64,000 bases of DNA, from positions 62,001-126,000 of the forward strand of contig NZ_JAVBXS010000100.1 in NCBI RefSeq assembly GCF_030824435.1, read 5' to 3'. This stretch comes from Rheinheimera sp. GTDB taxonomy: Bacteria; Pseudomonadota; Gammaproteobacteria; Enterobacterales; Alteromonadaceae. A program made the position numbers and the translations under genes. The notes beneath the pieces were generated by a model that was given only the letters and a program-made list of their open reading frames with translations, was not told where the DNA came from and ran no database searches. This document shows positions 1 to 64,000 of this stretch, in pieces. Positions within the stretch are counted from its first letter, which is position 1; each line of letters opens with the position of its first letter.

Positions 1-948
1 CTTCAGGTTCAACCCTGGCTCAGCGCCCAGCACTGCAGCACGCAACAAAAAAACGTTGTGTTCATCTGCGGCATTCAGCGTCGATACCGCAGTAAGCAGC
101 TTTTCCGCCAAACGCCCCAGCTGGGTATAAAGTTGCTCCCGCCACAGTTCAGTGCGTTCGTCCAAAGGCTGTGGCCATTGTTGTTGCCGCTGCCACCAAA
201 GCTTTAACTGTTGTAGCTGCCACGGGAGGTTTTGTGTTTTCCAGTCAAGTTGTAGTTGTTCGAATGCCGGTTTGAGTCTGGCATAGACAAAAGCCGCTTT
301 GGCTTCGTCTACTGAGGCAAAACGTGCTTTGAATGTTGATTTAAAAGCAGGTTTAGCAACAAGACCTAAATCCCTTAACGTAAAAGCACTCAGGTTGCTT
401 TCAAAACGGCCAAAAAATAAAAAATAACAATATTGCAGTTCGTCCTGGGCTTTCAGGCAGATATATAACCCACTCAGGTTAATCAGCTCTGCCAGCGCTA
501 CAAATTCACGAACTGTCTGAATTAGCGCTAACAATTCGGCTTTGGTCGCTGCTTTTTTCAGTTTTTGCTCAGGCAACACCCCATTTTTGTCCGCTTGCCG
601 AATCAGCTGCCATAACTGCTGTTTATCAGCGCGTAACAAAAAATCGGCAACTTCGTCTTGCTGTTCAATGTGCCCCACCAGATTGGCGGCGCGCAACTCT
701 GCCACTGCAGCGGCCTGATCCGGCACTTCGTCATACAGAATATCCGCAAGTGCAAACACCAGCCCTTTGCGGTTCAGCATCCGCAGCCATAACCTTTTGG
801 CCGGCAACGACAAAGCATAAAAACGCTGCAGCAGCGCCTGATGCTGCGGCAACAATAACTCTGCACTCTGGTTTTGCAGCTGCGTTAATAACTCGGAAAA
901 ATGGTTCAGATAATAATCGGGCGGCAATAACAAGGCTGGTTTTGGCAT
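1..948 (-). CDS. FAN1-type VRR-NUC nuclease, N-terminal part (cut by window edge)
   Basis: The reading frame is open from an ATG at 948 to base 1 (316 codons), so the C-terminal part lies outside the window. The N-terminus (YYLNHFSELL, then LPAKRLWLRMLNRKG, then an acidic/Leu-rich segment and a SAP-like stretch around ATKAELLALI) matches by eye the helical and SAP region of bacterial FAN1 proteins, structure-specific 5' flap and crosslink-repair nucleases whose VRR-NUC catalytic domain is C-terminal. That catalytic domain is not visible here, so activity cannot be judged. The gene is divergent from the DUF533 gene, with a LexA-box-like site 50 bp upstream of its start. A weak GGGAAA ribosome site precedes the ATG. 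The family call is fairly sure; the crosslink-repair role is inferred from the family. Confidence 0.8.
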   Translation of the reverse strand, partial: MPKPALLLPPDYYLNHFSELLTQLQNQSAELLLPQHQALLQRFYALSLPAKRLWLRMLNRKGLVFALADILYDEVPDQAAAVAELRAANLVGHIEQQDEVADFLLRADKQQLWQLIRQADKNGVLPEQKLKKAATKAELLALIQTVREFVALAELINLSGLYICLKAQDELQYCYFLFFGRFESNLSAFTLRDLGLVAKPAFKSTFKARFASVDEAKAAFVYARLKPAFEQLQLDWKTQNLPWQLQQLKLWWQRQQQWPQPLDERTELWREQLYTQLGRLAEKLLTAVSTLNAADEHNVFLLRAAVLGAEPGLNLK

Positions 949-1304
949 ACAGTTTCCCGACAGGGCACACAACATCTGTTTGCAGTCTAATCAAAGACTG
1001 TATGTTTGCACAGCACTTCAGCACAAAAGAGCTGCATAACGATAAAAACCGACTTTTGTTACATTCTGATACAGCAGCTTTTGTATTAAGTCTTGCCCTG
1101 TACAGAACTTGACCGCTAAGCTGGCTTCTGGCTTGTTTTTTAGCCTCAGGATTTTTCAGTGCGGACTGTGTTTCCGGGCTCAGTTTGTGGACTGTGGCTA
1201 TGTTTGCAAACTGGGTTGGTCAAACACAGCCTATTGGCAACAACATCATTTATTTATCAAAGGCACTTTTACCCATCAAAGCTGCCTTGTTACAAGGAGC
1301 TGTT
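949..1304. other. Divergent intergenic region
   Basis: This 356-bp stretch separates the FAN1-type gene (minus) from the DUF533 gene (plus). It holds the LexA-box-like palindrome at 998-1013 and a short CTGTACAG palindrome near 1097. Overlapping open frames across it have no ribosome site or recognisable domains, so I treat it as a regulatory spacer. Confidence 0.5.
998..1013. promoter_or_regulatory. LexA (SOS) box-like site
   Basis: CTGTATGTTTGCACAG has both perfect LexA half-sites, CTGT and ACAG, with the standard 8-bp spacer. It lies 50 bp upstream of the FAN1-type nuclease start codon, where a repressor could block its promoter. The spacer is only partly AT-rich. SOS control of a DNA-repair nuclease makes sense, but this is a single-site match by eye. 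Confidence 0.5.
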
Positions 1305-2111
1305 ATGAATACCAAAAGCCTGCTGGATCAATTATTTCGTTCTGGTGCAGAAATGTTGCAAGGCAAAAGCAGCAGCCAGAGCGGTTATTCGACGTCTCAA
1401 TATTCGTCGCATTCGTCAGCACAGCATTCACAGCACACCACACAAAAGCAAAGCGGCTCAGATCTCAGCTCGCAGCTGTCGTCGTTATTGCCGGGATCTT
1501 TAGCTGGCGCCTTGTCGGGCAAAGCTGGTGCAGCACTGGCCGGTGGTGCCTTGGGTTTATTACTTGGCAGTAAAAGTGGCCGCAAAATGGGTGGCACTGT
1601 GCTGACTTATGGCGGTTTGGCGGCTCTTGGCGCCCTTGCTTATAAGGCCTACCAGAATTACCAGCAACAGCAACCGGCCACTGCTGCCAATACAGGACAT
1701 GCAGCATCAGTGCAGCCGCTGGAGCAATTGCCAGCCCCGGTGCAGGAAGCCCATAGCAAAGCCATTTTGGTGGCTTTAATTGCTGCCGCCAAAGCCGATG
1801 GTCATATTGATGCTAAAGAGCGGCAGCTGATTGACGGTGAAATTGCCAAAATCACCCATGACCACAGCGTGCAGCAGTGGTTTGACGCCGAGCTGCAAAA
1901 ACCTTTGGATCCTGCTGAAATTGCCCGTTATGCCACAGATCAGGCCATGGCCAGCGAAATGTTTTTAGCCAGTGTACTGGTGGTGGACGAAGAAAACTTT
2001 ATGGAAAAATCTTATTTGCAGGAGCTGGCGCGTCAGCTGCAATTACCGGCAGAACTGCAACAAAGTTTAAGAGCACAAGTGGCTGAAGTGCAGCAAGCGA
2101 TGCGCTCATAA
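1305..2111 (+). CDS. DUF533 / TerB-like inner-membrane protein (YebE-like)
   Basis: This is a 268-residue protein. The start was chosen at the ATG preceded by AAGGAG (1294-1299); an in-frame start further upstream lacks a ribosome site. Residues 1-55 include a Ser/Gln-rich low-complexity stretch. Residues about 60-115 are a Gly/Ala-rich hydrophobic block (GAALAGGALGLLLGSKSGRK followed by another hydrophobic run) that probably inserts in the inner membrane. The C-terminal half is helical and TerB-like, with the acidic motif KADGHIDAKERQLI. This organisation matches the DUF533 family, including E. coli YebE, whose function is unknown; 'tellurite resistance' is only a domain name. The gene stands alone and is followed by a strong terminator. 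Confidence 0.8.
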   Translation: MNTKSLLDQLFRSGAEMLQGKSSSQSGYSTSQYSSHSSAQHSQHTTQKQSGSDLSSQLSSLLPGSLAGALSGKAGAALAGGALGLLLGSKSGRKMGGTVLTYGGLAALGALAYKAYQNYQQQQPATAANTGHAASVQPLEQLPAPVQEAHSKAILVALIAAAKADGHIDAKERQLIDGEIAKITHDHSVQQWFDAELQKPLDPAEIARYATDQAMASEMFLASVLVVDEENFMEKSYLQELARQLQLPAELQQSLRAQVAEVQQAMRS

Positions 2112-2123
2112 CTTTGCTTATCT

Positions 2124-2170
2124 AACAAGGGCGGCGTTTTGCACCGCAACGCCGCCTTTGTTATTTTTAT
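2124..2170 (+). terminator. Rho-independent terminator after the DUF533 gene
   Basis: A 15-bp stem (2124-2138 with 2148-2162, one G-U pair) is built on GGCGGCGTT/AACGCCGCC with a 9-base loop, followed by a T-rich tail at 2161-2170. Confidence 0.85.
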
Positions 2171-2280
2171 TGTGGTCAGGCGGTAGATGTCAAAAAATGG
2201 CGGATCAATACCCGATGCCCCCAAAAAATCTACCCCAAAAATCCGACGCAACCCAGCAGCACAACTTCCTGACAAATCAG

Positions 2281-3084
2281 CTAAATCTGCGCCAATAACA
2301 CTTCCTGCTCCAGAAAATGTTTGCTTTGCAAAAACGCCGCCTCAAGGCCAAATAAACGATGTTTTGCCGCCAGTGTGATGGCCTTTTCAAGTTGCGTTTT
2401 TTGTTTGGGCTGATATTTAAAACCGGCAAGCCAGGGTGTTAAATCAGGCGCCACCACAAACTGCACTTTATCACCGTACTTTTTTTGCAAAGTATCAAAG
2501 ACTTCAAGGCCGGCGGCGTCAAAATCAAAAGCACAATAAATCTGGTTATATTGCGCCAGCCAGCCGGTTAATAACGCCGAGCCAATACGGGAGCCCGCCG
2601 CCAAAGCCACATCACAGTTATCCAGATTTAACGACAACGCCAGCATCTGGTTGGTTAACTGCAACACTTTGGGATAACAAAAGAAATTTTCTTCGTTTTC
2701 AATCAGCAGCAGCGTATTTTTTGGCTGATAACCTTGCGAAATATTCGCTGAACCATCCGGATTATTGCTGGCCAGCACCAGATCGGGTCTTGGGCTTTGA
2801 AGTGCATTGTGATACAGCAGCAAATAACAATAAGAAGTGACCGAATTGTGCGAGTTGCCCTGCAAACTGGCGGTTTGCCGGTCGGCAGGTGCCAAAGCAC
2901 TTTGCCATAACTGCTCAAACAACTGCTCGTCCAGTACCGTCAGCAACCATTTGCCGGCGCCAGTGGCTTTTACTTTAAAAAGTTCACTACGGCGCTGATA
3001 AAAACCAGGCGGCAACAACTGCAATAATTTAGTGTAATGCACTGATTTGCCATCTTTTATTTGCTGCAGATACTTTTTTAACAT
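2281..3084 (-). CDS. Orphan JetD-like Toprim-domain protein
   Basis: This 267-residue protein's ATG overlaps the last 7 bases of glpK (ATGTTAA), so translation is probably coupled. Residues 1-100 look like a small helical/winged-helix part. Residues about 125-210 carry Toprim-type acidic motifs: LLIENEENF (Glu129) and CAFDFDAAG (Asp187, Asp189). This combination resembles the C-terminal DUF2220/JetD nuclease of Wadjet anti-plasmid systems, itself related to the topoisomerase VI A Toprim fold. No JetA, JetB or JetC (SMC-like) gene is present, so a Wadjet system cannot be claimed. It is the last gene of a patatin-glpK operon, an odd place for a DNA nuclease. The family call rests on motifs only. 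Confidence 0.55.
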   Translation of the reverse strand: MLKKYLQQIKDGKSVHYTKLLQLLPPGFYQRRSELFKVKATGAGKWLLTVLDEQLFEQLWQSALAPADRQTASLQGNSHNSVTSYCYLLLYHNALQSPRPDLVLASNNPDGSANISQGYQPKNTLLLIENEENFFCYPKVLQLTNQMLALSLNLDNCDVALAAGSRIGSALLTGWLAQYNQIYCAFDFDAAGLEVFDTLQKKYGDKVQFVVAPDLTPWLAGFKYQPKQKTQLEKAITLAAKHRLFGLEAAFLQSKHFLEQEVLLAQI

Positions 3085-4559
3085 GCCAGCACCTGAGCGA
3101 CTGCCTTGTGCCAGGCCAGCAGCAATTGTTGCCGCTCTGTGTCTGTCATTCTGGGTTCAAAACGTTGCAGTGGCCTTGGCAAAGCTGCTGTTGCCGCTAA
3201 ATTGGCGTACCAGCCATGGGCAATACCAGCAAGCAGCGCAGCGCCATAAGCTGAGGTTTCGGCTGAAGCAGGCCTGAGCACAGGCACATTCAGCATGTCT
3301 GCCAGATATTGGCAAAACCAGCTATTCACCACCATGCCGCCATCCACTTTCAGCGCCGTTACTTTGGCGCCATCGGCTTGCATCGCCGCTAATAAATCAG
3401 CGGTTTGATACACCACTGCTTCAAGCGCCGCCCTTGCCAGTTGTGCCTTGCCGGTGCCAAGCGTCATACCCACCAAAGCTGCACGCACATCGGCGCGCCA
3501 ATAAGGCGCGGCTAAACCGGTAAAAGCCGGTACTAAATACACACCGCCGTTATCCAGAAGCCCAGCGGCCAGAGTTTCAGTTTCACTGGCACACTGAATC
3601 ACGCCCAGCTGGTCGCGCAGCCATTTCACTGCAGCACCGGCCACAAAAATAGCGCCTTCCAGCGCATATTGGGTTTGGCCCTGCACTGTGCTGGCCACAG
3701 TGGTCAACAACCTGTTGTTGGAAAAAAGCGGTTTATCGCCGGTATTCAGTAAGGCAAAACAGCCGGTACCATAGGTACTTTTTAACGCGCCCTGGCTGAC
3801 ACAACCCTGCCCTATAGCCGCTGCCTGCTGATCGCCAACCAGCGCCAGAATGGGCAAAGCAACACCTAAAACAGTTTCTGCACAAAGGCCATAAAAATCA
3901 GCACTTTGTTTTACCTCTGGCAAACAATGCTCCGGCACGTTAAACAGCGCAAGTAACTCGCCATCCCATTGCAGACTATTGATATTAAACAACATAGTGC
4001 GACTGGCATTGCTACTGTCGGTGGCAAACACAGCACCACCTGTCAGGCGCCATAATAAAAAACAGTCGATGGTGCCAACACAAAGTTGTTTTGCCGCCGC
4101 CTCTTGTTGCACAGCAGTATTGTGCTTGAGCAACCAATTGATTTTGCTGGCTGAAAAATACGGGTCCAGCTCCAGTCCGGTTTTTTGTTGTACCAGAGTG
4201 GCGTGGCCCTGCGCTTTAAGCGCAGCACAATCATCAGCAGTGCGCCTGTCTTGCCAGACAATAGCGGGCGCCAGTACTTGTCCTGTGGTTTTATGCCAGG
4301 CCACTGTGGTTTCGCGCTGATTGCTGATGCCAAGCCCCACCACCTGCAATTGCAGTTGCTCGGCTTGTTTAAGCACATCACGGCATACTTTCAGCACCGA
4401 CAACCAGATATGTTCGGCGTCCTGCTCTACCCAACCTTGCGATGGATATTGGCAATTGAGCTCCTGCTGCGCCTCTGCCAGCACTTCACCTTGTTGATTA
4501 AATAACAAAGCCCGGCTGGACGAAGTGCCCTGATCCAGCGCCAACATCACCTGTTGCAT
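3078..4559 (-). CDS. glpK: Glycerol kinase
   Basis: This 493-residue FGGY-family kinase phosphorylates glycerol to sn-glycerol 3-phosphate with ATP in the cytosol. The N-terminal nucleotide-binding signature LALDQGTSSSRALLF, the NQRET motif and the C-terminal DGGMVVNSWFCQYLADML region are present. Length is close to E. coli GlpK (502). The start chosen is the ATG with CAGGAG five bases upstream; a start six codons earlier lacks this site. No glpF, glpD or glpR is adjacent. It sits 24 bp behind a patatin phospholipase gene, so the operon may couple membrane-lipid breakdown to glycerol salvage (inference). Confidence 0.95.
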   Translation of the reverse strand: MQQVMLALDQGTSSSRALLFNQQGEVLAEAQQELNCQYPSQGWVEQDAEHIWLSVLKVCRDVLKQAEQLQLQVVGLGISNQRETTVAWHKTTGQVLAPAIVWQDRRTADDCAALKAQGHATLVQQKTGLELDPYFSASKINWLLKHNTAVQQEAAAKQLCVGTIDCFLLWRLTGGAVFATDSSNASRTMLFNINSLQWDGELLALFNVPEHCLPEVKQSADFYGLCAETVLGVALPILALVGDQQAAAIGQGCVSQGALKSTYGTGCFALLNTGDKPLFSNNRLLTTVASTVQGQTQYALEGAIFVAGAAVKWLRDQLGVIQCASETETLAAGLLDNGGVYLVPAFTGLAAPYWRADVRAALVGMTLGTGKAQLARAALEAVVYQTADLLAAMQADGAKVTALKVDGGMVVNSWFCQYLADMLNVPVLRPASAETSAYGAALLAGIAHGWYANLAATAALPRPLQRFEPRMTDTERQQLLLAWHKAVAQVLAC

Positions 4560-4583
4560 CACAACTCCTGTAGCCAAAGCCAG

Positions 4584-6848
4584 TTAAAAGGTTTGTCCCA
4601 AAGACAAATAAAAACGATAAGGTTGTTGTTCTGTAGTGGCTTGTGCCTGGCCATAACCCAGATATAAAGGGCCAAAAGGGCTGTCCCAACCGGCAAAAAT
4701 ACTGCCGGCCCAAATCCAGCCTGCACCTGCAACACCATCAGCACGGTTAAACCTTGGCTGATATACAGCACCCCGCTCCAGCGAAGCGCCCAGATAAAAT
4801 GGTGCGTTAAAAAAACTAAATTTACTGTCATTCAGCTGATACAAATACACCAGACTGCCAAAACGCACTTCAGAACCAAACAAATAAGCTTTGGGGTAAC
4901 CGGACAAATTTAATAAACCACCCAGCGAATACTGCTCCAGCGCCAGCACACCGGCATCACCATTAAAAGTATCCCAGCGCAGCCTGCTGCGCAGCACATG
5001 GGTGCCAAAACGCCGTGCGCCCTGCAGCTGCAACATCGAACTGACACTACGAGTGCGGCTTTGGAATACATTGTCTTGCATCCGCTGCACTGTCAGATCC
5101 AGTTTTAAACCCCGGCTTGGGAAACTGACACTGTCCAGATTATCCCAGGACCAGCTGCTGGCCACACCACGTCGCAGGTAAGAAAACGAATTAAAACCAA
5201 GCGTTGCCGCCACACCGGCCGGCAAAATGTATTGGCCGTCTTTTTGTAATAAAGCCAGACTCATTCTGCTGTGGTCGGACAACTCATAACCCAATTCCGA
5301 ACTTAACAACAACTCTGAGTTGGTCAATTCACCATCCGACAACCCCTGATCACTCTCCAAACCAAGCACAGTGCGCTGTTGCGCCAATCTGGCGGCGGTA
5401 TAAAAACCGGAAGCTGCCAAAGGCCAATACAATTCAGTTTGCAGATTTTTGTCGGTGCCAAGGGCAATATCTGTTTGCCACTCTGCACCATAAGGTGAAA
5501 GCCCTGTCCATAAATAAGAAGCCGCCAGCTGATAATTGTGAGTATTACGAAAATCGTCCTGCAACTGCAAACGAAAGTTCAGATAGGCAGGACCCCAGCT
5601 TTTTTCCAGCGCCTGCACCTGTAGCAACTGTTGGCCATCAGCTTTACGCTGTAAGTTGGAACTAACCCGTTCCATAGTGTCCAGGCCATACACCCGGTGC
5701 AGCGCCTGACTTAGTTCATCTTTGCTTAATAATTGTCCTGGAGTTAAATCCAGCCTTTTTAATAACACTTCATCAGCCAGCGCTGTTTGGTTGTCGAGCT
5801 CAACCCCTGATAACTTAAGCGGCAGCTGACGTTTTTGCCGGTGTTGTTGCCGCCAGCCGGCATAAATTTCTGGTTGGCTTAACGCAGCAAAAGCCTGCTG
5901 CTGCGCCTTGGCATTAACAAAACCTGCGCGAATCGCTTCAGCAATACGTTCAAATTCTAAAGTACCAATCTGCTCCAGTTTGGGTTTGAGTAAAATATCA
6001 CACGGCTCCAACAGGGCCAGTTGGCGCTCTACTGCTTCACGCACTAAAAAACTGGTCAGCTGCTCGGTGATGGCCACTGCGCTGTTCAGTTCATCTTGTT
6101 CCAGTAAAGGTGCGTCTATCGCAACAGCTATCACTCTGTCGGCACCAAGGGCCTTGGCCACACTGACAGGCAGGTTATTGGCTACTCCACCATCCACCAG
6201 CCAGAGGCCGTTTAATTCCATTGGCCGCACCACACCCGGAATAGACATAGAGGCCTGCACCGCCTGCAATAAACTGCCATGGTCTAATACCACTTCAGCT
6301 CTGTTCACCAGATTGGTGGCAACAGCCCGAAACGGAATGGCCAGCCCGTCAAAACTGGCAAGCTCAGGCACCACCCCATAAGCGTGACGAATAAGGGCTG
6401 CCATCGACTGACCATGCAATACCCCCTTGGGCAACTTCACACCAGAGGCATCAACACCTATATCCAGATTGATGGGAAAATCATCTTTTTGTTGTTTACG
6501 CCGCACCGGCATTTCGTCACGCACCACTCTGTCGCGAAAACCTAACCCCCAGTCAGTGTGAAGCAGCATTTTTTCAATAGCTGCCGGGCTGTGCCCTTGC
6601 GCATATAAACCGCCCACATAAGCACCTATGCTGGTGCCCACTATCAAATCCACCGGCACTTGCTGTAACTCAAGCTGTTTTAGCACGCCAACATGGGCAC
6701 CACCGCGGGCGCCCCCCCCACCCAACACCAAAGCAATACAAGGCCGGTTTTTCACAACGGCACAAGGACCACTTGTTGGTTGTGCCGCAAAAAGCTGCAG
6801 CGACAGACACAACAGCAATAAAAAAATGGGAAAAATAAGCTTCATCAT
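4584..6848 (-). CDS. Patatin-like phospholipase with outer-membrane barrel (PlpD type)
   Basis: This protein of about 754 residues has an N-terminal signal peptide (hydrophobic run to FAA). It is followed by a patatin lipase domain with the oxyanion motif GGGGARGG (residues 43-50), nucleophile motif GTSIG (Ser73) and catalytic DGG (219-221). After a POTRA-like segment (about 340-410), the C-terminal ~350 residues are a surface-antigen/BamA-like beta-barrel ending in LSLGQTF with a terminal Phe. This is the architecture of type Vd autotransporters such as Pseudomonas PlpD, which release or expose a lipase. AAGGGA upstream supports one of two adjacent ATGs (6848 or 6845). It is the first gene of the operon with glpK and the JetD-like gene. 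Confidence 0.9.
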   Translation of the reverse strand: MMKLIFPIFLLLLCLSLQLFAAQPTSGPCAVVKNRPCIALVLGGGGARGGAHVGVLKQLELQQVPVDLIVGTSIGAYVGGLYAQGHSPAAIEKMLLHTDWGLGFRDRVVRDEMPVRRKQQKDDFPINLDIGVDASGVKLPKGVLHGQSMAALIRHAYGVVPELASFDGLAIPFRAVATNLVNRAEVVLDHGSLLQAVQASMSIPGVVRPMELNGLWLVDGGVANNLPVSVAKALGADRVIAVAIDAPLLEQDELNSAVAITEQLTSFLVREAVERQLALLEPCDILLKPKLEQIGTLEFERIAEAIRAGFVNAKAQQQAFAALSQPEIYAGWRQQHRQKRQLPLKLSGVELDNQTALADEVLLKRLDLTPGQLLSKDELSQALHRVYGLDTMERVSSNLQRKADGQQLLQVQALEKSWGPAYLNFRLQLQDDFRNTHNYQLAASYLWTGLSPYGAEWQTDIALGTDKNLQTELYWPLAASGFYTAARLAQQRTVLGLESDQGLSDGELTNSELLLSSELGYELSDHSRMSLALLQKDGQYILPAGVAATLGFNSFSYLRRGVASSWSWDNLDSVSFPSRGLKLDLTVQRMQDNVFQSRTRSVSSMLQLQGARRFGTHVLRSRLRWDTFNGDAGVLALEQYSLGGLLNLSGYPKAYLFGSEVRFGSLVYLYQLNDSKFSFFNAPFYLGASLERGAVYQPRFNRADGVAGAGWIWAGSIFAGWDSPFGPLYLGYGQAQATTEQQPYRFYLSLGQTF

Positions 6849-7196
6849 CAATCCCTTATGCATGATTGCTCCAGCTTAGCGGAGCCCTCACCTTCTGCCA
6901 ATTGCTGTCTGCCCGTCAAGTTGATCTGCAGCGGGAAAACTGAAAAAAAATTTAAATTTTTTTAGCTGACTGATCCGTCCAGTAAATCAACTATTTACCG
7001 CAAAAAATGTCAGCTAATTTTACAAAAGCATGTAAAGGTTTCAGAAAGATTCATTAGTCTTTATTGAAATTGTCATAAATATTCTCTAACGTGCAGCAGC
7101 TAAATAAAAAACAGCTATTTTTTGCCCAACTTTAGCTACAAATTGCGGCAAATTTTAACAACAGCCAAGCCCAACAATTTCAGTCATGGAAACCCT
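6849..7196. other. Divergent regulatory region, patatin operon / nuclease gene
   Basis: This 348-bp AT-rich region lies between divergently transcribed genes. The Pho-box-like element and a candidate -10 lie on the nuclease side. No gene is seen; an open frame from 7122 upstream of the nuclease start reads through a non-signal-peptide sequence and is not supported. Confidence 0.5.
7070..7106 (+). promoter_or_regulatory. Pho-box-like element with candidate -10
   Basis: TTGTCATAAAT (7070-7080) matches the conserved half of a PhoB site (CTGTCATAAA type). The following 11 bp (ATTCTCTAACG) are a weak second half. A TAAATA hexamer at 7101-7106 sits about 10 bp further on, the usual spacing for Pho promoters. 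Extracellular nucleases of this family are typically phosphate-starvation genes. One half-site is poor, so this is a candidate only. Confidence 0.4.
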
Positions 7197-9722
7197 ATGA
7201 ACATTAAAATGCTCCTGCTGCCGGCGTTACTGGCGCCGACACTTCAGGCAGAACCGTTTTTTTCGGAATATGTAGAAGGTACTTCAAACAATAAAGCGCT
7301 GGAAATTTATAATCCGGCCGAAACCGCGCTGGATTTATCCGGTTATTCCATCAAAGTGTTTTCCAATGGTGCTGTCACTGCTGGCAAAACCATCAATTTG
7401 TCTGGCCAGGTGGCAGCAAAGTCAGTGCTGGTGCTGGTCGATACCAGTGCAGAACAAGCTTTAAAAGACAAACAAAGTTCAGCCAGCCTGACACTGGGCT
7501 CGGGCAACTTTAACGGTGATGACGCCGTTGCTTTATATAAAGGCACCACCTTACTGGACGTGATTGGCCAGATTGGTCTGGATCCTGGCACAACCTGGGG
7601 CAGCACAGTCAAAACGCTGGACACTACCCTCGTGCGTAAAAGCAGCATCGGCAAAGGTGATAATGTAGCTGACGATGCTTTTGACCCGGCCGCTGAGTGG
7701 GACGGTTTTGCCGCCAATACTTACAGCAACCTGGGCAGCCATGCCGGTGGTACCGGTGGTGGCACTGAACCAGAGCCAGAAGAGCCGGTGCCAACCCCGG
7801 CCTTAGGCAGCTGTGGTGACGCCGCCAGCAAAATCAGCCTGATCCAGGGCGCAACTGCCGTATCAGCTGAAGTAGGTAAAACCCATATTATTGAAGCTGT
7901 GGTCACTCAGGTGCTGCCAACAGCAAATGGCTTTTTTGTACAGGAAGAAGCCGCAGATCAAGACGCTGACGCCAATACCTCAGAAGCAATTTTTATCTAC
8001 AACAGCGGTGTGACTGATTACCCACAACCAGGTCAAAAAGTGCGGGTGCAGGGTGTAGTGGAAGAGTTTTTCACGAAAACCCAATTAAAACGCAGCACTG
8101 CCCTGCTGGACTGTGGTGTCGGTGAAACTATTGCTGCGCTGAGCGTGACTTTACCTGTCAGCAACCTGAGCCAGTGGGAAAACATGGAGAGTATGCAGGT
8201 TGAATTTAACCAGACTCTGACTGTGGTCGATACTTACAACCTCGGCACTTATGGCGAGCTGACTTTGGCCTCAGAGCGGTTATTTACCCCAACCAATCTG
8301 TATCGCCCGGGCAGCGCCGAAGCTGTGGCACTGAGCGACCAGAACCGTCGGAATAAAATTGTGCTGGATGACCTGCAAAACGGCAAAAACCCGGCCAACA
8401 TTCTTTACCCAGCTCCTGGCCTGACCATGCAAAACCCGGTACGTAGTGGTGACAGCTTCAGCAATCTGCGTGGCACCCTGGATTACAGCTTCAGTGCCTG
8501 GCGTTTATTACCGGTCAGCGCACCACAACTGTTAAACACCAACCCACGCACCGAACAAGCACCGCTGAAAAATACCGGCACTTTAAAAGTCGCCAGTTTT
8601 AACGTGCTGAATTATTTTAACGGTGACGGCGCTGGTGCTGGTTTCCCAACCTCACGTGGTGCCAGTTCAGTGGCAGAGTTTGAACGTCAGTCAGACAAAG
8701 TGATTGCCGCTCTGGCCGCTTTGGATGCCGATGTGGTTGGTTTAATGGAAATTGAAAACGATGGTTATGCCGCCAGCAGCGCCATTGTTGATTTAGTCAG
8801 CAAACTGAATCAGCGTCTTGGCAGCACTGTGTATCAGTTTGCCCAGGTGCCAGGCTTAAACCTGCTTGGCAGTGACGAAATTGCCGTGGGTCTGATTTAC
8901 AAAACCGCCAAAGTGGCGCCTTTGGGTGCAGCTGTCACTAATAACACTGGTGTCTTTGCTTATGGCAACCGTCAGCCACTGGTACAGACCTTTAAACAAC
9001 TGTCAAACAACGAAGTCTTTACGCTGGCCGTGAACCACTTTAAATCAAAAGGCGGTTGTCCAAGCGGCAGCACCAATCCGGATCGTGATTTTAAAGACGG
9101 TCAGAGCTGCTGGAATGCTACCAGGGTGCAGGCTGCCAACGAGCTGATGACCTGGCTTGCCACTAACCCAACAGGTTCTGCCGATAAAGATGTGCTGGTG
9201 ATTGGTGACTTAAACTCTTACGCCAAAGAAGATCCAATCCACGCTTTTGTCAGCAACGGTTTTATCGACTTAGTGGGTAAATATCAGGGCAGCCATGGTT
9301 ATGGTTATGTGTTCAGCGGTGAAAGTGGTTATTTAGACCATGCGCTTGCCAGCACAAACTTATCTTCTCAGGTGACTTATGCCACTGAATGGCATATCAA
9401 TGCTGACGAACCTATCCTGTTCGACTACAACGTTGAAAACAAAACGCTGCAACAACAAAACGATTTGTATCAGCCAACCCAGTTCCGTTCATCTGACCAT
9501 GATCCTGTGGTGATTGAGCTGGCGCTGAAAACCGACAATCCGGCCGACTTCGATAAAGACGGTGATGTCGACAACAAAGATATCAGCCTGTTTAACAACC
9601 TGCTGCGCACCGGCGCTGTATTACCGCTGATTTATGACTTTAACAAAGATGGCAAAGTGAATTTGCTGGATGCCCGCGCCATGACTGCGCTGTGCACCTA
9701 TGCCCGTTGTGCCATTTACTAA
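7197..9722 (+). CDS. ExeM/NucH-family secreted endonuclease with C-terminal dockerin-like module
   Basis: This 841-residue protein starts at the ATG giving a clean signal peptide (cleavage after LQA). Domains in order: lamin-tail-like domain (about 20-140, FFSEYVEGTSNNKALEIYNP); an acidic/Pro linker near 180; an OB-fold-like DNA-binding segment (about 205-300); and an endonuclease/exonuclease/phosphatase domain (about 463-776) with VASFNVLNYF, EIENDGY, NHFKSKGG, GDLNSY and SSDHDPVV. Relatives such as Shewanella ExeM degrade extracellular DNA for phosphate. Relatives often end in a GlyGly-CTERM anchor. Here the tail instead has two calcium loops (DFDKDGDVDNKD at 784-795, DFNKDGKVNLLD at 814-825), a dockerin type I pattern. 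The next gene encodes a cohesin-like protein. Confidence 0.9.
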   Translation: MNIKMLLLPALLAPTLQAEPFFSEYVEGTSNNKALEIYNPAETALDLSGYSIKVFSNGAVTAGKTINLSGQVAAKSVLVLVDTSAEQALKDKQSSASLTLGSGNFNGDDAVALYKGTTLLDVIGQIGLDPGTTWGSTVKTLDTTLVRKSSIGKGDNVADDAFDPAAEWDGFAANTYSNLGSHAGGTGGGTEPEPEEPVPTPALGSCGDAASKISLIQGATAVSAEVGKTHIIEAVVTQVLPTANGFFVQEEAADQDADANTSEAIFIYNSGVTDYPQPGQKVRVQGVVEEFFTKTQLKRSTALLDCGVGETIAALSVTLPVSNLSQWENMESMQVEFNQTLTVVDTYNLGTYGELTLASERLFTPTNLYRPGSAEAVALSDQNRRNKIVLDDLQNGKNPANILYPAPGLTMQNPVRSGDSFSNLRGTLDYSFSAWRLLPVSAPQLLNTNPRTEQAPLKNTGTLKVASFNVLNYFNGDGAGAGFPTSRGASSVAEFERQSDKVIAALAALDADVVGLMEIENDGYAASSAIVDLVSKLNQRLGSTVYQFAQVPGLNLLGSDEIAVGLIYKTAKVAPLGAAVTNNTGVFAYGNRQPLVQTFKQLSNNEVFTLAVNHFKSKGGCPSGSTNPDRDFKDGQSCWNATRVQAANELMTWLATNPTGSADKDVLVIGDLNSYAKEDPIHAFVSNGFIDLVGKYQGSHGYGYVFSGESGYLDHALASTNLSSQVTYATEWHINADEPILFDYNVENKTLQQQNDLYQPTQFRSSDHDPVVIELALKTDNPADFDKDGDVDNKDISLFNNLLRTGAVLPLIYDFNKDGKVNLLDARAMTALCTYARCAIY

Positions 9723-9754
9723 CAGCGCCATTTACTAAATGTGCCATTTACAAA
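9711..9754 (+). repeat. Three short direct repeats across the nuclease stop codon
   Basis: GCCATTTACTAA occurs at 9711-9722 and 9727-9738, and GCCATTTACAAA at 9743-9754, a 16-bp period. The first copy contains the last codons and stop of the nuclease gene. It looks like a recent slippage or duplication product between two co-transcribed genes. Confidence 0.8.
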
Positions 9755-9767
9755 CAGGAATTAAAAA

Positions 9768-10361
9768 ATGATGTTTAAAACTTTATTTGCCGCCGCAGCG
9801 CTGCTGTTTTCACTGCAAAGCCAGGCCACTATCATCAATATTCAGCTGGACCAAAACCAATATGAAGTGGGTGACACTGTTACTGCTGAATTGTGGCTCA
9901 GCGATATTCAGGATCTGGTAACAGGTTTTGATGCCAGCCTGTTGTTTAACACTCAGTTATTACAACTGCAAAATGTCAGTTTTGGCGATTTCCTCAGCAT
10001 CCCAGCTGTTGGCAGCGATCGCGATTTTTTTGCCAATGGTGGTCAGCTGGACTTGTGGGAACTGTATTTTGGTTTTTCCACTGAAGATATGGCAGATTTA
10101 CGTGCCGTGCAGCCTGGCAATAACTTCCGTTTAGCCAGCATCAGCTTTACTGCGCTGAAAAACGGCTTAGCGAAGCTGCAACTGGGCTCGGCCAATGTGG
10201 TGTATGAACCTGTAGGCAACATGCCATATCTCGATATGGAAGTGCGCGCAGATCAGGCTCTGGTACAGATTGGTGATCAGGTCACTGCAGTCTCAGCTCC
10301 GACCACCGCCTGGCTGGTGCTGCCGGCACTGCTGCTGATGTTGCGTTTACGCCGTCGTTAA
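9768..10361 (+). CDS. Cohesin-like secreted protein with PEP-CTERM-type sorting signal
   Basis: This 197-residue protein follows the nuclease gene by 45 bp with an AGGA ribosome site. The signal peptide ends near SQA. The body (about 20-170) has the cohesin-domain pattern: YEVGDTVTAELWLSDI, then a GFDASLLFNTQLLQLQNV strand pair, and a late strand ISFTALKNGLAKLQLGSANV. The C-terminus VSAPTTAWLVLPALLLMLRLRRR (written here in parts: VSAP motif, hydrophobic segment, RLRRR tail) is the exosortase sorting-signal type in its VSAP variant. It probably acts as a membrane-tethered scaffold; the dockerin-like tail of the upstream nuclease is the obvious partner (inference). No exosortase gene is in the window. 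Cohesin identity is by pattern. Confidence 0.75.
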   Translation: MMFKTLFAAAALLFSLQSQATIINIQLDQNQYEVGDTVTAELWLSDIQDLVTGFDASLLFNTQLLQLQNVSFGDFLSIPAVGSDRDFFANGGQLDLWELYFGFSTEDMADLRAVQPGNNFRLASISFTALKNGLAKLQLGSANVVYEPVGNMPYLDMEVRADQALVQIGDQVTAVSAPTTAWLVLPALLLMLRLRRR

Positions 10362-10382
10362 TCTTTGCCTGAACTCTTAATC

Positions 10383-10406
10383 AGCCGCCTTAGGGCGGCT
10401 TTTTTA
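10383..10406 (+). terminator. Terminator after the cohesin-like gene
   Basis: AGCCGCC (10383-10389) pairs with GGCGGCT (10394-10400) over a 4-base loop, followed by a T run. Confidence 0.85.
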
Positions 10407-10635
10407 TGCTGTTGATAAGCCAAATTCCCTTTTTGTTATCCGGTTAAAGGCCACTTTTTGCCAAAAGCCGGCAATTTTTCCAAGTTTCATCCCGTCCCCG
10501 TTGAAAGCATGGCCTTCAACGCCTATTGTTAAACAACTTAACACTAAGCTACTGAAACAGCACAGATGTTCGCAGCTGCCGTCCCCATTATGATATTCTC
10601 CACCTCAGCAAAACATACCAGTCCGACGAGGTCTC

Positions 10636-12954
10636 ATGTTTGACTCTTTACGTGTTCGCCTGATTATTCTGTTCACGGGTTTATTAAGCCTGATGACAGT
10701 TGCTATTGCAGTCGCCACTTTAAGTGCGATGAAACGTGATAATTACAGCGAAGCACAACAAAGTCTTTCGGTTGCCACCAAAGTGTTCCAGCAACTGCTC
10801 AGCAATAGATCCGAACAGCTCAATACCTCAGTGCGTATTGTGGCCAGCGATTTTGGTTTTCGCCGTGCAGTCGCAACCTCAGAGCAGGACACCATCAGCT
10901 CAGTGCTGGAAAATCATGGTGACCGTATTGATGCCAGCATAGGTATGCTGCTGTCCCCTGCCGGTGAATTGCTGGCCAGCACGCAGAACCAGATAGCACA
11001 ACAACAAATCAGCGATTTGTATCAGCAAATTAAACAAAGTGGCCGCAATGGTTACACCGACATAGTTCTGCTGGGCGAAGACGCTTATCAGCTGGTGATG
11101 GCACCAGTACTGGCGCCCCAGTTAATCGCCTGGGTGGGGATGGGGTTTAAACTGGATCAACAACTGGCGGCACAAATAAAAGGGGTCACAGAGCTGGATA
11201 TCAGTTTTCAGCGCCATCAGGCTGACCAGCTGGTGCCACTGGCCGCCACCATACCATTACCACAAGCAGCTGAGCTGGCAACAGCCAGCCAGCAGCTGAC
11301 TTCAGATACTTTTGCCGACAGCATCCCGGCTTATTTAAATCAGGCGGTGGCGCTGGATCAACATCAACAACTTTTTGCCTATTTGCATTTGCCAACCATA
11401 CGCTGGCGTGAAAATTACCTGCAAGCCAGAGCGCAGCTGCTGGTCATTTTTGGCCTGGGGTTATCGCTGGCTTTGGTGCTGGCTTATATCGTTGCCCGCA
11501 GTATCACGCATCCGCTCAAACAACTGAGCGAATTTGCCCGCCGTATTGGTCAGGGTTTACAAGCCGACGCCCCTGCAGTGCATAAAGGGGAAGTAGGTTT
11601 GTTAAGTCAGACACTGCGCCGTATGCAACTGGATATCAGCAAAAGGGAACAACTGATTTTATATCAGTCACAACATGATGGCCTGACCGGCCTTGCCAAC
11701 CGCAGTCTGGCTGAGCTGCAACTGCCTGAATTGTTAAAATTGCCCCAAGCACAGCTGCTGCTGGTCAATATCAAAGACTTTAAACATATCAACGACACCT
11801 TTGGTTATCAGAACGGTGATTTATTGTTGCAGCAGCTGGCCAAAAGGCTGGAAACGTCGATGTTAAAACCTTTGTTGATCGCCAGGCTTGGCGGTGATGA
11901 GTTTTTATTATTACATCAGCGCCTGCTGACAAAAGAGCTGCTGCAAGCCGCACAACAACAGTTATCGCTGGATTTTAAGTTACAGGACTCCAGCCTGAAT
12001 CTGACGCTGGCACTGGCCTTTTATGCGCCTGTTGCCAGCGACAATGTCACGGCCGGCGATGCGTTAAGACGGGTTGATATTGCCATGATGCACGCCAAAC
12101 GTCAGGCCGATCATCTGGCCTGGTATCAGAGTGGGCAGGATGAAAGCCACCAGCGTGAACTCACTATCTTGCGCGACTTACCTTTATCTTTACAAAGCGG
12201 CCAGATGTTTGTGGTGTATCAGCCCAAGGTGGAACTGCAACAACGACGTTGCCACAGTGCCGAAGCGCTGATCCGCTGGCAACATCCGGAGCTGGGTTTT
12301 ATTCCACCCGATGAATTTATCCGGCTGGCAGAACATTCCGGCCTGATTGCACTGGTGACACACTGGATGATCGATCAGGTAATGGCGCAACTGGCGCAAT
12401 GGCAACAACAACAAATTCAAATGCAGGTTGCTATTAACCTGTCGGCCAATGATTTAACCAACCCTGAGTTACCGGCTTTATTGGCAACCAAACTGCAGCA
12501 GTTTGGTTTAAACGCCAGCTCGTTGGCGCTTGAAGTGACCGAAGGCGCTGTGATGCAGGAACCGCTAAAAGTCATTCAGATCCTCGGAGAACTGCGCACC
12601 ATGGGTATTGAACTGGCTATTGATGACTTTGGCACTGGTCAGTCGTCTTTGGCTTATATTAAACAGCTGCCGGTGCATGAGGTAAAAATTGACCGGGCTT
12701 TTGTCAAAGAAATTGAACACAATCAGAATGATGAACTGATAGTGGCCGCCACCACCCAGCTGGCGCATGGTCTGGGCTTACTGGTCACAGCCGAAGGGTT
12801 GGAAAACCAACAGGGGCTGGCAAAACTGCAACAACATGGCATCGACAAGGTACAGGGATATTATTTTTCCAAACCTTTAACTGCTGAAGCTTTTTATCAG
12901 TGGTTGCTGCAATTTCCTTTACAACAATCCAGTTTATTTGAGGAGAATGCCTGA
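10636..12954 (+). CDS. Membrane sensor with HAMP, GGDEF and EAL domains (c-di-GMP turnover)
   Basis: This 772-residue protein has TM1 at about 10-30, a periplasmic sensor region at about 35-260, TM2 at about 266-288, then HAMP, GGDEF and EAL. The EAL domain (about 515-760) keeps EAL (543-545), NLS, EVTEG, IDDFGTG (Asp663, Asp664), KID and EGLE, so it should be an active phosphodiesterase. The GGDEF signature is intact (419-423). However, the upstream metal-binding Asp of the usual D-x-D-x-FK motif is Asn378, with Lys380 two residues later, and there is no RxxD inhibitory site; cyclase activity is doubtful and the domain may only sense GTP. GAGG precedes the ATG. It is followed with a 1-bp overlap by the DUF3034 gene and then a haemoglobin lipoprotein, probably one operon. 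Confidence 0.9.
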   Translation: MFDSLRVRLIILFTGLLSLMTVAIAVATLSAMKRDNYSEAQQSLSVATKVFQQLLSNRSEQLNTSVRIVASDFGFRRAVATSEQDTISSVLENHGDRIDASIGMLLSPAGELLASTQNQIAQQQISDLYQQIKQSGRNGYTDIVLLGEDAYQLVMAPVLAPQLIAWVGMGFKLDQQLAAQIKGVTELDISFQRHQADQLVPLAATIPLPQAAELATASQQLTSDTFADSIPAYLNQAVALDQHQQLFAYLHLPTIRWRENYLQARAQLLVIFGLGLSLALVLAYIVARSITHPLKQLSEFARRIGQGLQADAPAVHKGEVGLLSQTLRRMQLDISKREQLILYQSQHDGLTGLANRSLAELQLPELLKLPQAQLLLVNIKDFKHINDTFGYQNGDLLLQQLAKRLETSMLKPLLIARLGGDEFLLLHQRLLTKELLQAAQQQLSLDFKLQDSSLNLTLALAFYAPVASDNVTAGDALRRVDIAMMHAKRQADHLAWYQSGQDESHQRELTILRDLPLSLQSGQMFVVYQPKVELQQRRCHSAEALIRWQHPELGFIPPDEFIRLAEHSGLIALVTHWMIDQVMAQLAQWQQQQIQMQVAINLSANDLTNPELPALLATKLQQFGLNASSLALEVTEGAVMQEPLKVIQILGELRTMGIELAIDDFGTGQSSLAYIKQLPVHEVKIDRAFVKEIEHNQNDELIVAATTQLAHGLGLLVTAEGLENQQGLAKLQQHGIDKVQGYYFSKPLTAEAFYQWLLQFPLQQSSLFEENA

Positions 12955-13778
12955 TGAAATATGCAGTTTTGTGCTTGCTGGCGCTGGCATTGCCCGCTCA
13001 GGCTGGCAGCAAAGTGATAGCAACGGGCGGCGCCAGCAGCATTGAAGGTGCTGCCGGCGGAGGCATTGTGCCCTGGGCTGTGATTAATGGTTATGCCAGC
13101 AGCGATCAGTGGTCTGTAATTGCTTTTAACAATAATGTTGGGGTTGATGATTTCAGCCTGCACACTTATGGCATGGCCGCCAGTTATAACAATCAGTGGG
13201 AGCTGTCTTATACCAGACAACAGTTTGATCTCGATACGCTGGGTGGTGAGTTACAACAGGATGTGATAGGGCTGAAATACCATATCGCCGGTGAACTGTT
13301 ATACAGCCAGCTGCCACAACTCAGCGCTGGCATTCAGTATAAAAAACACCGTAATTTTGCACTGCCCTCTGCTGTTGGCGCCCATGACGATGATGATATC
13401 GATTATTACCTCGCCGCCAGTAAAGTGTATTTTGCCGCTGTGGCAGGCCGGAACCTGTTGCTTAATGCCACAGTGCGCGCCAGCAGAGCCAACCAGATTG
13501 GTTTATTAGGTTTTGGCAGTCACAACGACAACAGTTATCAATATTTAGTTGAAACTTCAGCCGCTGTAATGCTGACACCACAACTGGCGCTTGGGGTGGA
13601 ATTCCGGCAAAAACCAAATCAACTGGCTTTTGCCGATGAGCAGCACTGGCGCGATATTTTTGCCGCCTGGTTTATTAATAAAAATTTCAGTCTGGTGGGC
13701 GGTTATGTCGACCTTGGCCGTATTGCCGGTTTTGCAGAGCAGCAAGGTTATTATCTGGCGCTGGAAGCAACATGGTAA
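12954..13778 (+). CDS. DUF3034 family outer-membrane-like protein
   Basis: This 274-residue protein has a signal peptide cleaved after AQAG-type residues (about 18) and many alternating hydrophobic strands ending in LALEATW, typical of an outer-membrane beta-barrel. GGASSIEGAAGGGIVPWAVINGY near the N-terminus (given in part: GGASSIEGAAGGG, then VPWAVINGY) is the conserved start of DUF3034. Function is unknown. The ATG overlaps the stop of the GGDEF-EAL gene (TGATG) and has GAGGAG upstream, so expression is coupled to it. Confidence 0.75.
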   Translation: MKYAVLCLLALALPAQAGSKVIATGGASSIEGAAGGGIVPWAVINGYASSDQWSVIAFNNNVGVDDFSLHTYGMAASYNNQWELSYTRQQFDLDTLGGELQQDVIGLKYHIAGELLYSQLPQLSAGIQYKKHRNFALPSAVGAHDDDDIDYYLAASKVYFAAVAGRNLLLNATVRASRANQIGLLGFGSHNDNSYQYLVETSAAVMLTPQLALGVEFRQKPNQLAFADEQHWRDIFAAWFINKNFSLVGGYVDLGRIAGFAEQQGYYLALEATW

Positions 13779-13806
13779 ACGACTTCACACAGAACAGGAA
13801 AACAGT

Positions 13807-14250
13807 ATGACATCTCACGCAAAGCTTTGGCGTCTGGCTTATTGCCTGACGTTTTGCCTCAGCATCACAGCCTGCAGCCAGACGCCGTTGGCAAAAGATG
13901 AACTATATCAGAAGCTTGGCGCCAAAGCTGGCCTGGAACAACTGGTGGATGGCCTGCTTGTTGAAATTGAACAAGACCGGCAAATTGTGCATCATTTTCA
14001 GGACACTGATATTCCAAGGTTTCGCAACCTGCTGATTGAACAACTTTGTGAACTCAGTGGCGGCCCTTGTAAATACAGCGGCGCTACGATGCAGGAAAGC
14101 CATACCGGTTTTCACATCACCCAGGCGGACTTTGATAACCTGGTGAACCATCTGATGAAAGTGATGCAGCAACAAAATATTGATATCAAAGCACAAAATC
14201 AGCTGTTAGCTTTATTGGCTCCGATGTACAAAGATGTAGTGTACCGTTAG
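13807..14250 (+). CDS. Group 1 truncated haemoglobin, predicted lipoprotein
   Basis: This 147-residue protein has an N-terminal lipoprotein signal with lipobox SITAC (Cys23), so it is anchored in the envelope rather than cytosolic as most truncated haemoglobins are. The globin part matches group 1: LYQKLGAKAGLEQLVD, then LSGGPCKYSG, then TMQESHTGFHIT, in which His99 aligns with the proximal haem ligand. By eye the distal B10 Tyr of Mycobacterium HbN aligns with Leu50, so NO dioxygenation like HbN is uncertain. It follows DUF3034 by 28 bp with AGGA upstream. The operon context suggests O2 or NO binding linked to c-di-GMP signalling (inference). An upstream in-frame extension was rejected because it destroys the signal peptide. 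Confidence 0.85.
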   Translation: MTSHAKLWRLAYCLTFCLSITACSQTPLAKDELYQKLGAKAGLEQLVDGLLVEIEQDRQIVHHFQDTDIPRFRNLLIEQLCELSGGPCKYSGATMQESHTGFHITQADFDNLVNHLMKVMQQQNIDIKAQNQLLALLAPMYKDVVYR

Positions 14251-14999
14251 GGATTTACAGCTTCCGCGACTTGGCTGAATCTGGCTTGCTGATATAAAGC
14301 GGCATTGTTAAACAGAGTTTTCAACCGGCCTGATTGATACAGCCTGAGCATACCTTCATCAAAAGCTCTGGCTAACAAACGACCTTGCAGATCATCACGA
14401 AACACCGGATACATGGCCCTCGCCTGCTGCAGCTCGATAGCAGACAACTGCGACTGCAGGTTTGGCGGCACATGCACCTGATAACTGATAAAAGCCTTTA
14501 ACCGGCCATGCTGTAATAACTGAAAACCTTCGGTGTGGCTGGCCACTTCATAAGCTTTCACCTGCACCGGCAGATATTGGTCAAAATCATAACCCAGCAA
14601 CCAGCCGACAGGTTGTTCCGCCAGCTCAGCGATGTCGCCGAGTTTACTAAGACTAAATACTATTACACTGGGATCATAATCCAGATGCCAGCGCGGATAA
14701 TACCAACCGGGATGTTCAGTTTTATAATCACAAATTAAGATGTCAGCACGATTGGCCAGAAAGCTATGTTTGGCTCTTTTCCAGTTGCTGACTCTGATAT
14801 GCATTTTTAAATCCGGCTGATTTAACGCTTCACGCAGAATATCAAAATAAAGGCCTGAACCATTGGCGTGGGTGTAACCCGGCCACTCGCCGGCTGCTAT
14901 TACAATAGATTTTGCCTGCGCCTGTGTCATAAACAGCAGCACGAAGAATGCCAAAGCTGCACGGCAGAACACAGCGAAAAAAGTTGCCAGATGAGTCAT
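14247..14999 (-). CDS. Periplasmic solute-binding protein, SBP family 3-like
   Basis: This 250-residue protein has a signal peptide cleaved after TQAQA. The body resembles family 3 substrate-binding proteins (IVIAAGEWPGYTHANG, GLYFDILREAL, ADILICDYKTEHPGW). Such stand-alone proteins are common in Alteromonadales and are not always linked to ABC transporters; no permease or ATPase is adjacent. The ligand cannot be told from sequence. Its stop codon overlaps the stop of the converging haemoglobin gene (TTAG), and no terminator separates them. Confidence 0.75.
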   Translation of the reverse strand: MTHLATFFAVFCRAALAFFVLLFMTQAQAKSIVIAAGEWPGYTHANGSGLYFDILREALNQPDLKMHIRVSNWKRAKHSFLANRADILICDYKTEHPGWYYPRWHLDYDPSVIVFSLSKLGDIAELAEQPVGWLLGYDFDQYLPVQVKAYEVASHTEGFQLLQHGRLKAFISYQVHVPPNLQSQLSAIELQQARAMYPVFRDDLQGRLLARAFDEGMLRLYQSGRLKTLFNNAALYQQARFSQVAEAVNP

Positions 15000-15112
15000 T
15001 TACACCAAAACACCAGCTGAATTTCAGCAACAGGACAAAAATGGAAAAATTCCTTTATTGATAGGTGTTTCATCTGGTAAAAGCAAGGTTTTTACGGTGA
15101 CAGGGGCGAAAG

Positions 15113-16090
15113 ATGAACAAAATGGTCTTCCTCGATGCGGCGAGTCTGCCAGGCGTCGATTTAACGCCGTTACAACAATCAGGGTTGTCCTTGTGTTGTT
15201 ATCCTCACACCAGCCCTTTGCAGGTGTTAGAGCGGCTGGCTGATGCAACAGTGGCTATTGTCAATAAAGTGGTGCTGGATGCCAAAACCCTGGCCGCTTT
15301 ACCTCAGTTAAAACTGATTTGTGTGACAGCTACCGGCATTAACAATATTGATCTGGCTGCGGCCACTGCAGCCGGCATCCGGGTTTGTAATGCCCGGGAT
15401 TATGCAAAAGACGCAGTACCACAACACACCATGGCGTTATTGTTGGCGCTGGTTAATCAGGTCCTGCCTTATCAGGCAGCCATCCGCCGGGGCGACTGGA
15501 GCCGGAGCCCACAATTTTGTCTGCTGGACTACCCTATCCGCCAGCTCAGCGGTTTAAATTTTGCGGTGATTGGTTTTGGTGGTCTGGGACAGGCGACAGC
15601 TGCGCTGGCCCGTGCTTTTGGCATGCAGATTCTGGTAGCAGAACGACCAGATGCCAGCAGTATCAGGCCAGGCCGGCTGTCCTTTCGCCAGACGCTGGAG
15701 CAGGCCGATGTGTTGTCTTTGCATTGCCCGGCGACCAGCGAAAATCATCAGTTGTTAAACAGCACCACTTTAAGCTGGCTGAAACCAGGCGCCATAGTGC
15801 TGAATACGGCGCGGGGCAGCCTGATAGATTCTGCCGCTCTGGCTTTGGCACTGAAAAACCATCAGTTGTCAGGCGCAGCATTGGATGTGCTGGAACAGGA
15901 ACCGCCCCCGGCTGACCATCCGTTATTAGACCCAACAGTGCCGAATTTATTGTTATCACCCCATGTTGCCTGGGCAAGCGGCCAGGCAATGCAGAATTTA
16001 ATTATTCAAACAGCTGACAATATCCGCGGCTGGCAACAACATCAGCTGCTGCGTTGCTGCAATTTGCCAGAGCCCGCCAATCCAATATAA
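15113..16090 (+). CDS. D-2-hydroxyacid dehydrogenase (hydroxypyruvate/glycerate reductase-like)
   Basis: This 325-residue NAD(P)-dependent enzyme has the Rossmann motif GFGGLGQA (about residue 155) and the catalytic triad Arg in VTATGINN/ARGSLID context, Glu in LEQEPP and His in SPHVAW. The pattern VTATGINNIDL and QHTMALLLAL resembles bacterial glycerate dehydrogenase/hydroxypyruvate reductase (HprA-like). The substrate is not certain. It is a monocistronic gene divergent from the solute-binding protein gene, with GGGGCG before the ATG. Confidence 0.85.
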   Translation: MNKMVFLDAASLPGVDLTPLQQSGLSLCCYPHTSPLQVLERLADATVAIVNKVVLDAKTLAALPQLKLICVTATGINNIDLAAATAAGIRVCNARDYAKDAVPQHTMALLLALVNQVLPYQAAIRRGDWSRSPQFCLLDYPIRQLSGLNFAVIGFGGLGQATAALARAFGMQILVAERPDASSIRPGRLSFRQTLEQADVLSLHCPATSENHQLLNSTTLSWLKPGAIVLNTARGSLIDSAALALALKNHQLSGAALDVLEQEPPPADHPLLDPTVPNLLLSPHVAWASGQAMQNLIIQTADNIRGWQQHQLLRCCNLPEPANPI

Positions 16091-16199
16091 GTGACTGAAG
16101 TTACGCTGGAATTCACTGGTATAGCAGGTAAAAGCTGTTGGCGCCCTGTGCACTAACAGGTACACTGCAGAACAACACACACTGTGCAGGGAGGCCGTG

Positions 16200-18209
16200 A
16201 TGAAAAAATACGGATTATTATTGTTATGGCTTTATGCCCTGCCGGTTGTTGCCGCTGACTTTGCCGGCGAACTGAAAAAAATCCAGCAAAATCCTGCCCA
16301 ATACGCCACTGAACTGAGCCAGACCGCGGAAGCACAAAGAGATGCCGAACAGTGGTTAAAACTGGGTGTTGCTTACCTGCAATTAAAGAACAAAGATGCG
16401 GCGCTGAATGCACTGAATCATGCGATTGAGGCTGGTTTAAACCCGGCGCTGCAGTTGCAGGCCTGGCAACAAAAAGCCCTGGTGTATGGCATGTTGTTCA
16501 GAGATAACAACAATGCTTTGCAGTCGTTGCAGCAGGCCGAGCTATTGCTGGCGCAAGTACCTGCCATCGAAAAACCACAGCTACAAGCCAGTTTGTATGA
16601 AAATTTTGCTCAGGCTTACAATCAGCTTGGCAATCTGAATCAGGCCAGCCGTTATGCCGAACTCAGTGTCAACATTGCCGTTGCCCATCAACTTGCTTAT
16701 GCCGAATTAAAAGCCCGTCTTATTGCCGGCCGGCTGGCATTGCAACAAAATAACTTTGCCTTGACCCAGCGTCAGCTCAGCCGCGCCCTTATATTGGCGC
16801 AACAGCTGGACGAACAAACCTCTTTGGCTTCTATTCACATGCGCCTGGGCATGGCTTATCGCAAGCTGGCGCAGCTGCCTTTGTCGCTGCAACATTTACA
16901 GGCGGCTGAAACTTTGTATCAGCAGTCGGTGCATCAGAATCTGTTGGTCAACGCCAGGATCAATCTGGCAGAAACTTATCTGCAACTGGGTGAAATTGAC
17001 AAAACAGCTCAGACCTTGCGGCTGGCGATGCAAGACGCCCAGCAGCTTGATGACAGCCATCTGATAGCGCTGGTGCATTATGGTCAGGCACAACTGGCGA
17101 TGAAACAAAACGACTATGCCCTGGCAAAACAACGGCTGACCAAAGCCATGCAGCTGTTTTCACAGCTGGGTCACGATACTTTGTATCAGGAGTTATTACT
17201 GGCCCTGGCCGAAATTGCTGTTGCCCAACAAGATTGGCAAGCCGCAACTAAAGCGCTGCCGGCAGAAGCAGAATTGCAACAGGCCGCTGACTTTCTGAAA
17301 TTAAGGTATTGGGAGCTGAAAGCCAGCCTGCATGCCGGCCAGCAACAATGGCAACAGGCATTTTACGCTAGCCAGCAGCTGGTGGCATTGCGTTTTGCCC
17401 AAACCGCCATACAACAAAAATACACGCTGGATTTGCTGACCGATGATTTAAACCAACAACAGTTAAAACAACAGTTGCAACAAGCACTTGCCCGGCTACA
17501 ACAACAGAATTTATGGCTGGCAGGCCTTGGCAGTTTAGTGTTGTTGTTATTGCTTGCTGCGGCCTGGCGGCATTTTTTCCGCCCAAATACCGACACAAGC
17601 CCTGAATTGCCGGCTTTACCGCAAGCCACCAGCTGGACTGAATTTGCCCGTAAAGTACACAAAGAAGCACAAAAAACCGATCAGCTGCAGTTACAGGCGC
17701 TGCAACTGGCTGGTCCACAACAATTTAAATTTCAGTTTGGTGAACAGATTTTACGCGACGCTATGCTGCAGCTGGTGGAAGAACTGCCGGTGGCCGCCAT
17801 GGCCGCTTATACAGTACACACTGACGCTTTATGGTTGGCCTGGCGCTGCCCGCCAGAGCAACTGGCAGCGCTGCAACAACAATTGCAGGCAGCTGTCACG
17901 TTGATCCGGCGTCAGTTACCGACCCAACCCAAAATTTATAGTTGTGTAACAGCACTGACCCCTTTGCTGGGCAAACAATGGCCTGTCCAGGAATTGGCTG
18001 GTATCCGCGAACTGGTCTGGCTCAGCTGGGCTCAGGCCACCGAACAACAAAACACAGCCGACCATTATCAGGTTGAGGTACAGTGTCTGCAGCCCAACCC
18101 TTGCAGCTGGCAAACCGAGGATGTCAGGGCTGATTTAATCAACGCCTTGCGTCTGGATTTACTGCGGATCAGTTGTAATCAACAGCTGCTGGAAAAACCG
18201 CAGCTTTAA
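16200..18209 (+). CDS. TPR-repeat membrane protein with a degenerate GGDEF-like domain
   Basis: This 669-residue protein starts at the ATG with GGGAGG upstream (a GTG one codon earlier is less likely). The signal peptide ends near VVAA. About residues 45-400 are tetratricopeptide-like helical repeats, very rich in Gln and Leu, and about 440-460 a transmembrane segment (LAGLGSLVLLLLLAAAW). The cytoplasmic tail has the outline of a GGDEF domain: QFKFQFGEQILRDAMLQLVEEL where GGDEF proteins have INDxYGHxxGDxxL, then AYTVHTDALWLAW where RYGGDEF should be. All catalytic residues are lost. TPR-TM-GGDEF is a known layout, so this looks like a decayed cyclase acting as a sensor or scaffold (inference). 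It stands alone. Confidence 0.6.
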   Translation: MKKYGLLLLWLYALPVVAADFAGELKKIQQNPAQYATELSQTAEAQRDAEQWLKLGVAYLQLKNKDAALNALNHAIEAGLNPALQLQAWQQKALVYGMLFRDNNNALQSLQQAELLLAQVPAIEKPQLQASLYENFAQAYNQLGNLNQASRYAELSVNIAVAHQLAYAELKARLIAGRLALQQNNFALTQRQLSRALILAQQLDEQTSLASIHMRLGMAYRKLAQLPLSLQHLQAAETLYQQSVHQNLLVNARINLAETYLQLGEIDKTAQTLRLAMQDAQQLDDSHLIALVHYGQAQLAMKQNDYALAKQRLTKAMQLFSQLGHDTLYQELLLALAEIAVAQQDWQAATKALPAEAELQQAADFLKLRYWELKASLHAGQQQWQQAFYASQQLVALRFAQTAIQQKYTLDLLTDDLNQQQLKQQLQQALARLQQQNLWLAGLGSLVLLLLLAAAWRHFFRPNTDTSPELPALPQATSWTEFARKVHKEAQKTDQLQLQALQLAGPQQFKFQFGEQILRDAMLQLVEELPVAAMAAYTVHTDALWLAWRCPPEQLAALQQQLQAAVTLIRRQLPTQPKIYSCVTALTPLLGKQWPVQELAGIRELVWLSWAQATEQQNTADHYQVEVQCLQPNPCSWQTEDVRADLINALRLDLLRISCNQQLLEKPQL

Positions 18210-18247
18210 GGCCGGTTCCCGCAAGGGCAAATCCGGGTTTGCAATCA

Positions 18248-19090
18248 TCAGTTTGTGCCGGCATAACGACGCAGCGCTTTGGGCAAAGTGTAATGATAAA
18301 GTTTTGGCTGGCCTGCAAACTGAAAACTCAGCTCAACAGCCTGCAAACCAAGACCTGCCGGATCCTGATTTTGTTCTCCATAACGCGGATCGCCCATCAC
18401 CGCATGGCCTATAGCAGCAAAATGGCGACGGATCTGGTGTTTACGACCGCTAATCAGCTGAATATCCAACAAAGTATGTTGCGCTGAAGGTTGCACCCCG
18501 GCCAGCTTAAAATGGGTTTCACATTTTTTGCCATCCAGCGGCAAGTCGATAACCCCCTTGTGCAGCAATTCATCGGCCAACTTACCACGCACCAGCACCT
18601 GATAATGTTTGGCCATCTGTCGACCAGCAATCAGCTGGCTCAGCGCTGCTGCAAGTTTTGGACTATGCGCCAGCAACAACAAACCACTGGCTTCTCTGTC
18701 CAGCCGGTGAATTAAAAACACAGCTCTGTTACCAAGCTGTTGTTCGGCAAAACGCAATAAACTCAGATGATCTCCCCATTCATTGCCTTGCGACAACATA
18801 CCAGGCGGTTTGTACCAGACGCTAAAAGTGCGTTCATCGGCCAGTAAGACCGCAGCTTCACACTGGCGCGACAACAAATCGTCATCATAATTCAGTTCAA
18901 GCTGTTCACCGGCAGCCACCGGGCTTTGCGCCCGGCGCAGCCGTTTTGTTTGTTTACCACGGCGCCAGATCACCGCGCCTTTATTCATGGCATCTTTTAA
19001 CCGGCCTTTAGACAACTCAGGCACAGCAGCGGCCAATAAATCAACAGCCAGACCCGGTGTTGCCACCAGAATGGTTTTACTAATTTTCAT
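18248..19090 (-). CDS. RluA-family 23S rRNA/tRNA pseudouridine synthase
   Basis: This 280-residue protein starts at the ATG with GGAA upstream; an upstream in-frame start lacks support. It carries the catalytic motif HRLDREASGLLL with the conserved Asp, the KPPGMLSQGN region, SGRKHQIRRHFAAIGH and GDPRYG, all typical of RluA/RluC/RluD-type enzymes. The N-terminal part is S4-like in outline (KGRLKDAMNKGAVIWR). The position it modifies cannot be assigned. A second, clearer RluA is at 28960. Confidence 0.85.
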   Translation of the reverse strand: MKISKTILVATPGLAVDLLAAAVPELSKGRLKDAMNKGAVIWRRGKQTKRLRRAQSPVAAGEQLELNYDDDLLSRQCEAAVLLADERTFSVWYKPPGMLSQGNEWGDHLSLLRFAEQQLGNRAVFLIHRLDREASGLLLLAHSPKLAAALSQLIAGRQMAKHYQVLVRGKLADELLHKGVIDLPLDGKKCETHFKLAGVQPSAQHTLLDIQLISGRKHQIRRHFAAIGHAVMGDPRYGEQNQDPAGLGLQAVELSFQFAGQPKLYHYTLPKALRRYAGTN

Positions 19091-19205
19091 CAGATTTCCA
19101 TACAACCCCATGTGCCGGAAAAACAACGGTCAGGGTGGTTAAAAATTCAGGAGCTATTCAGCCATCTCAGCTCAGGATCATATCAAAGCCGCCGGAGATA
19201 TGCCC

Positions 19206-19976
19206 ATGAAAACCCTGAGTTCACCGTCTTTACTGCAATATTGGTTATTTATTGTCTTTTTTTGCTTCACCGGATTCAGTGCCCGGGCCGATGACGAGCT
19301 GCAGGCACTGCAACCGACCAAAGAACAACATCTGGCTGCCAGTGTTGTTGCGGCTTCCGCCAAAACCGGCACTACAGCCCAGGCCAACAGCCGCAGCATG
19401 GCCACCAGTCAGGCTTATCAAAGTACTGCCTGGTTCCAGAGTATTGACTTAACCTTAAAAAGGGACTTAAACGGCAACGGTTTTTATTCCCAACTTTATG
19501 TGCGTTTTGACGCCCACACCGACTATGCCAGCCAGCCGGTGTACGCCATTTACAGCCTGATCGGCAGCAATGGTGTGTCACGCCGAATCCACACCAGTTC
19601 CATTTTTACCCTGTACGGCCAGAGTTCACAGGACTGGTTTAGCGTCGAGACCAATCTGGTTAGTTTGGGGCGGGATTATTACAAACTAAAAATTCAGCTG
19701 GTTGATGCACAAAGTGGTTATCTGCTGGCTGAAATGTCAGGTTACGACAATGCCACCCTGGACCGGTTAGCGCTGGAAGATCAACACAGTGACAGCTACA
19801 GTCAGGTGATCATTCATGAAGAATCAGGTGGTAGTTTTGGTATTTTCGCCCTGCTCGGCTTAAGCTGTGTTTATCTGTGGCGAAGGAAACAACATGTTGT
19901 TCAGAATTGTGATGTTACTCAGTGCCTTGCTGCTGGCCAATCCGCTGCAGGCAACAATGGAATTTCAGCGTATTGA
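19206..19976 (+). CDS. Choice-of-anchor H-like protein with internal GlyGly-CTERM
   Basis: This 256-residue secreted protein starts at the ATG 8 bp after GGAG. The signal peptide ends near ARA. The central domain (about 75-205, SIDLTLKRDLNGNGFYSQLYV in outline, YYKLKIQLVDAQSGYLLAEM) resembles the choice-of-anchor H family, which carries rhombosortase-processed GlyGly-CTERM tails. The signal is present: SGGSFGIFALLGLSCVYLW followed by RRK. Unusually it is not terminal: the frame runs about 27 residues further and overlaps the next gene by 83 bp. The extension would be removed if rhombosortase cleaves, so it may be neutral. No rhombosortase is in the window. Confidence 0.65.
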   Translation: MKTLSSPSLLQYWLFIVFFCFTGFSARADDELQALQPTKEQHLAASVVAASAKTGTTAQANSRSMATSQAYQSTAWFQSIDLTLKRDLNGNGFYSQLYVRFDAHTDYASQPVYAIYSLIGSNGVSRRIHTSSIFTLYGQSSQDWFSVETNLVSLGRDYYKLKIQLVDAQSGYLLAEMSGYDNATLDRLALEDQHSDSYSQVIIHEESGGSFGIFALLGLSCVYLWRRKQHVVQNCDVTQCLAAGQSAAGNNGISAY

Positions 19977-20820
19977 AGGTGAAACCAGCACTGAATTTAT
20001 CTATCAGCGGCCACCACTGCCAACCTTAAGTTTTATGCTGAACAACCAACAAATGCGCGGCCAGCACAGCAGCAAAAAAAAGTATTCTGCTGAGCTGGCC
20101 GAACTGCATGTGCGTCATCAGCTGTTACTGAACTCCGTCAAACTGCAACAACGTGGGGTGAAAATCCGGCTGTCGCCAAACAACCTGCCATTAACAGTCA
20201 CAGTGTCGGGTGGCGACCTTCATCAGGTTGCCGCCATCCGCGATAAGCTGGCAGCAACGCAGCAGCAGGCTTATCAAAGTTATCTGCAACGTGATTATCT
20301 TTATTTACTCACCACCAACCTTGGCGAAAGTTATGTGATCCCGGACCATGTCCGTGTCATGCGAGAACACTTAGCCCTGTTGCAACCCGTAGCTGCCAGT
20401 TTTATCAGTTTGTATGGCCGCAACAATATCCGCAAAATTTCAGCCCAGATAGCACAATGGCTGCAGCAAATTCCATATCAGGATTTATCCGACAGACGCG
20501 AGTCTGCCGGTGCCGGTTATTTAACACCGGTGCAAATGTTGATGGCTAATCAGGGAGACTGTGACAGTAAAGCTGTGGTTTTTGCGGCAGTGCTGAGGAA
20601 TATTTTCCCAAAACTGGGCATCGCTATTATTTATTTTAATGATCACGCTGTGATTGCAGCACAAATTCCGGCGCTGGACGATGAATTGACAGTGCAGTTA
20701 AACAACATGAGTTATTTGCTGCTCGACCCGACAGGGCCGGCAGCAATGCCGCTTGGCAAACTGAACCCACCTTACGATGTGCAGCTACAAAGCCGCCAGT
20801 TTAGTTACCGGTTATTTTGA
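19894..20820 (+). CDS. Transglutaminase-like cysteine-protease-fold protein
   Basis: This 308-residue protein starts at the ATG after AAGGAA, giving a signal peptide ending in LQA. The second half has a transglutaminase-like triad pattern: GDCDSKAVVFAAVL (Cys), FNDHAVIAA (His) and LLLDPTGP (Asp). Such folds cleave or crosslink peptides, often in the envelope. Its start lies inside the C-terminal extension of the upstream GlyGly-CTERM gene, so the two are translationally linked and may act together. The 3' end overlaps the converging sensor gene by 16 bp. The substrate is unknown. Confidence 0.7.
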   Translation: MLFRIVMLLSALLLANPLQATMEFQRIEGETSTEFIYQRPPLPTLSFMLNNQQMRGQHSSKKKYSAELAELHVRHQLLLNSVKLQQRGVKIRLSPNNLPLTVTVSGGDLHQVAAIRDKLAATQQQAYQSYLQRDYLYLLTTNLGESYVIPDHVRVMREHLALLQPVAASFISLYGRNNIRKISAQIAQWLQQIPYQDLSDRRESAGAGYLTPVQMLMANQGDCDSKAVVFAAVLRNIFPKLGIAIIYFNDHAVIAAQIPALDDELTVQLNNMSYLLLDPTGPAAMPLGKLNPPYDVQLQSRQFSYRLF

Positions 20821-21875
20821 TCCTGCTCTTTGCCCCTGAGTTGTTCCACCTGATGAAACAACTCCAGCCAGTCTGCCGGAATATGCCTGACACCTTGTGG
20901 ATCGCCCCGGCCCAGTCGTTCTACATGCACCAATAAACGTTGAAATGGCGCCAGAACTTTGCTGCGAAAACGACGGCGAAAATACCACCACAAAGACAAT
21001 AAGGTCAGCAAATACAACAAAAAATGTCCAAACAGATCACGCAGTTCCGCCAGAGCCGAGCGTGCATCCTGAGGTTCCAGATGCAGTGTCACCGGCAGAA
21101 TATTTAAAGTGCGTAATCTGTCGCTATGATGCAGCGCTTCAGTGTCGGCATCCAGCATCACCTGACCCTGAGCTATTGCCAACAAAGGTTCACCAATGTC
21201 ATTTAATAACTGTAAAGTGCTGTCCTGCTGGCCTTTGGCCACCCGCTGCAGCATAGCGGCCAAATCAAAATTCAACACCAGCTCACCCAATATCTGGTTA
21301 TTTTGTTGTAATGGCACCGACAACATAAACACTGTTTCAGCCGCTTTAATCCGATGCAGCTGCAGCTCCTGATGATTTAACTTATGCAGTTGCTCCTTCT
21401 GTTGCCAGAATAACTGTGCTTCCAGCTCCAATGCCGCTGAACGTTGTTCTACCGGCACGTACCAGACACCAGACGCTGATAAATAACTGAATTGTTTGAC
21501 AATATTGGAGGTGCGCTGCGCCATCTGCAATTGTGGCAATAACCCATTTAACATTGCTTTTTCAACATCCGACAGTTCCAGCCCGGTCGCTGAAGGCTGC
21601 AATGACCATTGTTGACCGTACAGGGATGCGGGAGCCGGCTGCGCCTGCAACACACTGGCTTCGGCATCCTGTTTCAGCATCTGGAGTAAATGAGCCACGG
21701 GCGCCAATTGGTGTTCCAAATCTTCAGCCGCCGACAATAACAGCTGCTGGCGCTGCACAATACGCTGATTCAACGCAAGAAAATAATCAACAGTTGCAGC
21801 TGTCACCGCTAAAGCTGCGACCAGCAATAAAGTATATAACCGCGCTTTTTTATATTCGTTATACAGTGGATTCAT
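20805..21875 (-). CDS. Membrane protein with periplasmic sensor region and HAMP-like tail, no output domain
   Basis: This 356-residue protein has TM1 at about 14-36, a periplasmic region of about 245 residues with a CACHE-like end (ILGELVLNFDLAAML), TM2 near 285-303 and a short HAMP-like cytoplasmic tail (VLAPFQRLLVHVERLGRGD). No kinase, cyclase or methyl-accepting domain follows. It overlaps the upstream 835-residue gene by 17 bp, so the two are co-expressed and may form a sensor pair. The start is the ATG behind AGGGAA. I do not recognise the family. Confidence 0.6.
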   Translation of the reverse strand: MNPLYNEYKKARLYTLLLVAALAVTAATVDYFLALNQRIVQRQQLLLSAAEDLEHQLAPVAHLLQMLKQDAEASVLQAQPAPASLYGQQWSLQPSATGLELSDVEKAMLNGLLPQLQMAQRTSNIVKQFSYLSASGVWYVPVEQRSAALELEAQLFWQQKEQLHKLNHQELQLHRIKAAETVFMLSVPLQQNNQILGELVLNFDLAAMLQRVAKGQQDSTLQLLNDIGEPLLAIAQGQVMLDADTEALHHSDRLRTLNILPVTLHLEPQDARSALAELRDLFGHFLLYLLTLLSLWWYFRRRFRSKVLAPFQRLLVHVERLGRGDPQGVRHIPADWLELFHQVEQLRGKEQDQNNR

Positions 21876-24366
21876 CAATTATTTTCCCTGTTGCGGCCTG
21901 AAGATGCCGGACTCTGAGTTGGTAAAGGTACTGACTCAGTTTTGCAGCCCCTTCAGACATTTGCCAATACAAAGCGGCATCAGTCGCTGCAACCTCAGTC
22001 TGCTTTTGTTCACCACACCAGAGCAGCAGTGCCGGTTTGTGGTGGATATCCAGTTCCTGCTGCAATGACCATGGCAGGCAATACAGATCCTGCTGCAAAT
22101 CACCGGGTAAAGCAGGCCAATGTTCGATCAACGCTGTTTCATAAGGCAAGGTCAACAACTGTTGCTCCAGATACCACAACGCCAGTGGATCCGGTTGATA
22201 CAGCCAAACCCTGGTTTTGGGTAACAAAATTTCACCTTCAGCCGCTGAATTCAGCGCTAATGCCAGCTGTGGCAATACCATAGGTTTAGCCAACAACTGA
22301 ATACCGGCGCTTTGTTGTTGCCATTGTGATGGTTGACGCACACAAAACAGGATCCGGACTTTAGGAAAATAACGTCGTACCACAGTCGCTATTTTGCCCA
22401 GCAGGCTTGGGTCGGCTGCGGCAAAACTTTCGTCAATCACCAGTTGGTCAAGCTGCTGCTCTGTATCGCTGCACCACTTTAACAACTGACTGGCATCGTC
22501 CATCGGCAATAAATCATAACCAAGCTGGCGCAACATTCTGTTGTACAACTGCTGGGAAGCGCCGGGCGGACACAACAACATTACCCGACCAGTTAACTTG
22601 GGTAAGGTAAAACTCTCAACAGCGGGTTCCGGCAGTTCGTAATGAAACTCCAGCACTTGTTTATTACCATGGGCCGGGTCGGAGTGGCCGGATAAATGGG
22701 CCTGAAACAGCGGTAACAGTTGTTGCAAGCGACGATAATGCTGCGCCTGCTCTGATTGCTGATCGGCAGGCGGGTCCAGTAACTTCAGCCACTGGCCGTC
22801 CGTTAAGGCATCCCCCTGATCCAATAATTCCAATCTGAGCTGATGATTGGCTGCCACCAGCAAACGCAGCTGGCACTGCTGATGCCCCAGTCGCTGCCGG
22901 GTCAGTTGCAACCATATTTCTATACAACGGAACAACGCCAGTTTTGCCACTAATACCACAGCGGGTAATTCAGTATTCAGTTCCAGCAGACAATCAAGCT
23001 GCTCATCCTGCTGCATCTGCAGCTGGATCAACTCAGGCAGTTCAGTCACCAGTTCACAGGCATAAATGGCGTCGAATTTCAGCTCTTGCTGCTGTGCCTG
23101 CAGGTAGCTGCGGCTCAGCTCTGCCAATCTGCTGTTATGCGGCTGCTGCAACCAGGCCTGCAACAAAGCATTGGCTGCCGGCAGATGATGTGGCGTCTGT
23201 ACCTGGTCTTCAACAATTCCCTGTTGCTGGCTTAAGTTTTGGCTAACTGCCGGCTCGTCCGGCGGTAGCTCATCTTCCAGCTGCACCGTGGTTAGGTCTC
23301 CGGTGACGGGGGGATCAAAATCATGTAAAGCCCAATCTTTTTCCTCAGGCTGGCTGGCAAGCGCCGTCTGACGACCACGGATGATGCTGCGATTCAGGTA
23401 CCAGAACATCAGCAACAACACCACTGTAACTCCGCCCAGAGCGGCCAGCAGTTGTTGTTTCAGTAATTTTAATTGTTGCAGCATGGTACTGGCGTCTTGT
23501 TCGGCCACCAGATACAGTTGCCAGCCTGGTAACCAGCGCCATGCCGCCAGCGTTTTTCTACCCAGATAATTTTGATAGGGTTTTAACAACAAACCCTGAC
23601 GACGTTGCTGCATAGCACTTACCACTGCACTCAGTGGCCAGGCTCCGGCATCCTGATACTTTTGCCGGCTCAATAACAGGTTTTCAGGTGGTCTGCGGGC
23701 AAAAAGCTGCAGCTGCTGATTATCGTCCGTTTGTTCCATGCCAAGACGCGGCAACAAAGATTTCTGGTAACGGCTACGGCCATATAAACCAGCCTCAGTA
23801 TCCAGTAACAACAACTCACCGGCCGAACCACCACTTGCCATCAACTGTTGCAACTGGGTTTGTAAAGTTGCAGCATCAAACCACAACACCAGCTGCAGAT
23901 TATTTTGTTGCACTTGCAATGGCAGTACCCAAAGTTTGCTTAACACCAGCGGAGGCAAAAAAGTCGGTGCTTCGGTACTGCTGAATTTGGTTTGACTAAA
24001 GAGTTGCCGCGCCTGGCTGGAGCTGAAACGTAGTACTTTGCCTTCATTGTCCAGCACCACATAAGCCAATAAAGGGTCTGGCCATAAAATGCGGCGAATG
24101 CGATCGTCCAGCTCCTGCAACGGATCCAGCAAGGGGGTGGCTTCAGCCGAAGGTGTTAACGCCGTTTTTAAATAAGACAGATGCAGCTGATAACCCTGTT
24201 GCCAGTCTTGCAGCAGGGCTTCAGCTTTGTCGAGTTGTACAGTGAGCTCAGTTTTTTGTTGATTGAGGTGCCAGTTGCCGTTTTGTAACCATAACCAGTA
24301 GCCGCAGCTCCAGATAAAAACCAACGACAATACAAACACTAAGCCAGACCACGAAAACAATTTCAC
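21859..24366 (-). CDS. Degenerate hybrid histidine-kinase-like membrane protein
   Basis: This 835-residue protein starts at a GTG. TM1 is at about 8-28, a periplasmic CACHE-like region at about 30-310, TM2 at about 313-333. The cytoplasmic part follows a hybrid kinase outline. A segment ending HYRRLQQLLPLFQAHLSGHS aligns with the end of an HATPase domain, but the N-box, DxGxG and G2 motifs are missing and no phospho-accepting His is visible. Next come a receiver-like segment (GRVMLLCPPG... LVIDES... LLAKP) that keeps the Asp and Lys but lacks the acidic pair, and a second decayed receiver-like segment. It is best read as a pseudokinase; signalling by protein contact is inferred. Confidence 0.55.
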   Translation of the reverse strand: MKLFSWSGLVFVLSLVFIWSCGYWLWLQNGNWHLNQQKTELTVQLDKAEALLQDWQQGYQLHLSYLKTALTPSAEATPLLDPLQELDDRIRRILWPDPLLAYVVLDNEGKVLRFSSSQARQLFSQTKFSSTEAPTFLPPLVLSKLWVLPLQVQQNNLQLVLWFDAATLQTQLQQLMASGGSAGELLLLDTEAGLYGRSRYQKSLLPRLGMEQTDDNQQLQLFARRPPENLLLSRQKYQDAGAWPLSAVVSAMQQRRQGLLLKPYQNYLGRKTLAAWRWLPGWQLYLVAEQDASTMLQQLKLLKQQLLAALGGVTVVLLLMFWYLNRSIIRGRQTALASQPEEKDWALHDFDPPVTGDLTTVQLEDELPPDEPAVSQNLSQQQGIVEDQVQTPHHLPAANALLQAWLQQPHNSRLAELSRSYLQAQQQELKFDAIYACELVTELPELIQLQMQQDEQLDCLLELNTELPAVVLVAKLALFRCIEIWLQLTRQRLGHQQCQLRLLVAANHQLRLELLDQGDALTDGQWLKLLDPPADQQSEQAQHYRRLQQLLPLFQAHLSGHSDPAHGNKQVLEFHYELPEPAVESFTLPKLTGRVMLLCPPGASQQLYNRMLRQLGYDLLPMDDASQLLKWCSDTEQQLDQLVIDESFAAADPSLLGKIATVVRRYFPKVRILFCVRQPSQWQQQSAGIQLLAKPMVLPQLALALNSAAEGEILLPKTRVWLYQPDPLALWYLEQQLLTLPYETALIEHWPALPGDLQQDLYCLPWSLQQELDIHHKPALLLWCGEQKQTEVAATDAALYWQMSEGAAKLSQYLYQLRVRHLQAATGKIIDESTV

Positions 24367-24434
24367 CAGGCTTCCGCTTCCTTGATGTGAACAGAGTGAC
24401 TAGCCTAGCGGATCAGCCACTCAAGTCAACCTGT

Positions 24435-25826
24435 TTACAAATTGGCCTCGGCAAAAGAGGCTAATCTGCTACGTACCACCCCATTTAAGTTAATAGTGGT
24501 GCTGCCTTCAAAGTTTTTAAAACGCTCAACAATATAAGTCAGACCCGAGGTCACCGCTGTCAGATAGTTACTGTCAATTTGTGACAAGTTCCCGGAACAA
24601 ATCAGCTTGGTGCCTTCGCCACATCGGGTGATGATGGTTTTTAGCTGGGCTGCACTTAAGTTCTGGCATTCATCCAACAGCACTATCGCATTCTGAATAC
24701 TGCGCCCACGCATAAAGTTCACCGATTTAAACTGAATATTGGCTTTGTCCATTATGTATTGCACGCTGGCATGTGGATGTTCATCGGTTTTATGCAACAC
24801 TTCCAGCGAGTCGGTAATAGCTGCCAGCCATGGCGCCATTTTTTCTTCTTCAGTCCCTGGTAAAAAACCAATAGATTCAGCAATTTCCGGTGTATTACGC
24901 GTCACTATCACTTTGTCGTATAACCCCCTTTCTATCACCATTTCCAGTGCAGCGGCCAGCGCCAGCAAAGTTTTGCCACAACCGGCAGGCCCGGTCAGAA
25001 TCACCAGATCCATTTCAGGGTCGAGCAAAGCGTTTAATGCCATCGCCTGATAGACATTTTTTGGATGTACACCCCAGGCTTTTTTATGCATCAGTCGCTC
25101 AAAACCTAAATCCAGCACTTTAATTTCAGTTTCCGAAATGCTGACTACCCGGCCGGCAAAAGTTTCGTGTTCATCCACCAGGTATTCGTTCAGATAAGGA
25201 TTAGGTAACACGGCTTTGGGCAAATAATGGTAAGTTTCGCGGCCTTCGTTGGCACTGCGGCAATCTTTAATCTGGCTCCAGAAATCGCCCGGCACCTTAA
25301 AATAACCTTTGTATAAAAACCGAACGTCGTCAATCAGCTGGTCGGTGCGGTAGTCTTCCACCAGTTTCAGACCAGCGCCTTTGGCCTTCAGCCGCATATT
25401 GATATCTTTAGTCACCAAAATCACTTTGACCGGTGCTTTTTCTCTTTGTAAAAACAAGGCGGTATTAATAATTAAGTGGTCGTTTTCGCCGCCAGGTAAA
25501 CCCGGAATTTGATCAGACAGATGATGGTCATTCACAATAAATAAGTGACCGTTTTCTTTATTTTCCAAAGGGGAAGGCAAAGCTACCCCTTGCAACATTT
25601 GTTCGGGACTGGCGTCTTTCAGCACATCTTCCAGCGCCCGGATAGCCACCCGCGCTTCGCGGCTAACGTCTTTGTGTTTATCCTTAATATGGTCTAATTC
25701 TTCTAACACTGTCATAGGGATAACAACGTCGTGTTCTTCAAAGTTCAGGAAGGCAAAGGGTTCGTGCAGCAGGATGTTGGTATCAAGAACGTAGATTTTT
25801 TTTTCTTTGCTTTTTCTTCGCGCCAT
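24435..25826 (-). CDS. PhoH-family ATPase with N-terminal PIN domain
   Basis: This 463-residue cytosolic protein has an N-terminal PIN ribonuclease-like domain (VLDTNILLHEP with the first catalytic Asp; EELDHIKD; NDHLIINTAL; VTKDINMRLKA) and a C-terminal PhoH ATPase domain with Walker A GPAGCGKT and Walker B IVLLDECQN. This is the PhoH2/YlaK arrangement, a proposed RNA helicase/nuclease. It is divergent from rapA with about 190 bp between them. Confidence 0.92.
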   Translation of the reverse strand: MARRKSKEKKIYVLDTNILLHEPFAFLNFEEHDVVIPMTVLEELDHIKDKHKDVSREARVAIRALEDVLKDASPEQMLQGVALPSPLENKENGHLFIVNDHHLSDQIPGLPGGENDHLIINTALFLQREKAPVKVILVTKDINMRLKAKGAGLKLVEDYRTDQLIDDVRFLYKGYFKVPGDFWSQIKDCRSANEGRETYHYLPKAVLPNPYLNEYLVDEHETFAGRVVSISETEIKVLDLGFERLMHKKAWGVHPKNVYQAMALNALLDPEMDLVILTGPAGCGKTLLALAAALEMVIERGLYDKVIVTRNTPEIAESIGFLPGTEEEKMAPWLAAITDSLEVLHKTDEHPHASVQYIMDKANIQFKSVNFMRGRSIQNAIVLLDECQNLSAAQLKTIITRCGEGTKLICSGNLSQIDSNYLTAVTSGLTYIVERFKNFEGSTTINLNGVVRSRLASFAEANL

Positions 25827-26015
25827 ATGCAGCTCCTTAGCGTTGGACCAGCGTAAACAACTTTCGCTGTTATTTTAACTTTAGAGCAAGAATCCACAGC
25901 ACGGATGACATTTGCATGACAGATTTTCAGCCATGTTAAAAAAATCTGCTGTGACAGATGCAGTTTGGGTCTTTTCTTAGTACCATGCAGCCCCTTTTTT
26001 GGAGTGGTATCAAAC

Positions 26016-28928
26016 ATGATGAAATTTGCACTTGGGCAACGTTGGATCAGCGATTCAGAATCAGATTTAGGCTTAGGCACCATTGTTGGTATTGAAGGCC
26101 GGATGCTGACCCTGCTGTTCCCGGCCAGCGGTGAAACACGCTTGTATGCCACTGCAGAAGCGCCACTGACCCGCGTGCAGTTTAATCCGGGTGACACCAT
26201 CAAAAGCGCTGAAGACTTCAGTTTGGTTGTTGATACTATTGAAGAAAAAAACGATACCCTAACCTATCACGGCCACAGAACTGACAATGGCGAAGCGGTC
26301 AGTTTACGTGAAACTTTTCTGGATCACTTCATCAGTTTTAACCAGCCCCAAGACCGTCTTTTTGCCGGCCAGCTCGACCGTTTTGAGTGGTTTACGTTGC
26401 GTTACCACAGCTGGCAACATATTCACCGCCAACAACAAAACCCGATGCGCGGTTTAGGCGGCGGTAGGGTTAGCCTTATTCCACACCAATTATACATTGC
26501 CGATGAAGTGGCCAAACGCCATGCTCCACGCGTTTTATTATCAGACGAAGTAGGTTTGGGTAAAACCATTGAAGCTGGTCTTATTATTCATCAGCAGCTG
26601 ATCGCCGGTTTAGCACAGCGGGTGCTGGTGGTGGTGCCCGAGTCGCTCATGCACCAGTGGCTGGTGGAAATGCTGCGCCGTTTTAACCTGAAATTTGCCA
26701 TTTTTGATGAAGAACGTTGCACCGAAGCCAAAGCTGATGGCGGTAATCCGTTTGAATCTGAACAGCTGGTACTGACTAGCCTGGAATTTTTCAGCCGGAA
26801 AAAAAGCTGGCACGAAGCGGCCACCGAAGCGCACTGGGATTTATTGGTGGTGGACGAAGCCCACCATTTACAGTGGAGTGAAGACAACCCCAGCACTGAA
26901 TACCAGCGTATTGAAGCTTTGGCACAAGACACCCCAGGCGTTATTTTATTAACTGCAACACCGGATCAGCTTGGCCATGAAAGCCATTTTGCCCGTTTGC
27001 GTTTACTCGATCCAAACCGGTTTTATGATTATCAGGCCTTCCTCCGGGAAGAGCTGCAATACAAAGAAATTGCCGATTTAGCCAAGCTGGTGTTAGCCAC
27101 TGAACCGCTGGATAACAACACCGCCCAAACTTTACAACAACGTATTGCCGAAACGGATTTATCCAAAGAGCTGGCGTTATTACAGCAACAAGATGAAAAC
27201 GACGACAAAGAACAAGCCCGTCAGTCGGTGATCCGCCAATTGCTGGACCGTCATGGCACAGGCCGCATTTTATTCCGTAATAGCCGCAGCGCCATCAAAG
27301 GTTTCCCTAAACGTCAGGCGCATTTATTGCCTTTAACTTTGCCTGAGCAATATCAGAACGCCATTAAAGTGCAGCAAGCCTTTAACGGCAGCCAGACCGA
27401 TTTACAAAAAGCCACGGCGCAGTTATTCCCGGAACGTATTTTTCAGGAATTTGAAGGTTCAAAATCCAGCTGGTGGCAGTTCGACCCGCGGGTTGAACTC
27501 TTAATTGAACGTATCAAAGGCAATAAATACAAAAAGTTTTTAGTGATTTGCGCCCATGCCGACACCGCCATTGCGCTGGAAGAAGCACTGCGCCTGAAAG
27601 AAGGTATCAGAGCAGCAGTGTTCCACGAAGGCATGAGCATAGTGGAGCGTGACAAAGCCGCCGCTTATTTTGCCCAGGACGACAACAGTGCCCAGGCGCT
27701 GATTTGTTCGGAAATTGGCAGTGAAGGCCGTAACTTCCAGTTTGCCCATCACCTGGTGTTATTTGATTTACCGTTGAACCCGGATTTACTGGAGCAGCGT
27801 ATTGGCCGTCTGGACCGTATTGGCCAGCAGCATGATATTCAAATCCATCTGCCGTATTTTACCAACCATCCACAACAGATTTTGCTGGACTGGTACCATC
27901 AGGGTTTACAGGCGCTGGAACAAACCAGCCAGACCGGCCGCGCCGTGTTTGATCAGGTCAAAGAAGAATTATTGGCGCAACTGGCCGCCAAAGAATCAGA
28001 CAACAACGCTGTTGCTGCCCTTATCAGCAAAACTTATGAGCTGAATCAGGCGCTGAAACAAAAATTAGAACAAGGCCGCGACAAACTGCTGGAAATCAAC
28101 TCGGCCGGTGCCGGCCGTGCTGAACAAATTGCAGCAGCTATTGCAGCGCAGGACGACGAAACTATTTTGCCACTTTATATGATCAAAGCCTGGGATATTC
28201 TGGGCATTAATCAGGATGACCGCAGCGACACCAGTATTATTCTGACGCCCTCAGAACAAACCCAGGGCCATTACCCTGGCCTCGAAGATGACGGTGTTTC
28301 TGTTACTTTTGACCGCAAGACCGCATTGGCACAAGAAGATATCCAGTTTTTAAGCTGGGACCATCCTATGGTGCAAGGCACGCTGGATATTGTTACTAAT
28401 GACTCGATGGGCAATAGTTCTGCCGCCATTTTGTTTAATAAACAACTGCCGGTGGGCAGCTTTTTTGTTGAGTTTATTTATGTGGCTGAAGCCAGCGCAC
28501 CACCTGAGCTGCAGTTAGGTCGTTATTTACCACCCACCCCTATCCGGTTGTTGTTGGAAAAAACCGGTAAAAATTTAGCACCGAATGTGCCTTTTGATAA
28601 TTTTAACCGTCAGCTAAAACCTGTTGGCCGCCAGACAGCGGCCAAACTGGTGGGCGCTTTACAAAGCACTATTCACCCGTTAATTGCCAAAGCCGAAGCT
28701 TATGCCAGCGCACAACTGGCGCAAATTCAGCAGGATGCCCAGCATAAAATGGACGAAGCTTTACAAGCGCAAATCAACAGGTTAACAGCACTGCGTGCCA
28801 TAAACCCTGCGGTGCGGCCGGAAGAAATTGCCCATTTTGAACAAATGCAGCGTGAACTGACCGACTACATCGGCAAAGCGCGGCTGAAGTTTGATGCCAT
28901 CCGGGTGATAGTGGCGAGCCACGAGTGA
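26016..28928 (+). CDS. rapA: RNA polymerase-associated SWI2/SNF2 ATPase RapA
   Basis: This protein of about 970 residues (E. coli RapA 968) has the N-terminus MKFALGQRWISDSESDLGLG, very close to E. coli. Motifs: Walker A SDEVGLGKTIEAG, DEAH box LLVVDEAHHL, TATPDQLG and the C-terminal helicase motif LLEQRIGRLDRIGQ. RapA recycles RNA polymerase stalled after transcription. Two adjacent ATGs (26016 and 26019) are possible; GGAG lies 11 bp upstream of the first. Upstream in-frame sequence was rejected by comparison with RapA. Intact along its length. Confidence 0.97.
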   Translation: MMKFALGQRWISDSESDLGLGTIVGIEGRMLTLLFPASGETRLYATAEAPLTRVQFNPGDTIKSAEDFSLVVDTIEEKNDTLTYHGHRTDNGEAVSLRETFLDHFISFNQPQDRLFAGQLDRFEWFTLRYHSWQHIHRQQQNPMRGLGGGRVSLIPHQLYIADEVAKRHAPRVLLSDEVGLGKTIEAGLIIHQQLIAGLAQRVLVVVPESLMHQWLVEMLRRFNLKFAIFDEERCTEAKADGGNPFESEQLVLTSLEFFSRKKSWHEAATEAHWDLLVVDEAHHLQWSEDNPSTEYQRIEALAQDTPGVILLTATPDQLGHESHFARLRLLDPNRFYDYQAFLREELQYKEIADLAKLVLATEPLDNNTAQTLQQRIAETDLSKELALLQQQDENDDKEQARQSVIRQLLDRHGTGRILFRNSRSAIKGFPKRQAHLLPLTLPEQYQNAIKVQQAFNGSQTDLQKATAQLFPERIFQEFEGSKSSWWQFDPRVELLIERIKGNKYKKFLVICAHADTAIALEEALRLKEGIRAAVFHEGMSIVERDKAAAYFAQDDNSAQALICSEIGSEGRNFQFAHHLVLFDLPLNPDLLEQRIGRLDRIGQQHDIQIHLPYFTNHPQQILLDWYHQGLQALEQTSQTGRAVFDQVKEELLAQLAAKESDNNAVAALISKTYELNQALKQKLEQGRDKLLEINSAGAGRAEQIAAAIAAQDDETILPLYMIKAWDILGINQDDRSDTSIILTPSEQTQGHYPGLEDDGVSVTFDRKTALAQEDIQFLSWDHPMVQGTLDIVTNDSMGNSSAAILFNKQLPVGSFFVEFIYVAEASAPPELQLGRYLPPTPIRLLLEKTGKNLAPNVPFDNFNRQLKPVGRQTAAKLVGALQSTIHPLIAKAEAYASAQLAQIQQDAQHKMDEALQAQINRLTALRAINPAVRPEEIAHFEQMQRELTDYIGKARLKFDAIRVIVASHE

Positions 28929-28959
28929 GTCAAATGACGCTGTTTTGGGAACTCTGTTA

Positions 28960-29613
28960 ATGCTGTTGGTCTACGAACCGCCATTGTCGCCCTATCTGGA
29001 TATTTTGTATCAGGATGAGCAGTTGCTCATTCTGAATAAACCCAGTGGTTTATTAACAGTGCCGGGGCGTTTGCCGGAGCACCAGGACAGCCTGGAGCTT
29101 AGGGTAAAAAGGGTGTTTCCAGAAGCGCGCATTGTGCACAGGCTGGATATGGCAACCTCAGGTTTGGTGGTGATGGCACTTGGCGCCGACAGTCAACGCC
29201 ATCTGAACCTGCAGTTTGAGAAGCGCCAAACCGAAAAACACTATATAGCGCGCCTGGAAGGCAAAGTACCGGTGCATTGTGGTTCAGTCGAATTACCACT
29301 GATTTGTGACTGGCCAAACAGACCCAAACAAATGGTGTGTTTTAGCCGTGGTAAAAAAGCCCTGACCCACTTTGCCGTGCTGTCGCAGGATGAACACAGC
29401 AGCTTTGTGAAACTTATTCCGGTCACGGGACGTTCGCATCAGCTGCGGGTGCACATGCAGTGGCTCGGGCATCCTATTCTTGGGGATAAGTTTTATGCGT
29501 CTCAACAAGGACTTGCAGCGGCGTCTCGCTTGCAACTGCATGCTGCTTACCTGGCGTTTTACCATCCGTCAGATGGCCGTTGGTTGAGCTTTAGCTGTCC
29601 TTGCCCTTTTTAA
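28960..29613 (+). CDS. rluA: Dual-specificity pseudouridine synthase RluA
   Basis: This 217-residue enzyme makes pseudouridine at 23S rRNA position 746 and tRNA position 32 in E. coli. Close match: YQDEQLLILNKPSGLL, catalytic HRLDMATSGLVVMAL, LPLICDWPNRPKQMVC, TGRSHQLRVHM, GHPILGDKFYA. The ATG with GGGAA 8 bp upstream is preferred over an in-frame TTG. It lies 31 bp after rapA, probably co-transcribed, as in other gammaproteobacteria. Confidence 0.95.
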   Translation: MLLVYEPPLSPYLDILYQDEQLLILNKPSGLLTVPGRLPEHQDSLELRVKRVFPEARIVHRLDMATSGLVVMALGADSQRHLNLQFEKRQTEKHYIARLEGKVPVHCGSVELPLICDWPNRPKQMVCFSRGKKALTHFAVLSQDEHSSFVKLIPVTGRSHQLRVHMQWLGHPILGDKFYASQQGLAAASRLQLHAAYLAFYHPSDGRWLSFSCPCPF

Positions 29614-29786
29614 GCTGGCACAACACAAAATTTAATTAACCTCAGATTCATCTTCAGCTGTTATGCTGCCGCCGCTTTCGCAACCTATTGCCACACAACT
29701 GAAATAATATTGAGTGAAATTTGTTTAATCCCAGCAAATCAAATAAAATTAGCCGGTTGGAAAAAACACCCCTTAAGGAGATACGG

Positions 29787-30848
29787 ATGAAACTTAAAAC
29801 TAGCGCAATTGCCATTTTGGCAGCTTTTCCCCTGATGTCGTTTGTAGCATCTGCGGCTCCAACTGCAGAACAGTTACAAGATCGGGCTTTTGGTTCTATA
29901 TTCTGGGAATATTACACACCAGACAGCGACAAATCACGTTCTGCTGAATGGGAAGGTGCTGACAATGGTGACGGCATGGGTCTGCAACTGGGCTACCGCA
30001 TCAACAAAGCATGGGCTATCCGTGCTGAATACGTACGTCAGGATCTGGAATCTGCATTAAGCGATCTGGATGTTGAAGGTAACCGTGTTGGTCTGGACCT
30101 GATGTATCACGTTGACAGCCTGCCAGTGTACGTTGTTGGTGGTGTGAAAAACTTCACTACTGGCCGCAGTGCTTCTGCAGCTAACATCGGTATCGGTGCA
30201 AACCTGTTTGCCACTGACGACCTGGCTGTATTTGTTGAAGCCAACCGTTATCAGGGTATCAGCAAATCATTTGCTGATGCCGGTGTTAAATTAGGCTTAA
30301 GCTACCACTTTGGTTCAGCTCCTGTTGCGGCGCCTGCGCCAGCTCCAGAGCCAGCTCCTGCTCCGGCACCAGTGATTGGTGATGCGGATCAGGACGGTGT
30401 AACTGATGATAAAGATCAGTGTGCTAACACACCAATCACTGACAAAGTAGACACTGTTGGTTGTTCAATTTTCACTGAACAGTCAGTCAGCATCGCACTG
30501 AACGCTCAGTTTGATAACGACTCTGCAGTAGTAAAAACTCAGTACCATGCTGATATCGAAAAACTGGCAAACTTCTTAAAACGTTTCCCAAATACTGACG
30601 TTGAAATTGGTGGCCACGCTTCTAACGTAGGTAAACCAGCTTACAACATGGCACTGTCACAACGTCGTGCTGACGCTATCGCTGCAGTACTGGTGAACGA
30701 GTTTGGTATCGCTTCTTCACGCGTAAAAGCTGTAGGTTATGGCGTGACTAAACCACGTGCTGCCGGTAACACAGCTGCAGCTCATGCTGTAAACCGTCGT
30801 ATCGAAGCGACAGTGACTGCTTCTGTGAAAGAAGCTGTTCAGCGTTAA
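29787..30848 (+). CDS. OmpA-family outer-membrane protein
   Basis: This 353-residue protein has a strong AAGGAG site 6 bp before the ATG. Signal peptide to about residue 23 (SAA), then an 8-stranded-barrel-type N-terminal domain (about 25-185, IFWEYYTPD ... GLSYHFG). A Pro/Ala-rich hinge and a thrombospondin-3-like calcium repeat (DADQDGVTDDKDQC) are followed by an OmpA/MotB peptidoglycan-binding domain (about 235-345, GGHASNVGKPAYNMALSQRRA, VNRRIEATV). Its codon use looks more uniform than that of its neighbours, which would fit an abundant protein. It has a strong terminator. Confidence 0.93.
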   Translation: MKLKTSAIAILAAFPLMSFVASAAPTAEQLQDRAFGSIFWEYYTPDSDKSRSAEWEGADNGDGMGLQLGYRINKAWAIRAEYVRQDLESALSDLDVEGNRVGLDLMYHVDSLPVYVVGGVKNFTTGRSASAANIGIGANLFATDDLAVFVEANRYQGISKSFADAGVKLGLSYHFGSAPVAAPAPAPEPAPAPAPVIGDADQDGVTDDKDQCANTPITDKVDTVGCSIFTEQSVSIALNAQFDNDSAVVKTQYHADIEKLANFLKRFPNTDVEIGGHASNVGKPAYNMALSQRRADAIAAVLVNEFGIASSRVKAVGYGVTKPRAAGNTAAAHAVNRRIEATVTASVKEAVQR

Positions 30849-30865
30849 TTGCTGATGTTTTGCTG

Positions 30866-30894
30866 AAAAAGCCGCCGCCTGGCGGCTTTTTTTT
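30866..30894 (+). terminator. Terminator of the OmpA-family gene
   Basis: AAAAAGCCGCC (30866-30876) pairs with GGCGGCTTTTT (30881-30891) over a GCCT loop; the T run continues to 30894. Confidence 0.93.
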
Positions 30895-31006
30895 GCCGGA
30901 AAAACACCTTTCAGCAACAGGCTTCAGACAAAATGTGCACTGCGATTTAAGTTCTCTGCCAAAAGGCCGATACTCTTTTTAATCAGTCTTTTGCCGGAAT
31001 GTTCAG

Positions 31007-31780
31007 ATGTTAAAACCTTTGTTGTGTTGTGGCCTGCTGATGTTCAGCAGCATCACTCCAGCTGTTGATATGGCAGCCAGTGTGGAAAGCGCCCACAGCT
31101 TTGATTTACAAAGACAATTAGCAAGCAATGAATTTGAAACGCTCAAAGCCGGCGACATTACTTTTACCACTTTGTATAAACCGGCCATGACAGCTTTTAC
31201 CAAAGGCACTGTGATTTTATTGCCTGACTGGTCACAACACGCCGCCAGCCCGCGGGCTATTAATATGCTGCGCCAACAACTGGTGGATTATGGTTGGGAC
31301 ACCCTGGCTGTGATGGTGCCAGATCCTTTGCCGCACCCTGATGCGGAAAACTTATTAACTTATCAAAATGAATTGTTGTTGCGACTGCAAGCCGCGATGG
31401 AAAAAGCCCAAAGCAAAACCGGCAGTGTGATAGTAGTGGCACAGGGCAGCAGTGGCGCCATCTTAAATCAGTTATATCAGAGCAGCGACGTGGCAAAACC
31501 CGACGGCCTGGTGCTGCTCAGTGCTTATCTGGCAGAGCCGGCTTTAAACGAAGCAGTGTCGCTGGCGTTGGCCAAACACAAAGTACCTACCCTCGATATT
31601 CAGCAACAAGATGACAATGCTTTTGTGCTGGCCAGCAGCACACTGCGGTTACAGCTGGTACGTAAACATATTAAAGAACTGTACCGGCAACGTATTTTGC
31701 CAGGCTCCATGGATGACCGTCATAACCAGCAGTGGTTATTCAGCGAAGTAAATGGCTGGCTGAGTTATCTGGGGTATTAG
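31007..31780 (+). CDS. DUF3530 family exported protein
   Basis: This 257-residue protein has an N-terminal signal sequence ending near TPAVD. The body has an alpha/beta-hydrolase-like order (GTVILLPDWSQHAASPRAI, LVDYGWDTLAVMVPDP, SVIVVAQGSSGAIL, GLVLLSAYLA), matching DUF3530. The GSS motif stands where a nucleophile elbow would be, but activity is unproven. It is a single gene followed by the 97-bp repeats. Confidence 0.8.
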   Translation: MLKPLLCCGLLMFSSITPAVDMAASVESAHSFDLQRQLASNEFETLKAGDITFTTLYKPAMTAFTKGTVILLPDWSQHAASPRAINMLRQQLVDYGWDTLAVMVPDPLPHPDAENLLTYQNELLLRLQAAMEKAQSKTGSVIVVAQGSSGAILNQLYQSSDVAKPDGLVLLSAYLAEPALNEAVSLALAKHKVPTLDIQQQDDNAFVLASSTLRLQLVRKHIKELYRQRILPGSMDDRHNQQWLFSEVNGWLSYLGY

Positions 31781-31808
31781 TCGGGAAAAAACGCCGCCAT
31801 TTGCTGCT

Positions 31809-32098
31809 GCCCGGCCACCCGCCAAGCGTGAGGCGCAACCACGGCAGCACGCCAAACTGTTGGTGTGCGATCCCGCAGTTGCCCTGCAATAGCGGCATAC
31901 CTTCAGCCCGGCCACCCGCCAAGCGGGAGGCGCAACCACGGCAGCACGCCAAACTGTTGGTGTGCGATCCCGCAGTTGCCCTGCAATAGCGGCATACCTT
32001 CAGCCCGGCCACCCGCCAAGCGGGAGGCGCAACCACGGCAGCTCGCCAAACTGTTGGCGTGCCGAGATCCCGCAGTTGCCCTGCAATAGCGGCATACC
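31809..32098. repeat. Three tandem copies of a 97-bp hairpin-rich repeat
   Basis: Copies start at 31809, 31906 and 32003 and are nearly identical; the third carries a small insertion and several substitutions. Each unit contains two hairpins: CCCGC-CAA-GCGGG (31915-31927 in copy 2; one mismatch in copy 1) and GCACGCCAA-ACTG-TTGGTGTGC (31944-31965 in copy 2). Open frames across the repeats change frame every unit because 97 is not a multiple of 3, so they are not coding. The array fills the gap between DUF3530 and the chemoreceptor. It resembles REP/BIME-type intergenic repeats, but I do not recognise the family. Confidence 0.9.
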
Positions 32099-32113
32099 GT
32101 ACATCCTGTACAT

Positions 32114-32137
32114 AAAAAAAGGGCGCTTTGAGCGCCC
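32114..32137 (-). terminator. Terminator of the PAS chemoreceptor gene
   Basis: On the minus strand GGGCGCT (from 32137) pairs with AGCGCCC (to 32121) over a 3-base loop, followed by seven T. Confidence 0.9.
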
Positions 32138-32158
32138 CTTGTCAGCAATAAACAACAC

Positions 32159-33718
32159 TTATTTTTTAAAACGTTCCACTAACTGATACAAAGATTCAGC
32201 GTTTCGTTCCAAATCACTGCTGACGGCTGCTGCCTGCTCGCTGTTGTGATAACTGTCACCGGCTAAATCAGCAATACGGCTGACCTGCCTGTTAATATCC
32301 TCGGAGACATGGGCTTGTTCTTCCACAGCAACCGCAATCTGATGGCCCATTTTGGCAATAATATTCACCGCATCCATAATGCCGTTGAGCATCTGTTCGG
32401 TTTCCTGCACCTTGGCAACCCCTAACTCTGTGGCATGTATACCTTCATTGGCCGCCGACACCGCCGCAGTGGCGCCACTTTGTAAATTATTAATAATTAC
32501 CTGAATTTGTTTGGTCGATTCCTGAGTTCTTTGTGCCAAATGCCGCACCTCATCGGCCACCACCGCAAACCCCCTGCCCTGATCACCGGCTCTGGCAGCT
32601 TCAATGGCCGCATTGAGTGCCAATAAATTGGTTTGTTCAGCAATTTGCTGAATAATTTCGGCAGCCTGGGTAATGCTGGACGTTTGGGTCGCCAAATCTG
32701 TGACAGCTGTGGAGATGGCCTGCACAGTGCGTGCTAAGGCATTAATCGCTTCTTTGGTCTGCTGGGCCACTAGCTGACCCTGACAGGTCAGTTCATTGGC
32801 ATTGGCGGCCTGATTCGAGGTCAGTTGCACATTCTGCGCAACCTCAGCAATGGTATGGGTCATCTGGTTCATTGCAGTGGCTGTCTGGTCAGTTTCCTGC
32901 TGCTGCGAGCTGATAGAACCCAAAGTTGCTTCTGAAAGCTCATGGGCTTGCGCTGATTCTTTTGAAGCCAATAAAGCAGCATCTTCCAGCCGGGTTAACA
33001 CAGTGCGCAGATGAGCTGTTTCTGTCACCAGCGCCAGTTCCAGTTGCCCCCAACTATTAGATTTGCCGGTATAAACCTGACTGGCAATAGGACATAAAAA
33101 CGGATTGCTCAGCTGGGCCTGCAATTGTTGTCTTGCACGCACTGTGCCTGCTCTTTCAAACCACAACATGGCAAAACTGCTGGCTGCTGCTGCAATACCG
33201 GCGCCGTATTGCCCTAACACGCTTGCCGCCATCACTGTCACCACTAATACGGCCGCTGCCCCAAGTGGCAAGCGGACTGCTTCCGGCAACAACTGACCCG
33301 CGGGTTGTTTACCCAGACTCATTTGCCGGTAAACTTGTTCAGCCCTTTGTACCTGCTCCAGCGTTGGTTTGACCCGGACAGATTCAAAACCCACCACCTG
33401 ACCTTGTTGCAAAATGGGTGTGACATAAGCATTCACCCAATAATAATCGCCATTTTTACAACGGTTTTTCACTACGCCCATCCAGCATTTACCGGTTTTC
33501 AGGTAGTCCCACATGCCGGCAAAAACCGTTTCCGGCATATCCGGATGGCGCACCAGATTATGTGGCTGACCGATAAGCTCTTCACGGGTAAAACCGCTGA
33601 CATCAACAAAAGCATCGTTACAATACTGAATATTTCCCCGCACATCAGTTGCAGAAATTAATCGTTGTTCAGCGGGAAAGGTTCGTTCTCTGGAAGTAAC
33701 CGGCAGATTCTGGCGCAT
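32159..33718 (-). CDS. PAS-domain chemoreceptor (Aer-like)
   Basis: This 519-residue protein starts at the ATG 9 bp after AGGA. PAS domain at about 20-125 (NAFVDVSGFTREELIGQPHN in outline, NLVRHPDMPETVF, KNRCKNGDYYWVNAYVTP) is of the Aer redox-sensing type. About 155-195 is a hydrophobic membrane hairpin (LPLGAAAVLVVTVMAASVLG and the next segment), with no periplasmic domain. A methyl-accepting signalling domain follows, with the conserved tip [20 protein letters not shown]. It probably mediates energy or redox taxis. A monocistronic gene with its own terminator. Confidence 0.9.
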   Translation of the reverse strand: MRQNLPVTSRERTFPAEQRLISATDVRGNIQYCNDAFVDVSGFTREELIGQPHNLVRHPDMPETVFAGMWDYLKTGKCWMGVVKNRCKNGDYYWVNAYVTPILQQGQVVGFESVRVKPTLEQVQRAEQVYRQMSLGKQPAGQLLPEAVRLPLGAAAVLVVTVMAASVLGQYGAGIAAAASSFAMLWFERAGTVRARQQLQAQLSNPFLCPIASQVYTGKSNSWGQLELALVTETAHLRTVLTRLEDAALLASKESAQAHELSEATLGSISSQQQETDQTATAMNQMTHTIAEVAQNVQLTSNQAANANELTCQGQLVAQQTKEAINALARTVQAISTAVTDLATQTSSITQAAEIIQQIAEQTNLLALNAAIEAARAGDQGRGFAVVADEVRHLAQRTQESTKQIQVIINNLQSGATAAVSAANEGIHATELGVAKVQETEQMLNGIMDAVNIIAKMGHQIAVAVEEQAHVSEDINRQVSRIADLAGDSYHNSEQAAAVSSDLERNAESLYQLVERFKK

Positions 33719-33770
33719 GGCAGGCAATCCTTTGTTAGACACACAAAAAGAAAATACCGGATTTCAATAT

Positions 33771-33787
33771 TCGGTACTATGTACCGA
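33771..33787. promoter_or_regulatory. 17-bp palindrome upstream of the chemoreceptor gene
   Basis: TCGGTAC-TAT-GTACCGA is a perfect inverted repeat with 7-bp arms, 53 bp upstream of the chemoreceptor start. It could be an operator for this gene or the divergent DUF486 gene. No known regulator is recognised. Confidence 0.35.
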
Positions 33788-33938
33788 TAAATCTAGATCA
33801 ACACCTTGTCATTGCAAGGAAAAAACTGATTAAAATTTAAACTGTTATCATACTAGTTACCAAAGCTGAACAACTGCCGTTTTCAGCGCCTGCATGTTAG
33901 GATCTGCAGTTGTTTGCAGCCATTTTTCTGAGGTATCC

Positions 33939-34295
33939 ATGTTCCAGCCAAGTCCGGTGCTCAGCACCATTATTCTGCTGTTATTGAGTAATATTTTTAT
34001 GACTTTTGCCTGGTATGGCCATCTGAAGCACTTGAAAGGCTCGGCGATTTACATCGCTATTCTGGTGTCCTGGGGCATTGCGTTTTTTGAATATATGTTG
34101 ATGGTGCCTGCCAACCGGATTGGTTCACAGGTGCTGTCGCTGGCACAACTGAAGATATTGCAGGAAGTGATTACACTGTCGGTGTTTATTCCATTTGCGC
34201 TGTTTTATATGAAAGAGCCGTTTAAATGGAATTATGTGTATGCCGGCTTTTGTTTATTGGGCGCAGTGTATTTTATGTTTTATCACAAGAGTTAA
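33939..34295 (+). CDS. DUF486 small multidrug-resistance-like membrane protein
   Basis: This 118-residue protein has four hydrophobic segments (STIILLLLSNIFMTFAWYGHL; AIYIAILVSWGIAFFEYML; LQEVITLSVFIPFALFYM; YVYAGFCLLGAVYFMFY), the DUF486 pattern, distantly like DMT/SMR transporters. Conserved PANRIGS and WNYVYAGFCLLGA are present. GAGG precedes the ATG. Transport function is inferred from the fold and unproven. Confidence 0.85.
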   Translation: MFQPSPVLSTIILLLLSNIFMTFAWYGHLKHLKGSAIYIAILVSWGIAFFEYMLMVPANRIGSQVLSLAQLKILQEVITLSVFIPFALFYMKEPFKWNYVYAGFCLLGAVYFMFYHKS

Positions 34296-34402
34296 AGCGG
34301 GCAGCGCAGCTTGATAAAGCCTGTATTTGACGTTTCATGTTGTGGATGGTGTTTTGCGGTCAGCAGCTCAAGGTTGCTGCCGGCAATAACCGGCAACCCA
34401 AC

Positions 34403-35199
34403 TTAACTGCGGTGTTGCTTAATCATTTCATAAGCGGCCTGAATATCCTGAGTTTTGCGTTTGGCCAGTTCCAGCATTTCTGCCGGCAGGCCTTGCGACA
34501 TCAGTTTATCCGGATGATGTTGCGCCATCTGTTTTTTGTAAGCTTTTTTCAACTCACTTTCGCTGCATTCCGACGTCACCCCCAACAACTGATAAGCGTC
34601 CTGCAAGGTATCGGCCTTGGCCGCTGTCTGGCGCGGTCTTTTGGCAAAACGGGCTTCCGCCTGATAACGCCCGAGCAGATATTGCAGTCTGCTGGCTGAA
34701 ATTGACAAAGCGTCGGCCAGTTGCTGCAACAACCTCTCTTCCACAGCACTTAAATGCGCGTCCACATATGCGATGCTGATTTGGATTTCTAAAAACAGCT
34801 GCAATAAATCCGGACGCCAGCGGTAGCTTTGTTTTAACAAGGCCAGCTGCGTCAATAATGGAAAATCAGCAGCCTTACCTTCACGAAACGCCCGTTGTGC
34901 TTCCTGTTGCTGCCTGGTATTCAAGCCAAGCTGCTGCATAAAATCAGTGGCTTTATCAATATGGGCAGTGGTTACCACACCATCAGCTTTGGCCAGGTGC
35001 CCCATCACCGCAAAGGTGCTGTACATAAACACGCCCTGGGCTTCGCTGTTGTCTTTTTTTAGTGCGGCAAAACCGCCGGACGCTTCAAAAGAAGAACGCA
35101 AACTGCGGTCAAACCAATGACCAATCAGCAGACCCAATAACAAACCCGGCCACTTAAACAATGCCATACCAAACATAGCGCCCAGCAATTTACCCCACA

Positions 35200-35200
<1 letters not shown>
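34403..35200 (-). CDS. djlA: Membrane-anchored DnaJ-like co-chaperone DjlA
   Basis: This 265-residue protein has an N-terminal hydrophobic segment with Gly residues (MWGKLLGAMFGMALFKWPGL then LLGLLIGHW), a central TerB-like helical domain with KADGVVTTAHI and a C-terminal J-domain with the HPD motif (MAQHHPDKL). It stimulates DnaK at the inner membrane. Its ATG shares one base with the murU stop codon, so it belongs to the amgK-murU-djlA operon. This gene order beside lptD is conserved in related bacteria. Confidence 0.93.
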
Positions 35201-36890
<1,690 letters not shown>

Positions 36891-37021
36891 TTTTTACTCC
36901 CAGCGGGTCAAAGAGCGCACTATATCCGATTAGCAACAACCATAAAATTGCTTTATCATGACCAACCTGCTGTTTTTGCAACGATGCAACTGCAGCAAGG
37001 CTTCTACTCTGAGACTGCGGG

Positions 37022-39310
37022 ATGAAACGAACTTTATTAAATCAATGGATACTGCTGGCCATCAGTGGTGCTGCTGCGCCATGGTTTTCGCATGCGGCGA
37101 CAGTACTGCAGTGTTATCCCAAACCCGAATTACCGCCCATTCTGGCCAGTCTTAATAAAAATGATGACCAGCTGCGCATCGATTCGGGCCGTGCACAACT
37201 TATTGGCAATCAGGTGGCTGAATTCAGCGACACTGTGCAGCTGACATATCGCGACACTTTATTAACAGCGCCAAGCGCCCGTTTTAGTAAACCTGAGCAG
37301 AGTATGTCAGCCGATGGCGGCATCAGTTATTACAGTTCAATGCTCAAAGTTAGTAGTAGCTCATTCAGCGCACGCCTGGCAGAAAACAAAGTTACTTTGC
37401 AGGATGCTGAATACCGCTTTTTAGGCCAGGCTGGCCGCGGTTATGCCGCACAAATGTCGGCCTCAGATCAGAACGTCGAGTTGCAGGAAGCGAGTTTCAC
37501 CACTTGCCCGGATGGCGACAATGGCTGGGCATTGGAAGCAGAAAAAATTCAGATCAACGCCGATGATGGCTGGGGCGAAGCCTGGAATTCCTTTGTGAAA
37601 ATCAAAGGCGTGCCTGTGTTATATCTGCCTTATATGACTTACCCTGTCAGCAACAAACGCAAAACAGGGGTGTTATTTCCCAATATCGGTAGTTCACAAA
37701 AACTCGGTTTAGATATCCAACTGCCGTATTATCTGAATCTGGCGGAAAACTACGACGCCACTTTAACCCCCAGATATATGAGCCAACGTGGCACCCAGCT
37801 CAATTCTGAATTCCGCTATCTGACAGAGGCCCACCGTGGTTCTTTGTATCTGGAATATCTGGATAAAGATCAGGAAAAAGCCGTCGATTTTGGTGCCCGT
37901 TATTTATCCCATATCAGCCATATTGCCGATTTTAGCGACCGCTGGCGCGCCAGTGTCGATTTTACCGATGTCAGTGATGATGCTTATTTAACTGAACTCG
38001 GCTCTGCCATCAATAACCAGAGTGATACCCAACTGTACCGTCAGGCCAATCTGAGTTATTACGGCGATTATGTGCATTCGGATATTCAGCTGCAAGGTTT
38101 TGAAATTCTCGGCAATTACAATAAAGCCTTCAGCGCTTTACCGCAGTGGGACTTCAGCTCTGCCAAAGCTTTGCCATTGGGCGACAAGCTGCAACTGCTG
38201 TGGGCCGGTCAATATGCCCATTTTGAAAATGATGACCTGTATAAGCGCAGCGCCGACCGGGTGCATCTGGAGCCAACGCTGCGGCTGCCTTATACCACTC
38301 CGGCACTGGAACTGGTGCTGGAAGGCAGTTTATTACATACCTATTATCAGCAAAAAACCACTGAACCCGGCATCTTGCTGGACGAGTCTGTACAACGCAG
38401 CATGCCCAAAGTCAGCTTGAACGGTAAACTGAATTTTGAACGGGAAACCCGCTGGTTCGGGCAGGATTCATTGCAAACGCTGGAACCCCAGCTGCAATAT
38501 TTGTATATCCCTTTTCGCGACCAAAGCAATATTGAACTGTATGACACCGCCAGGTTACAGGACGACTATTCGGGTTTATTCCGCCAGAACCGTTATTCAG
38601 GCCTGGACCGCATTAATGATGCCAATCAGCTGACATTAGGCTGGACGACCAGGGTGTACGACGAGCAAGACACCGAACGTTTCAGGTTCAGCATGGGTCA
38701 GATTTTGTTTTTAGCTGATCCGAAGTCACCTGCATTAACAGATCCTGCAGGTCCAACAGGCGAACAACAAAGTGTCGCCGCCACTGAATCTATTTTTGCT
38801 GCCGAAACGCTGGTGCACTGGCGGCAAAACTGGTTTCTGAATGGCGGTGTGCAATATGATGCTGAAAATAAAAAAATGGTCAAAAGCAATGTCACCCTGG
38901 ATTATCGCAGTGATGATAAAAAATTATTTCAATTGAACCATAGATACAGCCGTTATGTCTCAAACACCGAAATTGCCCAGCTGGGTGCTTTAGGGACAAT
39001 GCCCATTGCTAACCAATGGCAAGCAGTGGCCAGTTACTACCGCGATATCAATAATGACCGGATGATTGAAGCCAATATAGGTTTGCAGTATGAGTCCTGT
39101 TGTTGGGCAATCCGGCTGGTCGCCCGCCGTCAGATTGAAACTAATCTGGAGCTGTTGGTGAATAATCCAAACAATCCGGTGAAACTGGACAGCGGCATTG
39201 CGTTACGTTTTGTGTTAAAAGGATTCGGTGATTCAGCCGGATTTGATGTGTCAGATATGTTGTCCAGCGGCATCTTCGGATATCGCCGCCCTTATTTACT
39301 TAATAATTAA
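37022..39310 (+). CDS. lptD: LPS-assembly outer-membrane protein LptD
   Basis: This 762-residue precursor has a signal peptide ending in SHA, an N-terminal LptA-like beta-jellyroll (RIDSGRAQLIGNQVAEFSDT in outline; DGGISYYSS) and a large C-terminal barrel. The four Cys of the family are present: in LQCYPK, TTCPDG and the ESCCWAIR pair, which form the inter-domain disulfides. It inserts lipopolysaccharide into the outer leaflet. It is followed by surA, pdxA, rsmA, apaG and apaH, the classic order. Confidence 0.96.
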   Translation: MKRTLLNQWILLAISGAAAPWFSHAATVLQCYPKPELPPILASLNKNDDQLRIDSGRAQLIGNQVAEFSDTVQLTYRDTLLTAPSARFSKPEQSMSADGGISYYSSMLKVSSSSFSARLAENKVTLQDAEYRFLGQAGRGYAAQMSASDQNVELQEASFTTCPDGDNGWALEAEKIQINADDGWGEAWNSFVKIKGVPVLYLPYMTYPVSNKRKTGVLFPNIGSSQKLGLDIQLPYYLNLAENYDATLTPRYMSQRGTQLNSEFRYLTEAHRGSLYLEYLDKDQEKAVDFGARYLSHISHIADFSDRWRASVDFTDVSDDAYLTELGSAINNQSDTQLYRQANLSYYGDYVHSDIQLQGFEILGNYNKAFSALPQWDFSSAKALPLGDKLQLLWAGQYAHFENDDLYKRSADRVHLEPTLRLPYTTPALELVLEGSLLHTYYQQKTTEPGILLDESVQRSMPKVSLNGKLNFERETRWFGQDSLQTLEPQLQYLYIPFRDQSNIELYDTARLQDDYSGLFRQNRYSGLDRINDANQLTLGWTTRVYDEQDTERFRFSMGQILFLADPKSPALTDPAGPTGEQQSVAATESIFAAETLVHWRQNWFLNGGVQYDAENKKMVKSNVTLDYRSDDKKLFQLNHRYSRYVSNTEIAQLGALGTMPIANQWQAVASYYRDINNDRMIEANIGLQYESCCWAIRLVARRQIETNLELLVNNPNNPVKLDSGIALRFVLKGFGDSAGFDVSDMLSSGIFGYRRPYLLNN

Positions 39311-39321
39311 TGTGGAAATTT

Positions 39322-40614
39322 ATGAAGTTACAAAAGTTGATTGCTGTTGCCGTAACAACCTGCTTCATGCTGAGCAGCCAGGCTGCCGAAACAAAAGTTG
39401 ATGCAGTTGCTGCTGTCGTCAATAACGGCGTGGTGCTGGAGAGCGAAGTTGAGGATATGGTCGCGCGCGTAAAGAAAAACGCAGCGGCACAAAATCAGAC
39501 TTTGCCTTCCGACCGCGCACTGCGCACCCAGGCACTGGAAAGGCTTATTCTGAACAACCTGCAGATGCAAATGGCCAAACGGATGGGGTTACAAATTACC
39601 GACCCTCAACTGGATGAAACCATTGAAAACATTGCCAAAGAGCAAAAAATGACTGTGACCCAGCTGCGTGCTCAGGTGGTGAAGGAAGAAGGCAGTTATG
39701 AATTGTTCCGTGAGCGTCTGCGTGAAGAAATCACCACAGGTGAAGTATTACGTGCCAACGTACAACGCCGTATTTATGTCAGCCCACAAGAAGTGGACAC
39801 TGTACTGAAGTTGATGGAACAACAAGGCGGCAGCAATGAACAATACAATATCGGTCATATTCTGGTGGCATTGCCAAGTGAACCCAGCACCGAACAAATG
39901 AAAGAAGCCGAAGAAAAAGCTAATAAAGTGATGGAGTTGCTGCGCTCCGGCAGCGATTTCAAAAAAATAGCTATTGCCTCTTCTTCCGCTGAAACTGCGC
40001 TGGAAGGTGGTGATATGGGCTGGCAGAACATTAACGAGATGCCAACCTTATTTGCCGATCAGGTTCGTGGTAAAAAGAAAAAAGACCTGATTGGTCCGCT
40101 GCGCTCGGGCGCTGGTTTTCATATTCTGACTATTTTTGATATCAAAGGCGCCAATGTGGTGGAGTTTGAAGAAGTGAATGCCCGTCATGTCCTGATCAAA
40201 CCGTCCATTATTGTCAGCGAAGAAAAAGCCAAAAATATGCTGGCCACTTTTGTAAAAGACTTTAAAGCTGGCAAAGCCGATTTTGCTGAATTTGCCAAAA
40301 CTTATTCTGAAGATCCGGGTTCAAAACTCAAAGGTGGCGAACTGGGTTGGGCAGATCCGGCTAAATATGTTGTTGCTTTTCGCAATACGCTGGCCACGCT
40401 GAAAAAAGGCGAGATCAGTGAGCCTTTTGCCTCAGAGTTCGGTTGGCATATTATTCAGTTGCATGACCGTCGCACCGTAGACGCTACCGCTGAGAAAAAA
40501 CGTGAACAAGCAGGCCGGTTAATTTTCAACCGTCGTTATAACGAAGAATCCAGTAATTTCCTGCGTGAATTGCGCGATCAGGCCTTTATTGAAATTCTGG
40601 CGGAAGCTGAATGA
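39322..40614 (+). CDS. surA: Periplasmic chaperone / peptidyl-prolyl isomerase SurA
   Basis: This 430-residue protein (E. coli 428) starts at the ATG giving a normal signal peptide (MKLQKLIAV ... SSQA), with GGAA just upstream; an ATG four codons earlier overlaps the lptD stop and has no ribosome site. The N-terminal chaperone helices are followed by two parvulin domains ([13 protein letters not shown]..., [13 protein letters not shown]... GELGWADP). It escorts outer-membrane proteins including LptD. Confidence 0.95.
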
Positions 40615-41606
40615 CATTACGTATCGGTATCACACCCGGAGAACCTGCAGGTATAGGGCCGGATCTGGTGGTGCAACTGGCGCAGCAAAGCTGGCCGGTT
40701 GAACTGGTGGTTTGTGCCGATCCAGAAGTACTGACACAAAGGGCAGCCCAGCTTGGGTTGCCTCTAACCTTATTGCCTTATCAGAGTGAACAAGAGCCCA
40801 AACCCCAACAAGCTGGAACCTTAACCATCGCCGCTATTCATGCACCCCAGTCTGTAATTCCTGGCGTATTAAATGAAAACAATGGCCATTATGTGGTGGA
40901 AACCTTAAGTTTTGTTGGGGAAAAATCTATCAGTGGTGAATTTGCCGCCATAGTGACAGGCCCGGTGCACAAAGGCATTATTAATAAAGCTGGCATCCCC
41001 TTTAGCGGCCATACCGAATTTTTTGCTCATCAGTCCAATACACCTTATGTGGTGATGATGCTGGCAACCGAAGGTTTAAGAGTGGCCTTAGCTACCACCC
41101 ATATTCCACTGGCTTATGTTGCCAAGGCCATTACCCGTGAAAGACTGACCCAGGTACTGCGTATCCTGCAGCAGGATTTACAGCAAAAATTTGCCATTGC
41201 CAAACCGCGCATTTATGTCTGTGGCCTGAATCCACATGCGGGTGAAGACGGACATCTGGGGCGCGAAGAAATTGATGTGATGATCCCAACCCTGAATGAG
41301 CTACGTGCCCAGGGCATGGATCTGGTTGGCCCTTTGCCGGCCGATACCTTGTTCCAGCCAAAGTACCTGGACAATGCCGATGCCGTGCTGGCGATGTATC
41401 ATGATCAGGGTTTACCTGTTCTCAAATATAAAGGTTTTGGCCGCTCAGTAAATATCAGTCTGGGTTTGCCACTTATCCGAACTTCCGTCGATCATGGCAC
41501 CGCGCTGGATTTAGCAGGCAGCGGTAAAGCCGACGCAGGCAGTATGCTGCATGCCCTTGATCAGGCGATATTTTTAGCGACTCAATCGAAACTATCTCAT
41601 GAATGA
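40611..41606 (+). CDS. pdxA: 4-hydroxythreonine-4-phosphate dehydrogenase
   Basis: This 331-residue enzyme of pyridoxal phosphate synthesis has the N-terminus [13 protein letters not shown], metal-site motifs SGHTEFFA and [11 protein letters not shown], and [20 protein letters not shown]-type ending. The ATG overlaps the surA stop (ATGA), showing tight coupling. Confidence 0.96.
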
Positions 41607-42417
41607 TAAAGTACATTTAGGCCATACGGCCCGTAAAAGATTTGGCCAGAACTTCCTGCATGATCCTGTGGTGATTGAACGTATTGTCAAAGCTATAGCG
41701 CCAAAACCTGGTGAACATCTGGTGGAAATTGGCCCTGGCCTTGGCGCATTAACTGAACCTGTGGCTGAAAAAGCCGGTCACTTAACAGTGGTGGAACTTG
41801 ACCGTGATTTAGCCCAGCGTCTGCGTGAACATCCGGTACTTGCCAACAAGCTGACGATTCATCAGGGCGATGCGATGAAATTTGATTTCAGCACGCTGGT
41901 GCCTGATGGCGGCAAGCTGAAAATTTTTGGTAACTTGCCTTATAACATTTCCACCCCTTTGCTGTTTCATCTGTTTGAATTTACCAATCACATTGAAAAC
42001 ATGCACTTTATGCTGCAAAAAGAAGTAGTGGAGCGCATGACTGCAGGTCACGGCTCTAAAACTTATGGCCGTTTAAGTGTGATGACGCAATTTTTCTGTC
42101 ATGCCATGCCGGTGGTTGAAGTGGGGCCTGGTGCTTTTAAACCAGCACCTAAGGTAGATTCTGCTGTGGTGCGGCTGATCCCGAAGAACGACAGCGAACG
42201 TGATGGAGTTCCGGTGACTGTGCTGAACCGGGTTTGTCTGGAAGCCTTTAACCAACGCCGTAAAACTTTGCGTAATTGTTTTAGCAATTTTGCCACAGCC
42301 GAACAAATAGAAGCTTTGGGTATAGATCCGTCATTGCGGCCGGAACAACTACCGGTCAGTGAATTTATCCGTATTGCTAAGTGGTTATCACAACAACCGG
42401 ATGTAAAAAATGACTGA
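41599..42417 (+). CDS. rsmA: 16S rRNA dimethyladenosine transferase RsmA (KsgA)
   Basis: This 272-residue methyltransferase dimethylates A1518/A1519 of 16S rRNA. Motifs: [19 protein letters not shown] loop [13 protein letters not shown], and the catalytic NLPYNIS. It overlaps pdxA by 8 bp. Confidence 0.97.
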
Positions 42418-42787
42418 GCAGTATTCAATCCCGATTCAGGTCGAAACTTTTTACATTGAAAATCAGTCGGATGAAAAAGCAAACCGCTATGTGTTTGCTT
42501 ATACCATCAATATCCGCAACAACAGCCTGGTGACAGTACAGTTATTGCGCCGTTATTGGTCTATCACAGACGCCAATGGCAAAAACTCTGAAGTTTATGG
42601 TGATGGTGTTGTTGGTGAACAACCTCAACTGGCGCCGGGCAGCAGCTACAGCTACACCAGCGGTGCAGTACTGGAAACTCCGGTTGGTACTATGCAGGGG
42701 CATTATGAAATGAAAACCGAATCAGGTGAGATGTTTAATGCACCTATTCCGGTATTCCGGCTGGCCATCCCAAATATTCTGAACTGA
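42410..42787 (+). CDS. apaG: ApaG (CorD) family protein
   Basis: This 125-residue fibronectin-III-like protein has [51 protein letters not shown]-type core. The precise role is unclear; linked to divalent cation efflux and Ap4A metabolism by operon. It overlaps rsmA by 8 bp. Confidence 0.96.
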
Positions 42788-42789
42788 CA

Positions 42790-43602
42790 ATGCCAAGATA
42801 TGTGATTGGAGATGTGCAGGGCTGCTTTGACCAATTGCAGCAACTGCTCACAAAGATCAATTTTAAACCCGACCGTGATCAGCTCTGGTTTTGTGGTGAC
42901 TTAATTGCCCGTGGCCCACAATCGCTGCAAACCTTAAGGTTTGTGCGTGATTTGGCAGATAACGCCATCACGGTACTTGGTAACCACGACTTAAACTTTC
43001 TGGCGTCCTTGCACGGTTATGGCAAAATTACTGCCGCCGATCAGCTGCAAGAACTACAGCAGGCCCCGGATAAACATCAACTGGCAGATTGGCTGCTACA
43101 ACAACCGCTGATCCACTATAATGCCAGCGAAAATTTAATGCTGGTACATGCCGGGCTCGCGCCTGGCTGGAGTCTGGTAACAGCATTAGAGGCCGCAGCT
43201 GACGTTTGTCAAAGTCTGCTACAGGACGCCCCTTCAGTATTTAGCCAGATGTATGGCAATCAACCCGATTTATGGCAGGATGCCGACACCAAAGCGGCAA
43301 GATGGCGATTTACCATCAATAGTTGTACCCGAATGCGTTATTGTCTGGCAGATGGCCGGCTGGAATTAAAAGAAAAAGGCGAAGTCTCGGCAAATCCGGA
43401 TTTGATCCCCTGGTTCGAGTTTTGGCGTGACAAGCAGCACCCAACCATTTTTTTTGGTCATTGGGCTGCACTACAGGGAATATGCGATGTGGAGGCCATC
43501 CACGCGCTTGACACAGGTTGTGTCTGGGGTAATTCTTTGACGGCCTATTGTATTGAATCGCAACGGCGTTATAGTGTAGTTGGATATAAAAAACAACTAT
43601 AA
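42790..43602 (+). CDS. apaH: Symmetrical bis(5'-nucleosyl)-tetraphosphatase ApaH
   Basis: This 270-residue metallophosphatase hydrolyses Ap4A to two ADP. Phosphoesterase motifs: GDVQGCFDQL, FCGDLIARGP, VLGNHDLNFL, LVHAGLAPGW and GHWAALQG. It is the last gene of the lptD-surA-pdxA-rsmA-apaG-apaH series, 2 bp after apaG. Confidence 0.97.
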   Translation: MPRYVIGDVQGCFDQLQQLLTKINFKPDRDQLWFCGDLIARGPQSLQTLRFVRDLADNAITVLGNHDLNFLASLHGYGKITAADQLQELQQAPDKHQLADWLLQQPLIHYNASENLMLVHAGLAPGWSLVTALEAAADVCQSLLQDAPSVFSQMYGNQPDLWQDADTKAARWRFTINSCTRMRYCLADGRLELKEKGEVSANPDLIPWFEFWRDKQHPTIFFGHWAALQGICDVEAIHALDTGCVWGNSLTAYCIESQRRYSVVGYKKQL

Positions 43603-43690
43603 TACAGTCGTTTTCCGAAAGACAAATTGGTCGTCAGGCCAGGCCGCCGCAGATTTGCGCGACTAATTTAAAACCCGTTGGGAGTTCCAT

Positions 43691-45703
43691 ATGAAGTTAA
43701 CTGTAGCACTGCGTATTGTGGGTGGCTTTGGTGTTATTTCACTGCTGTTGTTATTCATCGGTATCACGTCTTATATAAGTCTGAGCAATATTAGTGATTC
43801 AACCAGTCAGGTAAACACCATTTCTATTCCTGCGCTTGAAAACAGTGCAACCTTACAGAGTGAATTTGTAAAAATGAGCAAAGTAAGCCTGCAGGCTTAT
43901 TACGCTGATGAAGTGAAAAATGTTTCTACTCTGGAAGGTCAGTTCCAGTCCGAAAAAGCCATGTACGATGCAGCTGCAAAATCTCTGCAGTCTGTGGTGG
44001 CAGCAGAACAAGAACTGGCAGCCAGCTTTAAACAAGTTAATGCTGCATATGAGCAGTTTATTCCAACCAGTAACGAGCTTTTCGCCGCGTTAAAAAAGAG
44101 CCTGACCTTAAGAGATCAGATGGACAATAAGCTGTCAGATCTGGAAGGTAACTCCGACGACGCAGCATCATTAATTCTTGATTTTACAGACATTCGCAGT
44201 GCAAGTAGCAGGTTCCCAAAATCTTATGCAGCCGCATCAGAGATGGAAACAAGCTTAAACTCTCTGGTGTCTACAGTGGTTGATCTCATTCGCACCAACA
44301 CACCAACCACCAGCGAAACTTTGAGCAATGAAATTAAAAACCGCATGAGCGATATCGCCGGCAAAATGACGGTGATCAAAGACGAAGCTGGTGAATCAGT
44401 TGAAATGGTGGCAGATCTGGAAGAAAAAATTACTGCTATCAATGACCTGCTCAATTCAGCTGACGGCATCCTGGCACTGAAACAACAACGGCTTGCCGCC
44501 ACTGCTTCTGCACAAAAAATGCTGACTACAGCAGAACAACAAACCACAGATGCAGTTTCTGCATTGAATCAGTTATTAAGCAAAGCCCGCAGCGCTGCAG
44601 GCGAAATTCAGCAGGAAGCTGAATCAGGTGTCAGTAATGCTGTGGTACTGATTTTTATCGTGGTACTGGTTTCAATCGTATTGGCTGTGGGTATTGCACT
44701 GTTAACGGTACGCAGCATCACTACGCCACTGGCTAAAGTAAATGAAATTTTAGGTGTGGTCGCTTCGGGTGACCTGACGAAAAAACTGGATGATTCGGCG
44801 TCCGATGAATTCGGCGAGCTGGCAAGAAACTGTAATCAGGTGATCAGTAATCTGCGTCAGTTAATTCAGGGTATTATTTCACGTTCTACCCAGCTGGCAG
44901 CGGCGTCAGAACAGACTTCGGCTATCACTGTACAGTCGACTCAGGCGATTCGTGAGCAGAAATCTCAGGTCACTCAGGCAGCAACAGCGACCACTGAAAT
45001 GAGCAGCACCTCACAAGGTGTGATGCAAAGCTCAAGCGACGCTCTGGCTGAAATTAAACATGCCGACAGTGAAGCTGAGCGGGTAAAAGGTATTTCCAAT
45101 ACCAACAAACAGACCATTCTGCAGTTATCACAGGAAGTTGAACAAGCTTCTAAAGTGATCAACAAGCTACACCAGGACAGCGCTTCTATCGGTAGCATCC
45201 TTGATGTAATTCGCGGCATCGCTGAACAAACAAACCTGCTGGCATTAAACGCAGCCATTGAAGCGGCGCGCGCCGGTGAACAGGGACGTGGTTTTGCTGT
45301 TGTTGCCGATGAAGTTCGTTCACTGGCCAGTAAAACCCAATCTTCAACGCAGGAAATTCAGGCGATGATCCAGGTATTACAATCTGGGGCTCATGCTGCG
45401 GTTGAAGCCATGAACAAAGGCCGTCGTCAGGCGGAAAACTGTGTCACACAAACTGAAGTTGCCGCTGAAGCTCTGGACTCCATTACCCATGCGGTGCATT
45501 TGGCGCATGATATGAGCGAACAGATTTCCCACGCCGCCCGTGAGCAGAATCAGGTTTCACATGAAATCAGTAAGCTGCTGGAATCTATCGTAAATATCGC
45601 TGAAGAAACAGCCTCAGGTGCAGAGCAAACTTCGGATTCAAGTCACGAAGTAGCTCGTCTGGCGGAAGAATTACGCCAGTCTGTAGACCAGTTTAAAGTT
45701 TGA
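43691..45703 (+). CDS. Methyl-accepting chemotaxis protein
   Basis: This 670-residue receptor has TM1 at about 8-30, a long periplasmic helical sensor (about 31-315), TM2 at about 317-340, HAMP ([20 protein letters not shown] in outline) and a signalling domain with tip [25 protein letters not shown] lies before the ATG. The ligand is unknown. It has its own terminator and lies 88 bp behind apaH. Confidence 0.93.
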
Positions 45704-45722
45704 TAAAACTGCATAGAAAAAA

Positions 45723-45747
45723 GGAGCTCACTGAGCTCCTTTTTTAT
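45723..45747 (+). terminator. Terminator of the chemoreceptor gene
   Basis: GGAGCTC (45723-45729) pairs with GAGCTCC (45733-45739); flanking A and T runs extend the stem. Confidence 0.92.
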
Positions 45748-45916
45748 TGCCTGTGACCCGTCCTGAATAATGGTGGCACTGCGGGCTTATTTGCTTTAGC
45801 AATACATCCGGGACTGGCATAAACACAACCCAGGTACCAGTAACCCTATAACGACGAGCTTGTTTTACCAGCGAGCAGGTTATTGTGACACCACCAATGC
45901 CACTTAATTTATACGC

Positions 45917-45945
45917 AAAAAAAACCGCTTAACAGCGGTTTTTTT
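45917..45945 (-). terminator. Terminator of the DUF3718 gene (bidirectional)
   Basis: AACCGCT (45923-45929) and AGCGGTT (45934-45940) form a stem flanked by A8 and T7, so it can work in both directions. It sits 8 bp after the DUF3718 stop codon. Confidence 0.88.
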
Positions 45946-45952
45946 AACTCAA

Positions 45953-46330
45953 TTATTCACCGCCACCGGCGCGTTCTTTTAATACCGCAATCAGCGGTGA
46001 GCCTGCATGGTTCGACTCGGCCCAGGCAATGTCACCAGAAGCCGTAATTTGTGCTGCTGGAAGCTGTTTAATAATAAACTCCCCCGCCCCTGCCGCATTG
46101 TTTTTTACTGCATGGCGGATCATCGAGTTGCCATCACACATCACACCATCATATATATTGCGCAAACGCAGACGGTTTTCACTTAACAATTTACGAAAAC
46201 GGTTTTTATCATCTGCTTTGACATAATCACACATGGATGCCGCCAGCTGCTGGTCGGCGTAAGCTGCAGGAGTAACCACGAACAGACCAGTTAACAGCGA
46301 ACCGCATAACATCGCTGGTAATACTTTCAT
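45953..46330 (-). CDS. DUF3718 family exported protein
   Basis: This 125-residue protein has a signal peptide cleaved after AYA. The body (MCDYVKADDKNRFRKLLSEN, LRNIYDGVMCDGNSMIRHAV, GEFIIKQLP) matches DUF3718, a small periplasmic family of Alteromonadales with two conserved Cys. Function is unknown. GAGAGG precedes the ATG. Confidence 0.85.
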   Translation of the reverse strand: MKVLPAMLCGSLLTGLFVVTPAAYADQQLAASMCDYVKADDKNRFRKLLSENRLRLRNIYDGVMCDGNSMIRHAVKNNAAGAGEFIIKQLPAAQITASGDIAWAESNHAGSPLIAVLKERAGGGE

Positions 46331-46409
46331 AGACGACCTCTCAGACTGTTGGGATCAAGAACCGACTAATAGTAGCAACATGTTATAAGCTGTGCAATCC
46401 ACCAGCAAC

Positions 46410-46901
46410 TCAGGAGCTTTTTTCAACTAACACAAAGCGATACGAATAAGGATTCTGTCCATCAGCCTGATGTTGTTCTGTTGAAATGACCTGCCAGCCC
46501 GGCTCACTCTGATAGTCAGGGAAAAATGCATCCCCTGTAGTTTCCAGATCAATATGTGTCAGATAAAGCCGGTTAGCCCGCGCTAACATCTGCCGGTATA
46601 ACTGAGCGCCACCGATGATCATCACTTCCGGCTCATCGGCGACTAACGCCAGCGCAGCTTCCACTGAATCAACCCAGTCGGCCGTAAAGCCTGCAGGCGC
46701 AGTCTGACGGCTGATAATGATATTACGGCGGCCCGGCAACAACCTGCCGATAGAATCGTAAGTTTTACGCCCCATAATAACCGGCTTACCCAACGTAACT
46801 TTTTTAAAGTGCGCTAAATCTGCCGGCATATGCCAGGGCATCTGATTGTTAAGGCCAATCACATTTTGATTGGCCATAGCTGCAACCAGAGCTATTTTCA
46901 T
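46410..46901 (-). CDS. folA: Dihydrofolate reductase
   Basis: This 163-residue enzyme reduces dihydrofolate with NADPH. The N-terminus LVAAMANQNVIGLNNQMPWH, VIMGRKTYDSIGRLLPGR and VMIIGGAQLYRQML are diagnostic; Asp27-equivalent lies in PADLAHFK. Length is typical (E. coli 159). It lies 9 bp downstream of cgtA. Confidence 0.97.
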   Translation of the reverse strand: MKIALVAAMANQNVIGLNNQMPWHMPADLAHFKKVTLGKPVIMGRKTYDSIGRLLPGRRNIIISRQTAPAGFTADWVDSVEAALALVADEPEVMIIGGAQLYRQMLARANRLYLTHIDLETTGDAFFPDYQSEPGWQVISTEQHQADGQNPYSYRFVLVEKSS

Positions 46902-46910
46902 GCAGTTTCC

Positions 46911-48098
<1,188 letters not shown>

Positions 48099-48290
48099 TT
48101 AGTATAAACCGAATGCGCAGAATCGGCTAAATGAGCTGGATTACTGCGCTATACCAGTGCATCACTGGAAAACTATGGCCCGACAATAATGCTATATCAG
48201 CGCCATACTGACTTATCTGAACATCAAACTTCCTGAAACAAGCAAACCAAGCTTGTTTTGTTTCTGTGTCAGCCCACAGGCTTTCACGTA

Positions 48291-48319
48291 AAAAAAACCC
48301 CGCACTGGGCGGGGCTTTT
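48291..48319 (-). terminator. Terminator after rpmA
   Basis: CCCCGC (48298-48303) and GCGGGG (48309-48314) form a stem; on the minus strand it is followed by a T run. It lies between rpmA and cgtA, so cgtA probably has its own promoter in the 48069-48290 spacer. Confidence 0.88.
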
Positions 48320-48335
48320 TCCGGAAACTTTCGGA

Positions 48336-48593
48336 TTATTCGCTGACAATGCTCACGAACTTACGATTGTGTTCACCTTTCACTTCAAACTTAACTTTAC
48401 CGTCAGTTAAAGCGAATAATGTGTGGTCTTTACCGATACCAACGTTTGAACCAGCGTGGAACTTAGTACCACGTTGACGCACGATGATGTTACCGGCTAA
48501 TACTGACTCGCCGCCGAAACGCTTAACACCTAAGCGTTTCGCTTCTGAATCACGACCGTTACGTGTACTACCTACACCTTTTTTACTTGCCAT
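48336..48593 (-). CDS. rpmA: 50S ribosomal protein L27
   Basis: This 85-residue basic protein has the standard start [20 protein letters not shown] and [21 protein letters not shown]. It is part of the peptidyl-transferase region of the ribosome, 18 bp after rplU. Confidence 0.98.
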
Positions 48594-48611
48594 GAGTCGT
48601 TACTCCTGAAA

Positions 48612-48920
48612 TTAAGCGCTGATGCCAGTAATTTTCACTTCAGTAAACCACTGACGATGGCCAGCTTGTTTACGGTAGTGCTTACGACGACGGAATTTGA
48701 CGATTTTAACTTTATCGCCACGGTCATGATCGACCACTTCCGCAGTTACTTTACTGCCTTCAACTAAAGGAGTACCGATTTTGACTTCTTCGCCATTGAC
48801 AATCATCAACGCAGCGAATTCAACGGTTGCACCCTTTTCTAAGTCCAGTTTTTCTAGACGAAGGGTTTGGCCTTCAGTCACACGGTGCTGTTTGCCACCA
48901 CTTTGGAAAACCGCGTACAT
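48612..48920 (-). CDS. rplU: 50S ribosomal protein L21
   Basis: This 102-residue protein begins [14 protein letters not shown], matching E. coli L21 (103). It ends [20 protein letters not shown] then [16 protein letters not shown] precedes the ATG; an in-frame upstream extension was rejected. It is divergent from ispB. Confidence 0.98.
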
Positions 48921-49062
48921 AGTTAACTCCGTACAGATCACGCCAGCCACATAAGGGGCGTGTTAATTATATTCACAGGGCGCGAATTGTACGCAATTTC
49001 CCCTACCCTCGCAAGAGGAAAACTGAAAAAGATCAGCACTTCACAAAATGTGAGACTTTTAG

Positions 49063-49091
49063 TTTTGCCAATATAGCTCTTGGTGTAGAAT
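49063..49091 (+). promoter_or_regulatory. Candidate sigma-70 promoter of ispB
   Basis: TTTTGC (49063-49068) and TAGAAT (49086-49091) are 17 bp apart, 35 bp upstream of the ispB start. A reasonable but unproven match. Confidence 0.4.
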
Positions 49092-49125
49092 CGGGGCACT
49101 TTAACCGTTGGTGCAGTTATTCAGA

Positions 49126-50097
49126 ATGACGCTCGATGAAATCAAGCTGTTAAGTCAAAACGACATGACAGCAGTCAACCAGCACATCTTCTCTCAGCTC
49201 AGTTCAGATGTCGCTTTAATCAATCAACTTGGCATCTATATAGTCAATAGTGGCGGCAAGAGATTGCGTCCGCTGCTGGCCGTGCTGGCCGCCCGTGCTT
49301 TGGGTTACCAGGGGCAGCAACATGTGACGCTTGCCACTATTATTGAATTTATTCACACCGCCACCTTATTGCATGATGACGTCGTTGATGAATCGATGTT
49401 GCGTCGTGGCAAAGAAACGGCAAATGCTGTTTTTGGCAATCAGGCCAGTGTACTGGTGGGCGATTTCCTTTATACCCGCTCTTTCCAGCTGATGGTGTCA
49501 CTTGGCAGAATGCGTGTAATGGAAATCCTCGCTGATGCTACCAACATCATTGCTGAAGGCGAAGTATTGCAGTTGATGAATGTCAACGACCCTGATACCA
49601 CCGAAGAAAGTTATATGCAGGTTATTTATTGCAAAACAGCCAAACTGTTTGAAGCGGCAACCCAACTGGCGGCTGTTTTATCAGATCAGGAAGAACATGT
49701 TGTAGACGCTATGAAAGCATATGGCATGCACTTAGGCACTGCATTCCAGCTGATTGACGATGTGCTGGATTATCAGGCCAACGTTGATGAGCTGGGCAAA
49801 AATATCGGTGACGACCTTGCTGAAGGTAAACCAACGTTACCGCTGATTCATGCACTGAAACATGGTACCAATGCCCAACAGGCACTTATTCGTGAAGCCA
49901 TTGTTGAAAGTAATGGTTTAAGCAAGCTGGCTGAGATTATGGCAGCGCTGGAACAAACCCAGGCTTTTGAATACACACGCAATATCGCCGAACAGGAAGC
50001 GCAAAAGGCACGTGATGCTATCGCTTTCCTGGCTGATTCGCCTTATAAAAATGCTTTGCTCGCATTGGCTGACATGGCGGTAGACCGCAATCACTAA
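49126..50097 (+). CDS. ispB: Octaprenyl diphosphate synthase
   Basis: This 323-residue trans-prenyltransferase (E. coli 323) makes the ubiquinone side chain. Aspartate-rich motifs LLHDDVVDE and LIDDVLDY, GGKRLRPLLAVL and GDDLAEGKPTLPL are present. The ATG matching the E. coli N-terminus is chosen. Confidence 0.97.
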   Translation: MTLDEIKLLSQNDMTAVNQHIFSQLSSDVALINQLGIYIVNSGGKRLRPLLAVLAARALGYQGQQHVTLATIIEFIHTATLLHDDVVDESMLRRGKETANAVFGNQASVLVGDFLYTRSFQLMVSLGRMRVMEILADATNIIAEGEVLQLMNVNDPDTTEESYMQVIYCKTAKLFEAATQLAAVLSDQEEHVVDAMKAYGMHLGTAFQLIDDVLDYQANVDELGKNIGDDLAEGKPTLPLIHALKHGTNAQQALIREAIVESNGLSKLAEIMAALEQTQAFEYTRNIAEQEAQKARDAIAFLADSPYKNALLALADMAVDRNH

Positions 50098-50170
50098 ATT
50101 GTTTAGCAGATTCACTCCATGCACTCAGGCAGAGAATAGATGTGCATCTGAACGCGGTAAAACCGCATAA

Positions 50171-50197
50171 AAAAAGCCAGCATTAGCTGGCTTTTTT
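50171..50197. terminator. Bidirectional terminator between ispB and mdh
   Basis: GCCAGC (50176-50181) and GCTGGC (50186-50191) with an ATTA loop are flanked by A and T runs. The two genes converge here. Confidence 0.9.
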
Positions 50198-50255
50198 ATC
50201 TGTTGAGCGGCCCTGTCCAGGTATCAACCTATTTCAGGACTCGTCATATCAATCA

Positions 50256-51194
50256 TTATGCTTTGTTTACAAAGTCTTCGCCTAACGTGATATCTGCTTT
50301 TAATGTAGGCAGCATCTCGTTCATGGCTTTTTGCTCGTAAGCGCTTAAAGCACCAATTGGTAATAAAGCTTCAACACCGTTTTTACCTAAAGTAATAGGC
50401 TGAGCGAAGAAACGGGCGTGTTCGCCGTTGCCTTCAACATAAGCGTATTCAGTGACAGCTTCGCCTTGCAGACCTTTTACCAAAGATACGCAGAAACGGG
50501 CAGCTGCCTGACCCATAGATAAAGTTGCTGAACCGCCACCGGCTTTTGCTTCCACAACTTCAGTACCGGCATTCTGGATACGGTAAGTTAAGGAAGAAAT
50601 CTCTTCATCAGTGAAGCTCACACCATCAACCTGAGACAACAAAGGCAGAATAGTAGTACCGCTGTGACCGCCAATTACCGGAACAATAACGTTGGCCGGG
50701 TTTTTGCCTTTTAATTCACCAACAAAGGTTTCAGCGCGGATCACGTCAAGTGTGGTTACACCAAACAGACGTTTTGCATCATAAGTACCGGCTTTTTTGA
50801 AAACTTCAGCAGCGATAGCAACAGTCGTATTCACCGGGTTAGTGATAATACCCACCAGAGCTTTTGGACATTGTTGCACAATAGCTTCAGCCAGTGTCTT
50901 CACAACACCTGCGTTGATGTTAAACAAGTCTGAACGATCCATACCTGGTTTGCGCGGCATACCGGCTGGGATCATCACGATATCAGCGCCTGCCAGGGCA
51001 GTGTTTAAATCTTCTTTACCATGGCCTGTCACTTTTACAGCTGTAGGGATATGGCTTAAATCTACCGCGACGCCTGGAGTGACCGGAGCCAGGTCGTATA
51101 ACGCTAAATCCGTACCGGCTGGCAGGTTTAACTTCAGTAATAAAGATAAGGCCTGACCGATACCACCAGCAGCACCTAATACGGCAACTTTCAT
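50256..51194 (-). CDS. mdh: NAD-dependent malate dehydrogenase
   Basis: This 312-residue enzyme (E. coli 312) has [15 protein letters not shown], the [11 protein letters not shown] substrate loop and [13 protein letters not shown] with the catalytic His. It is part of the TCA cycle. GGGAG lies before the ATG. Divergent from argR, as in E. coli. Confidence 0.98.
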
Positions 51195-51316
51195 GCTATT
51201 CTCCCAATTTACGGTTCTGTTAAAAAACGCGCCCAACAATACTGAAATCATGGGCAAATTACAAATGACTTCTGCTTATTGTGCGCAATAAAAACACCAA
51301 GTAGAACACGGTTTCC

Positions 51317-51334
51317 AGCGAATAGATATTCACC
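51317..51334. promoter_or_regulatory. ARG box-like operator between mdh and argR
   Basis: CGAATAGATATTCA (51319-51332) matches the ArgR consensus TGAAT-WWWW-ATTCA core at all but the first base and one spacer base, and is a near-perfect palindrome. It lies 107 bp upstream of argR, where autoregulation is expected. A partner box 3 bp away is not clear. Confidence 0.6.
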
Positions 51335-51438
51335 AAAAGTCTAGCCATTTTAGCTTAACTGCATCGATTTTACTGCCTTCGTTCGTCAGCTGTGGTAACT
51401 TTGCTCAAACCGGCCGGTAAATTTGCAAAGAAAGATAA

Positions 51439-51909
51439 ATGATGACTAAACAATCCAAACAAGAAGCGCTCATCTCTGCTTTTAAATCTCTGCTGAAGGA
51501 AGAGCGTTTTGGCTCCCAAAGTGACATTGTTGAAGCATTAAAAGCCGAGGGCTTTGACAATGTGAGTCAATCAAAAGTCTCCAGAATGCTGAGCAGATAT
51601 GGTGCAGTACGTACCCGTAATGCCAGGCAGGAGATGGTGTATTGTTTGCCCCCAGAGCTGGGAGTACCAACCACCAAAAGCCCATTGCGCCAACTGGTGC
51701 TTGATATAGAACACAATGATGTCATGATTATTATCCGCACCAGCCCCGGAGCAGCTCAGCTGATAGCACGTTTGCTGGATTCCGTCGGAAAAGCCGAAGG
51801 AGTACTTGGTACTATTGCCGGTGATGACACTATTTTTATTGCCCCCACCAGTGTTAAAAATATCAATCAGACTTTGTGTAACGTCACCGCATTATTTGAA
51901 ACTGTTTAA
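51439..51909 (+). CDS. argR: Arginine repressor
   Basis: This 156-residue regulator has the N-terminal winged helix ([40 protein letters not shown]) and the C-terminal arginine-binding, hexamer-forming domain ([25 protein letters not shown]). Two adjacent ATGs are possible. An ARG-box-like site lies upstream. Confidence 0.96.
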
Positions 51910-51933
51910 TCAGCTTGACGCCTGAATGCCGGT

Positions 51934-52983
51934 TTATAAACCGGCTTCCTGCTCCATAAAACTGATTGACGGTGCAAAAAATGCAGCGCCACAGTCAGCC
52001 TGAACATAATCCAGCAACAAATCATAATTCTGTTGCCCACTCTGCCCCATCCGGTTTTTCAGCCATTGCAAATAGGCTCTGCCATCAGCAGAAAAACCTA
52101 GTGTAAGCATACCCTGCACTTTTAACTGCCCGTAAGGCATATTCTGAAACAACAATGGTAAAACCCTTGATTCTTCAGACGTCAGCGCTGCTGTGACCGC
52201 ATGGCTTTGTCCGGATAACTGAGCGCTGGCGATGAAACTGCCATCCATTTTTTTATAACCCATAATCAGCTCTTGCTGATTTTGCGTCAGTTGTTGCCAG
52301 CGATTTAAATCGAGACGATATCGCTGAAAATGTAAATAACTGCCGCCTGCAAATAAAGGATCATTATCTTCTGAGACTAATGCTAACTCGCGTTTTCTTT
52401 TACCTTTAGGAGCGCCTGGCTGATCAATAAATCCTGTCAGATCACGACCATCCATATATCTGAATGCATGAATTTGCTCCTGAACTTCGACATGAGGTTG
52501 TAATAACTGAAAACATTGTTGTGCAGCCAGATGTAAAACATCATAACGATCAGAGCGAATTTGCAAAAGTAAATCAAAGGGTGATGCCGGCATATCTAAA
52601 TCATCAACCACCAGCGGAGGAAATGACTGCAGCTCTTGAGGTCTGGCAGAAGGATAAAGCGAATCCCAATAACCTGCCCCGACCGCGATCACTGCAGATA
52701 AATTTGACTCCGAGAATTGATCAGACAGTCGCTGAATCAAAGCATGTAGCCTGGCTAGCTGCACCCGAAGCAATGCATGATGCCCATCTAATACATTGAT
52801 AAGAAACACAAATCCATGTAAGTTTGCTTCAGCACAAATACCAAACTGCTCGCGTGCCATGTGGGGGTGGACTCCGGAAAACTCAGAGGATAAAGGCTGA
52901 CAGGATAATATTTTGACTCCGAAATTACCATCCTTTGCGCTATAACTGACAATTGCACCTTCACAGTGTGAGATATATCTCAC
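51934..52983 (-). CDS. Dyp-type haem peroxidase (YfeX-like) with altered active site
   Basis: By eye it aligns along its length with E. coli YfeX (EIHGFRW/QIHAFRY; GGSYVFVQRW/GGSYLHFQRY; PYG; GYYFAPS/AAFFAPS). The proximal His is kept (His261 in GQSHAV) and the distal Asp is kept (Asp187 in GFIDQ). However, the GXXDG motif ends in Gln, and the distal Arg of RQSLPYG aligns with Phe279 (FQNMPYG). The start is uncertain: 52983 is a GTG inside an 18-bp palindrome that probably belongs to csrB, and it adds about 34 residues upstream of the YfeX-like start. An in-frame ATG at 52860 would lose about 12 conserved residues. No encapsulin gene is nearby. Confidence 0.8.
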   Translation of the reverse strand: MRYISHCEGAIVSYSAKDGNFGVKILSCQPLSSEFSGVHPHMAREQFGICAEANLHGFVFLINVLDGHHALLRVQLARLHALIQRLSDQFSESNLSAVIAVGAGYWDSLYPSARPQELQSFPPLVVDDLDMPASPFDLLLQIRSDRYDVLHLAAQQCFQLLQPHVEVQEQIHAFRYMDGRDLTGFIDQPGAPKGKRKRELALVSEDNDPLFAGGSYLHFQRYRLDLNRWQQLTQNQQELIMGYKKMDGSFIASAQLSGQSHAVTAALTSEESRVLPLLFQNMPYGQLKVQGMLTLGFSADGRAYLQWLKNRMGQSGQQNYDLLLDYVQADCGAAFFAPSISFMEQEAGL

Positions 52984-52984
52984 A
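52967..52984. promoter_or_regulatory. UvrY/GacA-type operator (18-bp palindrome) of csrB
   Basis: TGTGAGATATATCTCACA is a perfect 18-bp palindrome of the TGTAAG-N6-CTTACA class (here TGTGAG-N6-CTCACA) bound by UvrY/SirA/VarA/GacA. It lies about 180 bp upstream of the likely csrB start, the distance known for csrB and rsmY/rsmZ. A second overlapping repeat, TCACA-G-TGTGA, begins at 52961. It overlaps the most upstream possible start of the DyP gene. Confidence 0.7.
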
Positions 52985-53269
52985 TATTAGTAAGCCATCA
53001 CAGATTTTACATACAACAAATTCATAACAAATAAACATAATCATATGTTTTTAAAAGAATTAATCACCAAGTTCCTATATTGCAATCTTATTTCAGCAAT
53101 CGCTGTTTTCCTACAAGGCGCATGGAACTGTCGTTTTAATTCATACTGTGTTTACTGGATTTGAAGGAACAAAGCCTGAGCAAGGATACAGCGGCAGGCG
53201 AAGGATGTAACACGGATTCAGGAAGTTCAGGAAGAACTCTACTGTAAGGATGACGGTAGCAAGGATAAG

Positions 53270-53540
53270 GACAGCTCAGGAAGAGCTTTAAAATCACGGA
53301 TGATTTTAACAGGGACTGTGTGACAGCTCAGGACGAGCTTTAGGATCAGGATGAGCCTAACAGGGACAGTAGGACAGTTCAGGACGAGCTTTAGGATCAG
53401 GATGATTCTAACAGGGACGGTAGGACAGCTCAGGAAGAGCTTTAGGATCAGGATGATTCTAACAGGGACAGTAGGACAGCTCAGGACGAGCTTAAAATCA
53501 GGACGATTTTAATATGGATAGCGGACAGCTCAGGATGAGC
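53270..53540 (+). repeat. Six ~51-bp tandem units inside csrB
   Basis: Units starting with GACAGCTC/GACAGTTC lie at 53270, 53322, 53373, 53424, 53475 and 53524 (spacing 52, 51, 51, 51, 49; the last is partial). Each full unit carries two GGA hairpins and single-stranded GGGAC/GGAC motifs. The array looks grown by unit duplication. Confidence 0.9.
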
Positions 53541-53678
53541 TGAAGTAATACCCTGCGGTGGCAGTGTTTTACGTAGCATGGATGTTGAAACCTTCACAGC
53601 GCGATAGAACTCCGAAAGGAGTCAGGGATGAATAAACCCGCAAGGGTTACAATATGGATATTGTAAAAGTCTTATGGT

Positions 53679-53710
53679 GGCCGCACTTTTTAGTGCGGCC
53701 TTCCTTTTTT
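53679..53710 (+). terminator. Terminator of csrB
   Basis: GGCCGCACT (53679-53687) pairs perfectly with AGTGCGGCC (53692-53700) over TTTT, followed by TTCC and six T. Confidence 0.95.
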
Positions 53711-54138
53711 AGCTCATTGATTTTAGTCTCTGGTATTAATGCGGAACCAGACCTATGACTTGTATGGCAACTGCAATTTGATAAACAAGTCCGCCCTGAA
53801 TGCTCATCCGCAACTCTGGCACTGGCGATACAGAATAGCCGCGGCTTTTCAATGTTCAGGTTGTTTTAGTGTCGACCAGATGCAAGTCCGGCGTTAAGGA
53901 ACGCTGTCAAATCACCACACCAAATAAACCATCCGGTTTTCTACTGCATTTTTCAGATAACAAGTCGATTTCCCTAGCCTGATAAAACGGCTGAGCAACT
54001 GAAGAATACTTTTTGCACGGATAAGTGACGGCAGACGGGTGAAATATTTTCAGCTGTTGTTTTTACACTTTTCGGCGAAGAAATGTACTGCTACATTAAC
54101 GTTGCACAAAATAATAACGGCTATAAAGCCAGTGCATG
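53711..54138. other. Intergenic stretch without recognised gene
   Basis: 428 bp between the csrB terminator and the amtB terminator. No supported coding frame, tRNA or obvious repeat is seen. Confidence 0.5.
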
Positions 54139-54168
54139 AAAAAACCCCGTAAGCAAACACCTACGGGG
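54139..54168 (-). terminator. Terminator of the glnK-amtB operon
   Basis: CCCCGTA (54145-54151) and TACGGGG (54162-54168) form a stem; on the minus strand six T follow. It lies about 130 bp after the amtB stop. Confidence 0.82.
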
Positions 54169-54219
54169 CTGTCTGATAAAGACAAAGGACAAGGATAGAC
54201 GACTAAGTGGGTTAAGTTC

Positions 54220-54293
54220 GTTTGCAAAGTGAGCCTCTAGGGCTAGCTGCTCACTTTGCAAACCGCTTCCGGCAGGCCCCCACCGAACCTGCC
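54220..54293 (-). other. Two strong hairpins in the amtB 3' untranslated region
   Basis: GTTTGCAAAGTGAGC (54220-54234) is perfectly repeated in reverse at 54249-54263, a 15-bp stem with a 14-base loop. A second hairpin, GGCAGG/CCTGCC, is at 54271-54276 and 54288-54293. Both lie between the amtB stop and the terminator, and neither is followed by a T run, so they are not terminators themselves. They may stabilise the mRNA or form a 3'-derived small RNA. Confidence 0.7.
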
Positions 54294-54300
54294 AGACTGC

Positions 54301-55572
54301 TTACTTAGATGATGAAACAAATTCAGGGTAAGCTTCTACACCACACTCTGAACGGTCTACACCATCATATTCTTCCTGCTCACTGACCCGAATACCCATC
54401 ACCAGCTTCAGGACATACCAAACCACCAGACTAGTCACAAAGACCCAGACAAAGATGGTAGCAGCACCAATCAACTGGCCAGTGAATGACGCGGAGTCTT
54501 TGGTTAAAGGCACTATTAATAAACCAAATAAACCAACCACACCGTGTACAGAAATAGCACCCACTGGGTCGTCAATTTTCAGTTTATCCAGCGCAACAAT
54601 AGCAGCCACTACAATAACACCGGCAATTGCGCCAAAAATGGTGGCTTGCAGTGGTGTTGGTGTTGAAGGTTCAGCCGTAATAGCCACCAGACCTGCCAAA
54701 GCACCGTTCAGCACCATGGTTAAATCGGCTTTACGGAACAACAACATAGCAACCACTAAAGATGCCAGCGCGCCACCAACTGCAGCTGCGTTGGTATTCA
54801 CAAATACCATGGCAACACCGTGGGCATTACCAATATCAGCCAGCTTTAACATAGAACCACCGTTAAAACCGAACCAGCCCATCCACAGAATTAAGGTGCC
54901 TAAAGTGGCCATTGGCATGTTACAACCAGGGAACGCATGGGCTTTGCCGTCTTTGCCATATTTGCCTTTACGGGCGCCAAGCAATAACACACCAGCAAGT
55001 GCTGCTGCGCCACCGGCTAAATGCACAATACCTGAGCCGGCAAAATCAGAAAAACCATAATCAGCAAGCGTGTACAAACCAAATACCGACTGACCACCCC
55101 AGGTCCAGGAACCTTCCATTGGGTAGATAAAACCACACATCACTACTGCAAATGCAAAGAATGCCCAGAGTTTCATCCGTTCAGCCACAGCGCCAGACAC
55201 AATGGACATGGCTGTTGCCACAAAGACCACCTGAAAGAAAAAATCTGATGCTTTGGAATAAATGGCTTTACCGGTAAAACCATTTTCGCGTTCGGCAAAA
55301 CCTGCCAAAGTGACGTCCACATCCATGGCTTCAATGCCGGTCAAGAAAAAACCGCCGCCGTACATAAACTGATAACCACAGACCAGATACATCAAACAGG
55401 CAATGGCGTATAAAGCGAAGTTTTTGGTCAGAATTTCAGTGGTGTTTTTTGCCCGCACCAAACCAGATTCCAGCATGGCAAAACCAGCAGCCATCCACAT
55501 CACCAAGGCACCACAAACTAAAAAGTAAAATGTGTCGATCGCAAACTGTAAATGATAAATTTGTTCTTGCAT
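54301..55572 (-). CDS. amtB: Ammonium transporter AmtB
   Basis: This 423-residue inner-membrane protein has about 11 hydrophobic segments. Conserved parts: FAMLESGLVRAKN, FVATAMSIVSGAVAERMKL, the twin pore His in IVHLAGG and SVHGVVG, and WMGWFGFNGGS. It conducts ammonium and is blocked by GlnK when nitrogen is plentiful. GGAG precedes the ATG, 9 bp after glnK. Confidence 0.96.
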   Translation of the reverse strand: MQEQIYHLQFAIDTFYFLVCGALVMWMAAGFAMLESGLVRAKNTTEILTKNFALYAIACLMYLVCGYQFMYGGGFFLTGIEAMDVDVTLAGFAERENGFTGKAIYSKASDFFFQVVFVATAMSIVSGAVAERMKLWAFFAFAVVMCGFIYPMEGSWTWGGQSVFGLYTLADYGFSDFAGSGIVHLAGGAAALAGVLLLGARKGKYGKDGKAHAFPGCNMPMATLGTLILWMGWFGFNGGSMLKLADIGNAHGVAMVFVNTNAAAVGGALASLVVAMLLFRKADLTMVLNGALAGLVAITAEPSTPTPLQATIFGAIAGVIVVAAIVALDKLKIDDPVGAISVHGVVGLFGLLIVPLTKDSASFTGQLIGAATIFVWVFVTSLVVWYVLKLVMGIRVSEQEEYDGVDRSECGVEAYPEFVSSSK

Positions 55573-55581
55573 GAGCTACTC

Positions 55582-56016
<435 letters not shown>

Positions 56017-56060
56017 TTATTTTAAAACAATAACTTATTGATTCACGGCGGATTCAAGGC

Positions 56061-56087
56061 AAAAAAAACGCACCAAGTCGGTGCGTT
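56061..56087 (-). terminator. Terminator of yacL
   Basis: AACGCACC (56067-56074) and GGTGCGTT (56080-56087) form a stem; on the minus strand a T run follows. Confidence 0.88.
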
Positions 56088-56126
56088 ATTTCCCTGCCGG
56101 AGTGCAGCCTGTTGAAAGCTTGTTGT

Positions 56127-56498
56127 TTATTTTTTCGGTAAAAATTTTTGCCATTCACCAAGTAAATGTATGAAATCTTCCAGACCACATTCAGCCGTTA
56201 AGCTGGCATCGTCTGTGGTGAGCTCTGCTTCAAGCTCGGCATCCCGTTCGTCAAACTGACCTACACTATGGTGGTACACCAGCACTTCCTGCCGCTCAAC
56301 TTTTAAAATGTATTCGCGTCCTTCAAACTGATATTCAGTGTAAGGACCGATGTTTTGCAACTGCTCCAATAACGGCTGATAAGCCAGTGCATTGCGCTCA
56401 AATTCATCCAGCAAAAAGCGTTGCAGCGCATGTTGCTCCATCGGCAGCTTAAGCTGATAAATCCGGCTGTCGGGCAGATAAATAAAATCAAATTCCAC
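56127..56498 (-). CDS. yacL: UPF0231 family protein YacL
   Basis: This 123-residue acidic protein resembles E. coli YacL, especially YHHSVGQFDERDAELEAEL and LTAECGLEDFIHLLGEWQKFL. Function is unknown. As in E. coli it lies next to acnB, here 106 bp downstream with a terminator between. Confidence 0.75.
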   Translation of the reverse strand: MEFDFIYLPDSRIYQLKLPMEQHALQRFLLDEFERNALAYQPLLEQLQNIGPYTEYQFEGREYILKVERQEVLVYHHSVGQFDERDAELEAELTTDDASLTAECGLEDFIHLLGEWQKFLPKK

Positions 56499-56552
56499 TT
56501 TGCCGCTCCTCAGTTTTACTCAAAGCTGTTTTGCAGCCTGCATTTTTGGTTT

Positions 56553-56589
56553 AAAAAAACAAAGGGGCCCGCCAGCGGACCCCTTGTTG
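56553..56589 (-). terminator. Terminator of acnB
   Basis: On the minus strand AACAAGGGG-CCG pairs with CGG-CCCCTTTGTT around a short loop with one mismatch, then seven T (56553-56559). Confidence 0.85.
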
Positions 56590-56604
56590 TTTTATAACAA
56601 TAGC

Positions 56605-59202
56605 TTACACAGCTTGTTGCACTATCACATTAGATGCAATTTGCGTGTACTGCGCCATCTGATGGAAATTCAGGTAACGGTAAGTATCCGCTGCTGTAGT
56701 TTCAATCTGTTTGGCGTATTCCAGGTACTCAGGCACTGTTGGCAGACGGCCGATAATAGATGCAACCGCAGCTAATTCAGCAGAAGCCAGATACACGTTA
56801 GCGCCCTGACCTAAACGGTTCGGGAAGTTACGGGTAGAGGTAGATACCACAGTGGTGTTGTCGCCAACACGAGCCTGGTTACCCATACAAAGTGAACAGC
56901 CCGGGATCTCAATACGGGCGCCAACACGGCCGTAAATACCGTAATAACCTTCTTCAGTCAGCTGATCTTTGTCCATCTTGGTTGGCGGAGCAATCCACAG
57001 ACGGGTTGGGATCTGGCCTTTGAACTTATCTAACAGTTTACCAGCGGCACGGAAGTGACCGATGTTGGTCATACAAGAACCGATGAACACTTCATCAATC
57101 TTGTCGCCTTGTACAGATGACAATAAACGGGCGTCATCCGGATCGTTTGGCGCACACAAAATTGGCTCTTTAATGTCTGCTAAATCAATTTCAATCACAG
57201 CTGCATATTCAGCATCAGCGTCCGCACGTTCCAGTTTTGGATTATCAAGCCAGGCTTGCATCGCATTGATACGACGCTCGATGGTGCGTACATCACCGTA
57301 ACCTTCAGCAATCATCCACTTCAGCATCACGATGTTTGATTCCAGATACTCGGCAACTGAAGCTTCAGATAAAGTGATAGTACAACCGGCAGCTGAACGC
57401 TCGGCAGAAGCGTCAGATAATTCAAAGGCTTGCTCAGCAGTTAATTGCTCCAGACCTTCAATTTCCAGCACGCGACCAGAGAAAATATTGACCTTGCCTT
57501 TTTTCTCAACTGTCAGCAGACCTTGTTGGATTGCATAGTATGGAATGGCATGCACTAAATCACGCAGCGTGATACCAGGCTGCATTTCACCTTTAAAACG
57601 CACCAGCACTGATTCAGGCATATCCAGTGGCATCACGCCTGTGGCAGCAGCAAAAGCCACTAAACCAGAACCTGCCGGGAATGAAATGCCCAGTGGGAAA
57701 CGGGTGTGTGAGTCACCACCTGTACCTACAGTGTCTGGTAACAACATCCGGTTTAACCAGCTGTGAATAACACCATCACCAGGACGCAGCGAAATACCAC
57801 CGCGGTTCATAATGAAATCTGGCAGCGTGTGGTGAGTGTTTACGTCAACAGGCTTTGGATAAGCGGCAGTGTGACAGAAAGACTGCATCACTAAATCGGC
57901 AGAAAAACCTAAACAAGCGAGGTCTTTTAATTCATCACGGGTCATAGGACCTGTAGTGTCTTGCGAACCTACTGTGGTCATTTTTGGTTCACAGTATTGG
58001 CCAGGACGAATACCTTTTACGCCACAAGCTTTACCGACCAGTTTTTGCGCCAGGGTAAAACCTTTAGTGGTCACTTCAGTCACGGCCGGACGTTCAAACA
58101 CTGTTGAATGTGGCAGACCCATAGCTTCACGGGCTTTGTCAGTTAAACCACGACCGATAATCAGTGGAATACGGCCACCGGCACGCACTTCGTCAAGCAG
58201 CACGTTAGAGCGCAGTTCAAAAGTAGAAATCACTTCGTCAGTGCCATGACGTTTCACCACACCCTGGTGTGGGAAAATATCAATCACATCGCCCATCGCC
58301 ATTTTGTTTACATCAAGCTCGATTGGTAATGAACCAGAATCTTCCATGGTGTTAAAGAAAATTGGTGCAATTTTGCCGCCTAAACAAACACCACCAGTGC
58401 GTTTGTTTGGTACAAATGGCATGTCATCACCCATAAACCACAACACTGAGTTGGTGGCTGATTTACGGCTTGAACCTGTACCTACCACGTCACCGACATA
58501 AGCCAGTGGGAAGCCTTTGGCGATCAGCGCTTCAATTTGTTTCACCGGGCCTTTAGAACCAGGAACATCCGGCTCGATACCATCACGCACGTTTTTCAGC
58601 ATGGCTAAAGCGTGCAGAGGAATATCAGGACGTGACCAGGCATCAGGTGCTGGTGACAAATCGTCAGTGTTGGTTTCACCTGTGACTTTAAACACAGTCA
58701 CAGTGATTTTTTCCGGGATTGCAGGTTTGCTGGTAAACCATTCGGCATCAGCCCAGCTTTGCATTACAGCTTTGGCATGAGCGTTACCAGCGTCGGCTTT
58801 TTCTTTCACATCATGGAAAGAATCAAACATCAGTAATGTGTGAGACAAACCTTTGGCCGCTAAAGCACCTAATTTTGGGCTGTCCAGCAGGTCGATCATT
58901 GGCTGAATGTTGTAACCGCCAAACATAGTGCCCAGCAGTTCAGTCGCGCGCTCTGGCGACACTAAAGGGCTTGAAACTTCACCTTTGGCAACAGCAGTTA
59001 AAAAACCGGCTTTTACATAAGCGGCTTCATCTACACCTGGTGGAATACGGTTTTCTAATAAATCAACCAGAACAGCTTCTTCGCCTTTTGGTGGATTTTT
59101 TAATAATTCGGTTAATGATGCCACTTGCACAGCGTTTAACGGCAGTGGAGGAATGCCCTGAGCGGCACGTTCGGCCACATGTTCACGGTATTGTTGAAGC
59201 AC
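56605..59202 (-). CDS. acnB: Aconitate hydratase B
   Basis: This 865-residue enzyme is the same length as E. coli AcnB. The GTG start with GAGGA 7 bp upstream gives [13 protein letters not shown], matching MLEEYRKHVAERA; an in-frame GTG eight codons earlier is rejected. The HEAT-like N-terminal domain, swivel domain and the Fe-S cysteines ([15 protein letters not shown]) are intact. It interconverts citrate and isocitrate and, in E. coli, binds mRNA when iron is low. Confidence 0.97.
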
Positions 59203-59417
59203 AGTAATGTCCTCTGGTTGGTCCACTGCAACCTGTATTACAGCGGTTTTCAGTCGAATCTAAACAGGCTGGATTATAAGAAAAAAACGCCTGAATTGAC
59301 ATGCAAGTATAAGCAGCTGGGCTTATAGTGGGTATAAGTTTGGTGAATGATGATAGCGTTTTAAACAGTGTTTGAAAATACAAATCCGCTTGCTGCCCTG
59401 CGCTTTTTACCCATAGC

Positions 59418-59442
59418 AAAAAGGCCGCTAAGCGGCCTTTTT
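59418..59442. terminator. Terminator after the M13 peptidase gene
   Basis: GGCCGC (59423-59428) and GCGGCC (59432-59437) with a TAA loop are flanked by A5 and T5, so it can act in both directions. Confidence 0.88.
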
Positions 59443-59483
59443 ATCTGTTTTCAGTTGCAGAGCAAAACTGCAGCCAAACTGAA

Positions 59484-61565
59484 TTACCAGATTTTCACGC
59501 GTTTTTCCGGTGCAATATACATTTTGTCGCCTTCTTTCACGTCAAAAGCGGTATAGAACTCAGGAATATTGGAAACGATACCAATAACACGATATTCGCT
59601 TGGTGAATGTGGGTCAGTCAGCAACATGTTGCGCAGGTATTCTTCACGGCCTTTACGACGCCATACCTGAGACCAGCTTAAGAAGAAACGCTGTTCGCCG
59701 GTAAAACCGTCGATCACTGGTGCGTCTTTGCCTTCCAGCGATAGCTTATAAGCTTTTAACGCCACTGTTAAACCGCCTAAGTCACCAATGTTTTCACCTA
59801 AGGTCAGCTCGCCGTTGACGTGCATGCCTTCCAGTGGTGAATATTGGTTATATTGTTCAACCAACTGTTTGCCGCGTTTTTCAAACTCGGTTTTATCCGC
59901 TTCAGTCCACCAGTTACGCAGGTTACCGTCACCGTCAAACTTCGCGCCCTGGTCGTCAAAACCATGGCCTAATTCGTGACCAATCACAGCACCGATACCA
60001 CCGTAGTTCACGGCATCGTCGGCTTCCAGATTAAAAAACGGTGGTTGCAGAATTGCAGCAGGGAACACAATTTCATTGTTCACCGGGTTGTAATAAGCAT
60101 TCACTGTTTGTGGGGTCATAAACCATTCTGAACGGTCAATTGGCTTGCCCAGCTTGTTCAGCATCTGGCCATAAGCAAATTGGGCAGCAGCTTTGTAGTT
60201 GCCTACTAAATCGTCGGCTTTAATGCTCAGGTTGGAATAGTCTTTCCACTTGTCCGGGTAACCAATTTTTGGTGTGAACTTGTTCAGCTTTTCATGGGCC
60301 GCTTTTTTCGTTTCCGGCGTCATCCATTCCAGCGTATCAATGCTCTGGTGGTAAGCTTTAATCAGGTTTTGTACCAGCACTTCCATCCGCGCTTTGGCTT
60401 CTGGTTTAAAGTGTTCAGCCACATAGAGTTTACCGACCACTTCACCTAACACTTCATCAGAAGCGTTAACGGCTTTTTTCCAGCGTGGTTGTTGTTCAGT
60501 GGTGCCGGATAAAGTTTTGCCGTAGAAGTCAAACTGACGATCAACAAAATTTTTGCTTAATTTACCTGAATATTCAGACACTAAGCGGATAGACAGATAG
60601 TCTTTCCAGCTTTGCAGATCGGTTTCTTTAAAAATTTTACCAAAAGCTTCAAAATAACTTGGTTGCTCAACGATGATTTCGTTCACCGCATCCAGTTTCA
60701 CTGCTTTGGCATAAGTTTCCCACGGGAAATCACCCAAGGCTTTGACTAAATCTGCTTTGGCAAACTTGTTGTAAGTTTTGTCAGCATCACGGTTTTCAAC
60801 ACGGCTCCAGTGTTTATCCGCAATTTTGGTTTCCAGTGCCATCACACGTTCAGCTGCTTTTTCAGCATCAGCAACGCCAGCCAGCGTCAGCATATCTTTG
60901 ATATAACTGACATAAGCGGCGCGGATGGTTTTGAATTTTTCTTCGTCTTTAAAGTAATAATCACGGTCTGGTAAACCCAGGCCTGACTGACCTAAATACA
61001 CCGCATATTGAGTTGAGTTTTTCGCGTCGTTATTGACATACCAGCCCATTGGCAAAGTAGTGCCAATAAACTGCAATTCACCCATTACAGTGGCCAGTTC
61101 AGTTAAATCTTTGACAGCAGCAATTTTGGCTAAATCAGCTTCAATTGGCTTGGCGCCTAAAGCTTCAACTGCAGCTTCATTCATATAGCTGTTGTAAAAA
61201 TCACCGAGCTTTTGCTCATCAGTGCCGGCAACTTTGTCAGTTTTGGCAGCGGCAGCTTCAATAATAGTGCGCATAGCCAGCTGAGAATCGTCGTATAACT
61301 TAGTGAAAGCACCGTAGTTAGACTTGTCAGCAGGAATTTCTGTTTTAGCAAGCCAGGTGCCGTTGACACTGTAAAAGAAGTTTTCGGTATGTTTAACAGC
61401 GGGGTCGAAGTTTTCCTGTTCAACGCCAGATACTAAAGTTTTGGCAGGCTCGGCCGCTTTCACTTCAGGGGCAGCTGTTGTTGCCGGTGCTTGTGGTGCT
61501 TTGTCACAAGCCACTAAACCGAGTGCCAGCGCGACACTGGCCGCCAGCAGGGTAATTTTTTTCAT
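59484..61565 (-). CDS. M13-family zinc metallopeptidase, lipoprotein (PepO-like)
   Basis: This 693-residue protein has a lipoprotein signal (LGLVAC, Cys20) and a Pro/Ala linker. The large neprilysin-like body carries VNAYYNPVNNEIVFPAAILQ-type substrate motif, zinc site IGHELGHGFDDQG and the downstream GENIGDLGG glutamate. It probably degrades peptides in the periplasm, anchored to a membrane. Single gene. Confidence 0.93.
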   Translation of the reverse strand: MKKITLLAASVALALGLVACDKAPQAPATTAAPEVKAAEPAKTLVSGVEQENFDPAVKHTENFFYSVNGTWLAKTEIPADKSNYGAFTKLYDDSQLAMRTIIEAAAAKTDKVAGTDEQKLGDFYNSYMNEAAVEALGAKPIEADLAKIAAVKDLTELATVMGELQFIGTTLPMGWYVNNDAKNSTQYAVYLGQSGLGLPDRDYYFKDEEKFKTIRAAYVSYIKDMLTLAGVADAEKAAERVMALETKIADKHWSRVENRDADKTYNKFAKADLVKALGDFPWETYAKAVKLDAVNEIIVEQPSYFEAFGKIFKETDLQSWKDYLSIRLVSEYSGKLSKNFVDRQFDFYGKTLSGTTEQQPRWKKAVNASDEVLGEVVGKLYVAEHFKPEAKARMEVLVQNLIKAYHQSIDTLEWMTPETKKAAHEKLNKFTPKIGYPDKWKDYSNLSIKADDLVGNYKAAAQFAYGQMLNKLGKPIDRSEWFMTPQTVNAYYNPVNNEIVFPAAILQPPFFNLEADDAVNYGGIGAVIGHELGHGFDDQGAKFDGDGNLRNWWTEADKTEFEKRGKQLVEQYNQYSPLEGMHVNGELTLGENIGDLGGLTVALKAYKLSLEGKDAPVIDGFTGEQRFFLSWSQVWRRKGREEYLRNMLLTDPHSPSEYRVIGIVSNIPEFYTAFDVKEGDKMYIAPEKRVKIW

Positions 61566-61759
61566 TGGTGTTTTTCCTGATTGGAGGGACGGGAATACAA
61601 TTACGAGAAATATACTAACCGCTTCGTTAGCAACTACACAATGATGTCTTTACACAAGTTGTAACAGAATGCGACAACTTTGCTGCATTTTGCAGCAGGT
61701 GGACAAAAACAGCTGAGCGCAGCAGAGAATTCACAATCACAGACCCATTTGCCAGAAAC

Positions 61760-61791
61760 AACAAAGGCCGCAATGCGGCCTTTGTTTTTTT
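61760..61791. terminator. Terminator after lpd
   Basis: ACAAAGGCCGC (61761-61771) pairs with GCGGCCTTTGT (61775-61785) over AAT. The T run is stronger on the plus strand, but the minus strand also has a T-rich tail and lpd is the gene that ends here. Confidence 0.82.
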
Positions 61792-61808
61792 AAAGCAAAA
61801 TCAGAAGA

Positions 61809-63221
61809 TTATTTCTTTTTAGCTTTTGGGTTTGGCAGGTCAGTGATTGAACCTTCGTACATCTCAGCCGCTAAACCAATAGACTCGTTCAGCGTTGGGT
61901 GAGCGTGAATAGTTAAAGCGATATCTTCAGCATCAGCTCCCATTTCAACCGCTAAACAAATTTCACCCAACATTTCACCGGCGTTGATACCGACAATAGC
62001 GCCACCCAGAATGCGGTGCGTTTCTTTGTCGAAAATCAGTTTAGTGAAACCTTCAGTACGAGCTGAAGCAATAGCACGGCCAGAAGCTGCCCATGGGAAA
62101 GTCGCTGTTTCAACTGCAACGCCTTTTTCTTTGGCTTCTTTTTCAGTGATACCAACCCAGGCCATTTCCGGATCTGTGTAAGCCACTGAAGGAATGCAAC
62201 GTGGGTCGAAGAAGTGTTTTAAACCAGAAATCACTTCAGCAGCCACATGACCTTCGTGCACAGCTTTGTGCGCCAACATTGGCTGACCAATCACGTCACC
62301 AATGGCGTAAATATGACCAACGTTGGTACGCAGTTGTTTATCTACATTGATAAAACCACGCTCGTCAACGTTTACACCAGCTTTCACTGCGTCTAACAGT
62401 GCGCCATTTGGACGACGGCCTACAGCCACTAAAATTTTGTCAAAACGTACTGGCGCGGCCGGTGCGTTTTTGCCTTCGAAAGTCACGTACAGGCCATCAG
62501 CTTTAGCTTCAACGGCTGTCACTTTGGTCGACAACATGATGTTGAAATTGTCTTTGTTGTATTTGGTATAAACCTTCACCAAATCAGCATCAGCAGCTGG
62601 AACCAGCTGGTCAGCAAATTCAACCACAGATACTTTAGAGCCCAGAGCACGGTACACAGTACCCATTTCCAGACCGATAATACCGCCACCTAATACCAGC
62701 ATTTCGCCTGGAATGTCTTTCAGCTCCAGAGCGCCGGTTGAATCAATCACCCGTGGGTCATCTTTTGGAATAAATGGCAAAGCCACTGGCTCAGAACCGG
62801 CAGCGATAATAGCGTGTTCAAAAGTAATAGTAGTGTCACCGGCAACCAGCGTATTTGGGCCTGTGAACTTGCCGTAACCAGTCACAACTTTGACTTTGCG
62901 CATTTTTGACATGCCGGCTAAGCCGTTGGTCAGCTGACCAACCACTTTGTCTTTCCAGGCACGGATTTTATCTAAATCAATTTGTGGTGCACCAAAAGTA
63001 ACACCATGAGAAGCCATTTCACGGGCATCATCAATCACTTTGGCCACATGTAATAAAGCTTTTGAAGGGATACAACCGACGTTTAAACAAACACCACCAA
63101 GTGTGCTGCGTGCTTCAACTAAAGTCACTTCCAGACCTAAGTCAGCGGCGCGGAAAGCTGCAGAATAACCACCAGGGCCAGCGCCCAGTACCACTACTTG
63201 TGTTTTGATTTCGTTGCTCAT
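61809..63221 (-). CDS. lpdA: Dihydrolipoyl dehydrogenase
   Basis: This 470-residue flavoprotein is the E3 subunit of the pyruvate and 2-oxoglutarate dehydrogenase complexes. FAD site VLGAGPGGYSAAFRAADLG, redox disulfide GGVCLNVGCIPSKALL, NAD site GGGIIGLEMG and the C-terminal HAHPTLNES base are intact. It follows aceF by 155 bp. Confidence 0.97.
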   Translation of the reverse strand: MSNEIKTQVVVLGAGPGGYSAAFRAADLGLEVTLVEARSTLGGVCLNVGCIPSKALLHVAKVIDDAREMASHGVTFGAPQIDLDKIRAWKDKVVGQLTNGLAGMSKMRKVKVVTGYGKFTGPNTLVAGDTTITFEHAIIAAGSEPVALPFIPKDDPRVIDSTGALELKDIPGEMLVLGGGIIGLEMGTVYRALGSKVSVVEFADQLVPAADADLVKVYTKYNKDNFNIMLSTKVTAVEAKADGLYVTFEGKNAPAAPVRFDKILVAVGRRPNGALLDAVKAGVNVDERGFINVDKQLRTNVGHIYAIGDVIGQPMLAHKAVHEGHVAAEVISGLKHFFDPRCIPSVAYTDPEMAWVGITEKEAKEKGVAVETATFPWAASGRAIASARTEGFTKLIFDKETHRILGGAIVGINAGEMLGEICLAVEMGADAEDIALTIHAHPTLNESIGLAAEMYEGSITDLPNPKAKKK

Positions 63222-63338
63222 CGTATTACCTTTGATTATCGGGGCGATTTTCCAACAGCCAGATGTAGGGTACGGCTGTCAGGCGAAAAAAGTGGCGGAA
63301 TTTTAACATCAGTGCCGCCGCTCTGTAACCAAGATTTG

Positions 63339-63370
63339 CAGGTTAGCGCCCTTTTATCTGCGCTAACCTG
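63339..63370 (-). other. 11-bp inverted repeat between aceF and lpdA
   Basis: CAGGTTAGCGC (63339-63349) is perfectly inverted at 63360-63370 with a 10-base loop, 6 bp after the aceF stop. No T run follows on the minus strand, so it is more likely an mRNA-stabilising hairpin than a terminator. Confidence 0.7.
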
Positions 63371-63376
63371 CGTCAT

Positions 63377-64000
63377 TTACATAATGATCTGACGGATATC
63401 GGCCAGATAAGAAGCCAATGTCGCGGTAAAACGCGCCGCCAGCGCACCGTCAATCACCCGGTGGTCGTAAGACACTGACAGTGGCACCATCAACCTTGGT
63501 TCAAACTCTTTGCCGTTCCATTTTGGTTTAATGTCAGATTTTGACACCCCCAGAATGGCCACTTCCGGCGCGTTGACAATAGGCGTAAATGCCGTGCCAC
63601 CAATGCCACCCAGGCTGGAGATGGTAAAACAACCACCTTGCATATCAGCGGCCGTCAGTTTGCCTTCACGCGCTTTCACAGAAATATCCTGCAGCTCACG
63701 CGATAGTTCGATAATGCCTTTTTTGTTTACGTCACGCACCACAGGCACCACTAAACCGTTTGGCGTGTCTACTGCTATGCCTAAGTGCACGTATTTCTTC
63801 AGAATGAGGCTTGCGCCATCTTCAGAAAGTGAGCTGTTAAAGGTTGGGAACTCTTCCAGCGCTTTGGCAACAGCCTTCATAATAAACACCAGGGGTGTGT
63901 ATTTCACGCCAAGCTTTTTCTTCTCAGCAAGGGTGTTTTGCTCTTTGCGGAAATCTTCTAAACCTGTGATATCAGCTTCGTCAAACTGAGTCACATGCGG
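63377..64000 (-). CDS. aceF: Pyruvate dehydrogenase E2 (dihydrolipoyl acetyltransferase), C-terminal part
   Basis: The frame is open to the window edge (207 codons plus stop) and ends in IRQIIM. The catalytic domain is clear: [61 protein letters not shown] and the active-site [10 protein letters not shown]. The lipoyl and E1-binding domains lie outside the window. A GTG inside this frame is not the true start. Confidence 0.96.

Follow-up and report, generated by a model that had tools for sequence, protein, structure and literature searches.

The stretch of DNA analysed here (64,000 nucleotides, hereafter the window) covers positions 62,001-126,000 of the forward strand of contig NZ_JAVBXS010000100.1 from Rheinheimera sp. 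(assembly GCF_030824435.1). Positions 7197-10361 of the window hold two genes, which, like all the features described below, lie on the + strand. The first is an exeM-type gene for a secreted, dockerin-tailed nuclease of 841 aa (7197..9722), and the second, which starts 45 bp after the stop of the nuclease gene, encodes a putative single-cohesin anchor protein of 197 aa (9768..10361). The initial annotation had described a dockerin-like nuclease tail with a cohesin-like neighbour 45 bp on, and we confirm this observation, with coordinates in agreement. An intrinsic-terminator-like hairpin followed by a T run lies directly 3' of the cohesin gene (10383..10400, fold z -1.3), and none of the terminator-like sites listed falls between the nuclease and cohesin genes. 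Such sites are not clearly in excess in the region (7 versus 5.1 in shuffles, sd 2.1), and promoter-like sites show no excess over shuffles.

The nuclease matches the model NF033681 (ExeM_NucH_DNase) with 649.8 bits for a cut-off of 300, over model positions 1-546 of 546. It begins with a signal peptide, read by eye (residues 1-18, 7197..7250), followed by a lamin tail domain (residues 20-125, 7254..7571; PF00932, E 1.7e-12) and by the ExeM/NucH nuclease domain with its endonuclease/exonuclease/phosphatase (EEP) catalytic fold (residues 232-777, 7890..9527; NF033681, and PF03372 with E 7e-9). The model for GlyGly-CTERM ExeM, NF033680, gives 405.7 bits, below its cut-off of 1300, and the C-terminus consists of a dockerin-type-I-like module (residues 783-841, 9543..9719). 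Two calcium-loop motifs with a spacing of some 30 residues, the arrangement that characterises dockerin type I, occupy residues 784-795 (9546..9581) and 814-825 (9636..9671), exactly where they had been placed initially. In A2, our alignment and profile of 51 dockerin tails, D14 and D25 of the first motif and D44 and D55 of the second are invariant. The module is closed by a C-x4-C cysteine pair (residues 833 and 838, 9693..9710), which is found in 44 of 53 dockerin-tailed ExeM and in none of the 55 other ExeM tails. When the whole nuclease is searched, Dockerin_1 (PF00404) matches residues 783-829 with E 7e-4 and 20.1 bits, short of its 22.9-bit cut-off, whereas the isolated tail passes it with 25.9 bits. 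The A2 profile matches PDB dockerins with a best E of 8e-11, which upholds the proposed identity of the tail; with weaker E values it further picks up EF hands of the calmodulin type.

The second protein has a signal peptide, read by eye from the sequence and the alignment (residues 1-20, 9768..9827), and a cohesin-fold domain (residues 21-170, 9828..10277). Taken alone, PF00963 (Cohesin) matches its residues 24-94 with 22.9 bits, under the cut-off of 24.1 (E 1e-4, and 2.5e-4 in a further search). A1, an alignment and profile of 44 small cohesin proteins (28 of which match PF00963 at E<=0.1), matches PDB cohesins with a best E of 1.7e-15. AlphaFold2 predicts the domain with pLDDT block means of 71 to 98, and among the matches listed by Foldseek for the predicted fold against the PDB, 50 of 50 are cohesin entries by title (best E 4.6e-10). 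The predicted structure and the A1 profile together identify a cohesin fold, and the cohesin-like character first ascribed to the neighbour is thus sustained. As far as sequence comparison goes, the single-sequence Pfam matches of the window dockerin and cohesin are marginal, but those of the family profiles A1 and A2 are not.

The cohesin protein ends in a PEP-CTERM-like sorting tail (residues 175-197, 10290..10358) made of VSAP, a hydrophobic stretch and RLRRR, in which V175 and P178 are conserved to 90% or more across the 44 aligned rows. Simple tail patterns (short motif, hydrophobic stretch, basic end) each fit 43 of these rows, and the sole failure of the second pattern is a row that is 10 residues short at its C-terminal end (L046 in alignments A1, A3 and A4). 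The Pfam PEP-CTERM model (PF07589) matches 31 of the 44 rows at E<=0.1, and has no match in the window protein at E<=1. Similarly, many of the 44 relatives match NCBIfam PEP-CTERM models while the window copy matches none at E<=0.01, and among the 17 NCBIfam model names listed none describes a cohesin anchor. Of the exosortase-type C-terminal signal claimed by the initial annotation, the residue pattern and the matches of relatives to PF07589 therefore hold up, but the window copy is without a Pfam match of its own.

We analyzed the pairing of the two genes in 118 genomes of the family, which have 108 ExeM matches above the cut-off. Dockerin tails were called from a sequence pattern and an HMM built on 8 non-ExeM tails. 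The HMM splits the 108 ExeM cleanly into 53 with a tail (E<1e-7) and 55 without (E>=0.3); it superseded a narrower regular expression that caught a tail in 36 of the 108 ExeM and missed that of the window nuclease itself. The next gene downstream encodes a cohesin in 38 of the 53 dockerin-tailed ExeM and in none of the 55 tail-less ones, and the co-occurrence is thus non-random. The count includes 36 adjacent pairs found with HMMs from non-ExeM pairs alone (Fisher P 5.6e-16), to which two were added (L101 and L109) where the start had been called too early. The tail is also found in nucleases that have no cohesin neighbour, a situation named beforehand as speaking against the pairing: this concerns 15 of the 53. 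In 7 of their 15 genomes a strong cohesin match (E<=1e-12) lies elsewhere, in 7 more the only matches are weak and may represent other PEP-CTERM proteins, and in the last there is none.

Across the 118 genomes, a cohesin matched by A1 lies no more than 1.5 kb from 57 of the 86 PF00404 dockerin genes, on the same strand in 57 of 57 cases and downstream in 56. With Pfam models alone, 9 of the 15 small PF00963 proteins listed have a PF00404 match at a distance of up to 1.5 kb. PF00963 by itself detects few such proteins (at least 16 of the 118 genomes, the window's own cohesin being missing from the listing). Outside the family, 9 of 20 cohesin loci sampled class-wide are without a dockerin in their 1.5-kb flanks.

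The same Rheinheimera genome carries two further dockerin-cohesin pairs, whose cargo is a second EEP-family enzyme and an M9 collagenase, and in relatives the cargo includes a porphyranase and an M43 protease. Since the pairs of this very genome involve a collagenase and another EEP-family enzyme, the use of the cassette is not confined to DNA digestion. The gene pair with a DNA-degrading enzyme that had been noted initially is real, and the interpretation built on it stands for the domains, the exosortase and the co-occurrence, but not for the restriction to DNA digestion. A further Pfam cohesin match falls within an RHS-repeat protein, encoded by a 1524-aa open frame on contig C38, and was taken as chance. 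A similar Pfam cohesin match was seen in a 1538-aa frame of another genome of the genus (G083).

The exosortase that the proposed anchored protein calls for is present in the genome (PF09721, E 2.6e-76). By eye, the genes around it appear to encode polysaccharide export, sugar transferase, deacetylase and glycosyltransferase-like functions. Counting one genome with only a partial match under the Pfam cut-off (G101), an exosortase (E<=0.001) occurs in 58 of 59 genomes with dockerins versus 35 of 59 others (P 1e-7), and in all 58 genomes with a strong cohesin versus 35 of 60 others. Among the papers of the library searched, none joins PEP-CTERM with dockerin or cohesin.

To judge from their sequence distances, the divergence of dockerins parallels that of cohesins, even among pairs inside one genome. 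Their distances correlate once those of the nuclease domains are partialled out (r 0.51, 38 pairs, 0 of 5000 permutations), and swapping cohesins between pairs of the same genome lowered the correlation in 22 of 22 cases (62 pairs, 14 multi-pair genomes). This co-divergence could also arise if the two adjoining stretches were transferred jointly as one DNA unit. AlphaFold2 models of a read-through chain gave a pTM of 0.61 for the window pair and 0.64 for a relative's pair, with no confident interface. We estimate such values to be about those of two well-folded, unoriented domains, and they therefore support no interface.

We consider it likely that the two genes form a cassette in which a single, exosortase-sorted cohesin retains a hydrolase through its dockerin tail, either at the envelope or within the exopolysaccharide. 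The nuclease would be exported via its signal peptide with the C-terminal dockerin attached, and the cohesin protein would likewise be exported, bearing its one cohesin. The exosortase would handle the latter through the PEP-CTERM-like tail, leading to its retention in the envelope or exopolysaccharide. With calcium present, the dockerin would bind the cohesin and the nuclease would be kept near the cell, presumably to its benefit. The initial annotation proposed that cells would thereby keep the breakdown products of the DNA. Such a cassette would fill the role suggested for the C-terminal anchor in other ExeM enzymes, except that the anchor and the enzyme are separate polypeptides. A study on Shewanella oneidensis (PMC6085458) reports that its ExeM remains at the cytoplasmic membrane even with the putative C-terminal anchor deleted, and a tether may therefore count for less than supposed.

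Binding could also occur as proposed while exosortase cleavage frees the cohesin protein into the exopolysaccharide, which would place the nuclease in the biofilm matrix and not on the cell body. The polysaccharide-type genes around the exosortase are consistent with this, but the same study (PMC6085458) places S. oneidensis ExeM almost solely in the cytoplasmic membrane fraction, and we give release into the matrix only tentative credence. We find it quite improbable that the cohesin protein does bind the dockerin but, instead of anchoring the nuclease, assists in its export or folding or inhibits it reversibly: the operon-like layout, with no terminator-like site listed in between, would suit such a partner, but the sorting-like tail, which a simple pattern recognises in 43 of the 44 rows, and the exosortase link would then serve no obvious purpose. 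Least probable of all is that the tail is a mere calcium-binding module for folding or stability and the cohesin-like protein an unrelated exosortase substrate co-transcribed by chance, as the 15 unpaired ExeM, the EF-hand matches of A2 and the absence of a predicted interface would allow, but the adjacency (38/53 versus 0/55), the same pairing on unrelated enzymes and the matched divergence of dockerin and cohesin argue against it.

We lean slightly towards the view that such cassettes make up a general display system of Gammaproteobacteria, which gives every secreted hydrolase a dedicated, adjacent, exosortase-sorted cohesin. It would amount to a dispersed, mix-and-match analogue of the cellulosome, located on the surface or in the matrix, with enzymes for DNA, collagen, other proteins and algal polysaccharides, and pair-specific contacts would prevent them from swapping places. 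Cohesin-dockerin tethering would then not be mainly cellulosomal, but common in these Gram-negatives as a means of keeping extracellular enzymes, including nucleases, near the cell. This would give one group of PEP-CTERM proteins a testable role, offer protein engineers a set of small cohesin-dockerin pairs matched by nature, and bear on who gains when extracellular DNA is digested in biofilms and plankton.

Cellulosomes are built on a multi-cohesin scaffoldin with a Gram-positive cell-wall anchor. As in the pairs of Clostridium and Acetivibrio, the enzyme studied here bears a dockerin with two calcium loops and its candidate partner has a cohesin fold. However, a cellulosome groups its polysaccharide-degrading enzymes on the several cohesins of a scaffoldin, whereas here the 197-aa protein has a single cohesin, the cargo is a nuclease (elsewhere a collagenase or other enzymes), and a PEP-CTERM-like tail takes the place of the cell-wall anchor. 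The cohesin protein resembles PEP-CTERM/exosortase surface proteins in its signal peptide, V-x-x-P motif, hydrophobic stretch and basic end, and in the exosortase of its genome, although the window copy falls outside the NCBIfam models at the threshold given above. Single cohesins are also known outside cellulosomes, in Clostridium perfringens GH33/NagJ (2vo8, 2jh2, 2ozn) and Archaeoglobus fulgidus (2xdh). The best Foldseek match of the window cohesin model is 2vo8, and 2ozn is listed with a NagJ chain as well as a hyaluronidase chain in which the dockerin profile finds a match. To go by their entry titles, the cohesins of C. perfringens belong to the glycosidases as modules, whereas in our case a small protein of its own, encoded by an adjoining gene, provides the cohesin. 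Finally, ExeM of S. oneidensis, as described in PMC6085458, belongs to the same nuclease family, with lamin tail and EEP domains, but has a putative GlyGly-CTERM/rhombosortase anchor on the nuclease chain, where the Rheinheimera enzyme has a dockerin and a separate cohesin protein.

The gene pair is real and widespread, and the cohesin-dockerin reading of the initial annotation is in our judgment its best explanation, with a putative binding whose use reaches further than DNA digestion. The nuclease gene (7197-9722, + strand, 841 residues) scores 649.8 bits with NF033681 (ExeM_NucH_DNase, cut-off 300) and encodes a signal peptide (read by eye), a lamin tail domain, the ExeM/NucH domain, and a dockerin-like end from about residue 783. 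Sequence and Pfam place the two calcium-loop motifs of this end at residues 784-795 and 814-825, where they had been proposed. The cohesin gene (9768-10361, + strand, 197 residues) starts 45 bases past the nuclease gene and encodes a signal peptide (by eye), a cohesin domain, and a tail composed of V-S-A-P, a hydrophobic stretch, and RLRRR, which is a weak PEP-CTERM. The closest small proteins in named records are from Rheinheimera (83 and 82% identity). A terminator scan that was not clearly above shuffles lists a terminator-like hairpin after the cohesin gene (10383-10400) and none between the two genes, which are thus likely on a single transcript. A 16-bp unit, repeated about three times in tandem (9711-9757), extends from the 3' end of the nuclease gene into the spacer between the two genes, the first copy encoding the final residues of the nuclease.

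Single-sequence Pfam scores are marginal (the window's small protein has 22.9 bits with the Pfam cohesin model, slightly under the cut-off of 24.1), and we therefore built two families: A1, with 44 small proteins encoded beside dockerin-tailed genes (37 next to ExeM, 7 next to others), and A2, with 51 tails. The top PDB matches of the A1 profile were cohesins (E 1.7e-15) and those of A2 were dockerins (E 8e-11), with calmodulin-type EF hands lower down, in line with the domains first proposed. The invariant aspartates of A2 correspond to residues 784, 795, 814, and 825 of the window's nuclease. Scanned individually (E<=0.1), 28 of the 44 A1 proteins match Pfam Cohesin and 31 match Pfam PEP-CTERM. 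Pfam Cohesin matches in two very long frames, one in an RHS-repeat protein of the window's own genome (locus L001, contig C38) and one in a genome of the same genus (G083:C11:101431-101595), are probably due to chance. The AlphaFold2 model of the window pair as one chain, with the intergenic stops read through, has a mean pLDDT of 87.1, and the best 50 of 136 Foldseek matches in the PDB (E<=0.001) are, judging by their titles, all cohesins, led by 2vo8, a cohesin module from a glycosidase of Clostridium perfringens (E 4.6e-10). The fused models have pTM of 0.61 (window pair) and 0.64 (a relative's pair), about what we estimate for two separate well-folded domains, so they predict no interface. 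A C-x4-C pair closes most of the dockerins (9693-9710 in the window) and is present in 44 of 53 dockerin-tailed ExeM and in 0 of 55 other ExeM tails. It is perhaps a disulfide; we know of no such ending in cellulosomal dockerins.

In a set of 118 genomes from the window's GTDB family, 88 have NF033681 matches above cut-off, and all 108 matches were examined (three cover the model only from about position 80). The dockerin and cohesin HMMs used to assess co-occurrence were made solely from non-ExeM gene pairs (8 tails, 7 small proteins), and hence the test is not circular. Dockerin tails were found on 53 of the 108 ExeM. An adjacent cohesin gene, with the same orientation and a start no more than 400 bp downstream, accompanies 36 of these 53 and none of the 55 others (Fisher P 5.6e-16, which is merely indicative because related genomes are not independent). 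Adding two loci missed because of a start codon set too far upstream (L101 and L109) brings the survey to 38/53 versus 0/55. Two tailless ExeM (L134 and L137) have an upstream cohesin gene, which belongs to the neighboring dockerin-tailed ExeM of the same genome; they are shorter second ExeM-type genes (491 aa, no dockerin) that follow the L036 and L045 pairs on their downstream side. The second ExeM above cut-off in the window's own genome (L110, C85:33111-34727, outside the window, 632 aa) has neither a dockerin tail nor a cohesin neighbor. Dockerin tails lacking an adjacent cohesin gene, which the initial annotation had set against its own reading, do occur, in 15 of the 53; seven of these genomes have a strong cohesin match elsewhere (G009, G022, G053, G058, G089, G093, G117), seven have weak matches only (G031, G037, G043, G068, G088, G100, G116), and one (G077) has neither a cohesin match nor an exosortase.

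The pairing extends beyond ExeM. Pfam dockerins (PF00404) occur in 59 of the 118 genomes, and for 57 of their 86 genes an A1 cohesin match lies no more than 1.5 kb away, always on the same strand and downstream in 56 cases. Conversely, 57 of 102 cohesin matches (E<=1.5e-12) adjoin a PF00404 dockerin, 11 adjoin a dockerin-tailed ExeM without a PF00404 match at E<=0.001, and 30 of the remaining 34, whose flanks were examined, have a dockerin-like neighbor (A2 HMM, E<1e-4). This amounts to 98 of 102, or 54 of 58 once the 44 matches that are themselves A1 rows are set aside. Gene order is reversed in six of the 30, and in three of these six (L184, L198, L205) the dockerin is not at the protein end. 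Relatives in which the cohesin gene comes first include L188, L190, L197, and L205. If only Pfam models are used and the two RHS-frame matches are excluded, 15 small proteins match PF00963 (Cohesin); 9 of them have a PF00404 match no further than 1.5 kb away, and 3 more adjoin a dockerin-tailed ExeM. PF00963 detects these proteins in few genomes (16/118, RHS matches counted). Class-wide, A1 matches (E<=1e-12) occur in 21 of 369 genomes, of which 3 belong to the window's family, and 11 of the 20 loci outside the family have a dockerin-like neighbor inside short flanks.

The window's genome itself has three pairs: that of the window nuclease, that of a second endonuclease/exonuclease/phosphatase-family enzyme (L003), and that of an M9 collagenase (L175). 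The dockerin stretch of L003 is 56% identical to the window's, and its small protein has 32% identity over 126 columns to the window cohesin protein. Relatives contribute 30 further dockerin-like proteins, ten of which were scanned for domains. Six of the ten are a porphyranase, an M43 protease, an M9 collagenase, a CBM6 protein, an IgGFc-binding-like protein, and a VWA protein; three have domains of other kinds, and one matched nothing. PF00404 was not listed at E<=0.001 for any of the ten, whose tails are called dockerin-like by the A2 HMM only. Given this variety, we regard the cassette as a general one that serves the nuclease among other enzymes. It is broader than the initial annotation supposed, since its cargo includes a collagenase, a porphyranase, and a protease.

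In the 38 ExeM pairs, dockerin distances correlate with cohesin distances (r 0.60), also once nuclease-domain distances are removed (partial r 0.51, 0/5000 permutations). We also swapped cohesin partners within single genomes, which holds the species constant, using 62 pairs from 46 genomes, 14 of which have more than one pair (part of the PF00404 pairs and 13 of the 30 pairs found by the A2 HMM are not included). All 22 single-genome swaps lowered the correlation, and 0 of 5000 joint shuffles reached the observed 0.61 (mean 0.33, highest 0.57). Such matched divergence fits dedicated partners; it also fits a dockerin end and the next gene moving as one DNA unit.

Exosortase matches (PF09721, E<=0.001) are present in 93 of the 118 genomes. 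The window's genome has one (E 2.6e-76), in surroundings that read by eye like an exopolysaccharide locus. Exosortases occur in 58 of 59 genomes with a PF00404 dockerin versus 35 of 59 without (P 1e-7), or in 57 of 59 if G101, a genome with a partial match under the cut-off, is scored as absent. Because dockerins lack a sorting tail, this association does not stem from the A1 profile itself. Within the 88-genome subset that has ExeM above cut-off, exosortases are found in 52 of the 53 genomes whose ExeM is dockerin-tailed versus 18 of the 35 others. The sampled genome of the same genus lacking an exosortase (G111) has no PF00404 or A1 match and no dockerin tail on either of its ExeM, one of which (L083) ends in a hydrophobic stretch and a basic end; it looks as if one anchor had been swapped for another.

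In an open-access library of 5.39 million papers, we found no paper combining PEP-CTERM with dockerin or with cohesin. Peer 2009, on non-cellulosomal cohesins and dockerins, may mention some of these proteins. As for exosortase and cohesin, one paper, on methanotrophic archaea, has both domain kinds in different sections and draws no link between them (PMC5244752). The word dockerin is absent from the Shewanella ExeM paper (PMC6085458). According to that paper, Shewanella ExeM is an endonuclease that needs calcium and magnesium or manganese; it carries a putative GlyGly-CTERM and resides at the cytoplasmic membrane, and it is still membrane-associated without this putative anchor, which counts against the tether reading (PMC6085458).
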